From: Nitrospirota bacterium
GTDB taxonomy: Bacteria > Nitrospirota > Nitrospiria > JACQBW01
NCBI GenBank assembly: GCA_016178585.1
Contig: JACOTA010000045.1
Location: 1 to 45,367, forward strand
DNA: 45,367 nt
Direction: 5' to 3'
Position numbers and translations under genes: made by a program. A model generated the notes under the pieces. The model was not told the origin of the DNA, did no database searches, and was given only the letters and a program-made list of their open reading frames with translations. Shown here piece after piece: positions 1-45,367 of this stretch (its first letter is position 1; each line of letters opens with the position of its first letter).

Positions 1-2
1 GG

Positions 3-128
3 TTGGCAACATCCAAATGGAGACCCTGGCATGCGATTGTCTCTTGCATAGGAGACAATATGCCATATATGGATTTGGAAGTCCAGCAAAAAATGAAACC
101 TTACTTTAGGCGGGGGAGACCTGAGTAG
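3..128 (+). other. possible 3' end of a gene entering from the left edge
   Basis: One frame is open from the window edge to a TAG at 126-128 and encodes 41 residues ending in a basic segment (…KMKPYFRRGRPE). I do not recognise a family. A second frame is also open for 35 codons, so the openness is weak evidence. It could be the tail of a truncated gene or chance. I see nothing supportable between 129 and 264. Confidence 0.15.
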
Positions 129-264
129 TTACTATTTTTTAATATAAGTTAGCGGGGTTAGGGGTAGTTTTTGGTGAAGATTGAGAAGACTGAAGTACGG
201 ATAACCTGTGAAAAAGCCTTGGAAGAAAGCGATGGCACAGCCGTTCTGGTTGGATTCGGGATTG

Positions 265-651
265 TTAGGACTTAAAGTTTTGTCTGAAATATTCTGCGAG
301 GGAGGTTTTGCTGATTTTGCCTTGGGCGACGCCCAGGACAGTTTTGACGAGGGCGGCATTTGTGACTTGAATATCGATGCCGCTAAGCTTCAGGAACACC
401 AATGCTGCAGCAGTGCCAACACGCTTGTTGCCGTCCACAAATGGGTGGTTCTGTACAATATGAAAGAGGTACGCTGCGGCCATCTCGAAGAGATCGGCAT
501 GCAAATACTGACTGCCAAAGCCGGCCTGGGGTGTAGCGACAGCCGATTCCAGGAGAGAAAGATCACGGATGCCAGGGCTTCCACCATACCGTTTGATTTG
601 ATCGGCGTGGATTTGGAGAACTTCCTCAAGACTCAGAAAAAGCGGTTCCAT
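265..651 (-). CDS. doc: Doc/Fic-family toxin (death-on-curing)
   Basis: 128-residue protein of the Doc branch of the Fic superfamily. The signature HPFVDGNKR is at about residues 69-77, with the Doc-type lysine where AMPylating Fic enzymes have a glycine. Characterised Doc proteins phosphorylate elongation factor Tu and stop translation. Length and layout fit the family. The start ATG (649-651) is 3 bp after the stop of the AbrB-like gene, so the two form an antitoxin-first operon. The usual P1 Doc partner is Phd. Here the partner is a MazE/AbrB-type protein, a combination also common in chromosomal loci. The toxin looks intact. The family call is secure; the target is inferred. Confidence 0.9.
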   Translation of the reverse strand: MEPLFLSLEEVLQIHADQIKRYGGSPGIRDLSLLESAVATPQAGFGSQYLHADLFEMAAAYLFHIVQNHPFVDGNKRVGTAAALVFLKLSGIDIQVTNAALVKTVLGVAQGKISKTSLAEYFRQNFKS

Positions 652-654
652 TGG

Positions 655-882
655 TCAGTCTGCGAGTTTTTTGAGAGCCCGGCCATAGCGTTTGTTGACA
701 TCAGACAGAACCGCGCGAAAGGCCTTCTGCTTCTTTTCATCCCGGACGGGGCTGATGATCAGGCACTTTCCGTCGGTGGTGACTGAAAGAGGGGTGTCAT
801 TATTAATTTCCAGAAGGTCGAGCACAGGCCGGTCGATCACCAGCGCCAGGCTGTTGCCATGTTTGGTCAAACGTTTGATCAT
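655..882 (-). CDS. AbrB/MazE/SpoVT-type antitoxin
   Basis: 75-residue protein beginning MIKRLTKHGNSLALVIDRPV, the swapped-hairpin AbrB DNA-binding fold (basic stretch, then KHGNSLA and a hydrophobic strand). The charged C-terminal half would bind the Doc toxin. A longer reading frame begins at 921, but the ATG at 882 has a strong GGAGG about 7 bases upstream and starts exactly where the domain starts, so I place the start there. It is transcribed just ahead of the toxin and probably autoregulates the operon by binding its own promoter, as is usual for this family. Confidence 0.85.
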   Translation of the reverse strand: MIKRLTKHGNSLALVIDRPVLDLLEINNDTPLSVTTDGKCLIISPVRDEKKQKAFRAVLSDVNKRYGRALKKLAD

Positions 883-951
883 AAGAAAACCTCCAGGGAG
901 GATGAAGTAATGTATATCCATTGTAGTACCTCTTTTTCAAGAGGTCAAGAA

Positions 952-1149
952 AGAAACTTTATGGGTTCAGGAAAGAAAGTGCATGCCAGCCAGCAATTAA
1001 AGGTTTTAAAAGGGGGGAAGATTCAGTTAGATTTGAATGTCGCGGTCACCCCGGAGTTTACGCAATGGGTTCTGGGCTTCGGAGCGGGGGTAGAAGTCAT
1101 CAAGCCTCTGGAAGATTATGGGAATTTATCAAAAAATAAATCCCCGTAA
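952..1149 (+). pseudogene. 5'-truncated WYL-domain regulator (C-terminal remnant)
   Basis: The translated segment from about 970 (GSGKKVHASQQLKVLKGGKI…TQWVLGFGAGVEVIKPLE) matches the C-terminal extension typical of WYL regulators: an HxSQ motif, an alternating strand, then 'W(I/L)LGFGxxVEVxxPLE'. The upstream winged-helix and WYL core are missing. The open frame extends back to 859, but residues before about 970 look unrelated and overlap the antitoxin gene antisense. This is a remnant of a regulator that once preceded the cas operon; WYL proteins are often CRISPR-linked. The break lies between this remnant and the toxin-antitoxin pair. The C-terminal family match is by eye. Confidence 0.6.
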
Positions 1150-1179
1150 GATTTTTTCTAAAGAAAAAAAACAAGAATT

Positions 1180-1198
1180 TTTGACCTCGGATGTCAAA
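1180..1198. promoter_or_regulatory. inverted repeat upstream of cas5c (candidate operator)
   Basis: A perfect 6-bp inverted repeat TTTGAC-N7-GTCAAA lies 68 bp before the cas5c start, in the only non-coding gap ahead of the cas genes (1150-1265). Its TTGAC half also resembles a -35 element. It is suitably placed for a dimeric repressor or activator, and the nearby WYL remnant would be the obvious former ligand. No well-spaced -10 box is clear. Confidence 0.35.
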
Positions 1199-1265
1199 GG
1201 GGTGGAATAAAATAACCACAATTCTATTGTTTTTCTTTCAAGTAGAAAAGTATGGAGAGAAATAA

Positions 1266-1934
1266 ATGACAAAAAAATATGAAATCCAACTTGAAATTTC
1301 AGGTCCTACTGCTATTTGGACAAGACCGGACTCTGGGGATTGCCCCGTGAGTTATCCGGCTCCTACGTACTCTGCGGTCAAAGGAATTTTCGAGGCAATT
1401 CTATTCATCCAAGCCGTGGAGATAGTGCCGTGCAAAGTCGAAATATGTGCGCCCATCGTATATCACACTTACAACACCAACTACGGTGGTCCACTCCGTA
1501 AGTCCGATCAGATCAACAAGGGCGCAAGCTACCAGCTATTATCCTCAGTGCTTGTCAACCCCTGTTATCGATTGTACGCAGTTGCTCAATCCAATGTGAA
1601 GACGAATGGCAGAGTTTCAGAAAAAACTTTGGCTTGGCTGAGTCGTACCACTTCTGCCCCTCACGCATATCAAGAAATGTTCAACAGAAGGCTAAAACGA
1701 GGGCAGAACCATTATATCCCCTGCTTGGGCTGGAAGGAATTTACGCCTGATTACGTCGGCGCATTCCGGCCCGAAACGCGGGTATACACGGATTTCAACA
1801 TGACCTTGTCGAGCATGTTGCGGCAGGTGTTTCCGGATGGTTTGAGGTCCGAGGCGCGCTATGTCTTCGATCAAGACGTTGATATTCGAGGCGGTGAGTT
1901 GAAATATCATCCGGAGGTGGATCATGCTCAATGA
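1266..1934 (+). CDS. cas5c: Cas5c (Cas5d), type I-C pre-crRNA endoribonuclease
   Basis: 222 residues. In type I-C systems, which lack Cas6, Cas5c cuts pre-crRNA at the base of the repeat hairpin and stays bound as a Cascade subunit. The conserved segment with an arginine pair, KRGQ and a following aromatic/LG/EF pattern is at about residues 139-159 (MFNRRLKRGQ…CLGWKEF). The N-terminal RAMP strand is clear, with a proline-rich loop at 26-35. The start ATG has GGAGAG 6 bases upstream. The gene overlaps cas8c by 11 bp. It is the first gene of the operon, with cas3 displaced downstream. I could not assign catalytic Tyr/Lys/His by position. Confidence 0.93.
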   Translation: MTKKYEIQLEISGPTAIWTRPDSGDCPVSYPAPTYSAVKGIFEAILFIQAVEIVPCKVEICAPIVYHTYNTNYGGPLRKSDQINKGASYQLLSSVLVNPCYRLYAVAQSNVKTNGRVSEKTLAWLSRTTSAPHAYQEMFNRRLKRGQNHYIPCLGWKEFTPDYVGAFRPETRVYTDFNMTLSSMLRQVFPDGLRSEARYVFDQDVDIRGGELKYHPEVDHAQ

Positions 1935-4050
1935 ACTTTATGATGCAGCTCGCAGTCTTGAAGCCGCCGGGATAAGCCCTCCGGACTGGCATAAGGAATA
2001 TGTGCCAGTTCGTGCTCCTAAACTGGCATTCTTCGTCTATATTGACCAGCAGGGTGAAATCACGGCTATCGAGCGCGTCGGCGACAAAGCGGACGTTGCT
2101 GATCTCCGGACTTGGGAATCGAAAGGCGACTTAAGGCAGTCTTTCCCCTATTTCAACATCCCTCCCCTGCTATGGATTGAATTCGATCCAGAACAGAATG
2201 AGGACGATAAATCTATAAAGAAGGCACTGAAAGCGAACAAGCTGACTAGAGAACAACTTGTTCAACTCTTAGAGAAAACTAGAAACGACGAGCCGACAAA
2301 AAAATGGCAAGAGAATTTCCGCAATAAAATAGGGAAATGTTTAGACAAGGGCAGGGTCTTGAAGAGTGTGCTTGGGGAAGCGCCCCAAATGTATCAATCT
2401 ATCATCGAGTTGATTGATCGTTTGGAAAACACATCGGCAGAAGATCTCTACAATAAACTTTTCAAAACCTTGAAGGACAAGATGTTGACCCAGCCGAAAG
2501 CGGCAGGGAAATATTTTGATGGTTTATTTTCTTGGAGTGAAGAAGGTCCCGGCAACGACGTTACGCTCTTTCTTGAATTAGTTGATGGTGCATCTCGTTT
2601 CGAATACCCGGTAAAAAATAAAAGCGTCAGAGACTGGATCAACGATAGACTCCTTTCCCAAGTTGAAAACAGGGGTGCCTCGTCTCCGACACTCGATATT
2701 TTCGGAAACCACAGCGTAGGATGGGAATTAACCTTCGATGATGTCCGCATGAAGAATACGCTGGGAATTGTAAAGCTGCGAGCAATGGCATCTGCGGCTG
2801 TGTGCCAGTATCGCTACGGCAAGGCTGATGCAGAATCCTGCCGGGTAGGCCAAGAGAGCCGCAGAAAGATGAAAGGGGCCCTTGAATGGCTAACCGACCC
2901 ATCCCATAAAGGCAAGACGTGGGATACTGTGGCGCGTGCAGCGGACAACAAAGAAATCCTCCTATCGTACCCATCAATGTTACCGCCAGAACCGCCAGAC
3001 ATAGCCATCATGTTCGGCGGCGCGTTGGAAAGTGATACTGACAATACAGGACGATTTGAGAATTGCGCTCAAAATGTTACAGGCTCCCTGCGTGGACTCA
3101 TGGCAAAGAACCCGAATTTGGATATTCGGGTGTTTGTCCTGCGAAAGATGGACACTGCCCGCACGCGAGTGTCCAACCACCGCCGCTATAGCGCGCAACA
3201 CCTGATCGACTCCGCAAAGAATTGGCAGATGGGCTGTCGCAATCTCCCCCGTATCTTGATCAAACAGTTCGTCCATGGGGGGGGGCGACCAGAGTGGCGG
3301 GAAGCTCAAACACCCTTTCCCATGGAGGTGGTCTGGATGCTCAATACCTTTTGGTCGCGTGGCATGAAGGGAACAACAAAGGGAAAAGGCCAGCCGCAAT
3401 GGTCACCCATAGCAGTTAAAGATATTGCCGCTGAGGATGGCATTAGCCTGCTCCTGGAAGAAGGAGTTTTTCTCCAGCCGATCCTTCACCACGCTTTATA
3501 TGGTGCTACTCGTAATGGCGTTGGCTTGGTGTTGGCGCTTGGGCAGGCGCACGCACAAGACCAAGTCTTTACTACTGATAAGAACTACGCGCGGCAGGCA
3601 GTGATTCTGCCAAGCCTTCTTGGAATTTTACTCTTCAAGATAAATATCACAAAGGAGGATTATATGAAGTCTCCACCCTATTTGATTGGCAGGTTACTGA
3701 GCCTCGCCGACCAGTTGCATTACCACTATTGTCAGCATGTGCGGAAGAATAGTATACCCCCTCAACTGATGGGCAATGCGCTGATGCCGACCGCTTTGGA
3801 AGAGCCGGTCAAGGCGCTCGCCCTCTATTCGAACAGGATATTGCCGTATCAGGCGTGGGCCAAGACAGTTTCCGGAGATCCGGTAGGGTTGGCTCGTTAC
3901 TTCCTTTCAGAGTTAGGAAAAACCTGTTCCGAGGTATCGCTGAGTAAAATTTCGGAACGCTGCACTGACGCGGACAAGGCGCAGATGCTGATTGGTTATC
4001 TGGCACGCACCGAAAAAACTGACTCTGAAACTAAACAAAAAGGAGAGTGA
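1924..4050 (+). CDS. cas8c: Cas8c (Csd1), type I-C Cascade large subunit
   Basis: 708 residues, slightly longer than a typical Csd1. Cas8c recognises the PAM and positions the DNA for Cas3. The N-terminus (MLNELYDAARSLEAAG…) and the mid-protein block 'YRYGKADAESCRVGQESRRK' fit Csd1. The ATG follows GGAGG and overlaps cas5c by 11 bp, suggesting translational coupling. The C-terminal 128 residues are also predicted to be made separately as Cas11c from an internal ribosome binding site (see 3664). The gene ends overlapping or just before cas7c. Confidence 0.93.
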   Translation: MLNELYDAARSLEAAGISPPDWHKEYVPVRAPKLAFFVYIDQQGEITAIERVGDKADVADLRTWESKGDLRQSFPYFNIPPLLWIEFDPEQNEDDKSIKKALKANKLTREQLVQLLEKTRNDEPTKKWQENFRNKIGKCLDKGRVLKSVLGEAPQMYQSIIELIDRLENTSAEDLYNKLFKTLKDKMLTQPKAAGKYFDGLFSWSEEGPGNDVTLFLELVDGASRFEYPVKNKSVRDWINDRLLSQVENRGASSPTLDIFGNHSVGWELTFDDVRMKNTLGIVKLRAMASAAVCQYRYGKADAESCRVGQESRRKMKGALEWLTDPSHKGKTWDTVARAADNKEILLSYPSMLPPEPPDIAIMFGGALESDTDNTGRFENCAQNVTGSLRGLMAKNPNLDIRVFVLRKMDTARTRVSNHRRYSAQHLIDSAKNWQMGCRNLPRILIKQFVHGGGRPEWREAQTPFPMEVVWMLNTFWSRGMKGTTKGKGQPQWSPIAVKDIAAEDGISLLLEEGVFLQPILHHALYGATRNGVGLVLALGQAHAQDQVFTTDKNYARQAVILPSLLGILLFKINITKEDYMKSPPYLIGRLLSLADQLHYHYCQHVRKNSIPPQLMGNALMPTALEEPVKALALYSNRILPYQAWAKTVSGDPVGLARYFLSELGKTCSEVSLSKISERCTDADKAQMLIGYLARTEKTDSETKQKGE
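3651..3658 (+). promoter_or_regulatory. internal Shine-Dalgarno for cas11c inside cas8c
   Basis: AAAGGAGG lies inside the cas8c coding sequence, 5 bases before an in-frame ATG at 3664. It is one of the best ribosome binding sites in the window, and better than expected for a random internal methionine. Confidence 0.7.
3664..4050 (+). CDS. cas11c: Cas11c small subunit from internal start within cas8c
   Basis: The ATG at 3664 is in frame with cas8c (codon 581) and preceded by AAAGGAGG with a 5-base spacer. The product would be 128 residues (MKSPPYLIGRLLSLADQLHY…), matching the C-terminal helical domain of Cas8c. Type I-C loci are known to encode the small subunit Cas11c this way, and it lines the Cascade belly and stabilises the R-loop. 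The length is close to what is described for Cas11c. The site, frame and position are seen directly; expression is inferred from the known I-C mechanism. Confidence 0.75.
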   Translation: MKSPPYLIGRLLSLADQLHYHYCQHVRKNSIPPQLMGNALMPTALEEPVKALALYSNRILPYQAWAKTVSGDPVGLARYFLSELGKTCSEVSLSKISERCTDADKAQMLIGYLARTEKTDSETKQKGE

Positions 4051-4052
4051 AC

Positions 4053-4916
4053 ATGAACACTGAGATCAAGCGCGCCACCGGTCTGTTGATTATCGAGGTT
4101 ATCAATTCCAACCCAAACGGAGATCCTGACCGTGAGAGCGATCCGCGTCAGCGGCCCGATGGCAGAGGCGAAATTTCACCGGTTTCCTTCAAACGTAAGT
4201 TGCGCGACCTTGCTGAGGACAAGGAAGGCCCAGTCTGGCAGCAACTCAGCCAACAAATGAAACTGGACCAAAAGGAATTTGTCATCCTGGAGTCCCGCGA
4301 TACAAAAAAAGGGGATTACAAGGGGGCAATAAAAAAAGAACTTGAAGATGGGGCTTCAGCATTCAAACAAAAATATTGGGATGGCCGCATCTTTGGAAAT
4401 ACCTTTCTCGAAGAAGCGATGGACAAAGGGACGATCAAGACCGGCGTTGTTCAATTCGGTCTCGGTCTGTCGATTTCCCCTATCGAGATTGAGCGCCACA
4501 CCAACACAAATAAAGCAGGTGTTGAGGAGGGGAAAACCGCCGGTATGGCCCCTATGGGGTATCGCTTTGTCCAGCACGGCATTTATTGCATGCCCTTCTT
4601 TGTTAATCCCAGCATGGCACACAAGTCTGGTTGCACGGCGGTTGATATCGATCTCCTCAAGAAGCTAATTCCTCATGCTTATGCCCATACCCGCTCGCAT
4701 GCCCGCCCCTTCGTCGATCTCCGTCACGCTTGGTATTGCGAACACAACAATCCGCTCGGGTCATGCTCCGACTTTGCGCTCATTGATGCTCTCAGACCGA
4801 AAAAGAAGGATGATCCCAGCACATCGTCGAAGTCTTGGGATGACTACGATGCTCCTGCTGAACTACCAGCGGACCTTGCGTCAAAAGTGGTCTGTATTGA
4901 TCTTGTCGGGAGGTAA
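4053..4916 (+). CDS. cas7: Cas7c (Csd2), type I-C Cascade backbone subunit
   Basis: 287 residues. Cas7 polymerises along the crRNA spacer to form the Cascade filament. The N-terminus MNTEIKRATGLLIIEVINSN followed by PNGDPD is the hallmark of Csd2. Two starts are possible: GTG at 4047 (overlapping the cas8c stop) and ATG at 4053. I prefer ATG 4053 because the AAAGGAG sequence lies 7 bases upstream of it and much too close to the GTG. The stop is directly adjacent to the cas3 ATG at 4917. Confidence 0.93.
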   Translation: MNTEIKRATGLLIIEVINSNPNGDPDRESDPRQRPDGRGEISPVSFKRKLRDLAEDKEGPVWQQLSQQMKLDQKEFVILESRDTKKGDYKGAIKKELEDGASAFKQKYWDGRIFGNTFLEEAMDKGTIKTGVVQFGLGLSISPIEIERHTNTNKAGVEEGKTAGMAPMGYRFVQHGIYCMPFFVNPSMAHKSGCTAVDIDLLKKLIPHAYAHTRSHARPFVDLRHAWYCEHNNPLGSCSDFALIDALRPKKKDDPSTSSKSWDDYDAPAELPADLASKVVCIDLVGR

Positions 4917-7151
4917 ATGAGCTATCTTGCCCACAGCGCCAGACCGGATCAAAGTATTCCGGCGCAGGGGTACGGCGAGCACATCCGCGCCAGCCGTGAC
5001 AGCGCACTCCTACATGCCGAAAAATGCGGGCGTTATTCAAAGCGCTTCGGTGAGATGCTGGTTGCAACGGCAACGCTTGCGGGGGAGTTCCATGACTTCG
5101 GAAAACTGGACGATGCCAACCAAAAGGTGCTTGCTGGAACCGGCGGCGGTAAGTTGCCGGTTCCTCATGTGGACGCTGGTGCGGCGCATCTGTTAAATAA
5201 AGGCGATCAGGCAAGTAAGTACGCGGCTCTTATTTGTTACGCTCACCACCGTGGTCTCCCATCTCTTCCCGAAGAAATCAATAGGTCACAACATTGGATG
5301 CGAGATGGCTCGCCGGAGTGGCGGGCATACGCCAACGCCCATCTCGCCGAATATCTACGGAGACATCGTGATTGTGTTGAGGAGGCTAATTCACTATTGC
5401 CACCTTCTCTCGAAACCAATCAACTTCAAGTCCTCTGGCGGCTTGCTCTTTCCTGCCAAGCCGACGCAGACCATGGTGATACCGCGCGCCATTACGGAAA
5501 GGCCCCCTTAAATACCCCGCCACTACTCAGAGCAAAAGAACGGCTTGCGGTGCTTGATTCCTATGTTGCGGAATTGCGTAATCGGGGTCGTGACGCTCCC
5601 CGCACGGAGTTGCGCCAGGCAATTTACCAAGCATGTAAAAGTGCGAGCACGCAGCCTCATCTTTACGCATGTGATGCGCCGGTAGGTTCCGGCAAGACCA
5701 CGGCGGTGATGGCGCATCTGCTCAAGGCCGCCTCCGATAAAAATTTGCGCCGGATATTCGTCGTATTACCGTATACCAATATTATTACCCAGGCTGTTGA
5801 AGTTTACCGTGAGGCGTTGGCGCTGAAGGGTGAAAACCCGGAAGAAGTTGTTGCTGAGCACCATCACAAGGCTGATTATGCCACACCCGAAAGTCGTCGA
5901 TTCACAATGTTGTGGCATGCGCCCATTGTCGTAACTACTGCTGTCCAGTTCTTCGAAACCCTTGCCTCGAACATGCCGGCCGATCTTCGTAAGCTACATC
6001 GATTACCCGGATCGGCAGTCTTTCTCGACGAAGCTCACGCGGCATTACCCGCATATTTGTGGCCACAGGCATGGTTATGGCTAAACGAACTGTCTGAGCA
6101 TTGGGGATGCCACTTTGTTTTTGCCTCCGGGTCGCTTACTCGATTCTGGGAATTGCCTGATTTTCACCCACAGACGAATTCGCAGCAATCCAGTTTACAC
6201 GTGCTACCGGAACTGGTTACCCAAGCCCCACGGACACAGGCGTTTGACCGGGAACAAAAGCGTGTAATTTACAGGCCAAAGCCCAAGCCTTTCGATTTAG
6301 ACGGTTTGGTGAAATGGGTTGGCCAACATCCAGGGCCAAGGTTACTTATAATGAACACGGTCCAATCAACTGCTGTGGTCGCTAGGGAAATGGCGAAGCG
6401 CTACGGCTGCGGGAAGGTCGAGCACCTATCCACGGCTTTGACGCCTGCAGACCGCGAAATTACTCTGAACCACGTCAAACAACGCCTTATCAGCAGTTCC
6501 GACCCTGACTGGACATTAGTCGCGACTTCATGCGTGGAAGCTGGAGTGGATTTCTCGTTTCGCGTAGGCTTTCGTGAGCGGGCAAGTTTGATGAGTCTCA
6601 TACAGCTTGGAGGGCGAGTCAATCGAGGCCATGAAGAGGATCGAGCAACGGTTTGGGATTTTCAGATCATCCCCGATGCCTTGCTTCGTCTTCATCCAAA
6701 GTTCAGAACGGCGGCTCGCGTGTTAGGGGAACTCTTCGAAGAGGGCAAAGTCGCGCCGGAGTTCTGTATGGAAGCCCTGAAGCGGGAGATTCGCTGGGAC
6801 AATACGATAAGTGATGAGCTCTTACGAGCCGAAAGTGCCGGCGATGCTAGGAATGCCGACTTTCCGAAGGTAGCAGAACTATTCAAGGTGATAGATAGCA
6901 ATACCGTAACTGTCGTCGTCGCTAGCAAACTGCAAGAACAGTTGCGGCAGGGAAAATGGTGCGGGAAGGATGAACTACAAAAACATAGTGTTCAGATCTG
7001 GGGTTGGCGGGTGGAAGATCTCCGCCTGGAGGAATTCATGAGATCCCCTCGCGTTTACGGATGGCAGTTACCGTACGACAGCTTTCTCGGCTACATGGCG
7101 GGGCTGCTCCCCGATATAGAGTTTGTGAGTGGCAAGCCAACGGTGATTTAG
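4917..7151 (+). CDS. cas3: Cas3 HD-nuclease/helicase
   Basis: 744 residues. Recruited by Cascade, it nicks and degrades target DNA while translocating. The N-terminal HD domain shows H22, the HD dyad at 59-60 (FHDFGKLDDAN), H84 and HH at 110-111. The SF2 helicase has Walker A PVGSGKTT at about 255-262 and a DEAH box at about 371-374 (FLDEAHAALP). A motif VI-like 'LGGRVNRGHEED' segment follows. All key residues appear present, so it looks active. It begins on the base after the cas7 stop. Its position between cas7 and cas4 differs from the usual I-C order, where cas3 leads the operon. Confidence 0.95.
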   Translation: MSYLAHSARPDQSIPAQGYGEHIRASRDSALLHAEKCGRYSKRFGEMLVATATLAGEFHDFGKLDDANQKVLAGTGGGKLPVPHVDAGAAHLLNKGDQASKYAALICYAHHRGLPSLPEEINRSQHWMRDGSPEWRAYANAHLAEYLRRHRDCVEEANSLLPPSLETNQLQVLWRLALSCQADADHGDTARHYGKAPLNTPPLLRAKERLAVLDSYVAELRNRGRDAPRTELRQAIYQACKSASTQPHLYACDAPVGSGKTTAVMAHLLKAASDKNLRRIFVVLPYTNIITQAVEVYREALALKGENPEEVVAEHHHKADYATPESRRFTMLWHAPIVVTTAVQFFETLASNMPADLRKLHRLPGSAVFLDEAHAALPAYLWPQAWLWLNELSEHWGCHFVFASGSLTRFWELPDFHPQTNSQQSSLHVLPELVTQAPRTQAFDREQKRVIYRPKPKPFDLDGLVKWVGQHPGPRLLIMNTVQSTAVVAREMAKRYGCGKVEHLSTALTPADREITLNHVKQRLISSSDPDWTLVATSCVEAGVDFSFRVGFRERASLMSLIQLGGRVNRGHEEDRATVWDFQIIPDALLRLHPKFRTAARVLGELFEEGKVAPEFCMEALKREIRWDNTISDELLRAESAGDARNADFPKVAELFKVIDSNTVTVVVASKLQEQLRQGKWCGKDELQKHSVQIWGWRVEDLRLEEFMRSPRVYGWQLPYDSFLGYMAGLLPDIEFVSGKPTVI

Positions 7152-7152
7152 C

Positions 7153-7773
7153 ATGGATGAGGCAACTATCCCCATTTCCGCCCTGAATCAATACACATAC
7201 TGCTCTCGCCGTTGTGCGCTTATTCATGTAGAGCAGACGTTTGAGGAGAATATTTATACCATGCGGGGTCGTGACTTGCATGAGCGGACGGACACCCCGG
7301 AAGAAAGTGGATGGGAAGATGGAATCCGGATTGAGCGGGCACTTCCTCTCTGGAATAATCGTTTGGGTTTGATTGGCAAAGCAGATGTGGTTGAATTCCA
7401 CGGTGAAACTCCCTATCCGGTGGAATATAAACACGGGCGTTTACACAAGTATGAAAATGATGATCTCCAACTCTGTGCCCAGGCATTATGTCTGGAGGAA
7501 ATGACCGGTCAGCCTGTTCCCCGTGGAGCTATCTTTCACCATAGTTCCCGCAGTCGGCGTGAAGTGGCATTTGACCATGAGCTTCATAATCTCGTTGAAA
7601 TTACAATTAAAGCAATCAGGGGAATGTTTTCATCAAAAACAATCCCTCCGCCAGTAAATGATGCTCGTTGCCGGAATTGCTCTCTCCAAGAGGCCTGTAT
7701 GCCTTCCGCGATTGCAGAACAAAAGCGAACCCGTTTACTACATGAAAACTTATTCCGGGTGATAGACCCATAA
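7153..7773 (+). CDS. cas4: Cas4 exonuclease (spacer adaptation)
   Basis: 206 residues, RecB-like nuclease with an iron-sulfur cluster. Cas4 trims prespacers and selects PAM-bearing ends together with Cas1-Cas2. Cys17 or Cys21 and the C-terminal Cys172, Cys175 and Cys181 are the expected cluster ligands. The nuclease residues are Asp77 (GKADVV) and the Glu90-x-Lys92 pair (VEYKHG). The start is one base after the cas3 stop with no clear ribosome binding site, so translation is probably coupled. Complete. Confidence 0.93.
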   Translation: MDEATIPISALNQYTYCSRRCALIHVEQTFEENIYTMRGRDLHERTDTPEESGWEDGIRIERALPLWNNRLGLIGKADVVEFHGETPYPVEYKHGRLHKYENDDLQLCAQALCLEEMTGQPVPRGAIFHHSSRSRREVAFDHELHNLVEITIKAIRGMFSSKTIPPPVNDARCRNCSLQEACMPSAIAEQKRTRLLHENLFRVIDP

Positions 7774-7805
7774 AGCCAGGTTTAATTTATGGTAATGGAA
7801 CAAAA

Positions 7806-8837
7806 ATGCATCAACTGTTGAACACTTTATATATTACCACTGAAGGGGCGTATCTCCATTTAGATCATGATACCCTTAAGGTGGAGGTCGAAAAAGAAAC
7901 AAAACTCCAGGTGCCGATTCATCATTTGGGAGGCGTTGTCTGTTTTGGAAATGTGATGGTGAGCCCATTTGCGATGCACCGATGTGCTGAAGACGGCCGC
8001 TTTATGGTGTTACTTGATCGCAATGGCCGGTTTAAAGCTCGTGTTGAAGGTCCTGTTTCGGGGAATGTCCTTTTAAGGAAGGCTCAACATGAAGCCATGA
8101 CCAATAATCAAATAACAATTTCCATTGCTAAAAATATTGTGGCTGGCAAGATTCAAAATACCCGGCAGGTTATTCTTCGAGGTGCCCGGGACACCGATGA
8201 TCAGCAAGATGTTTTGACATTAAAAGCCACAGCCGAGTCTCTTGGAGGCGCTTTGTCAAGACTTTCAAATTGCGAGGACCTTGATCAAATTCGGGGTGTT
8301 GAGGGGGAATCAGCCCGAACTTATTTTGGATCATTTGACAAGCTGGTTCGAGAAGACCGTGAATCATTTAAGCTGAACGGGCGAACCCGTCGTCCTCCAT
8401 TGGACAGGATGAACGCCCTTATTTCATTTATATACGCATTGTTAATGAACGATTGCGTGGCGGCGGCGGAGGGAGTTGGATTAGACCCGCAGATGGGATT
8501 TTTGCATGCCCTCCGGCCAGGCCGTGCGGCATTGGCGCTCGATTTAATGGAAGAGTTTCGCTCTATCCTGGCAGATCGTTTGGCATTAACTCTCGTAAAC
8601 CGCAGGCAGATCAATAAAAATTGTTTTATTGAAAGACCTGGCGGAGCGATTCATTTAAATGACGAAGGGAGAAAAGAGGTGGTCATTGCTTATCAAAAAC
8701 GGAAACAGGAAGAAATTCTCCATCCTTTCCTGGAACAAAAAATGCCGATTGGTTTGATTCCACATGTTCAAGCGCGCTTGCTTGCCCGAACATTGCGTGG
8801 GGATATGGAAGAATATATTCCTTTTTTGTACCGGTGA
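7806..8837 (+). CDS. cas1: Cas1 integrase, type I-C
   Basis: 343 residues. Metal-dependent integrase that, with Cas2, inserts new spacers at the leader end. The acidic/His active site is visible: Glu166 in GVEGESA, His234 in GFLHALRPGR and the acidic pair Asp246/Glu249 in LDLMEEFR. The typical length and an N-terminal beta-sheet beginning MHQLLNTLYITTEGAYL support a complete protein. It follows cas4 by 32 bp and precedes cas2 by 6 bp. Confidence 0.96.
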   Translation: MHQLLNTLYITTEGAYLHLDHDTLKVEVEKETKLQVPIHHLGGVVCFGNVMVSPFAMHRCAEDGRFMVLLDRNGRFKARVEGPVSGNVLLRKAQHEAMTNNQITISIAKNIVAGKIQNTRQVILRGARDTDDQQDVLTLKATAESLGGALSRLSNCEDLDQIRGVEGESARTYFGSFDKLVREDRESFKLNGRTRRPPLDRMNALISFIYALLMNDCVAAAEGVGLDPQMGFLHALRPGRAALALDLMEEFRSILADRLALTLVNRRQINKNCFIERPGGAIHLNDEGRKEVVIAYQKRKQEEILHPFLEQKMPIGLIPHVQARLLARTLRGDMEEYIPFLYR

Positions 8838-8843
8838 GATCAG

Positions 8844-9134
8844 ATGCATATTTTAATTACGTATGATGTTTCTACAGAGACCTCCTTTGGAGGCAGGCGC
8901 TTACGGATGGTTGCTCAGACTTGTAAAAACTTTGGTCAGCGGGTACAGAAATCTGTTTTTGAGTGCACAGTAAACCCCATGCAATATGAAGAATTGGTTC
9001 GAAAGTTATCGGACATTATTGAAGCAAAAGAAGATAGTCTTAGAATTTACCGGCTACCGGAACCAAAAGACAAATACATTAAATCCTTTGGGATTAATAA
9101 AACAATAGATTTCGATGGGCCTTTATTGGCATAA
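8844..9134 (+). CDS. cas2: Cas2
   Basis: 96 residues, ferredoxin-like fold starting MHILITYDVST, with the conserved Asp8 after the first strand. It bridges two Cas1 dimers in the adaptation complex. The segment QRVQKSVFECTV is the family's second conserved strand. Last gene of the cas operon; the leader starts directly after its stop. Confidence 0.95.
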   Translation: MHILITYDVSTETSFGGRRLRMVAQTCKNFGQRVQKSVFECTVNPMQYEELVRKLSDIIEAKEDSLRIYRLPEPKDKYIKSFGINKTIDFDGPLLA

Positions 9135-9312
9135 GCGCGGATATCCAGTGATAGAAAAATGCCGGGGGGTTCGCTAACTCTTTAAATCATTGAAAAACAA
9201 TGGAAAAGAAGGAAAAACTAACCGGGTATGTTAAGATGAAGTCTGCAAATAAGAAATGTTCGCAAGTTTTTACTGATAACCTATTAAAAATAAAAGTGTT
9301 TTTAGATGTACT
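9135..9312 (+). promoter_or_regulatory. CRISPR leader
   Basis: 178 bp between the cas2 stop and the first repeat, A/T-rich in its second half. It lies at the end of the array from which repeats read 5'-GTAGCACC…GATTGAAAC-3', the expected leader side for I-C arrays. It should contain the array promoter and the integration signal. I could not single out -35/-10 boxes with confidence. Confidence 0.7.
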
Positions 9313-10712
9313 GTAGCACCCGTCCTTCGGGGCGGGTGAGGATTGAAACAAGTTCTTCCTGAGATTCAATTAGCAGCGCCAGCGTAGCACCCGTCCTTCG
9401 GGGCGGGTGAGGATTGAAACGAATGATAAGCGAACTCGGCGGAAGAATAGGCGGCGTAGCACCCGTCCTTCGGGGCGGGTGAGGATTGAAACTATTGGCT
9501 AATTTGGCTGAAATCTATTATAATCTCGTAGCACCCGTCCTTCGGGGCGGGTGAGGATTGAAACTGATTAACTGTTTAAGATCTTGTTTAAACCGTTTGT
9601 AGCACCCGTCCTTCGGGGCGGGTGAGGATTGAAACAATTTAGACATGAATTTTATCTATCCATTGCCCTGGTAGCACCCGTCCTTCGGGGCGGGTGAGGA
9701 TTGAAACTAGATTTGGCATTTGTATTTAAATCTAATTCAGAGGTAGCACCCGTCCTTCGGGGCGGGTGAGGATTGAAACACCAAATACCAGGAGATTCTA
9801 AGGTCACTTTTTTGTAGCACCCGTCCTTCGGGGCGGGTGAGGATTGAAACCTATTTCTAACCCTGGTTTGTAAGTTGAATACATGGTAGCACCCGTCCTT
9901 CGGGGCGGGTGAGGATTGAAACAAGTGAAAGAACAGGAATAAAGGATTCTACTTTAGTAGCACCCGTCCTTCGGGGCGGGTGAGGATTGAAACTTTCAAA
10001 CCGCGTGATCTATTGCTCTCTGTGCGTGTAGCACCCGTCCTTCGGGGCGGGTGAGGATTGAAACTTAATTTCCCTTCCTTTTTTGATTTCTTATTCTGGA
10101 GTAGCACCCGTCCTTCGGGGCGGGTGAGGATTGAAACCAGGCGGATTTATCCCTATCGGAGATAGACTTTCCGTAGCACCCGTCCTTCGGGGCGGGTGAG
10201 GATTGAAACGTCCAGCGCTGAGCTTGGTCACTGCTTTTGCGTCTGGTAGCACCCGTCCTTCGGGGCGGGTGAGGATTGAAACCACGTAATGGAGCTTTTG
10301 AATTCATCCCCGCAAAAAGTAGCACCCGTCCTTCGGGGCGGGTGAGGATTGAAACAAAAATATTGGAGTATATCCAGCGGTGGGACTTTTGTAGCACCCG
10401 TCCTTCGGGGCGGGTGAGGATTGAAACCGTCTGCTGATATAGCCAGGCAGTCGAAGGTCGGGTAGCACCCGTCCTTCGGGGCGGGTGAGGATTGAAACAT
10501 TTCGCCCGCATCTACCTGGGCGCGCAGGGCTCGGTAGCACCCGTCCTTCGGGGCGGGTGAGGATTGAAACGATTGCAAAGCACCGGTTTGAGTTTGATAA
10601 TGATGTAGCACCCGTCCTTCGGGGCGGGTGAGGATTGAAACGTGGTCGATGTCGTTGTCGATGTCGAGATCGTTGGTAGCACCCGTCCTTCGGGGCGGGT
10701 GAGGATTGAAAC
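9313..10712 (+). CRISPR. type I-C CRISPR array, 20 repeats and 19 spacers
   Basis: Twenty copies of a 37-bp repeat, all identical by eye, start at 9313, 9384, 9456, 9528, 9599, 9671, 9743, 9814, 9886, 9957, 10028, 10101, 10173, 10246, 10319, 10391, 10462, 10534, 10605 and 10676. Spacers are 34-36 bp and all differ. Each repeat is GTAG, a 9-bp stem CACCCGTCC / GGGCGGGTG (one G·U pair) closed by a TTCG tetraloop, and an 11-base tail AGGATTGAAAC. Cas5c cleavage at the stem base would leave that 11-base tail as the crRNA 5' handle, as known for I-C. Transcription should run on the plus strand from the leader. Long minus-strand reading frames across the array are artefacts of the repeat. Confidence 0.98.
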
Positions 10713-10735
10713 TTTCAGTTGCTTCATTCCAGCTT

Positions 10736-11131
10736 TTAATGGGTCTGATAAGATCGGAGAATATTACGGAGGTGGGAAAAATTGTCATTGGAGATCGCCG
10801 CATACTTTGAACCGCAAAAATATTCAGACGTTCCGAATTCGGTCTGTTCTTTCATCCACACCACTTCGGCAACAAATTCAATGGTGAGTGAATAAAAATA
10901 TAGTTTCATGTCGACTCTGGTCCCAACGGCAAGAGGAACCCGGGAGACAAACAAAAGACCCCCTTCGCCTAAAGTTCTGGCGTTCGAAGTCACCAGCTCA
11001 TCGGATGAAATGTCGGCTTCCTTTTTCGCTGAGAGGATTTTAAAGTCGGTTTTTAAGTCAACCTCCGCCCGTGGATGTTGCCTTAGGTTCGTAAAATCCG
11101 ATTTTCCCTGATCTGATAGGCTGTTGGCCAT
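10736..11131 (-). CDS. PilZ-domain protein
   Basis: 131 residues. The PilZ domain covers about residues 15-125: the RxxxR-type start QHPRAEVDL, the second motif around TLGEGGLLFVSRVPL (in place of D/NxSxxG) and the strand block FVAEVVWMKEQ. PilZ proteins bind cyclic di-GMP and control motility or pili. The second motif is degenerate, so nucleotide binding is uncertain. The stop lies 23 bp from the last CRISPR repeat, and the two are convergent. The pil genes are about 15 kb away. Confidence 0.75.
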   Translation of the reverse strand: MANSLSDQGKSDFTNLRQHPRAEVDLKTDFKILSAKKEADISSDELVTSNARTLGEGGLLFVSRVPLAVGTRVDMKLYFYSLTIEFVAEVVWMKEQTEFGTSEYFCGSKYAAISNDNFSHLRNILRSYQTH

Positions 11132-11222
11132 ACTTTTGCCCGATGGGGTTTCTTAAGTTAAGTGTATCATATGAACCGTTTTTATAGAAATACTTAACCT
11201 CCGGGATTTAGAACCTTGATCT

Positions 11223-13982
11223 TTAGGTGGTGAGCTTTTTATAGATTTGGGGGAGTTTTTGGGGAAGGGTTTGAATGTCGGAGATGAACGTATAGTTGAC
11301 GTCCTGATACATTTTCTGGATATAATTGCCGGCCTGTTTGTCCACAGTAATGCAGAAAGGGTGAATTCCTCTGTTTTTGGCCTCCCTTAGCGCCATTTTG
11401 GTATCTTCCAGGGCGTAAAGCTCCAGGTAATCGTCATCCAGAGGTTTTCCGTCGCTGAGGATGATCATCAGTTTGATTTTGGCTTCCCGTTGGACGAATT
11501 TGTGGGTGAGGTGGCGGATGGCGGTGCCATCCCGGTTTTGCTTTAAAGGTTCCAGGGCCCCTAATTTCTGGTTGAATAAGAGGGCATTCTTGTCGTCAAA
11601 ACCTTTAATCGTATAAAAATCGATCTGCTCCCGCGACTGCCCTGAAAACCCGAAAATTCCATATTCATCACCGATTGAATTTAAGGCTTCGGCCATTAAT
11701 TTTAAGCTTTCTTTTTCAATATCGATAATTCTTTTTTCGGCGCCGGGAATAACCTGCCGGGTCGATCCGCTTAAATCGATTAAAAAGGCGACTGAAATTT
11801 TCCTTTCCTTTTTTTCTCTTCGGATGTAAAAATTTTCAGATGGGGTAAAACCTGATTGGATGTCTACAACAGCCTCGATTAAACGGTCGAAATCAAATTC
11901 TTCACCGTCTTTCTGTTTTTTTGCGTTTCTGTAATTTTCAGGCCGGAGTTTTTCAAAATATCTCCGAAGGGAAAGGAGCGATCCGTAAGGGAGGTCCGGT
12001 CCCGTTGGATGAATCGACGGCGGTTCGAAACCTTTTTCAACGAGTTTGCACCAGTCCGGTTTATAGTCCTGGTTCATCCAGTCCCATTCAGGGTATGAGA
12101 AAGAGTCCTTTGCCCCCGGTTTAACGGACGTTTTATTTGAAGCCGGCTCTCCGGTTGACTGAGGGGAGAGGGTGATGGTTTCGGATTGGACCTGTTGCGG
12201 CAGTGGGTTCTCGGTCATATTTAAATTAAACGAGGAATCAACGGGCGCCGATTCCGTTTGAAACGCCAGGTCAGGAGTGATCAGGCCGTGATTGGAAAAG
12301 GCGCTTTCGGGGAGGGTCCCGTAGTTGGGAATATTTTCTGCGGGGGGGATGACATCCGGTTTTTTATCTTCCGGCGCGTTTTGTTTGATCTCTTTACGGA
12401 GCTGGCCATAGATCAGGCAGACGGTATGGAGGGTGTCTTCCACGGCGGTCTCCGGATGCCAGAGTGTTTTTAAAATGGAAAATGCCCGGGAGACGGTATT
12501 GGCGATGGGAAGGGGAACGACGATATCCTCATTGACCGATAACTGGAATAAGGCCTCCAGAACCCCTTTTTCTTCCGGGAGTTGAAATAAATCAGGCCGT
12601 TTTTCTTTTTGGCTCGCCAGGATCGGTTTCAACTCCCGCATCGCCCCCGAATATTTCAGCCGGAGGAGATAGTCGATTCTCGACTCTTCGGCGATCATCC
12701 AGAGATTCTGGGCCAGAACCGGGTCAGGAAAATAGCGCCAAACCGGTTGCCGGGGGGAAAAAGTCAGCCCTTCTTTTTCTGACAGGGCCATGAGCTCCCG
12801 GATGGAGGCCGGTCCAAGAGGGGTATAGCTTCCAAATTCAATATGGGCGGATTCATGAAGGGTCATTAATTTATAGAGTTTGAGATTATCGTCACGATCC
12901 ATGTAAACATTGATTTTTTCGGGGAGGGTAATGGTTCCGGTACGATCTTTAAGCCGGCTTGAGGGGATCAAACCCGGCGTGATTTCAACCGTCCGTCCGG
13001 TGATCATTTCGGCAAAATATTTTAAACGTTTATGGACATCCGATAAAAAGACGTTATGGGATAAGCTCCGGATGGTGTCGATTGATTTTTGAGATTTAAG
13101 AGCAAAGAAGGCCCTGACCAGCTCAGGGTTCTCTTTAATTTTGATTTTGAGGCCGGCTTCGACAAAAACCTTTAGGGAAGTTAAATTCCCGTTCATCATT
13201 TTTAAAAGGTCGGTGGCATGGGTTAAAAAGCCGGTCACGGCCGAGGGCGCCTGAAAGCCGATCTCGCCGGCAAGAGAAAAAATAAGATGAATTTCCTCTT
13301 TCTGATGGAGGTTTTGAAAAATTTCCGGAACAGCCTTGAAATACCCCAACGTTTCTTTCGGGGCCTGGAGCGCCAGGGCGTGACCAATTTTAAGGATTTG
13401 AGGATGAAGCGAAGAGTCCTTTACCCGGGCGAAGATTTCGGGAGAGGTTCTGAAATATTCCAGGGTCAGGAAACTTTTGGCCTGGAGATCTTCTCTGGAC
13501 AGCAAAAGGCCGATTTTACCCCAGGGTTCCAGCAACCCCGCATCCAGGACGGGGAGAATAGAGGGGCCTGATTTAAAATATTCTGTGCCGGTGAGATAAT
13601 CTTCTTTGGCCAGAAGGTTCCCTTTACGCGCCCATTCGTCGAGGGTTTCAGGTGGAAAATGGTGGATCAGCTCGGGTAAACGCCGAAAATAGTCCAGAGC
13701 CATGCTGTTTTGCTCAAGCCCAAGATGCAGACCGGTTTGAAGAAAAGCCGTCAGGGCCGGGTGGTTTTTGATTTGCTGAAGAATTTCAGGACTGTCATTA
13801 AAAAACTTGATGCCATTGGCAGAGGAAGCGTAGGAAATTAGAAAACCAAGATTAAACCAGGGTTGAAAGAGGTTGAACGGGAGTTTGTAAAACAGCTCTT
13901 CACTGACCCGGTCAAACGCCCGGGCGGCTTTCGGGGAAATCTGATTGATTTTCGCGGAGAAATCCTCCAGGCGGCTATCCAT
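11223..13982 (-). CDS. NorD/CbbO-like VWA-domain protein
   Basis: About 919 residues. The C-terminal VWA domain has an intact MIDAS motif DLSGST at about residue 736 plus the downstream DGT and SDG segments. NorD/CbbO proteins work with a MoxR-type ATPase to activate metalloenzymes or Rubisco. An HESAH (HExxH) motif is at about 377-381. The N-terminal 300 residues repeat a 'YFxxxPEI' unit about every 38 residues (near 61, 99, 136, 177, 215), suggesting a helical solenoid. The ATG at 13982 has AAAGG 6 bases upstream and is preferred over a TTG one codon earlier. It follows the ATPase gene by about 60 bp. No nitric oxide reductase or Rubisco gene is in view, so the client is unknown. Confidence 0.8.
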   Translation of the reverse strand: MDSRLEDFSAKINQISPKAARAFDRVSEELFYKLPFNLFQPWFNLGFLISYASSANGIKFFNDSPEILQQIKNHPALTAFLQTGLHLGLEQNSMALDYFRRLPELIHHFPPETLDEWARKGNLLAKEDYLTGTEYFKSGPSILPVLDAGLLEPWGKIGLLLSREDLQAKSFLTLEYFRTSPEIFARVKDSSLHPQILKIGHALALQAPKETLGYFKAVPEIFQNLHQKEEIHLIFSLAGEIGFQAPSAVTGFLTHATDLLKMMNGNLTSLKVFVEAGLKIKIKENPELVRAFFALKSQKSIDTIRSLSHNVFLSDVHKRLKYFAEMITGRTVEITPGLIPSSRLKDRTGTITLPEKINVYMDRDDNLKLYKLMTLHESAHIEFGSYTPLGPASIRELMALSEKEGLTFSPRQPVWRYFPDPVLAQNLWMIAEESRIDYLLRLKYSGAMRELKPILASQKEKRPDLFQLPEEKGVLEALFQLSVNEDIVVPLPIANTVSRAFSILKTLWHPETAVEDTLHTVCLIYGQLRKEIKQNAPEDKKPDVIPPAENIPNYGTLPESAFSNHGLITPDLAFQTESAPVDSSFNLNMTENPLPQQVQSETITLSPQSTGEPASNKTSVKPGAKDSFSYPEWDWMNQDYKPDWCKLVEKGFEPPSIHPTGPDLPYGSLLSLRRYFEKLRPENYRNAKKQKDGEEFDFDRLIEAVVDIQSGFTPSENFYIRREKKERKISVAFLIDLSGSTRQVIPGAEKRIIDIEKESLKLMAEALNSIGDEYGIFGFSGQSREQIDFYTIKGFDDKNALLFNQKLGALEPLKQNRDGTAIRHLTHKFVQREAKIKLMIILSDGKPLDDDYLELYALEDTKMALREAKNRGIHPFCITVDKQAGNYIQKMYQDVNYTFISDIQTLPQKLPQIYKKLTT

Positions 13983-14046
13983 CAAAGGCCTTTCTTCGTA
14001 AATAAAGAGTGACGGTCACGATGATCAGATCATAAGGTTTTTTCAT

Positions 14047-14817
14047 TTATAAGATGGAAGAGACAATTTCCTGGATACTTTTTTGCATTTCCGGATCGTC
14101 GGTAAGCGGTTGGGCAAGCGCTGTTTTGCAGGCAAGGTAAGGGTCAATTCCATTTTTGATTAGATGACCGGCATAAATCAGGAGTCGGGTGCTGACCCCT
14201 TCATCCAGGCCCTGATTTTTAAGATTTCTTATTTTCTGCCCTATTCTGACGAGACTTTTTGCCATTTCATCTTTGACTCCCGCTTCGTGGCGGACAATCT
14301 CGACCTCCTGTTCAAAGGGAGGATAATTAAATTCAAGGGCGATAAATCGTTGTTTCGTGCTCTGCTTCAGCTCTTTAAGAACACTTTGGTAACCTGGATT
14401 ATATGAAAGCACCAGCATGAAATTTTTATGAGCCTCGATGACCGTTCCTTTTTTTTCAATCGGAAGGATTCTACGGCTGTCCGACAGGGGATGTATAACG
14501 ACCGTTGTATCTTTCCGGGCTTCCACAATTTCGTCCAGATAACAGATGGCCCCTTCTTTAACCGCAGTGGTCAAGGGACCATCAGACCAAACCGTTTCAT
14601 TTCCCTTGAGGAGATAACGTCCGACGAGGTCGGAAGCGGTCAGGTCTTCGTGACAGGAGACGGTGGTTAAGGGCACCTTTAAACGATAAGCCATAGACTC
14701 TACGAAACGGGTTTTGCCGCATCCTGTCGGCCCTTTTAAGGCCACTGGAATTCGGGATTCAAAGGCGATTTGAAAGAGTTTAACTTCGTCGCCGGTGGGG
14801 ATATAGAAAGGTTCGAT
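14047..14817 (-). CDS. NorQ/CbbQ-type MoxR AAA+ ATPase (non-canonical start)
   Basis: 256 residues if started at 14817. Walker A GPTGCGKT, Walker B ICYLDEI, a sensor-1-like SYNPGYQ segment and the C-terminal lid of CbbQ/NirQ/NorQ are present. The protein is a hexameric ATPase that drives a VWA partner to remodel a metalloenzyme. The first ordinary start codon is GTG at 14745, only 4 residues before Walker A. The 24 codons upstream (…[20 protein letters not shown]) encode the conserved family N-terminus and remain open back to a TAA 21 bp before ATC 14817. Only ATC (14815-14817), with AAGGA 9 bases upstream, fits as a start. Either AUC initiation or a point mutation/sequence error is implied. 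Confidence 0.8.
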
Positions 14818-14909
14818 AGCCGGAGTTCCTTTTTTTTAAGGATTGATTTTCGAAAATAAATATAGCATAGTAAGAATTTGGGTTACAAGGACGAAAGGGA
14901 GAAAAAAAC

Positions 14910-15584
14910 ATGAAAAATTACGAGGTTAACGAGCAGGAAACCATCGCCGTCGCAGATGATCCTCAAGCAAGGGATCTTTTACGGCGGGCCTATGAAACGA
15001 CTTATCGCTGGAGTCAAGAGTTCAAGGGCTTTTCTTCCTCACTGGAAGTCACCCTGAACGGAAAAAGCGTCAAGGGAAGCGTGACCGTCAGACTGCCTGA
15101 GGAGGTGAAGGTTAGTTTAGGCGACCCGGAAATTGAAAAATGGGCAGAAGCGCAAATTGGGATGATGGCAACTCATCGAGGGCACCGAACATTTGACACC
15201 AGCGACGGGAAAAATATTTTAACCTTGGGAGAAGCAGATTCTCATCCCCTGGGCCGGCTTGTTCTGATTCACGGAGATGGTTTGAACTCCCGCTACCGTG
15301 TGAAAGATAACAGGATTGTTCAAATAAACCGGAATATGGGGCCGGTTCGTTTTACGATAAACGTTCAGGACTCTATCATTACCCGCGACGGAAAATTTTT
15401 AAATACCCGATATATTGTTTATTACTTTACTCCCAAAGGAGACTTGAAGCAGGCCGAAAGCTTTAATGATGAGCCGGTTGTGGTCAATGGGGTCTATCTC
15501 CCCGGAAAAAGGAGAGTATTTTTCTCCGAGGGCGGAGAAGCCTGTGTTAAAGAATTACTTTTCTCGAATCATCTTCTTTTATGA
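14910..15584 (+). CDS. DUF3386-family protein
   Basis: 224 residues resembling the DUF3386 family known from cyanobacteria: an N-terminal 'ARDLLRRAYETTYRWSQEF' segment, a central 'THRGHRTF' block, 'SRYRVKDNRIVQINR' and the C-terminal 'NGVYLPGKRRVF' block. No signal peptide is seen. Function is unknown; in oxygenic phototrophs the family is conserved but unassigned. A GGGAG ribosome binding site precedes the ATG. It is divergent from the NorQ/NorD pair and overlaps the next gene by 4 bp. The match is by recalled motif layout, so moderate. Confidence 0.65.
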   Translation: MKNYEVNEQETIAVADDPQARDLLRRAYETTYRWSQEFKGFSSSLEVTLNGKSVKGSVTVRLPEEVKVSLGDPEIEKWAEAQIGMMATHRGHRTFDTSDGKNILTLGEADSHPLGRLVLIHGDGLNSRYRVKDNRIVQINRNMGPVRFTINVQDSIITRDGKFLNTRYIVYYFTPKGDLKQAESFNDEPVVVNGVYLPGKRRVFFSEGGEACVKELLFSNHLLL

Positions 15585-15940
15585 TTCCGTGGGTGTTTTT
15601 CTTGTTTTTGTTTGTCTTTCCAGTGACCGCTGGCGGGGACGACGTTTTGGATAAGGCTTATGATTTAAATCGTCAAGGAATGATTGATATGTCAGAGGCC
15701 AAGTTTGAAGAAGCGATCGTCCTGTTTCAAGAAGCGGCAAAATTAAAATTCGATTATGAGATTACAGAAAAACCGTTATTATACACGCCGACGTTTTTGA
15801 CAGCCTGGGCATTTGAAAAAATCGGAGACCGCGAGAAAGCGTGCGAGGAATTCCGCCTTTTTTTAAAACGAGCAGGTTCTCATGTTGAGCCCACCAAAAA
15901 AGAACATGCCGATGATTTTATCAAAAACCATTGCCTGTAA
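15581..15940 (+). CDS. exported TPR-like protein
   Basis: 119 residues with a hydrophobic N-terminal signal segment (IPWVFFLFLFVFPVTAG) and one or two tetratricopeptide-like helix pairs (AKFEEAIVLFQEAAKL; WAFEKIGDREKACEEFRLFL). Probably periplasmic and a protein-interaction partner. The ATG overlaps the stop of the DUF3386 gene (ATGA), implying co-translation. No enzymatic motif. Confidence 0.7.
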   Translation: MIPWVFFLFLFVFPVTAGGDDVLDKAYDLNRQGMIDMSEAKFEEAIVLFQEAAKLKFDYEITEKPLLYTPTFLTAWAFEKIGDREKACEEFRLFLKRAGSHVEPTKKEHADDFIKNHCL

Positions 15941-15946
15941 AATGAT

Positions 15947-16207
15947 ATGAAGATCGGTTTATGGGTCCAGGACTCTTCCGGTAAAGAGTTTTTAATTACA
16001 AAAGATGAAAGGGCATATCCTCATCTGATTCAGTTTTCTCAAAAAGATCTATTTTTTGGGGGGAGTAAAGAACCGTTGGACTTAACTCTCGAAGAAGGAA
16101 AGAGGATTTATCAGGAAGTAACCGGAAAAGCTTATCCGTTTGGTCATGCGACGACCCGGCAGGTGTTGTGGGATTTGATTGAAGCGGCCGCCAAACTCCT
16201 CCCTTGA
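15947..16207 (+). CDS. small conserved-looking protein of unknown function
   Basis: 86 residues, charged and soluble, with no recognised domain (MKIGLWVQDSSGKEFLITKD…). Lies 6 bp after the TPR gene and 40 bp before the first propeller gene in the same direction, so part of this operon. Codon use looks like its neighbours. Confidence 0.6.
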   Translation: MKIGLWVQDSSGKEFLITKDERAYPHLIQFSQKDLFFGGSKEPLDLTLEEGKRIYQEVTGKAYPFGHATTRQVLWDLIEAAAKLLP

Positions 16208-16247
16208 CCGATGGGTTTAACGAGTTAAGAAAAAAGGTATTTATCAG

Positions 16248-18179
16248 ATGAAGAAGAAATTGTTAAAGGGAATTTATTTTGTTGCCCTGGGTCTTTTAGG
16301 GCTTGGTTTGACGGCGATTATGGCTCCTAAAGAGTGCTCCAAAGAGGAGGTTAAATATCTGGAGCAGTTCCAGTACATTACAAACCGCATGGGTTATCAA
16401 AAGCCGAAAAAGGGAGAAATTACGTTTTATCAGACAAACGGACCTGTTTCGGGCGGAAGCATATCGGCTTTATCGTTAGATGATGACAACACGATTTTTG
16501 CGGGAGTCTTTGGAGACGGAATTTACAAAAAGAAATCTGGAGACGATAAATGGGAGTCCGTGAAGTCAGGGATTAAGGATCCTTTTATTTTGTCTTTATT
16601 CGTTTCGAAGGAAGGAACCCTTTATGCCGGAACCATCAGGGGAGGGATTTTTAAGAGCGATGACAAAGGGAAAACCTGGAGCGAGTCCAATCATGGCTTG
16701 ACCAATCTTGAAATTGCCACGATTACGGAATACCAAAAAGAAATTTTTATTGGAACCGGGGCGGGCGTATTTAAAAGCAGTGACCAGGGAAAGCAGTGGG
16801 AGCCTGTCAATAAAGGTATGGAATCAATGCTGGTCAGAGCTATCATTTTTGATCATTCCGGAGCTCTGTTCGCAGGAACTGCCGGACAGGGGATTTTTCA
16901 CAGCCGGGATATGGGAAAGAGCTGGCAGGTGATTAACTTCAAGCTCCAGGGAGAGTCCGGTTTAAATGAAAATTATATTCGGGTGATGGTCAAATCTCCG
17001 AAGGGTCATTTGCTTGCCGGGACCTTTGGCGGCGGGATTTTTAAATCGACTGATGGCGGACGAAAATGGATTCCTTTTAATAACGGTCTGTCAAATATTT
17101 CGATTCGAAGCATTCGGGCGGCCCAGGACGGAACCCTGTATGCCGGGACCGGAGAGGGAATTTTTAAAAGCTCAAACGAAGGTCAAAGCTGGAGTTCAAT
17201 CAATGGAGATTTGAGAGAAAAAAGTATTCAATCCATGCTTTTTACCCCTGACAGTCATTTATATGCGGGAACCTCAAATGGTGTATTTTTAAAAAATACC
17301 AATGAATCCCATTGGTTAGCGTTGGAGAAAGGAATCTCGTTCCCGGCGGTTCAGTCGATTTTGGGCAATCCCGAAAAAGGGTTTTATGCGGCAACGGAAG
17401 GCGGAGGGATTTTTAGAAGTAAAGATGGGGGTAATTCCTGGTATCAGATGAATGAAGGGCTTTCCGATTATAATATCCAAACGGTTCAAGAGGACGCGAC
17501 CCACACTCTTTATGTTTTGTCTGGAGATGGGGTCTTCTTAGGAGACCGGTTAAAAAAGCGTTGGGTCCCGTTGGATGAAGGAATCGGCAAGTCGGGAATT
17601 CATGCTCTTTTCATTGATCCGTCTGACATTTTATATGCGGGAACGGAAAAAGGGTTGTTCAGGCGGGACAATACCGCGAATTATTGGGAAAAGGTGTTTC
17701 TTCCCGTCGATGTCCCTATTCAATGGACCGTCGGCGACCGCCAAACGTTATTTGCCCTTTCCAGGCAGGAATTTTTTATGATTCCCAAAACAGGGCCTGT
17801 CCTTCTCCAGCCATTGACCTACCCAAACCACCCATTTGAGATTCGGGGAGCTTATTTCAAAGAAAATTTGTATCTATGGACTGACAGGGAGATTTTTGAG
17901 GGGACGGTTTTAAAACATGATGTCCGGTGGAAACCCCTTACAGCGCTTCCTGGCGGGCTTAACTGTCAGACACTTGCGGTTGAAAATGTGGACGGGAAAA
18001 AGGTCATTTTTGCGGGGACTGAAAAAGGAATTTTTTGGAGTAAGGATCAGGGTAGTACGTGGACCAAAGCGTCCGGAAAAGGGCTTTTATCCGATACCAA
18101 AAGTTTCTTTTCTCCCTATCCCGGGACTCTTCTCGCAGGGACGGCTGACGCGGGGGTCCTTGTGGGAATCGGTTTGTAA
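16248..18179 (+). CDS. exported BNR/sortilin-like beta-propeller protein
   Basis: 643 residues. A hydrophobic N-terminal segment (about residues 6-26) is followed by a protein made almost entirely of repeats of the form 'LYAGTxxGxFKSxDxGxxWxxxNxGL', the Asp-box/BNR blade of sortilin-like propellers. I count roughly ten or more blades, enough for two propellers. Such proteins bind ligands or partner proteins outside the cytoplasm; no catalytic residue can be pointed to. The cysteine near residue 30 is not in a good lipobox. It ends overlapping the next gene at TAATG. Confidence 0.8.
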   Translation: MKKKLLKGIYFVALGLLGLGLTAIMAPKECSKEEVKYLEQFQYITNRMGYQKPKKGEITFYQTNGPVSGGSISALSLDDDNTIFAGVFGDGIYKKKSGDDKWESVKSGIKDPFILSLFVSKEGTLYAGTIRGGIFKSDDKGKTWSESNHGLTNLEIATITEYQKEIFIGTGAGVFKSSDQGKQWEPVNKGMESMLVRAIIFDHSGALFAGTAGQGIFHSRDMGKSWQVINFKLQGESGLNENYIRVMVKSPKGHLLAGTFGGGIFKSTDGGRKWIPFNNGLSNISIRSIRAAQDGTLYAGTGEGIFKSSNEGQSWSSINGDLREKSIQSMLFTPDSHLYAGTSNGVFLKNTNESHWLALEKGISFPAVQSILGNPEKGFYAATEGGGIFRSKDGGNSWYQMNEGLSDYNIQTVQEDATHTLYVLSGDGVFLGDRLKKRWVPLDEGIGKSGIHALFIDPSDILYAGTEKGLFRRDNTANYWEKVFLPVDVPIQWTVGDRQTLFALSRQEFFMIPKTGPVLLQPLTYPNHPFEIRGAYFKENLYLWTDREIFEGTVLKHDVRWKPLTALPGGLNCQTLAVENVDGKKVIFAGTEKGIFWSKDQGSTWTKASGKGLLSDTKSFFSPYPGTLLAGTADAGVLVGIGL

Positions 18180-19192
18180 TGAAATCCCTTCCCGTGGTTC
18201 TTATTTTATTCCTTTTGGGACTGACAGGTTGCACCCATCAGGAACCGACAGTTTTTGCTATTTCGATTCATCCCTCCAACTCTCAGATCATGTATGTCGC
18301 GACAATGAAAGGGGTTTACAAAAGCCGGGACGGGGGTGAAACATGGGAGTTTCGGAGTGAAGGTTTGAGCGATGCCCATGTGCTCTCTTTGGCGATTGAC
18401 CCTTCCTCCTCTTCGACGGTATATGCCGGGACCTTTGGCGACGCCATCTATAAAACTCAAGATGGGGGACAACAATGGCATTCGGCCAATATTGGATTGA
18501 AAGGGCATGTTTCCGTTGTCAACGGTCTGACCTTCTACCCTAAAGATCCTAAAACTATTTTTGCGGCGACAACCGTCGGGGTTTTTAAAAGCATCGACGC
18601 GGGTTCGGAATGGGTTGAAAAGGTGGGGGACATGGAGAGTGTTTATACCGTCAGTCTCGTCTTTGATCCCGAAAATAGTGAAATGCTCTACGTTGGTACC
18701 AGTGGAGGTATCTATAAAAGCAGAGATTTGGGTGAGCACTGGGAAAAGAAAAACCAGGGTTTAATTGAAAATGAAGTGGGAAGCGCGATGTCATTAGGCG
18801 TCAACAGCATTTTAATTAATCCCAAACAAAACAATGAAATCCTGATCGGAACCTCCCTGGGAGTCTTTAAAAGTTCTGATGGGGGAGACCGCTGGATAAA
18901 AATGACCAAAGGGGTGGACTCCCGTTTTGTGATTGCCCTGGCATTGAATGGGAATGACCTTAAGACGGTGTATGCCGGCACTGACATGGGTATTTACAAA
19001 TCAACTGACGGAGGAGAAAGCTGGATTCCTGAAAACCGGGGTTTAGAAAGTAAAGTCATCCGGGCGTTGGCCCTGGATAAGTCGAGGCCTGAAATCCTTT
19101 TCGCGGGGACACAGGGAGGACTGTATAAGTCGGTCAACGGCGGTGAGCATTGGACCCTGCTTAAAGGATTTGATCAATCTTCTGTAAAATAA
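18179..19192 (+). CDS. BNR/sortilin-like beta-propeller lipoprotein
   Basis: 337 residues. The N-terminus MKSLPVVLILFLLGLTGCTH carries a clear lipobox (LTGC), so it is a lipid-anchored protein. Six or seven Asp-box repeats (e.g. GVYKSRDGGETWEF, GIYKSTDGGESWIP) make one propeller. It is a shorter paralogue of the upstream gene and starts within that gene's stop (TAATG), consistent with co-translation. Ligand unknown. Confidence 0.85.
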   Translation: MKSLPVVLILFLLGLTGCTHQEPTVFAISIHPSNSQIMYVATMKGVYKSRDGGETWEFRSEGLSDAHVLSLAIDPSSSSTVYAGTFGDAIYKTQDGGQQWHSANIGLKGHVSVVNGLTFYPKDPKTIFAATTVGVFKSIDAGSEWVEKVGDMESVYTVSLVFDPENSEMLYVGTSGGIYKSRDLGEHWEKKNQGLIENEVGSAMSLGVNSILINPKQNNEILIGTSLGVFKSSDGGDRWIKMTKGVDSRFVIALALNGNDLKTVYAGTDMGIYKSTDGGESWIPENRGLESKVIRALALDKSRPEILFAGTQGGLYKSVNGGEHWTLLKGFDQSSVK

Positions 19193-19204
19193 AGGAAAAA
19201 ATAT

Positions 19205-20182
19205 TTGAATCATTTCGATAAGGCGCCGACCGGAGTCCTTTTAATTAATTTAGGAGGCCCGGATTCGTTGGAGGCGATTGAACCATTTTTATTTAACCTC
19301 TTTTCAGATGAGGACATTATTACGCTTCCTTTTGGATTCCAATGGCTTCTCCCGGCCCTTGCTGCCTGGATTTCAAAACGCAGAAGTTCGGTGGTCAAGG
19401 AGTATTATCGGTTAATCGGAGGGAAATCACCGATCAGAGAATTGACCGAGGCCCAACGGGAAGCTCTTGAAAGGCTTCTTTCAAAAGAAGGAAATTACAA
19501 AGTTTTTGTGGGGATGCGTTATTGGAAACCCAGTATCGAAGAGGCCCTTGATCAGATTGCGAAAGAGAGAATTGAAAAGGTGATCGTTCTTCCGTTATTT
19601 CCTCAATACTCCATTACTTCATCGGGTTCCGGAATGAATGAACTTAACCGGTTGATTAAGAAAAAAGGGCTAAACCTCCAGATTCAACCCATTTATGAAT
19701 GGTATAATCAGCCATCTTATATTCAGGCGGTGTTCGAAAATATTCAAGAGGGGAAAAAACTTTTTCCCAAAGAGGCTGTCGGAAAGCTTCATGTGTTGTT
19801 TTCTGCCCATGGTGTGCCTGAAAAGGTAATTTTAAAAGGAGACCCCTATCAAAAACAGATTAAAGAGACGGTGAATTTGTTGGCACCCTATTTAAAGGAA
19901 GAAGTTCTTCATTTGGCTTATCAAAGTAAAATTGGGAGGCTCAAGTGGATTGGTCCATCCGTTGAGGAAAAACTAAAAGAGCTGGCGGAACAGAAAGTTC
20001 AAAAGATTCTCGTGGTTCCGATTAGTTTTGTGTCGGACCATTCCGAAACCCTTTATGAAATCGATATTTTATTTAAAGGAATCGCCACGGAACTTGGAAT
20101 TCCTTATTTTTATCGAATGCCCTCCTTAAATACTTCACCTACGTTTATAAGAGCGCTTAAAGAAACTGTGGCTGGGAAATAA
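19205..20182 (+). CDS. hemH: ferrochelatase
   Basis: 325 residues. Inserts Fe2+ into protoporphyrin IX in the last step of protohaem synthesis. Family landmarks: GVLLINLGGPDSLE at the N-terminus, the catalytic histidine in FSAHGVPEKV, the conserved glutamate region VPISFVSDHSETLYEID, and SSGSGMNELNR. The TTG start at 19205 is preceded by AAGGAAAA, and no better in-frame start lies nearby. It follows the propeller lipoprotein by 12 bp and precedes the DUF971 gene by 12 bp. Confidence 0.96.
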   Translation: MNHFDKAPTGVLLINLGGPDSLEAIEPFLFNLFSDEDIITLPFGFQWLLPALAAWISKRRSSVVKEYYRLIGGKSPIRELTEAQREALERLLSKEGNYKVFVGMRYWKPSIEEALDQIAKERIEKVIVLPLFPQYSITSSGSGMNELNRLIKKKGLNLQIQPIYEWYNQPSYIQAVFENIQEGKKLFPKEAVGKLHVLFSAHGVPEKVILKGDPYQKQIKETVNLLAPYLKEEVLHLAYQSKIGRLKWIGPSVEEKLKELAEQKVQKILVVPISFVSDHSETLYEIDILFKGIATELGIPYFYRMPSLNTSPTFIRALKETVAGK

Positions 20183-20194
20183 AGGCTAATAAAA

Positions 20195-20521
20195 ATGGAA
20201 TCATACCTGAGACCCGCAGAAATCAAAAATATCAGAGGTGTTGGAATTGAAATGACCTGGGAAGACGGCCATAAGGGAAATTATTCTTATGAATATCTGA
20301 GGCTTTCCTGTCAATGTGCATCGTGCGTGGACGAATGGACGGGTGAATCTCTCCTTAAACGGGAAACGATTCCCGGAGATATTCATCCGGATGACCTTTT
20401 TCCGGTTGGAAATTACGCCATTCAGGTCAATTGGAGCGATGGGCATAGCACCGGGATTTATTCGTTTGATTTACTTAGAAAGATATGTCCCTGCGAGTCC
20501 TGCATGTCCTTGAACCGATGA
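20195..20521 (+). CDS. DUF971-family protein
   Basis: 108 residues with two symmetrical halves: WEDGHKGNYSYEYLRLSCQCASC and WSDGHSTGIYSFDLLRKICPCESC. This is the GBBH-like N-terminal/DUF971 fold, with CxC/CxxC cysteines suited to metal or Fe-S binding. The family is often linked to Mrp/ApbC Fe-S carriers. It directly follows hemH, so an iron or haem link is plausible but inferred. Confidence 0.85.
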   Translation: MESYLRPAEIKNIRGVGIEMTWEDGHKGNYSYEYLRLSCQCASCVDEWTGESLLKRETIPGDIHPDDLFPVGNYAIQVNWSDGHSTGIYSFDLLRKICPCESCMSLNR

Positions 20522-20581
20522 GAATGCAGCAGATGACCCCTTCTCATTGGTTCAAAATGCCAAAGGTTTTTTAAAAAAGAT

Positions 20582-21427
20582 TTAATTGATGGGTTTGCCG
20601 GGGATGGGGATGATGACTTTAATCCCCCGGCCTCGTTTACTTAAGGCAGTTTTGAAGTCGGCGGGTTTTCCGGGAAGGTTAAAGGTTCCGCCATAATGCA
20701 TGGGAATCACATATTGAGGATGGACAAATTCAGCCGCCATGGCCGCGTCTTTGGGTCCCATGGTGAAAACTCCACCAATCGGCAACATCATTAGATTAGG
20801 GTGATAAAAAGTGTTGTAAGATTTCATTTCACCAAATAAAGCCGTATCGCCGGCATGGTAAATTTTAAAGCCGTTGGTAAACTCAATGATAAATCCCGCC
20901 GCTTCACCCCCGTAGGTTAAACTTTTCGGTGAAAACGGTCCTATTCCGGAACTATGGACCGCCTTGACCATTGTAATCTGGATGCCATCAATGTTAGCGG
21001 ACCCGCCTAAATTAAGCGCCATGAGTTTGTTCTGATCAACGCCCTCCTGCCACAAATAGGTCATTAATTCAAAAATGGTGACAATTTTTAAATCTTTTTT
21101 GGCGGTCGGATCTTCCGCAATGGGAAGGGTATCGCCTAAATGATCAAAATGCCCGTGGGTGATCAGAATAATATCTGCCTCCAACAAAGGGGTTAAATCG
21201 GGCTCCCCGCTGGAGGTTTTATAGGGATAAAGGGTATTTCCTTTCGCCCAGGGGTCAATGAGAATAATCTTTCCGTTAGGGGCGACAATTTTAAACCCGG
21301 ATTGACCGAGCCATGTGATTTGAACCCCTTTCCCGATTTCAGCTCCAAATGAAGCTTTAGTAAAGAAGAAAAACGCGATAAAGAAAAGGGCGAGCTTAAA
21401 AACTCTGTACATATTTGACAGTTTCAT
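20582..21427 (-). CDS. exported metallo-beta-lactamase-fold hydrolase (UlaG-like/UPF0173)
   Basis: 281 residues with a signal peptide (ALFFIAFFFFTKASFG). The metal-binding motif HGHFDHLGD is present, with further histidines in KAVHSSGIG and IYHAGDTALFGE and near the C-terminus MHYGG. This matches the UPF0173/UlaG-like branch of the fold, whose substrates vary. The signal peptide places this copy in the periplasm. Convergent with the DUF971 gene; it lies 9 bp downstream of the PpiC gene on the same strand. Confidence 0.87.
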   Translation of the reverse strand: MKLSNMYRVFKLALFFIAFFFFTKASFGAEIGKGVQITWLGQSGFKIVAPNGKIILIDPWAKGNTLYPYKTSSGEPDLTPLLEADIILITHGHFDHLGDTLPIAEDPTAKKDLKIVTIFELMTYLWQEGVDQNKLMALNLGGSANIDGIQITMVKAVHSSGIGPFSPKSLTYGGEAAGFIIEFTNGFKIYHAGDTALFGEMKSYNTFYHPNLMMLPIGGVFTMGPKDAAMAAEFVHPQYVIPMHYGGTFNLPGKPADFKTALSKRGRGIKVIIPIPGKPIN

Positions 21428-21436
21428 TTGCGACGT

Positions 21437-22231
21437 CTAGTTAAGTTTTTTTAAGGCTTCTTCGTTAATTTTAACTTTTCCTTTAGATTTTAATTTCTCA
21501 ATCTCATTATTCATAATGCCCGTTTGAATCGTTCTTTTGTTTTCCTGGGTTAATTCTTCAAATTTAGGGTTTTTGACTTCCATGACTTTTATAAGATGGT
21601 AACCAAATTGAGTCTTGACAGGTCCTCCCATTTCATTTGGTTTTAACGAAAAAGCAAGGTCAGCAAAGGGTTGTACCATCTGTTTTCGGTTAAAAAAGCC
21701 AAGGTCGCCTTTCTTTTGGGCGGACCCTGGATCAATAGAGTATTTTTTAGCAAGTTCTTCAAAATTACCGCCCGCCGAAAGTTCTTTTTTAACTTTTAGG
21801 GCTTCTTCTTCTGTTTTAACAAGAATATGACTTGCCCGAACAAGTTGAAAGTCTTTGATATTCTTATTAAAATAAGAGTGAATTTCCTCTTCGTTTATTT
21901 TTTCCTGGCCGATCTTCTGTGCAATCAGGTTGACTAAAATTTGTTTTTTTGCCTGTTCAACTTCTTCTAAATAGACAGGGTCTTTATCCAATCCTGTTTT
22001 TTTTGCTTCCTGTGAAAGAAGTTCCCGTTCGACAAGAAAATTCAAAACCCTTTTCTTCCCCTCCGGAGAAGAATACTGACTCTTTTCTTGAGGTGGGACT
22101 TGAGCCATATTTTTCATGAATTCTTCTGTCGTAATGGATGTCCCGTTTACATTTGCAAGCTCGTCCGCAAGGGCTGTTTTAAGAAAAAATAATGAAACCA
22201 GACAAAAAATAAATAGACTCATTCTTTTCAA
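21437..22231 (-). CDS. PpiC-type peptidyl-prolyl isomerase, exported foldase
   Basis: 264 residues. Signal peptide (residues about 3-22), then a SurA/PrsA-like N-terminal chaperone region and a parvulin domain (RASHILVKTEEEAL… GDLGFFNRKQMV… QFGYHLIKV). It helps fold exported or outer-membrane proteins. No lipobox, so soluble periplasmic. It is probably co-transcribed with the metallo-hydrolase, 9 bp downstream. Confidence 0.92.
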   Translation of the reverse strand: MKRMSLFIFCLVSLFFLKTALADELANVNGTSITTEEFMKNMAQVPPQEKSQYSSPEGKKRVLNFLVERELLSQEAKKTGLDKDPVYLEEVEQAKKQILVNLIAQKIGQEKINEEEIHSYFNKNIKDFQLVRASHILVKTEEEALKVKKELSAGGNFEELAKKYSIDPGSAQKKGDLGFFNRKQMVQPFADLAFSLKPNEMGGPVKTQFGYHLIKVMEVKNPKFEELTQENKRTIQTGIMNNEIEKLKSKGKVKINEEALKKLN

Positions 22232-22309
22232 AGCTTTCTCCTTATTTTAAGTTAAATTTAAGTTATAAATGTAGCATGGCTAAGTTATTTAGGCAAGCTA
22301 AGCGTTTAT

Positions 22310-22449
22310 CCCAAGACCAGCGATAGACTTCGCATCCACTTATTAATCATGTCATTGCGAGCACCGAAGGGTGCGTGGCAATCTTATCGTAAAGTCTTGA
22401 GATTGCTTCACTTTGTTCGCAATGACAGCTTTCTAACTCTGTTCTTGGG
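22310..22449. repeat. 140-bp inverted-repeat element, copy A
   Basis: Begins CCCAAGACCAGCGATAGA and ends TCTAACTCTGTTCTTGGG, imperfect inverted termini of about 18 bp. Inside are two GTCATTGCGA…GCAATC foldbacks. It differs from copy C at only two positions by eye. Its right terminus supplies the final codons and the stop of the PilZ gene 22433-22957. No coding capacity, so MITE- or REP-like. Confidence 0.9.
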
Positions 22450-22957
22450 TTAATTCAATGCCTCTGGATTTATTAATTGCCGTAATCATATTTCGGATGG
22501 CGGATTTCTGTTCGTTCGAGATATCGCTAAATTCTATTCCCATTCCAGGGAAATGCAGGACTTTTTCAAACTGGTTTCTTGTCCAAACCACTTTCCCCTT
22601 GGCTTCTATTAGTTGGAGCGGGGTATCGGGGAGGTTAAATTTTATTGCCACGTCTGATCCTTTCTCAAGCGGCACCGGAGTTTCAATAAAAAGTCCGCCT
22701 GTACCCAAAGTCCCGGTAATACTTTCTTCCCAGTTTCCTGGCGCACTTTGATATTTTATCTTTAATGAAAGGGAGGTCCTGAGATTTTTTCTGCGGGTGC
22801 TTCCATTGGATTCTAATAAGAGGGAGACCAGATCCTCCAGTTTGACCGATTTTATAAAATCCCCGTCCGATTTAAATAAAGAAAGGATTTCCTCTTTAGG
22901 GTCCAGACGAAGGAAATATCCCTTATACTCAGGAGAATTTAAAATCGGAAAATCCAT
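22433..22957 (-). CDS. PilZ-domain protein, C-terminus from a repeat element
   Basis: 174 residues. An N-terminal region of about 55 residues precedes a PilZ domain with RRKNLRTSLSLKIKY and GTGGLFIETPVPL segments and the VVWTRNQF strand, ending GMGIEF. The ATG at 22957 overlaps the stop of the upstream gene (TGATG). The last residues TQEQS and the TAG stop lie within the inverted terminus of repeat copy A, so insertion of the element replaced the original 3' end. The PilZ fold is complete before that point, so the protein probably still works. Confidence 0.75.
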   Translation of the reverse strand: MDFPILNSPEYKGYFLRLDPKEEILSLFKSDGDFIKSVKLEDLVSLLLESNGSTRRKNLRTSLSLKIKYQSAPGNWEESITGTLGTGGLFIETPVPLEKGSDVAIKFNLPDTPLQLIEAKGKVVWTRNQFEKVLHFPGMGIEFSDISNEQKSAIRNMITAINKSRGIELTQEQS

Positions 22958-23232
22958 CAAAAATCGATCCAGGGTTCCGATTCAGTCAGGTAATTTTTCC
23001 CTTTGAAATTTATTTTTGCTCTTAATTTAGAGAAATCTTTTTCTTGGAGAGTTCGAACGAGCTCTCTGACAGCTTCGATGGGGGTTAGGAAATGCGGCGT
23101 TTCAAAAGGAACAGTTTCGTAGGTAAACTGGGCCAGATAATTTTTGTCTTTTTTATGAATAAAAAGATTTCTGTTGAAGTAGCGTTTTTTTGGGTCAAAA
23201 CCTTCAATCTGATAGATTTCAGCCGCTGTCAT
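22957..23232 (-). CDS. small unknown protein coupled to PilZ gene
   Basis: 91 residues from ATG 23232, which has GGAG 5 bases upstream (GGAGAACAC-ATG). The frame stays open upstream to 23370 with a hydrophobic stretch and a methionine at 23307, but those codons lack a ribosome binding site. The longest version begins inside repeat copy B, which argues against it. If the 23307 start is used the protein would have a signal or membrane segment. No known domain. Its stop overlaps the start of the PilZ gene. Confidence 0.55.
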   Translation of the reverse strand: MTAAEIYQIEGFDPKKRYFNRNLFIHKKDKNYLAQFTYETVPFETPHFLTPIEAVRELVRTLQEKDFSKLRAKINFKGKNYLTESEPWIDF

Positions 23233-23340
23233 GTGTTCTCCAAAATAAATGATCGAAAAAATAAATTGTAAAAAACAAAGAGTTAAAATAAAGTAGATTT
23301 TATACATGAATTTGACTAACTTGTAAAGGAAAACTTGAAT

Positions 23341-23479
23341 CCCAAGATCAGCGATAGACTTCGCACCCACTTATTAATCATGTCATTGCGAGCACCGAAG
23401 GGTGCGTGGCAATCTTATCGTAAAGTCTTGAGATTGCTTCGCTTCGCTCGCAATGACAACTTTCTATCGCTGTTCTAGG
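23341..23479. repeat. 140-bp inverted-repeat element, copy B
   Basis: Same orientation as the other copies, with the most divergent right arm (GCTTCGCTTCGCTCGC in place of GCTTCACTTTGTTCGC) and the best-matching termini: AGCGATAGA at left and its complement TCTATCGCT at right. The right end abuts the pgsA ATG, so any native promoter or ribosome binding site of pgsA has been displaced. Confidence 0.9.
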
Positions 23480-24001
23480 ATGATGAACGTCCCGAATTTT
23501 CTTACTCTCCTACGGATTTTACTTATTCCATTTTTCATTAATTGCCTGATTTATAAATATTATTCTCTGGCACTGGGGATCCTGTTTTTTGCTTTTGCGA
23601 CAGATGGTCTGGACGGCCTGATTGCCCGCCTGGCGGACCAAAGGACGTTGCTCGGAACCTATCTGGATCCGATGGCGGATAAACTCCTGCTGACGGCTTC
23701 TTTTGTCACTTTGTCGGTTACGAAAATTGTTCCGGTCTGGGCCTCTGTGACCGTCGTAAGCCGGGATATCGTTCTTATTTTCGGAACGATATTAATGGAT
23801 ATGGTTCAAATGAAGGTTAACATCACGCCGACCCTGGCCGGAAAAAGTTCGACTGTTCTTCAATTCCTTTATCTTTGTTTGGTTTTACTTTTTGTGATTT
23901 TCAACAAGAATCTAAATTCCCTTTTTCCGCTGCTCGTTGTGACCCTGGCCCTGACGGTAGGTTCGGGACTCCAATACTTATATCGAGGCTTTTTAAAATG
24001 A
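23480..24001 (+). CDS. pgsA: CDP-alcohol phosphatidyltransferase, phosphatidylglycerophosphate synthase-like
   Basis: 173 residues, several membrane helices. The CDP-alcohol motif is complete: DGLDGLIARLADQRTLLG then TYLDPMADK, i.e. DG-x2-AR-x8-G-x3-D-x3-D. Likely makes phosphatidylglycerophosphate from CDP-diacylglycerol and glycerol-3-phosphate. The frame extends back to 23453 inside repeat copy B, but homology starts at MNVPNFLTLLRI, so I start at the ATG at 23480 (or 23483). The only upstream SD-like sequence, AGGA, is at the element's edge. It overlaps the next gene as ATGA. Confidence 0.88.
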   Translation: MMNVPNFLTLLRILLIPFFINCLIYKYYSLALGILFFAFATDGLDGLIARLADQRTLLGTYLDPMADKLLLTASFVTLSVTKIVPVWASVTVVSRDIVLIFGTILMDMVQMKVNITPTLAGKSSTVLQFLYLCLVLLFVIFNKNLNSLFPLLVVTLALTVGSGLQYLYRGFLK

Positions 24002-25329
24002 TCGTTAACGACGAAAAAAAATTATCTCAAAAAGGTTTGTTAATCAATTACGTGGAACCTGGCAGTATCGCCGAAGAGGTTGAAATCGAAACGGGAGATG
24101 AGCTTTTATCGATTAATGAAAAACCCCTGAGAGATGTCATTGACTATAAATTCTTTATCACCGAAGAAGAATTGAAAATTGAAGTGCGAAAAAAAGACGG
24201 TGAAATCTGGGAGATTGAGATTGAAAAAGAATATGACGAGGAACTCGGCCTTGATTTTATCCCTATGCGGATACGCCAGTGTCCTAATGAATGCGAGTTT
24301 TGTTTTGTCGATCAAATGCCGGGAGGGTTTCGCCAATCCCTTTACATCAGAGATGAGGACTACCGGTTTTCGTTTATGTATGGGAATTACATTACTTTAA
24401 CGAATTTATCCAAAAGAGACAAAGAGAGGGTGTTCGAACAGAAACTCTCTCCTCTCTACATTTCCGTCCATACGACGGATGTTGAGCTAAGAAAAAAACT
24501 TTTAAAAAATGAACATGCTCCGCCTATCCTTTCCCAGATTGAAGAACTTACCGAACATGGAATTTGCCTGCACACCCAAATCGTGTTAACGCCAGGGTTT
24601 AATGATGGTCCGTATTTGGAGAAAAGCGTATTTGATTTGGCGAAATTTTATCCAAAAGTCATGTCTTTAGCCATTGTCCCGGTAGGATTGACCAGGCACA
24701 GGGAAAATCTTCCTGCCCTGGAAGTTTTCACGCCGGACTATGCGAGAGAGTCCATTCAGAAAATTCATCAATGGCAGGAGACATTTAAAAAAGACCTGGG
24801 ATATCCGTTTCTCTATCCGGCCGATGAAATGTTTATTATTGGAAATATGCCGATTCCATCCCTTGAATATTATGAGGATTTCCCCCAGCTTGAAAATGGT
24901 GTGGGGATGGTTTCAGCATTTTTATCTGAATGGGATCTTTTTGTGGAAACATTACCCCGGAAATTAAAAAAGAAAACAAGCATTTCTCTTGTTACCGGGA
25001 CCTCTTTTTACCCTTTTTTGAAAAAAGGTTTGGAGCAATTAAAGGTTCAAGGGCTGACCTTTCATTTATATCCCATTTTGAATGACTTTTTAGGACAGAC
25101 CGTGACGATGACCGGTTTAATCGTCGGCCGGGATATTATTTCACAACTAAGCGGAAAAAATCTGGGAGATCACCTGTTGATACCGTCTGTTGCCCTAAAC
25201 GAAGAAAGCCATTTGTTTTTAGACGAAACCCCTTTTGACGCGATAGAAAAAGAGCTGGGAGTTTCAACGGTGATGGTTGACTCAAACGCGAAGGGCCTTT
25301 CTCGTTTTATAGAAAGTCTGGCTTTATGA
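23998..25329 (+). CDS. DUF512 PDZ/radical-SAM-like Fe-S protein
   Basis: 443 residues. An N-terminal PDZ-like domain (VEPGSIAEEVEIETGDELLSIN) is followed by CPNECEFCFVDQMPGGFR, a CxxxCxxC Fe-S motif of the DUF512/YtxL-like family, and C-terminal DUF512. Function remains unassigned in the family. A longer frame opens at 23875 but overlaps pgsA; the ATG at 23998 overlaps the pgsA stop by 4 bp and begins the PDZ domain, so I use it. It overlaps aroE by 4 bp. Confidence 0.9.
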   Translation: MIVNDEKKLSQKGLLINYVEPGSIAEEVEIETGDELLSINEKPLRDVIDYKFFITEEELKIEVRKKDGEIWEIEIEKEYDEELGLDFIPMRIRQCPNECEFCFVDQMPGGFRQSLYIRDEDYRFSFMYGNYITLTNLSKRDKERVFEQKLSPLYISVHTTDVELRKKLLKNEHAPPILSQIEELTEHGICLHTQIVLTPGFNDGPYLEKSVFDLAKFYPKVMSLAIVPVGLTRHRENLPALEVFTPDYARESIQKIHQWQETFKKDLGYPFLYPADEMFIIGNMPIPSLEYYEDFPQLENGVGMVSAFLSEWDLFVETLPRKLKKKTSISLVTGTSFYPFLKKGLEQLKVQGLTFHLYPILNDFLGQTVTMTGLIVGRDIISQLSGKNLGDHLLIPSVALNEESHLFLDETPFDAIEKELGVSTVMVDSNAKGLSRFIESLAL

Positions 25330-26165
25330 CGGGAAAAACCCGGTGCGTGGCTATTATCGGCCATCCGGTCTCCCATTCGTTATCTCCCCAAATGCACCAG
25401 GCGGCTTTTGACGCGCTGGGGCTGGACTACTGTTACATTCCCTTTGATATTTTGCCAAAAGATTTAGAACAAGCCGTTTATTCCTTAACACTCCTGGGAT
25501 TTCTTGGATTTAACGTAACGATTCCGCATAAGGAGAAGATGGTTTCCCTCGTGGACAAAATTTCTCCGGAAGCTTCCATCATAGGGGCAGTCAATACCGT
25601 TCGAATTCACAAAGGAAAATTATGGGGATTTAATACCGATGGCCCGGGGTTTGTTGAGTCTCTCAGGAAAAAATGGAGTTTTTCTCCAAAAAACAAGAGA
25701 ATTGTTCTCCTTGGCGCGGGTGGTGCGGCCAAAGCGGTTGCGACACAGCTCTGTTTTGAGAAAGTAAAATCGATCGGGATTGTTAACCGAACCCCGTCCA
25801 AAAGATCAGTTCTGAAAAAACAACTCAACCAATACTTTCCGGAAATCGAGGTTGTAACCTTTTCTTATCATGAGCCGGATTTAAAGACTTTTATACAATG
25901 CTCCGACCTCTTAATCAATGCCACTTCTGTCGGCCTTCACGCCGGGGCTGCCTCGCCCGTTCCCCCTGATTTTTTTCACAGGAAACTCAAAGTCTACGAT
26001 TTAATTTATAACCCTCGAATGACACCGTTTTTGGAAGAGGCAAAACAAAACGGGTGCCCGATTTTAAATGGCTCAAGCATGCTGGTTTTCCAGGGGGCTT
26101 TAGCCTTTAAAATCTGGACCGGAAAGATGCCTCCGGTATCCTTAATGGCAAAATCCATCCAGTAA
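25326..26165 (+). CDS. aroE: shikimate dehydrogenase
   Basis: 279 residues. NADPH-dependent reduction of 3-dehydroshikimate in aromatic amino acid synthesis. N-terminal substrate site GHPVSHSLSPQMHQAAF and NVTIPHKEKM (catalytic Lys); nucleotide-binding LGAGGAAKAVATQL; VNRTPSKR; C-terminal NGSSMLVFQGALAFKIW. Starts within the DUF512 stop (ATGA overlap), so co-translated. Complete. Confidence 0.96.
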   Translation: MTGKTRCVAIIGHPVSHSLSPQMHQAAFDALGLDYCYIPFDILPKDLEQAVYSLTLLGFLGFNVTIPHKEKMVSLVDKISPEASIIGAVNTVRIHKGKLWGFNTDGPGFVESLRKKWSFSPKNKRIVLLGAGGAAKAVATQLCFEKVKSIGIVNRTPSKRSVLKKQLNQYFPEIEVVTFSYHEPDLKTFIQCSDLLINATSVGLHAGAASPVPPDFFHRKLKVYDLIYNPRMTPFLEEAKQNGCPILNGSSMLVFQGALAFKIWTGKMPPVSLMAKSIQ

Positions 26166-26262
26166 AAATAACAACCATTCCTGATTTCAAACGGTCCTTC
26201 AATTTTTAAAAATCCTGACGTTTTGACGACTTGAAACTGGAAAAAATCCAATTTCGGGTGGT

Positions 26263-26291
26263 TTGACAAAAATGGGGTTCACGGATAAACT
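26263..26291 (+). promoter_or_regulatory. candidate sigma-70 promoter for the pil cluster
   Basis: TTGACA (26263-26268), a 17-base spacer and TAAACT (26286-26291) lie about 90 bp upstream of pilB, in the 213-bp gap after aroE. The -35 is a perfect consensus and the -10 matches four of six. I did not find a sigma-54 -24/-12 site here. Confidence 0.5.
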
Positions 26292-26378
26292 TCAGACGTA
26301 GCATAACCTGTGGTTTTTTTCTGTATTGTAGCAAAAACCCCGCGTTTAAAAGCCCTGTTTTGTTTGGAGTATTAATGA

Positions 26379-28079
26379 ATGGTTCCTGAAAAGTTAGGTA
26401 AGTTACTCGTCCAGGCGAAGCTCCTCACCGAAGAAAATTTTCAGAAAGCGCTCGTTTCTCTTAAAAAAGACGGGGGAGTTTTCACGTCAATCCTGACGAA
26501 AATCGGGGCGATTGAGGAAATTAAACTTCTTCAATTTTTAAGTACCCAACTTCGTCTTCCCTATATAGACATTTTAAAAACAGAAATAGACGCCTCGGTG
26601 ATTAAGCTGGTGCCATCCGAACTGGTGCAGAAATATAAGGTTATTCCGGTCAAGCGGTCAGGAGGCCTTCTTCATGTCGCTATGATCGATCCTTCCAATG
26701 TTTTTGCAGTCGACGATATAAAATTTATGACAGGGTACGACATTTCTCCGGTATTGGCTTCCGAAAGCGGGATTCTGACGGCGATGACCAAATATTACAA
26801 TTCGTCTCAGCAAATTCAAACGATGCTTCAAAATATTGAAGATGAGAATGTCGACGTCCTTCATGATGATGAAGAAGAAGACGTCGATGTCGTCCAATTG
26901 AAAGCAGAGGTCGAAGACGCTCCAGTCGTCAAGCTGGTCAATATTATCCTTACGGAAGCTATCCGAAAGGGAGTTAGCGATATTCATATTGAAGCCTATG
27001 AAAAGAAATTTCGTGTTCGTTACCGGATGGACGGCTCCCTCAGTGAAGTGATGGCGCCCCCTTTGAAGTTCAAGGCAGCTTTGACCTCCAGGATTAAAAT
27101 CATGGCAAACCTCGATATTTCTGAACGACGGCTTCCGCAGGACGGCAGAATAAAATTAAAACTTACCGATAAAGAGGTTGATCTCCGTGTTTCGATTCTT
27201 CCCTGTCTTTTTGGTGAAAAAATCGTGATGAGAATTTTAGACAAGTCGAGTTTAAATGTCGATCTGACCAAACTCGGTTTCGAGCCTAAAGCCATGGAAA
27301 ATTTCATGAAAGCGGTTTCAAGCCCGTGGGGAATGGTTCTGGTCACCGGGCCCACCGGTTCTGGAAAAACGACCACGCTGTATTCTGCGATGAATTACAT
27401 TAATACCGTTGATATTAATATTATGACGGCGGAGGATCCGGTTGAGTACAACCTGGAAGGCATCAACCAGGTTCAGATGAAAGAAAGTATCGGATTGAAT
27501 TTTGCCGCCGCGTTGCGTTCCTTTTTAAGGCAGGATCCGGATGTGGTCATGGTCGGAGAAATCAGAGACTTTGAAACGGCCGAAATTGCCGTCAAAGCGG
27601 CTTTAACGGGACATCTTGTCCTTAGCACGCTACATACCAATGACGCTCCGGGTACTATTAATCGTTTGCTCAACATGGGCATCGAACCTTTCATGGTGGC
27701 TTCTTCCTGTGTTTTGATTCTGGCCCAGCGTTTGGTCAGAAGGATCTGCCTTCAGTGCAAGGAAGTTGAAAAAATCCCCCCGGAAACTCTGGTTTCCATG
27801 GGATTTTCAACCGAAGACGCGAATTCGATTGCCTGTTATAAAGGGAAAGGATGTGGCGCATGCAATAACACCGGGTATAAAGGAAGATTAGGGCTTTATG
27901 AAGTGCTTCCTATAGGGGATGAAATCCGTGGATTGATTCTGCAGGGAGCCAATGCGGATGAAATTAAAAAGAAAGCGATTTCCCTGGGAATGAAGACGTT
28001 GAGAGTGAGCGGACTCGAAAAAATCAAAGCCGGTTTAACAACCGTTGAAGATGTCGCGGAGTCTACCTTTACCGATTAG
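26379..28079 (+). CDS. pilB: type IV pilus extension ATPase PilB
   Basis: 566 residues. N-terminal MshEN/T2SSE_N domain, then the AAA+ secretion ATPase with Walker A GPTGSGKTTTLYS, Asp box, Walker B DVVMVGEIRD and a C-terminal tetracysteine zinc knuckle (CLQC…CGAC). Powers pilus extension at the inner membrane. GGAG lies 9 bases before the ATG. First gene of pilBTCSR. An acidic linker (DDEEEDVDV) lies between the domains. Confidence 0.95.
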   Translation: MVPEKLGKLLVQAKLLTEENFQKALVSLKKDGGVFTSILTKIGAIEEIKLLQFLSTQLRLPYIDILKTEIDASVIKLVPSELVQKYKVIPVKRSGGLLHVAMIDPSNVFAVDDIKFMTGYDISPVLASESGILTAMTKYYNSSQQIQTMLQNIEDENVDVLHDDEEEDVDVVQLKAEVEDAPVVKLVNIILTEAIRKGVSDIHIEAYEKKFRVRYRMDGSLSEVMAPPLKFKAALTSRIKIMANLDISERRLPQDGRIKLKLTDKEVDLRVSILPCLFGEKIVMRILDKSSLNVDLTKLGFEPKAMENFMKAVSSPWGMVLVTGPTGSGKTTTLYSAMNYINTVDINIMTAEDPVEYNLEGINQVQMKESIGLNFAAALRSFLRQDPDVVMVGEIRDFETAEIAVKAALTGHLVLSTLHTNDAPGTINRLLNMGIEPFMVASSCVLILAQRLVRRICLQCKEVEKIPPETLVSMGFSTEDANSIACYKGKGCGACNNTGYKGRLGLYEVLPIGDEIRGLILQGANADEIKKKAISLGMKTLRVSGLEKIKAGLTTVEDVAESTFTD

Positions 28080-28092
28080 GAGAAATTAACTC

Positions 28093-29205
28093 ATGGCAAA
28101 TTTACAGCAACTTTTACAAGGTTTATTGGAAAAAAAGGGATCTGACCTGCATATTACAACCGGTACGCCTCCTCAGATGAGGATTGATGGATCGATGGTT
28201 GCGATGAACCATCCACCCCTTACGCAGGTTGATACCAAGCAGCTTATTTACAGTATTCTTACGGATTCTCAAAAACATACGTTTGAAGAAGAAAATGAAT
28301 TGGATTTTTCGTTCGGTTTACAAGGGTTAAGCCGGTTCCGGGTTAATGTTTTTATGCAAAGGGGCTGCGTTGCGGCCGCCATTCGGGTGATTCCTTTTAA
28401 AATCGAAACCTTTGAAGAATTGGGATTGCCAAAAATTTTGAAAGACCTGAGTGAGAAACCGCGCGGACTCGTTTTGGTGACCGGGCAGACGGGAAGCGGC
28501 AAGTCTACGACTTTAGCGGCGATGATTGACAAAATTAACAGTGAAAACCATTTCCATATTATCACCATTGAAGACCCGATCGAATATATTCATGCTCATA
28601 AGAAAGCGGTGGTAAACCAACGAGAAGTAAAAATGGACACCAAGTCCTTTAAAACAGCTCTTAAATATATTTTAAGGCAGGACCCGGATGTTGTTTTAGT
28701 GGGGGAAATGCGCGACCTGGAGACGATCGAAGCCGCTTTGACCATTGCGGAAACGGGACACCTCACTTTAGGGACCCTTCATACGAATTCGTGTGCCCAG
28801 ACCATGAACCGGATTATAGACGTTTTTCCTCCGGGTCAGCAACCCCAGGTGCGCGCTCAGCTTTCCTTTGTCCTGGAAGGGGTGGTTTCCCAACAATTGA
28901 TTGAGAAACAGGGAGGGGGAAGATGTCTTGCTTTAGAAATCATGGTTCCAAATCCCGCTATCCGGAATTTAATCAGAGAAGACAAGCTTCATCAGATTTA
29001 TTCGACGATGCAAACGGGTCAGGCGAAATATGGAATGCAGACCATGAACCAATCTCTCTATGAACTGGTGATGAGAAAATATATAACCAAAGAGACAGCC
29101 GTGCAACGGTCAAGCCTTCCCGATGAACTTTTAGCGATGTTTAATCGGGGGGGGATGACCTCTTCTTCAAATGGGCTGAGAGAAGGAAAGCTTACTAACG
29201 CTTAG
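28093..29205 (+). CDS. pilT: type IV pilus retraction ATPase PilT
   Basis: 370 residues, standard length. Walker A GQTGSGKST, Walker B DVVLVGEMRD and the C-terminal AIRNLIRE motif that marks PilT. Drives pilus depolymerisation, hence twitching and DNA uptake. It follows pilB by 13 bp. No zinc knuckle, as expected. Confidence 0.96.
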   Translation: MANLQQLLQGLLEKKGSDLHITTGTPPQMRIDGSMVAMNHPPLTQVDTKQLIYSILTDSQKHTFEEENELDFSFGLQGLSRFRVNVFMQRGCVAAAIRVIPFKIETFEELGLPKILKDLSEKPRGLVLVTGQTGSGKSTTLAAMIDKINSENHFHIITIEDPIEYIHAHKKAVVNQREVKMDTKSFKTALKYILRQDPDVVLVGEMRDLETIEAALTIAETGHLTLGTLHTNSCAQTMNRIIDVFPPGQQPQVRAQLSFVLEGVVSQQLIEKQGGGRCLALEIMVPNPAIRNLIREDKLHQIYSTMQTGQAKYGMQTMNQSLYELVMRKYITKETAVQRSSLPDELLAMFNRGGMTSSSNGLREGKLTNA

Positions 29206-29228
29206 AAAAGGTCAGGTCAGGAGTCGTT

Positions 29229-30434
29229 ATGGCAACATTCGTATGGACAGGCAAAACAAGGCAGGGGGGGATCCAGAAAGGGGAGGTCGCAGCTGGAAAT
29301 AAGGATGAGGTGATTTCTATCCTGAGAAAACAAAATATCTTGGTGACCTCTGTTAATCCTAAACCGGCGGGAATCACTCTTTCCTTTGGAGGAGGCGGAA
29401 GGGTCAAGGAAAAAGACATTGTGATTTTTACCCGGCAGTTTGCCACCATGATAGACGCGGGTTTGCCGCTTGTTCAATGCCTCGAAATTCTTTCCGCTCA
29501 AACCGAAAATAAAACACTGGCAAAAGCCCTGGTTCAGGTACGCCAGGATGTTGAGGGAGGGGCGACCTATGCCGATTCTTTAAGAAAACATCCGAAAGTA
29601 TTCGATGATTTATATGTCAACATGGTGGCGGCCGGCGAAGCGGGGGGTATTTTGGATACCATTTTAAACCGTTTGGCAAAACATATCGAAAAGTCGATGA
29701 AACTAAAAAAACAGATCAAATCGGCAATGGTCTATCCGGGTGTGATCGTCAGCGTGGCCATTGGCGTTATCACGATTTTAATGGTGTGGGTAATACCGAC
29801 TTTCGCGAAAATGTTCGTTGATTTTGGAGGAACCCTTCCCCTTCCGACGGTTATCGTCATCGGAGCCAGCGAATTCATGCAGCACAATATTATTTTTATT
29901 GTTATCGGGTTGATGGGGCTATCTTTTGCTTTTAAAAAATATTATAAAACCACGAACGGCAGAAGGCTTGTTGATTTGTATCTCCTCAAGCTTCCCGTGG
30001 TGGGAGATTTGATCCGAAAGGCCTCGGTGGCAAATTTTACCCGGACCTTGGGAACATTAATCAGCTCAGGGGTTCCCATTTTAGATGGTTTAGGCATCGT
30101 GGCAAAAACGTCGGGCAATAAGGTCGTTGAAGAAGCTTTGCTGTCGGTTAAACAGAGCATCAGTGAAGGGAAAACTATTGCGGAACCGCTAAAGAAGACC
30201 AATGTATTTCCTCAGATGGTTGTCCAAATGATTGGCGTGGGAGAGTCGACCGGGGCTCTGGATGCGATGTTGGAGAAAATTGCGGATTTTTATGACGATG
30301 AGGTCGATTCCGCCGTGACTGCCCTGACATCACTTCTTGAGCCGGCGCTAATGGTATTTTTGGGGGTCACGATTGGATTTATCGTCATCGCCATGTATCT
30401 GCCTATCTTTAAGATGGCTTCCGTTGTCGGTTAG
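29229..30434 (+). CDS. pilC: type IV pilus inner-membrane platform protein PilC
   Basis: 401 residues of the GspF/PilC family with two T2SSF repeats and three membrane segments (about 175-195, 220-240 and 370-395). Motifs FTRQFATMIDAGLPLVQCLE and FTRTLGTLISSGVPILDGL mark the two repeats. It couples PilB/PilT ATP hydrolysis to pilin movement. The ATG follows a GGTCAGG-type weak site 24 bp after pilT. Confidence 0.95.
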   Translation: MATFVWTGKTRQGGIQKGEVAAGNKDEVISILRKQNILVTSVNPKPAGITLSFGGGGRVKEKDIVIFTRQFATMIDAGLPLVQCLEILSAQTENKTLAKALVQVRQDVEGGATYADSLRKHPKVFDDLYVNMVAAGEAGGILDTILNRLAKHIEKSMKLKKQIKSAMVYPGVIVSVAIGVITILMVWVIPTFAKMFVDFGGTLPLPTVIVIGASEFMQHNIIFIVIGLMGLSFAFKKYYKTTNGRRLVDLYLLKLPVVGDLIRKASVANFTRTLGTLISSGVPILDGLGIVAKTSGNKVVEEALLSVKQSISEGKTIAEPLKKTNVFPQMVVQMIGVGESTGALDAMLEKIADFYDDEVDSAVTALTSLLEPALMVFLGVTIGFIVIAMYLPIFKMASVVG

Positions 30435-30504
30435 CCCCGATCCCAATTTTCAATTCAATTGCAAGAGTTTTAAAACCCCATGATTGGTGTGAATGGCGTA
30501 ATTG

Positions 30505-32229
30505 ATGACTGTTGTTGACAATAAAGGTTCTACGCATCGGGTCAAGGAAGATTTTCGGGAGCGAATCAAATGGCTCATCATCCTTCGCGTGGCTTTGATG
30601 ACCCTTCTTCTGGGAGGGTCTCTCCTTTTTCAGATTGGCGGCCAAAGCCGCCCCTCCTCATGGTTCATTCCCTCGATCTTGCTGGGAATCATTTATTTTT
30701 TATCCGTACTTTATGTTTTTTTACTGGGTCGGGTCAAAAACCTCGTTATTTTTTCCATCGGGCAGATGATCGTCGATGTGTTCATTGAAACCATTCTTGT
30801 GATGTTTACCGGTTCGGTTGAAAGTCCGTTTTCCTTCCTTTACATTATTTCCATCATTTCAGGGGCGCTCATATTAAACCGGTCGGGCGGAATATTTATT
30901 GCTTCACTCGCGTTTATTTGTTACGGGTCGGTCGTTGACCTGGAATATTATCAATGGGGATGGTTTGCTTATTTTACCCCGCCAAATATGACTGAAAAAG
31001 AGGCTTTTTATTCATTTTTCCTTTACCTTGTGATTTTCTTCACTGTGGCTATTGTAAGCGGAACACTTTCAGAAAAACTACACGACACCAGGAAAGCTCT
31101 CGATGACCGCGAAAAAGGATTGACGGTCTTCCGGGCGTTTCATGAAAATGTGGTAAGGAGTATGGGGAGCGGCCTTTTGACGTCTGATTTGGACGGGAAT
31201 ATCCTTTCTTTTAATGCTTCTGCCCAAAAAATTACCTGTTTTTTGAGTTCCGAAATTATTGGAAATAAGTGGTGGAACGTGTTCGGGTGGGAAAAGTCTC
31301 CTGTTTCTCTTTTTGAAAAAGGCGCGGAAGGGGAAAATATTCGTTTTGATAAAGAGGGTCATAAAAAAGACGGTAGCCGGTTATTGGTTGGGATGACGTT
31401 TTCACCCCTCAAAGATGATGAGGGGTTTAAAAAGGGGTACGTGGGAATTTTCCAGGATTTGACGAAAATTAAAGAGTTGGAAGAGGCGATGAAATTAAAA
31501 GAACGGCTCGCCCATCTGGGAGAAATGGCGGCGGGAATTGCTCATGAAATTCGAAATCCTTTGGCCTCTTTAAGCGGCTCAATGGAGATTTTAAGCCAAG
31601 AGCTCAACCTGAAAGATCATCAGAAAAAATTAATGCAGATTGCGTTAAATGAATCGGAGAGATTGAACCATTTGATCGCCGATTTTTTAAACTATACGCG
31701 TCCGAGACCGCTTCAGAAAAAAGAGACTTTTTTAAAATCCTTTCTTGAGGAGGAAATTTTTCTTTTCAAACATTCAGTAACCTTTCCGAAAGATATTCGG
31801 ATTGACCTGGCGGTGGACCCTCTGATTAGCGTTGTCGATCTGGATCAGGATCAAATGAAGCAGGTCTTTTGGAATCTTTCTCTTAACGCTTGTGAAGCCA
31901 TGAGTGACGGGGGAAGGTTAAAAATTTCCGCAAAAGGATGGCCTTCCAACGAAAAAAAAATGGAGGAATGGTTTTTGATATTCGAGGATAACGGCGTCGG
32001 AATCAGTCCTGACGCCATTGGGAAGATTTTTAATCCATTTTTCTCAACAAAAGACCATGGAACCGGGCTTGGGTTGTCGATCGTCCATCGAATTATTGAG
32101 GAACATGGCGGAAAAGTCCGCGTAAAAAGCGCTCCTGGAGTTGGGACTCGATTTACGCTGATCTTCCCGTTTAGGGAATTTGAAAGATTCCCCGCTTTGG
32201 ATCAGAGGAAGGAGTCGGTCATTGGCTAA
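30505..32229 (+). CDS. pilS: sensor histidine kinase PilS
   Basis: 574 residues. About six N-terminal membrane helices (residues 25-180), a PAS domain (SDLDGNILSFNASAQKI), HisKA with the phosphoacceptor in AHEIRNPLASLSG, and HATPase_c with N-, G1- and G2-box sequences (NACEAMSDGG, DNGVGI, GTGLGLSIVHRI). Phosphorylates PilR in response to membrane or pilin state. The ATG at 30505 is preferred over the TTG one codon upstream. It overlaps pilR by 8 bp. Confidence 0.93.
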   Translation: MTVVDNKGSTHRVKEDFRERIKWLIILRVALMTLLLGGSLLFQIGGQSRPSSWFIPSILLGIIYFLSVLYVFLLGRVKNLVIFSIGQMIVDVFIETILVMFTGSVESPFSFLYIISIISGALILNRSGGIFIASLAFICYGSVVDLEYYQWGWFAYFTPPNMTEKEAFYSFFLYLVIFFTVAIVSGTLSEKLHDTRKALDDREKGLTVFRAFHENVVRSMGSGLLTSDLDGNILSFNASAQKITCFLSSEIIGNKWWNVFGWEKSPVSLFEKGAEGENIRFDKEGHKKDGSRLLVGMTFSPLKDDEGFKKGYVGIFQDLTKIKELEEAMKLKERLAHLGEMAAGIAHEIRNPLASLSGSMEILSQELNLKDHQKKLMQIALNESERLNHLIADFLNYTRPRPLQKKETFLKSFLEEEIFLFKHSVTFPKDIRIDLAVDPLISVVDLDQDQMKQVFWNLSLNACEAMSDGGRLKISAKGWPSNEKKMEEWFLIFEDNGVGISPDAIGKIFNPFFSTKDHGTGLGLSIVHRIIEEHGGKVRVKSAPGVGTRFTLIFPFREFERFPALDQRKESVIG

Positions 32230-33601
32230 AATACTGATTGTCGATGATGAAAAGAGTATGCGGGAGTTTCTCCAAATCGTCCTGACCAAAGAGGGATATC
32301 ATGTCGTTGCCGCTTCTGATGGGGAAGAGGCAATTGAATTGATTGGAAAAGATATTTTTGATTTGGTGATCAGTGATTTAAAAATGCCAAAAGCCAGCGG
32401 CCTTGACGTGTTAAAAGCAGTGAAGGAGGTCTCCCCGGATTCGATCGTTTTGATGATTACGGCCTTTGCAACCACCGAAACGGCCATCGAAGCGATGAAA
32501 CAAGGGGCCTATAATTACCTTATTAAACCCTTTAAAATCGAGGAAGTAAAATTAATCATTAAAAATGCTTTGGAAAAGCAAACGCTTCGCAAGGAAAATA
32601 ACAAGCTTCGTCAGGAGCTCAAAGAGCTGGTTTTTCCGCGGAATATCATAGGAAAAAGCGAGCCGCTTCTTAAAATACTCGAATTAGTCAGCAAGATTTC
32701 AGAAACCTCCAGTAATATTTTAATCACCGGAGAAAGCGGGACGGGGAAAGAATTAATCGCCCGCGCGATTCATGATCAATCTCCGAGGCGGAACAAGCCG
32801 TTTGTTACGGTCAATTGCAGCGCGCTCCCTGAAAATCTTCTCGAAAGCGAGCTGTTCGGGCATATGAAAGGAGCCTTCACAGGCGCCATATTGAACAAAC
32901 AGGGGCTGTTTGAGATTGCTGACGAGGGGACTTTGTTTCTGGATGAAATCGGGGATACCTCTCTGACCATTCAGGTTAAATTATTAAGGGTGCTCCAGGA
33001 GCGGGAGTTTAGACGGGTTGGCGGATTAAAGGATATTAAAGTCGACGTTAGAATTGTCGCCGCGACGAACAAAAACCTTCTCCAGGCTGTGGCTGAAAAC
33101 CGCTTCAGAGAGGACCTCTATTACCGTCTGGATGTTATTCCTGTTTTCCTTCCTCCGTTACGCGAACGGACAGGAGATGTTCCTTTGTTGGTCGATTATT
33201 TTCTAAAGAAGTTCGACAAGACCCTGAATAAAAATATTTCAGGAATAGAACCGGACGCGTTGCAGCTGTTAATGGAACAGGAGTGGAAGGGAAATGTAAG
33301 AGAACTTGAAAATATAATGGAACGCGTCATCTCGCTTTCCTCCAATCCAAAAATCACAAAGGAAGATGTTTTATCATGTGTCCGGTCTCTTCCGTTAAAG
33401 GATTCCATTAAAATCCGGGAAATTCCCAATGGCGGTTTTGATCTTGAAGAATACATCAATGAAATCGAAAAAGACCTTTTGATTAAAGCGCTTGAAAAAA
33501 CCCATTGGGTGAAAACCGAGGCCGCGAAACTTCTTCACTTGAATTTTCGCTCGTTTAGATATCGTCTTTTGAAATATCAAATCGAGAAAAACCTTTCTTA
33601 A
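32222..33601 (+). CDS. pilR: sigma-54-dependent response regulator PilR
   Basis: 459 residues. Receiver domain with Asp52 (VISDLKMP), AAA+ sigma-54 activator with Walker A GESGTGKE, the GAFTGA loop and DEGTLFLDEIGD, and a C-terminal Fis-type helix-turn-helix (TEAAKLLHLNFRSFRYRLLKY). The frame extends back to 32180, but the TTG at 32222 has GGAAGGAG 7 bases upstream and begins MAKILIVDDEKS, so it is the start. It probably activates pilin genes elsewhere; no pilA is in this window. Ends 4 bp overlapping the convergent GNAT gene. Confidence 0.94.
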   Translation: MAKILIVDDEKSMREFLQIVLTKEGYHVVAASDGEEAIELIGKDIFDLVISDLKMPKASGLDVLKAVKEVSPDSIVLMITAFATTETAIEAMKQGAYNYLIKPFKIEEVKLIIKNALEKQTLRKENNKLRQELKELVFPRNIIGKSEPLLKILELVSKISETSSNILITGESGTGKELIARAIHDQSPRRNKPFVTVNCSALPENLLESELFGHMKGAFTGAILNKQGLFEIADEGTLFLDEIGDTSLTIQVKLLRVLQEREFRRVGGLKDIKVDVRIVAATNKNLLQAVAENRFREDLYYRLDVIPVFLPPLRERTGDVPLLVDYFLKKFDKTLNKNISGIEPDALQLLMEQEWKGNVRELENIMERVISLSSNPKITKEDVLSCVRSLPLKDSIKIREIPNGGFDLEEYINEIEKDLLIKALEKTHWVKTEAAKLLHLNFRSFRYRLLKYQIEKNLS

Positions 33602-33996
33602 TTCCCTTTTCTTTCTAAAACCATTCCCTCATGGCTTTGAACAAAACCAAACTTCTCATAAAAGTCTGGCTGTTTTGTATTTAACCAGAAACGATCGACT
33701 GTTTTCAAAAGAGGATGAAATATGATTTTTTCAATCATCATCGAGCCGACACCCTGCTTTTGATAATCCGGAAGGACAATGACATCCCATAACGTCGCAC
33801 GAAAAACTTTATCGGATAAAACTCGGGCAAAGCCTACCAGAAGATCTCTATCCCAGGCGCTGATGACCAGGGTAGAGTTTGAAAGGGCTTTCTTAATCTC
33901 TTTCAGGTTGCGGTCTTTGGCCCAGGGTGCGTACTGATAAAGTTCCTTGACCAGCGTAAGATCAATTGTTTTGGTTTCTTTAAGCGTAATGTTCAT
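33598..33996 (-). CDS. GNAT-family N-acetyltransferase
   Basis: 132 residues. The acetyl-CoA pyrophosphate-loop motif QKQGVGSMMIEK is present, with the preceding strand ATLWDVIVLPDY and the C-terminal FYEKFGFVQSHEGMVL typical of small GNAT enzymes. Substrate unknown. Stop overlaps the pilR stop region by 4 bp, tail to tail. Confidence 0.9.
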   Translation of the reverse strand: MNITLKETKTIDLTLVKELYQYAPWAKDRNLKEIKKALSNSTLVISAWDRDLLVGFARVLSDKVFRATLWDVIVLPDYQKQGVGSMMIEKIIFHPLLKTVDRFWLNTKQPDFYEKFGFVQSHEGMVLERKGN

Positions 33997-34053
33997 GCCT
34001 GCATTATATAGAAATATTTTGAATTTGAACAGGGGGAGACGGAAAGGAGGCGT

Positions 34054-34488
34054 TTAGGAAGCCAGTTTCGCGTCCACGGTGATTTTTATGTTGCTTAAAA
34101 GACGAGAAATCGGACAGCCCGTTTTTGCGTTTCCGACCGCAGTCTCAAATTTCGCCTTATCCGCGCCGGGGATATTGGCAACCAGGTCGAGATGAACGGC
34201 TGTAACGGTAAAACCGGCATCAAGTTTTTCCATGCTCAAAGTGGCGGTTGTGTTAATACTATTGGCGGTCATCCCAGCGTTTCCTAATTGCCCGGAAAGA
34301 GCCATAGAAAAACAGGAGGCATGCGCTGCCGCAATGAGTTCTTCCGGATTAGTTCCTGCTCCGTTTTCAAAACGGGTGCCAAAGGAATATTGGGTGTTTT
34401 TTAGAACGCCGCTGTCGGTTGAAATGGCGCCTTTTCCTTCTTTAAGCGTTCCCTGCCAAATGGCAGAAGCTTTACGTTTTATTGACAT
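34054..34488 (-). CDS. osmC: OsmC-family peroxiredoxin
   Basis: 144 residues. Thiol-dependent organic hydroperoxide reductase. The two redox cysteines are in AAHASCFSMAL and KTGCPISRLLS, spaced as in OsmC, and the NPEELIAAAHASC signature is intact. Single gene, preceded by an upstream GGAGG. Osmotic or oxidative stress role inferred from family. Confidence 0.94.
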   Translation of the reverse strand: MSIKRKASAIWQGTLKEGKGAISTDSGVLKNTQYSFGTRFENGAGTNPEELIAAAHASCFSMALSGQLGNAGMTANSINTTATLSMEKLDAGFTVTAVHLDLVANIPGADKAKFETAVGNAKTGCPISRLLSNIKITVDAKLAS

Positions 34489-34620
34489 CGTATCCTCCCT
34501 TTTAATGATTTTTTACAGGTTAGTTTTATTTTTACCCAATTTAAACCTAAGTTGATACTTAATATTGATGACGTAGGTTAACATAACACCCTGCTCCTTG
34601 ACTACAAAAAAATGGGGCTG

Positions 34621-35034
34621 TTAAGCCGCGCCGAGAACCCTGGACGCCTTTGAAACATCAGGAGGCTTTACCCAGAGGATTGCGCCAAACCGTCTTTCAC
34701 CGGCACAAAGGGCATCAATCGCCGTGATGTTAATGTTTGCCTCGGCAAGGCGAGTCACAATGTCTGCAACCGCTCCCACGTGATCATCTCCCTGAACTAA
34801 AAAACCGGTTTTTTTTGCGCCGGTTTTTAATCCAGCTTTTCTCGCCGCCTTTTTAAAAACCATCGTATCTTCAGGAATAAAATCCAACTGGGCCCGACGA
34901 CCTTTCGGGAATCCGCTGAAGGCAAGTAAATTGACTCCCCCTTTTTTTAAAGCCCCCAGGATTCTAGCGGCCTCTCCAGCTTTATTAGCGGCTTCCATTT
35001 TAAAATAATCGACTTTTCTTATTTTTTCAGGCAT
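34621..35034 (-). CDS. tandem ACT-domain protein
   Basis: 137 residues with two ACT-like modules (KVDYFKMEAANKAGEAARIL…; GFLVQGDDHVGAVADIVTRLAEANINITAIDAL). Probably binds an amino acid or similar ligand and regulates something; no catalytic domain. GGAGG lies just before the ATG. Standalone, transcribed toward osmC. Ligand not predictable. Confidence 0.8.
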   Translation of the reverse strand: MPEKIRKVDYFKMEAANKAGEAARILGALKKGGVNLLAFSGFPKGRRAQLDFIPEDTMVFKKAARKAGLKTGAKKTGFLVQGDDHVGAVADIVTRLAEANINITAIDALCAGERRFGAILWVKPPDVSKASRVLGAA

Positions 35035-35211
35035 TTTCCCCTCCTTTAAATTTGACCGGCGTTCTGCGTGGTTATTTAAACTTTATTGTTCAAGAATTTA
35101 TCAAAAATGGTATCACAACCGGGGTTGCGGAAAAAGAGGTTTAAGTTATGGTAAGATTAAGCCAAAATGATTGATCCTAATTTATTCTTTTTTTTATTTT
35201 TATAATATAAG

Positions 35212-35688
35212 ATGTCATTATTACGAAAAACAAACCAGCCGGGTGACTGGATCGAAGTGGATGGCACTTACGGCGAAGTGAAATTCATCGGCGCCCGGGC
35301 CATGCACCTTGTGACGCCGGACGATACCGAAGTGATCATTCCGCACTCCCGGTTCTGGTCCGCCAGCATTTTCAACGCCAGTAGCGGCAGTCGAAGCCTC
35401 CTTTGCGTGGCAGATTTCTATCTTCACCCCCACCATGACGGCTTCGCGGCACGGCAGCGGTTGACGGAGATTGCGGAATCCAGTTCGTACCGCAAACCGG
35501 AAACGCCGGTTACGGTGATTGTCCTGGAAAAGCCCTGGGGCACACACTACCGCTTGAAGACCTACGTAAAAGAGAGCCGGGAACAGTTCCTTTTGATAAC
35601 AGACCTGACGATCCGGAGTAAAGAGGCGCTTCTGGGCATGAATATACGATTTGCACAGGCCCCTTACGCAGAACTCGGAAAAAGCTGA
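35212..35688 (+). pseudogene. N-terminally truncated MscS-type mechanosensitive channel
   Basis: 158 residues that begin in the MscS beta domain (QPGDWIEVDGTYGEVKFIGARAMHLVTPDDTEVIIPHS) and continue into the C-terminal cage. The transmembrane helices and pore are absent, and the sequence before the ATG is A/T-rich with no coding continuation. It cannot form a channel alone. It is more G+C-rich than the flanking DNA. It may be a remnant left by a rearrangement that brought in the neighbouring amine-like operon. Confidence 0.7.
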
Positions 35689-35786
35689 TTTTCATAGAGT
35701 TTATTTTCGTTACAGGTTTATCTCCTCTTAACCCTGCCCTAGCAACTTTGCCGAAGAAATTGTTACGGATTCCTTACACCAGATTA

Positions 35787-35815
35787 TTAAAAAGTGGCTA
35801 TTTATCGTGTATACT
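35787..35815 (+). promoter_or_regulatory. candidate promoter for the glutamine-synthetase-like operon
   Basis: A near-consensus -10 TATACT at 35810-35815 with a weak TTAAAA -35 at 35787-35792 (17-base spacer), about 62 bp before the start of the operon. Confidence 0.4.
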
Positions 35816-35877
35816 TAGTAGAGTTAAAGGCTATTCAAAGGGAATAATCATCAAATTTACAGTAAAGGAAATTCCAG

Positions 35878-37260
35878 ATGAGTTTAAAGCTTCCCGGCAT
35901 GCTAACCCAAAATGAGTTGGCCCAGAAAGTGCGTAAGGGTGAAATTGAGACAGTGATGCTGTTGTTTACTGATCACTATGGTCGCTTCATGGGAAAGCGA
36001 TTGGATGCAGACTTTTTCCTTGAAGACGCGGCAAAGCAGGGAACCCACGCATGTGATTATCTTCTGACGGTTGACATGGAAAATGAACCGGTGCCAGGTT
36101 ATCGTTTTGCTAATTGGGAAAAAGGGTATGGTGATTTTCATATGGTTCCTGATTTTTCAACGTTGCGTACGGCCAGTTGGTTGGAAAAAACGGCTATTCT
36201 CATCTGCGATTTGAAAAACGAAAAAAATCATAGATTGGTAACAGAAGCTCCCCGTTCTATTTTAAAACACCAACTTGAACGGGCTGCCGGTATGGGGTAT
36301 ACCGTTATGGCTGCGTCGGAATTAGAATATTACATTTTTCAAAATTCCTATCGGGATGCAGCCGCCAAACATTACCAGGGCCTTGAGCCGGCAGGCTGGT
36401 ATCTGGAAGACTATCATGCCTTGCAAGGAACCCGCGAGGAAGCTTTTAATGGCGCGGTGCGCCGTCATTTAAAGCGTTCCGGCGTGCCTGTTGAAAATTC
36501 GAAGGGTGAGTGGGGATTAGGACAACACGAGCTTAATGTGCGTTACGCGGATATTCTCGTGATGGCTGATCGCCATGCGATTTACAAACAGTGTCTGAAG
36601 GAAGTGGCAGACCAGATGGGAATCAGTGTGACTTTCATGGCCAAATATGCGACTGCGCAAGCGGGTTCCAGCTCTCACATCCACTTGAGCTTGTGGAAGA
36701 AAAATCATAACGTGTTTCCCGGGAGAGCCAAATTAGGACCGGTATCCTGCTCCGATGTTTTTCGCTGGTTTCTCGGGGGCTGGATTGCCCATGTGCCGGA
36801 CTTAATGGTTTTCTATGCTCCCACTGTGAATTCCTATAAACGGTATCAAAGCGGTTCCTGGGCGCCTACCCGTCTTGCATGGAGTTATGATAACCGAACG
36901 GCGGGCTTTCGTGTCGTGGGAAAGGATGAGAGTCTGCGAATGGAATGCCGGATCCCTGGCGCTGACTGTAATCCTTACCTGGCCTATGCGGCGGCCCTGG
37001 CTTCCGGTCTGGATGGCATTGAACATAAAATTGAACCTCCTTCAATATTCGAGGGAGATATTTATGCCGCGGAGAATTTGCCCCGGGTGCCTCATACGCT
37101 TCGGGATGCGGCAGATCTTTTCGCAAATAGCTTGTTTGCCAAAAAAGCTCTGGGGAAAGAGGTCGTGGAGCATTATCTCCACTTTTACCGGACGGAACAG
37201 GAAGCCTATGATAAGGCCGTTACCGACTGGGAGCGGCGGAGATATTTTGAGAGAATTTAG
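35878..37260 (+). CDS. glutamine-synthetase-family ligase (gamma-glutamylamide synthetase type)
   Basis: 460 residues. Glutamine synthetase fold: ASELEYYIF (metal glutamate), GQHELNVRYAD (metal ligands), GSSSHIHLSLW (ATP/metal His) and NSYKRYQSGSWAPTRLAWSYDNRTAGFRV with RMECRIPGADCNPYLAYAA at the C-terminus. Closest in style to PuuA/GlnA3-like enzymes that ligate glutamate to an amine, not to housekeeping GlnA. The next genes encode an SDR and an aldehyde dehydrogenase, suggesting a gamma-glutamylated amine or amino-alcohol pathway. AAGGAA precedes the ATG. The acceptor substrate is not known. Confidence 0.85.
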   Translation: MSLKLPGMLTQNELAQKVRKGEIETVMLLFTDHYGRFMGKRLDADFFLEDAAKQGTHACDYLLTVDMENEPVPGYRFANWEKGYGDFHMVPDFSTLRTASWLEKTAILICDLKNEKNHRLVTEAPRSILKHQLERAAGMGYTVMAASELEYYIFQNSYRDAAAKHYQGLEPAGWYLEDYHALQGTREEAFNGAVRRHLKRSGVPVENSKGEWGLGQHELNVRYADILVMADRHAIYKQCLKEVADQMGISVTFMAKYATAQAGSSSHIHLSLWKKNHNVFPGRAKLGPVSCSDVFRWFLGGWIAHVPDLMVFYAPTVNSYKRYQSGSWAPTRLAWSYDNRTAGFRVVGKDESLRMECRIPGADCNPYLAYAAALASGLDGIEHKIEPPSIFEGDIYAAENLPRVPHTLRDAADLFANSLFAKKALGKEVVEHYLHFYRTEQEAYDKAVTDWERRRYFERI

Positions 37261-37282
37261 GAAGAATGAGGGAGGAGCTTCT

Positions 37283-38056
37283 ATGCGTTTAAAAAATAAA
37301 GTGGCTCTCATTACCGGAGGAGGGAATGGGATTGGGCGGGAATCGTCTGTCCTCTTTGCGAATGCGGGGGCCTGTATCGTTGTGGTGGATAGGGATGATA
37401 GCGCCGGGAATCAAACTGTCAAGATGATCGAAGCGGAAGGCGGAAAAGCGATTTATGTCCATGCCGATGTATCTCATAAAGCGGATTGCGAAAATATGGT
37501 GGCAGTGGCCGAGAAGGTCTACGGTCGATTAAATATCCTCTTCAATAATGCGGGGATCATGCATGGCCAGGATGACGATGCCATGAAAACTGAGGAAGAT
37601 GTGTGGGATTTAACGATGGCAATAAACCTCAAAAGCGTTTTCCTGGGTTGCAAATACGGTATTCCAGCTCTACGCCGGGCGGGAGGCGGCTCGATTATCA
37701 ATACAGCCTCCTTCGTAGCGCTATTAGGAGCCGCCACACCCCAGGTGGCTTACACGGCCAGTAAGGGGGGAGTTCTGGCCATCAGCCGTGAATTGGCTGT
37801 CATCCATGCCAGGGAGAAAATTCGGGTCAACGCTCTCTGCCCGGGGCCTCTACGAACAGAACTGTTGATGAAATTCCTTAATACAGAGGAGAAAAAAAAG
37901 AGGCGCCTGGTTCATATCCCGATGGGACGTTTTGGAGAAGCTAAAGAAATAGCAAAAGCCGCCCTTTTCCTTGCTTCTGACGATTCATCTTATGTCACGG
38001 GAACAACTTTTATGGTGGATGGGGGGATAACTGCCGCCTACGTCACCCCCGAATAA
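37283..38056 (+). CDS. short-chain dehydrogenase/reductase
   Basis: 257 residues. Rossmann motif TGGGNGIG at about 11-18, NNAG, the catalytic Ser and YTASK (Tyr-x3-Lys), and an SDR C-terminus ending TTFMVDGGITAAYVTPE. The frame is open back to 36875, but GGGAGGAG 5-6 bases before the ATG at 37283 and the start of the Rossmann fold decide it. Would oxidise an alcohol or reduce a carbonyl intermediate in the same pathway as its neighbours; 22 bp after the ligase gene. Confidence 0.93.
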   Translation: MRLKNKVALITGGGNGIGRESSVLFANAGACIVVVDRDDSAGNQTVKMIEAEGGKAIYVHADVSHKADCENMVAVAEKVYGRLNILFNNAGIMHGQDDDAMKTEEDVWDLTMAINLKSVFLGCKYGIPALRRAGGGSIINTASFVALLGAATPQVAYTASKGGVLAISRELAVIHAREKIRVNALCPGPLRTELLMKFLNTEEKKKRRLVHIPMGRFGEAKEIAKAALFLASDDSSYVTGTTFMVDGGITAAYVTPE

Positions 38057-38071
38057 ACTTGAGGAGATCCT

Positions 38072-39457
38072 ATGGCTCTGCCGCCGCTCAAAGTCATCAA
38101 TCCTTACGATCAGGAGGTTGTCTGTGAACTTTCCTGGGATGAGGGAAATCTATTGAATAAAAAAATAGCCGATGCGCGGCATGCCTATGAAATATGGCGT
38201 CATGTTCCGATTGATGAACGGATACGTATCATCAGACAAGGTTTGGAACGTTTCAGAAGCAACGCCGGGAAGATTGCTAAAGATATTACTGTTCAGATGG
38301 GAAAACCGTTGCAACAGGCAAGAAGGGAAGTGGAGACTTTCTTTGAACGGGCCGAGTACATGATTTCGATTGCCAGGGAGTCTCTTGCTCCGGATATCCT
38401 TCCTTCGATCGAGGGATTTCATCGTCGTATTGAACACGCTCCGTTAGGGATTGTTTTGAATATTGCGGCCTGGAATTATCCTCTACTGATCCCTGTTAAC
38501 GTGGTCATACCCGCTCTTTTGGCCGGCAATACAGTTCTTCTTAAGCACAGCGCTAAAACTCCTCTCTGCGGGCAATACTTTGAAAGTGCCTTTGGAAAGC
38601 TTGAGCCGTCCAATCTGGTCACTCATCTTGTCCTGACTCATGAACAAACTTCACGTCTCCTCGAAGATAACAGGATCAATTACGTGGCCTTTACCGGGTC
38701 GGTTCCCGGCGGAAGTCATATTTATCGCCAGGCAGCAAAGCGTTTTCTCGATGTGGGGCTTGAGTTGGGTGGAAAAGATCCCGCTTATGTGGCTGAGGAT
38801 GCGGATATTGATTTTTCGGTCGAGAATATCGTAGATGGCGCCTGCTACAATGCCGGACAATCCTGCTGCGCTGTGGAGCGTGTTTACGTTCATCACAAAC
38901 TTTATAACGAGTTTCTTTCAAAGGCAAAAACGGTTCTCGAAAGTTACCGGCTCGGGGATCCTCTTGATGACCAGACCACAATGGGGCCGTTAGCAAGCCG
39001 CTCTGCCCTGGAGATATTGGAACGCCAGATAAAGGATGGAATAAGCCGGGGAGGGCGGTTGCTCTTAGGCGGTAAACGCCTTGAGGGAGTAAAAGGCAAC
39101 TTTTTTCTGCCTGCTCTGCTGGCCGATGTTCCCAACGATGCTGAAGCCATGCAAGAGGAAAGCTTTGGCCCGCTGGTTCCTGTAATGGCAGCGGCAAACG
39201 ACGAGGAGGCTCTTTCTTGTATGGCGGATTCCCGGTATGGCCTTACTGCTTCTGTCTGGACAAGCAGCCGGGAGCGGGCTGAACGCTTTGCGCGCGACCT
39301 GGAGGCGGGGACGATCTACCAAAATCGCTGTGATTATCTCGATCCTGCTCTTCCATGGACAGGAATGCGGGATAGCGGTATGGGTTCAACCCTTTCCCGC
39401 TATGGATTTTACCACCTGACAAAACGGAAGAGCGTTCATTTTAAAAGAAGAACGTAA
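38072..39457 (+). CDS. NAD(P)-dependent aldehyde dehydrogenase
   Basis: 461 residues. ALDH superfamily: NYPLLIPVNV, the FTGS nucleotide-binding segment, catalytic Glu231 (ELGGKD) and nucleophile Cys265 in GQSCCAVERVYV. Oxidises an aldehyde to an acid. GAGGAG precedes the ATG, 15 bp after the SDR stop. The trio ligase-SDR-ALDH resembles gamma-glutamylated amine or amino-alcohol oxidation, but no PuuB oxidase or PuuD hydrolase is present. Confidence 0.94.
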   Translation: MALPPLKVINPYDQEVVCELSWDEGNLLNKKIADARHAYEIWRHVPIDERIRIIRQGLERFRSNAGKIAKDITVQMGKPLQQARREVETFFERAEYMISIARESLAPDILPSIEGFHRRIEHAPLGIVLNIAAWNYPLLIPVNVVIPALLAGNTVLLKHSAKTPLCGQYFESAFGKLEPSNLVTHLVLTHEQTSRLLEDNRINYVAFTGSVPGGSHIYRQAAKRFLDVGLELGGKDPAYVAEDADIDFSVENIVDGACYNAGQSCCAVERVYVHHKLYNEFLSKAKTVLESYRLGDPLDDQTTMGPLASRSALEILERQIKDGISRGGRLLLGGKRLEGVKGNFFLPALLADVPNDAEAMQEESFGPLVPVMAAANDEEALSCMADSRYGLTASVWTSSRERAERFARDLEAGTIYQNRCDYLDPALPWTGMRDSGMGSTLSRYGFYHLTKRKSVHFKRRT

Positions 39458-39511
39458 AAAAACAAAGAAACTCAGCCCGAACTTTAGCGTGCGCTTATCT
39501 CGGAGTTTTTT

Positions 39512-40882
39512 TCAGACGGTTTGGGAGAATTTAGGTTTTTCTATTGTGGATCGCTTCAGATAAAAATCAAATACCATCGCAATATTCCTGAGAAAAATCT
39601 GTCCGGTTTCGGTTACCCGGATCTTCTGCGGAGTGATCTCCGTCAGACCATCTTCTTCCAGTTTTTTTAATTCCGGAAGAGCATCGGAGAAATAACCGTC
39701 AAAGTCAATAGGCCATTTTTTTGAGAAGGAATCTTTGTCCAGCATCAGGTCGCACATGATCTGCATAATGGCTTCCCGGCGGATTTTGTCGTCAAGGGTC
39801 ACACGGAGGCCCCGTTCTGTTGCCAGTTTCCCCTGGCTGATCCGTTCATTGTAGGCGTCGAGAGTTTTCAGGTTCTGGGCATAAACCTCTTCGGTCTGGC
39901 TGATTCCAGAAACGCCAAAACCGAATACGTCGCATTCTTTATGGGTGGTATAGCCCTGGAAAGTCCTCCAGAGAGTTTTATTCTGGCGGGCTTTAAACAG
40001 TTCGTCTCCGATCCTTGCAAAATGGTCAAGGCCGATATCGGCGTAGCCGGCGGCAGACAGCTTTTCATGAATCAGGATCTGCAATTCAATACGGGCGGAA
40101 AAAGGGGGGAGATCGGCCGTCTGGATCAGCTTCTGATGTTTAATCTTTTCCGGCAGATGGGCATAATTAAAGACCGCGAGCCGGTCCGGGGAGATGTCAA
40201 TGATTTTATCCAGAGTCTTCGAAAAACTGGCGGCGGTTTGATGGGGCAAGCCTGCCATTAAGTCGATGTTGATGCTGTTGAAACCGGCTTTTCTCATCCA
40301 GCTGTAGACCTGTCGGACCAGACTTTCCGGTTGAATCCGGTTTACGCTCTTTTGTACCCGGTCATCCAGGTCCTGAACTCCCAGACTCAGACGGTTAAAA
40401 CCGCTCTCTTTAAGAGCGATGATATGGTCCTCTGTAAGCTCGCGCGGGTCAACTTCACAGCCGATTTCCGCATCAGGCGCAATCGTAAAACGTCTGCCGA
40501 TATGTTGAGAAAGGCGGCGGATATCGTCAGGTCTGAGATAGGTCGGGGTTCCTCCCCCCCAATGAATCTGCCGAACGATCCTTCCGGACGAAATCAAATC
40601 CGCCGTCAGGTCTATTTCTTTCATCAGCAGATGGAGATACGACTCTGCTCTGGAGTAATTCCGGGTTGCCACCATATGACAGCCGCAGTAATAACAGAGG
40701 GTATCGCAAAAGGGAATATGAAAATAGAGCGACAGACCCCGCTCTTTGTTCTGGTTTGTCTCCAGCTCTTCGCGCCATGTTTTTTCATTGAAACGTTTCG
40801 AAAAATAGGGGGCGGCCGGATAAGAGGTATATCGGGGACCGGGGAGGCTGTATTTTTCAAGTAACCGGTGAATTGTTTTCAT
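39512..40882 (-). CDS. hemN: oxygen-independent coproporphyrinogen III oxidase
   Basis: 456 residues. Radical-SAM enzyme that decarboxylates coproporphyrinogen III without oxygen. The cluster motif CDTLCYYCGCH gives Cys59, Cys63 and Cys66 plus Cys68; GGGTPTYL, the SLGVQDLD segment and the C-terminal HemN domain follow. The N-terminus SLPGPRYTSYPAAPYF is characteristic of true HemN rather than HemW. With hemH in the same window this indicates haem synthesis under low oxygen. Confidence 0.96.
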   Translation of the reverse strand: MKTIHRLLEKYSLPGPRYTSYPAAPYFSKRFNEKTWREELETNQNKERGLSLYFHIPFCDTLCYYCGCHMVATRNYSRAESYLHLLMKEIDLTADLISSGRIVRQIHWGGGTPTYLRPDDIRRLSQHIGRRFTIAPDAEIGCEVDPRELTEDHIIALKESGFNRLSLGVQDLDDRVQKSVNRIQPESLVRQVYSWMRKAGFNSINIDLMAGLPHQTAASFSKTLDKIIDISPDRLAVFNYAHLPEKIKHQKLIQTADLPPFSARIELQILIHEKLSAAGYADIGLDHFARIGDELFKARQNKTLWRTFQGYTTHKECDVFGFGVSGISQTEEVYAQNLKTLDAYNERISQGKLATERGLRVTLDDKIRREAIMQIMCDLMLDKDSFSKKWPIDFDGYFSDALPELKKLEEDGLTEITPQKIRVTETGQIFLRNIAMVFDFYLKRSTIEKPKFSQTV

Positions 40883-40927
40883 GGAGATTAAAGGATCATT
40901 TTAAAAAAATCAGTCTTGTTTGAATTA

Positions 40928-41067
40928 CCCAAGACCAGCGATAGACTTGGCACCCACTTATTAATCATGTCATTGCGAGCACCGAAGGGTGCGTGGCAAT
41001 CTTATCGTAAAGTCTTGAGATTGCTTCACTTTGTTCGCAATGACAGCTTTCTAACTCTGTTCTTGGG
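40928..41067. repeat. 140-bp inverted-repeat element, copy C, with 5-bp flanking duplication
   Basis: Full-length copy, CCCAAGACCAGCGATAGA at left and TCTAACTCTGTTCTTGGG at right. It is directly flanked by AATTA on both sides (40923-40927 and 41068-41072), the footprint expected of transposition. It differs from copy A at two positions by eye. Lies between hemN and the small-ORF region. The rest of the 40883-41314 gap holds the hairpin at 41257 and an unassigned sequence. Confidence 0.9.
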
Positions 41068-41256
41068 AATTATCTCATATTACAGCCATTCATAGGAACA
41101 AAATTTTTGCACGCCGCATTTTGCGCTTCTTTGGCATATCGAAGGGTTTCGATGCGCTCTGGTCGTCCTTAAGGAGATTCCACGATTGTTCGGAATAAGG
41201 AATGAACAGGCTTATCACATGATCAGCAGGGAAGGGATCAACCAGAATAAAAGAAT

Positions 41257-41279
41257 GGGGGGCCTATTTTAGGCCCCCC
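41257..41279 (-). terminator. strong hairpin, likely terminator of the 41315-41695 ORF
   Basis: A perfect 10-bp stem GGGGGGCCTA / TAGGCCCCCC with a 3-base loop. It lies 35 bp past the minus-strand stop at 41315, and on that strand it is followed by a moderately T-rich run (ATTCTTTTATTC). It fits a factor-independent terminator. Confidence 0.65.
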
Positions 41280-41314
41280 ATGAATTGCAGATCATTTATT
41301 TTCAGTCAGAATTT

Positions 41315-41695
41315 TTACTGAACCAGTTTTCCTTCCGAATATTTAACGATGGTGATATTTGGTATTGTTCCCATCGCGGGATCGACAAGAGTCGGGACTG
41401 TCGTCAAATCCGCGCTATCCGCTGTCGCGATACTCAGCGTTCCAGTATAGGCTAAAAACGCCTTTACGGTTCCTGGCCTGGGGAAACTGGTTATGGTTAA
41501 CCGGAAAGCCCGGATGGGAAGAAACCCCGCAACCGGTGAAGCGATCAAGATCCCGGCAAAGAGAGTCTTAAAGTTCCGGATCGGAAAAGCCTGTAAAGAT
41601 TCTGTTTTAGGAAAGAAATAATGAATTTTAGCCCGGTCTTTTCTTAAGAACCATTTTATGACAAAATTCCAATTGTGGCGACAGTGTCGCGACAA
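41315..41695 (-). CDS. small secreted-like protein of unknown function
   Basis: Up to 126 residues; the true start is unclear and may be internal. A hydrophobic segment TLFAGILIASPVAGFLPI resembles a signal peptide, followed by a threonine/alanine-rich region. The 80 bases encoding that segment recur almost exactly at 42782-42861. A terminator-like hairpin follows the stop. No family recognised. The hairpin and the duplication suggest a real but mobile or recombining gene. Confidence 0.4.
   Translation of the reverse strand: MSRHCRHNWNFVIKWFLRKDRAKIHYFFPKTESLQAFPIRNFKTLFAGILIASPVAGFLPIRAFRLTITSFPRPGTVKAFLAYTGTLSIATADSADLTTVPTLVDPAMGTIPNITIVKYSEGKLVQ
41484..41563. repeat. 80-bp direct repeat, copy 1
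   Basis: Identical to 42782-42861 apart from one base. It starts AAACTGGTTATGGTTAACCG and ends GCAAAGAG. Here it lies inside the 41315-41695 ORF and encodes its hydrophobic segment. The copies are in the same orientation, about 1.3 kb apart, on either side of the toxin-antitoxin genes. Confidence 0.9.
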
Positions 41696-41755
41696 TAGAA
41701 GAGAAAAGAGATAAATATTACCGCATCGAGGTTCCAGGGGGCACCGAATTTCAGA

Positions 41756-42214
41756 TCATTTTTTTGAAGGTTCTTTTAATCCCAGAAGATTCAAAAACTT
41801 TGCTACCGAAAGAACGGAAATATCATATTTTGAAAGGTATGCGGAGACATCCTTGTCGAACTTGATATCATCATCCCTTGTGACAAGGTATCCGGCTTTT
41901 CCTTTGACAGCGGTCTCTATGATGAGGTCATCGTCTTTGTCTCGGCAGATGTCAATATCTCCGGAAAGAAGGACATGTTCCGAGCGTTCTTCTATCAGTA
42001 TCAGGAGTTCCTGAACGTTATGTTCACTAACGCCATACCGCGACTTTATCCTCGGGCGGCTCAAGACATCGCTGATTTCTTTAATAATAGGTTCGGATAC
42101 CACAGCATGGAAGGCCCCTTCCTCAAAAGCTTTTCTTAATCTGGCGGGGAAACCAAAGGGGTTAAGTAATGCGGATACCCAGATATTCGTGTCAATGACA
42201 GCCCTAACAGGCAC
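41756..42214 (-). CDS. PIN-domain toxin (PIN_3 family)
   Basis: 152 residues. PIN nuclease fold with the first acidic residue in AVIDTNIWVSALL, and the DKDDD and later RDDD acidic clusters that bind the catalytic metal. Such toxins are ribonucleases that cut tRNA or rRNA. The start overlaps the DUF104 gene by 11 bp, a typical antitoxin-toxin coupling. All acidic residues seem present. Confidence 0.9.
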   Translation of the reverse strand: MPVRAVIDTNIWVSALLNPFGFPARLRKAFEEGAFHAVVSEPIIKEISDVLSRPRIKSRYGVSEHNVQELLILIEERSEHVLLSGDIDICRDKDDDLIIETAVKGKAGYLVTRDDDIKFDKDVSAYLSKYDISVLSVAKFLNLLGLKEPSKK

Positions 42215-42443
42215 GCTTCTTTTCCCTGACCTCTTTTATGGCCTGGGTGATATCGGATTCTATCTCATTTGGGGAGTATTTTGAGGCTTTTTTATGAATT
42301 TTTGCTATAATCCGGTTAAACCGCTTCTGCCATTCATCATGGGCAAGTATCTTTATTTCAACTTTTTCATGCTCTTTAATCTGCACATCCTGGAGAGGTT
42401 TAAAAACCCCGTCTTCAAATATGGCTGTAATAACATGGGACAT
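42204..42443 (-). CDS. DUF104 (AF2212-like) antitoxin
   Basis: 79 residues beginning MSHVITAIFEDGVFKPLQDVQIKEHEKVEIKI, the DUF104 signature (I-x-A-x-Y/F-x-x-G-x-F-K-P-L). The charged helical C-terminus should wrap the PIN toxin. Overlaps the toxin start by 11 bp. Known pairing of DUF104 with PIN toxins supports the call. Confidence 0.88.
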   Translation of the reverse strand: MSHVITAIFEDGVFKPLQDVQIKEHEKVEIKILAHDEWQKRFNRIIAKIHKKASKYSPNEIESDITQAIKEVREKKRAC

Positions 42444-42541
42444 GGTATTTCACCTCGCTTTTGCGATCGTAAATCGATGATAAAGTAAAGCTCAATAAAA
42501 AAATAACATAGCGAGATATTAAAGTCAAACCTCTTGAATAA

Positions 42542-42679
42542 CCCAAGACCAGCGATAGACTTCGCACCCACTTATTAATCATGTCATTGCGAGCACCGAA
42601 GGGTGCGTGGCAATCTTATCGTAAAGTCTTGAGATTGCTTCACTTTGTTCGCAATGACAGCTTTCTAACTCTGTTCTTG
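42542..42679. repeat. 140-bp inverted-repeat element, copy D (right end trimmed)
   Basis: Matches copies A and C, but the right terminus ends CTGTTCTTG, lacking the final GG. No flanking duplication is seen. Together with copy C it brackets 41068-42541, which holds the unknown ORF and the PIN/DUF104 module. The 42444-42946 gap otherwise contains the second 80-bp repeat copy and no supported gene. Confidence 0.88.
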
Positions 42680-42781
42680 TTCCTCTGCGCGGAATGAGGT
42701 CTCCATTACTCCAGCAAAACATGGCCGGCTCAATGCAAAGCATGGTGCAGGAGCCCATCGATGTTGCAACTTGGTCTAGGA

Positions 42782-42861
42782 AAACTGGTTATGGTTAACC
42801 GGAAAGCCCGGATGGGAAGAAACCCCGCAACCGGTGAAGCGATCAAGATCCCCGCAAAGAG
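42782..42861. repeat. 80-bp direct repeat, copy 2
   Basis: Second copy of the sequence at 41484-41563 (one base differs). On the minus strand the encoded peptide LFAGILIASPVAGFLPIRAF is kept and runs on for about 17 codons past a diverged SFPRP-like match, then stops. It looks like a broken paralogue or a leftover of a duplication. Confidence 0.85.
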
Positions 42862-42946
42862 GTAGATTTCTGCAATCAATACTTAGGAATCGTAATTTTT
42901 TACCCGATTTGCTTTAAAAGCTCCCGGAGCTAAGAGACCCTAGATC

Positions 42947-43717
42947 GTGGAATCAAAAATCATCGAAACTCTAAACCGAATCGAAAGGGAGCAAAACATC
43001 CGTGTTCTCTATGCGGTCGAATCGGGAAGCCGTGCTTGGGGCTTTGCCTCGACCGACTCGGACTGGGATGTTAGATTCATCTACCTCCACCGTCCCGAAT
43101 GGTATCTTTCTGTCCAACATCGGCGTTATGTTTTGGAGTACCCATTGGTGGATGGGCTGGATATCAGTGGTTGGGACCTTCATAAGACGTTGGGCTTGTT
43201 CATGAAGTCCAATCCACCACTTCTGGAGTGGCTGAGGTCTCCGATCGTTTACAAGGAAGCGTATTCGACCGCACAACAGCTTCGGGATTTATCACTTCAG
43301 TACTTTTCCCCTCGCTCTTGCATTTACCACTATTTACACATGGCGGAAGGAAACTATCGGGAATACCTTCATGGTGAGGAAGTCCGAGTTAAGAAATATT
43401 TTTATGTGTTGCGGCCTCTTTTGGCATGCCGCTGGATTGAGGCGCATAAGAATATGCCTCCTATGGAGTTTGCAAAATTGATTGGAGATCAATTGCCCCA
43501 AAGCCTTCAAACGGTTGTGGGTGACCTGCTTAACCGAAAGCGCTCCGGTGAAGAACTTGATAAGGGACCCCGAATAAGAGAAATCAATGAATTTGTAGGA
43601 GGGGAAATTGAGCGGCTAAATCAACTGCCAATTGGAACGCCTTCGAACGAAATGCCAGACTGGGAGGTACTCGACGAGGTATTCCGGGGGTCTTTGTCTG
43701 ACGCATGGGGAAAATAG
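42947..43717 (+). CDS. predicted nucleotidyltransferase (RlaP/YcgL-like, PF10127 type)
   Basis: 256 residues. The N-terminal signature GSRAWGFASTDSDWDVRFIY is the polymerase-beta-like active site (GS…DSDxD) of the predicted nucleotidyltransferase superfamily linked to RNA repair (RlaP) and similar proteins. The start is GTG at 42947, without a strong ribosome binding site. It stands alone in an accessory region. Substrate unknown; the family is often carried by phages and defence islands. Confidence 0.85.
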   Translation: MESKIIETLNRIEREQNIRVLYAVESGSRAWGFASTDSDWDVRFIYLHRPEWYLSVQHRRYVLEYPLVDGLDISGWDLHKTLGLFMKSNPPLLEWLRSPIVYKEAYSTAQQLRDLSLQYFSPRSCIYHYLHMAEGNYREYLHGEEVRVKKYFYVLRPLLACRWIEAHKNMPPMEFAKLIGDQLPQSLQTVVGDLLNRKRSGEELDKGPRIREINEFVGGEIERLNQLPIGTPSNEMPDWEVLDEVFRGSLSDAWGK

Positions 43718-43823
43718 TCGGATAAGAGGACTGGAATGGCAATTTTCAGATCTCTATCTTTAAATTGCAATGTATTTGTCCCTTGCAAAAAAAATGATAA
43801 ATTCCGATAATTAAATAAACAAG

Positions 43824-44156
43824 ATGAAACTGCCAAACTCTGAATTTGCTGAATTCGACATAAGGAAGCTAAACGAATATCTTTTGTCTGCAACTCATCC
43901 AATTGGAAGATCAAAATCGGTATTTTTCAGTGAAATAGGCTGTAATAAAAATAACACAGAGGCCCTTAAACAGGTATTGCTAAATATAGCTAAGAATGGA
44001 ATGGTTCTTGAAAAGAGTGAGACCGCTCACGGCACTAAATACATCATTGATGGATTAATTTCGTCGCCAAAAGGAAATAAAAAGGCGCTGAGAACGGTGT
44101 GGATTATAGATAAAGGCCACGATCACCCTCGTTTTGTAACAGCGTATCCGGCATGA
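43824..44156 (+). CDS. DUF6883-like protein
   Basis: 110 residues (MKLPNSEFAEFDIRKLNEYLLSATHPIGRSKSVFF… RTVWIIDKGHDHPRFVTAYP). This layout, an N-terminal 'LPN…KL.xYLLxxxHPxGRSK' and C-terminal 'WIIDxGxDxPRFVTAYP', matches DUF6883 as I recall it. It is nearly always beside a DUF4926 gene, as here. Function is not established; the compact pairing suggests a toxin-antitoxin or toxin-immunity unit. Confidence 0.7.
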   Translation: MKLPNSEFAEFDIRKLNEYLLSATHPIGRSKSVFFSEIGCNKNNTEALKQVLLNIAKNGMVLEKSETAHGTKYIIDGLISSPKGNKKALRTVWIIDKGHDHPRFVTAYPA

Positions 44157-44176
44157 GAAATAGTAAGGAGAAAAAT

Positions 44177-44407
44177 ATGATTCAAGAGCTTGAAATGGTA
44201 GTTCTCACACATGATATTCCAGAACATGGCCTTCAGCAAGGAGATATCGGAGCCGTTGTCCATCTTTATTCAGATAAAAAAGGATTTGAAGTGGAATTTG
44301 TAACGGCCGAAGGAAAAACTGTGGCTGTTTTGACCTTAAATGAAACTGACGTGCGCTCCTTAAATCGGGGAGAGATACTCCATGTCAGGAATCTAGCCGC
44401 CGCCTGA
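44177..44407 (+). CDS. DUF4926-like protein
   Basis: 76 residues from ATG 44177, which has AAGGAG 6 bases upstream. An upstream in-frame ATG at 44153 overlaps the previous stop but lacks a site. The sequence (ELEMVVLTHDIPEHGLQQGDIGAVVHLY…FEVEFVTAEG) has the SH3-like pattern of DUF4926, including GxxGxVV and VEF. Partner of the DUF6883 gene. Confidence 0.7.
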   Translation: MIQELEMVVLTHDIPEHGLQQGDIGAVVHLYSDKKGFEVEFVTAEGKTVAVLTLNETDVRSLNRGEILHVRNLAAA

Positions 44408-44608
44408 AAAGAAAAAGAAGTTTTTTGACTAGCACCTGCTTCCAGAAGTCCACAGGTTTGGCATCTCACATTTCACCCAACCTTACATCGGCATACCTCA
44501 ATCCGGCTGCGTTTGACCGTTTCCAATCTGTAAGATAACCTTAATGTTATAAAACGCCAAAAGTCCGAAATCACAAGTGAGCGAATGTCAGGAGGGAGGT
44601 CGCCGGTC

Positions 44609-45220
44609 ATGAAATATGTCATTTTTTCTGTAATACTGTTCCCAGCCATAGTTTTTGCAGCAGACTTCCAAAATATTTCAGATAAGGATTCTAATTTAAA
44701 GTCGGGTTTAGTCTACGGGAAGGACCACTCCTTTTTTATTGATAATCCGGAGGGATGGATTCTAGATAATACACAAGGAAAAGAATTTGGTCTGTTGGCT
44801 GTATTATATCCAAAAGGATCTTCATTTAAGTCTGCAGAATCCGTAATGTATGAAAATATTGCAACCAAATCACCTGAAAGAGGAAATAATATTGAAGAAA
44901 TTATGAGGTTAGACAAACTAAAATTTCAAAAAGGTAAACCAGAGATGCGTGTTTCAGTTGGGAATGATATTGTCACTCAAGATAAAAAAAATGCAAAGGT
45001 ACTCATTTTTTCTGGAGATAATCTGGGAATTCAAACAAATGAAGCTGTTGCTTATATTGATGAGACAAAAATAGTAGTCCTATTAGTATTAAGTTCACAA
45101 TCTGAAATGTCTTTTAAAAAGGCGTATCCAGATTTTCAAAAACTCGTATCTTCATATGGTTTCTTCACGGATCAAGTTCAGTTTTCAAAGGAAAATAAGA
45201 ATTCAAAACCAATCAAATAA
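44609..45220 (+). CDS. exported protein of unknown function
   Basis: 203 residues from ATG 44609, with GGAGGT 8 bases upstream; an ATG at 44585 is also in frame but not placed after a site. A signal peptide (KYVIFSVILFPAIVFAAD) is followed by a soluble domain with DNPEGWILDNTQGKEFGLLAVLYPKG, a pattern seen in small periplasmic proteins. Markedly A/T-richer than the genes to the left. No known catalytic motif. Confidence 0.7.
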   Translation: MKYVIFSVILFPAIVFAADFQNISDKDSNLKSGLVYGKDHSFFIDNPEGWILDNTQGKEFGLLAVLYPKGSSFKSAESVMYENIATKSPERGNNIEEIMRLDKLKFQKGKPEMRVSVGNDIVTQDKKNAKVLIFSGDNLGIQTNEAVAYIDETKIVVLLVLSSQSEMSFKKAYPDFQKLVSSYGFFTDQVQFSKENKNSKPIK

Positions 45221-45238
45221 CTTTCATTTTATGGCTCC

Positions 45239-45367
45239 TCAGCAGAATTTGTGGGTTGTTTCCGGTTCTGGCAGATTACCAAGTGTATGATATAAGGCGA
45301 TTTGTAGGTTTTCTACCGACCGAAAACCGTATGCTTTTCTCATGGTCAGTTTCGCCTTGAGGTTAAA
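45239..45367 (-). mobile_element. 3' end of an ISL3-like transposase gene, cut by window edge
   Basis: Minus-strand frame entering from the right edge encodes 42 residues (KLTMRKAYGFRSVENLQIAL, then YHTLGNLPEPETTHKFC) and stops at TGA 45239-45241. The 'TxRKxYGFR…ALYHxLGxLPEPExTH(R/K)F' tail is typical of ISL3-family transposases. The rest lies outside the window. Confidence 0.75.

Follow-up and report, generated by a model that had tools for sequence, protein, structure and literature searches.

Does the cas8c gene of this Nitrospirota CRISPR–Cas operon, besides its large subunit, encode a second and smaller protein, Cas11c, from a start codon inside the gene? The window, by which we mean the whole 45,367-nucleotide (nt) stretch of DNA analysed here, carries cas8c at 1924–4050 on the + strand, and the initial annotation had proposed that the sequence AAAGGAGG, 5 bases before an in-frame ATG at cas8c codon 581, yields a 128-residue C-terminal product that ordinary gene calling would miss. 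These coordinates proved exact. The internal Shine-Dalgarno (ribosome-binding) site AAAGGAGG lies at 3651–3658 on the + strand and is separated by a 5-nt spacer, ATTAT (3659–3663), from an ATG at 3664–3666, the surrounding sequence reading ...ATCACAAAGGAGGATTATATGAAG.... The ATG is in frame with the cas8c open reading frame (ORF), (3664 − 1924)/3 = 580, which makes it codon 581, and the putative cas11c frame (3664–4050, + strand) runs to the TGA at 4048–4050, the stop that it has in common with cas8c. The predicted product has 128 amino acids (aa), a computed mass of 14.29 kDa and a computed pI of 8.8, and gene calling indeed reports cas8c only.

The operon that holds the site extends over 1266–9134, entirely on the + strand. 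Profile matches identify cas5c (1266–1934), cas7c (4053–4916), cas3, which encodes the HD nuclease-helicase and follows cas7 (4917–7151), cas4 (7153–7773), cas1c (7806–8837) and cas2 (8844–9134), while cas8c, between cas5c and cas7c, encodes a 708-aa large subunit of a diverged I-C family represented by the PADLOC profile PDLC01562. For cas7c, the ORF list gives a GTG start at 4047; the ATG at 4053 is served by a better ribosome-binding site, AAGGAG with a spacer of 7. Downstream lies a CRISPR array (9313–10712, + strand) of 20 identical 37-nt repeats, GTAGCACCCGTCCTTCGGGGCGGGTGAGGATTGAAAC, spaced at 71–73. With Cas5c, Cas8c, Cas7c, Cas3, Cas4, Cas1c, Cas2 and the array, the type I-C set is complete. 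The best PADLOC matches are to I-C profiles for Cas5, Cas8, Cas3, Cas4, Cas1 and Cas2, and for Cas7 to a profile that carries the name Cas7b and the labels I-B and I-C. Among NCBIfam models, Cas1c matches TIGR03640 with 524.7 bits against a cut-off of 385; the best match of Cas7 is the I-C model Csd2, under its cut-off (123.7 of 182.25 bits), and the I-C-specific model of Cas5 is likewise under cut-off (37.5 of 85 bits). Cas8c itself matches PDLC01562 with an E value of 1.8e-144, no NCBIfam model at all and the PADLOC copy of the ordinary Csd1 profile with an E value of only 8e-4. Because Cas8c lacks an NCBIfam match and resembles Csd1 so weakly, we assign the locus, by these profile comparisons, to a diverged lineage of type I-C that is missed by NCBI's Cas8c model.

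Gene order bears on the same assignment. The usual I-C order, as given in a table of PMC10333696, is cas3-cas5-cas8c-cas7-cas4-cas1-cas2, whereas in the window cas3 does not come first but is flanked by cas7 and cas4. Since gene order is typical rather than strictly defining, the placement of cas3 marks a variant without excluding membership of type I-C. Among 15 related loci checked for gene order, cas3 follows cas7 in all 15, a sign that the lineage is a separate one within type I-C, and the whole order cas5-cas8-cas7-cas3-cas4-cas1-cas2 is found in 12. In locus L064 the contig ends inside cas3, in L067 cas3 is shortened, and cas4, cas1 and cas2 were not found in the available stretch beyond cas3 in L025 and L067.

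Considered within the window gene, the internal site is strong. Its predicted pairing with the standard 16S tail, which may not be that of the host, amounts to −11.6 kcal/mol, equal to that of cas3, compared with −10.8 kcal/mol for the start of cas8c itself and −9.1 kcal/mol for the cas7 ATG; a search of the assembly for the host 16S gave neither a match to the 3′-end pattern nor a match to a 16S gene. RNA folding at minimum energy pairs the site's GGAG with a downstream CUCC, the centroid structure leaves the site open, and the fold around the internal start is no stronger than that of shuffled sequences (z −0.72). The purine-rich Lys, Glu and Gly codons before a Met could, however, spell an unused ribosome-binding site by chance, and the window gene taken alone accommodates this explanation: permutation of synonymous codons in cas8c produced a match of at least 7 nt in 17% of 2000 shuffles (P=0.17, not significant), and a second in-frame ATG at 3337 (region 3324–3339) is preceded by an equally long 7-nt match, GGAGGTG, with a spacer of 6. 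The corresponding residue, Met472, is found in 1 of 21 sequences, and the 3337 site, most likely an unconserved product of chance, was treated as an internal negative control. An in-frame GTG at 2002 also has a 6-nt ribosome-binding match upstream. In view of the shuffling result and of the unconserved site of equal length, one strong site is weak evidence and would be insufficient on its own.

We therefore rely on conservation across relatives for accepting an internal start where the single-gene test is only suggestive. Relatives were drawn from a related-locus search (two loci), from genome searches of the class (4 of 269 genomes matched), of the phylum (a PDLC01562 match in 20 of 395 genomes; both counts include the genome of the window) and of another class (230 genomes, 17 with a match, overlapping the phylum set), and from one record of a phage collection; viral-contig and plasmid collections yielded no relative. 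After removal of duplicates, fragments and unreturned rows, 22 Cas8c sequences were aligned, window included. The exclusions were L001 (the window itself), L015 (the same gene as L004), L031 (an N-terminal piece; the C-terminal piece from the same genome, L029, was kept) and L019–L024 and L030, for which nothing was returned (open frames of at least 300 aa, phmmer E 1e-3); for L024, among these dropped rows, the search gives an open frame of 671 aa. L029, as a partial gene, was omitted from the counts of 21 full-length sequences.

The ATG at residue 581 is present in all 22 aligned sequences, and no internal Met of the window protein other than Met581 is shared by all 21 full-length ones, window included. 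Taking as the match the longest exact match to the extended Shine-Dalgarno string within 16 nt upstream of the ATG, we found at least 6 nt in 20 of the 22 sequences and at least 5 nt in 21, among relatives that range down to 23% identity with the window protein. The weak sites are those of L003 (AAAGGGG, a 4-nt exact match) and L025 (AAGGA, a 5-nt match, −5.4 kcal/mol). In 21 of the 22 genes no other tested in-frame ATG pairs as well, with one tie in L016, and across 689 scanned columns the best one away from 581 reached 4 of 21. When codons were drawn anew for the same proteins in 12 representatives sharing less than 60% identity, 2.6 matches of at least 6 nt were expected, against 10 observed, and 0 of 5000 draws reached 10, a figure that is not a strict probability because the representatives are still mutually related. 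By these comparisons the internal start recurs across relatives far beyond chance. Fortuitous codon choice, for all that the single gene would allow it, is not tenable for the family, and we regard it as very unlikely.

The same alignment bears on whether a Lys-Glu-Asp-Tyr-Met peptide is kept for the fold of Cas8c, with the nucleotide match as a by-product. Lys577 and Met581 are invariant in the alignment of 21 full-length sequences, as such a constraint would have it, yet the peptide between them varies (KGGF, KGVF and KGEI, together with EGGH in L029, which is outside that alignment), whereas the distance of GGAG(G) from the ATG changes by no more than one base. Just upstream of the ATG, 14 of the 22 sequences have the four codons AAG GAG xxx TAY (K-E-x-Y), L013 and L014 have AAA GGA GGA TTT (K-G-G-F), L012 has AAA GGA GAG ATT and L029, after a one-residue deletion, has GAA GGA GGA CAT (E-G-G-H); the K-E-x-Y, K-G-G-F and E-G-G-H variants all keep GGAGG 4–5 nt from the ATG, and across the register variants the position of the GGAG core is constant to within one base. 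Residues and reading register thus vary while the core holds its place, which argues that the site is conserved as DNA. The observed matches also exceed those of the codon null, in which the protein is held the same, and conservation for the peptide's sake is extremely unlikely. Nor do we give more weight to the idea of a pause signal, which would hold back elongating ribosomes at the domain boundary and so aid the folding of Cas8c without initiating translation. The site does lie at the border of the C-terminal domain, a position that fits an internal start equally well, but pausing would not require a start codon 4–5 nt away, and the ATG is kept in all 22 sequences; moreover, the free product was found in the Cascade of Desulfovibrio vulgaris, according to PMC7684278. 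Pausing of this sort would thus be a most improbable account, and initiation at the internal ATG is the reading that we carry forward.

Ordinary I-C genes provided a positive control. The ordinary Cas8c model (TIGR01863) matched 33 of 266 genomes of the same class, 30 of them over the cut-off; 30 loci were returned, 29 were taken (L061 was left out) and 27 passed phmmer (L049 and L050 were dropped), among them L059, which is C-terminally cut short and was counted in the 27 and omitted from C-terminal alignments. In these 27 genes, a peak of start codons accompanied by a site falls just before the conserved Tyr-x-x-Gly-Arg motif, a position equivalent to that of the internal start in the window. 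The best single column has start and site in 16 of 27, and six neighbouring columns, a span set after we had seen the starts fall in neighbouring columns, have a start and a match of at least 5 nt in 25 of 27. By the same scan, the genes' own start region scored 21 of 27, and outside the internal place and the own start the best window of columns scored 5 of 27. The column scan, with its post hoc six-column width, recovers the known kind of start without being told its position.

Homology of the product was found at the level of profiles. The 22-member product family matched the ordinary I-C C-terminal domain (E 8.1e-8, probability 94.5%), the alignment starting at residue 3 and covering 101 columns, and was placed at the C terminus of the full-length ordinary Cas8c profile (E 5.7e-7); in the controls, with the profile reversed or its columns shuffled (20 times), E was never better than 0.045. 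The ordinary C-terminal profile, in turn, matched two solved Cas11 chains: 7kha_K with an E value of 2.4e-38, where profile position 4 falls on residue 1, and 8g9s_H with an E value of 1.1e-40, where position 6 falls on residue 2. Through these two profile steps a distant homology links the predicted product to the solved Cas11 of type I-C. Searching the PDB directly, be it with the window Cas8c, with the 128-aa product or with the family profiles, gave no Cas11 match. The weak PDB profile matches that did appear were transcriptional regulators, one unrelated protein and designed helical proteins. AlphaFold models, built from three sequences each, had pLDDT values of 49 and 36 and were too poor for use; the first was all-helical (mean pLDDT 48.7 from its three-sequence alignment), and Foldseek with this low-pLDDT model returned 78 matches at E up to 10, none of them at 0.001.

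Nucleotide conservation, profile homology and the ordinary I-C control together support the proposed cas11c gene, and we consider that cas8c very probably contains a genuine internal start from which a second, smaller protein would be made. Alignment columns of the C-terminal family are on average 49% identical, against 40% for the whole of Cas8c. The distance from ordinary systems is considerable: the product shows about 17% identity to ordinary I-C in the profile alignment, and the two Cas8c families about 14%; the parent Cas8c has 708 aa here and 612 in the D. vulgaris system (PDB 7KHA); and from the start to the conserved Tyr of Tyr-x-x-Gly-Arg there are 5 residues here, as opposed to 11 to 13 in ordinary loci such as L032, L044 and L056. 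It is somewhat more likely than not that the locus belongs to a deep, separate I-C branch (Cas8c of about 670–760 aa, cas3 behind cas7), in which case the internal start probably existed already in the ancestor that this branch shares with ordinary I-C and has since been retained as nucleotides, even though the two Cas8c families have diverged so far.

In the mechanism that we propose, the cas8c mRNA would be translated twice. Ribosomes starting at 1924 would make the 708-residue Cas8c, and others, binding the internal AAAGGAGG and starting at 3664, would make Cas11c, the 128-residue C-terminal domain of Cas8c as a separate protein. Along the Cas7 filament, the extra Cas11c copies may stack beside the domain of Cas8c that they duplicate, and there hold the displaced DNA strand during R-loop formation. 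The D. vulgaris I-C complex is described as containing two Cas11c copies, with the role of holding the non-target strand along the Cas7 filament (PMC7684278), and a need of type I-C systems for Cas11c, as stated in the initial annotation, agrees with PMC7684278 and PMC11899642. The predicted pairing of the internal site, stronger than those of cas8c and cas7, would agree with a subunit of which more copies are required than of Cas8c. Production of the protein, like its number of copies, its position within Cascade and its function, is inferred.

In type I-E, Cse2/Cas11e is encoded by its own gene. It has the same presumed function, as a small subunit along the Cas7 backbone (PMC7684278), whereas Cas11d of type I-D, within cas10d, and Cas11b of bacterial and archaeal type I-B, within cas8b, are described in PMC9123187 and PMC11899642 as arising, like the product proposed here, by internal in-frame initiation in the large-subunit gene, in other subtypes and from other parent genes. 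An internal Cas11 is already established for type I-C (PMC7684278) and is described in the cas8c of Neisseria lactamica (PMC10865793), and PADLOC already has a profile for the diverged Cas8c family (PDLC01562). The internal cas11c start is thus a further case of an established phenomenon and not a new kind of thing. The covered parts of the 2025 classification (PMC12669027) list no I-C sub-variant of this kind, and literature searches on gene order, I-C variants and classification, with poor coverage of subscription papers, gave no description of the branch, which is weak evidence. With gene calling reporting only cas8c, a cas8c of a diverged I-C system recoded for another host would silently lose its small subunit, and the site, kept over 22 diverged sequences, gives annotators a simple way to recognise cas11c within the branch.

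Several further observations were made in these loci. The 9.8-kb record L025 (MT837094.1), which is entered as an unverified faecal bacteriophage, contains cas5-cas8-cas7-cas3 of the diverged I-C lineage and may be either mis-filed bacterial DNA or a phage-borne system. In L062 (genome G258), two cas4-like genes lie between cas3 and cas1 at 12267–14654. In the window, the CRISPR operon has as its neighbour on the opposite strand a Doc-family toxin gene (265–651, − strand), preceded by an antidote-like gene (655–921, − strand) whose model match is under the cut-off. On the far side of the array, a domain search identified a NorQ/CbbQ-type AAA ATPase (14047–14745, − strand) adjoining a von Willebrand-domain protein (11223–13985, − strand), two proteins that together form a known type of activator pair.
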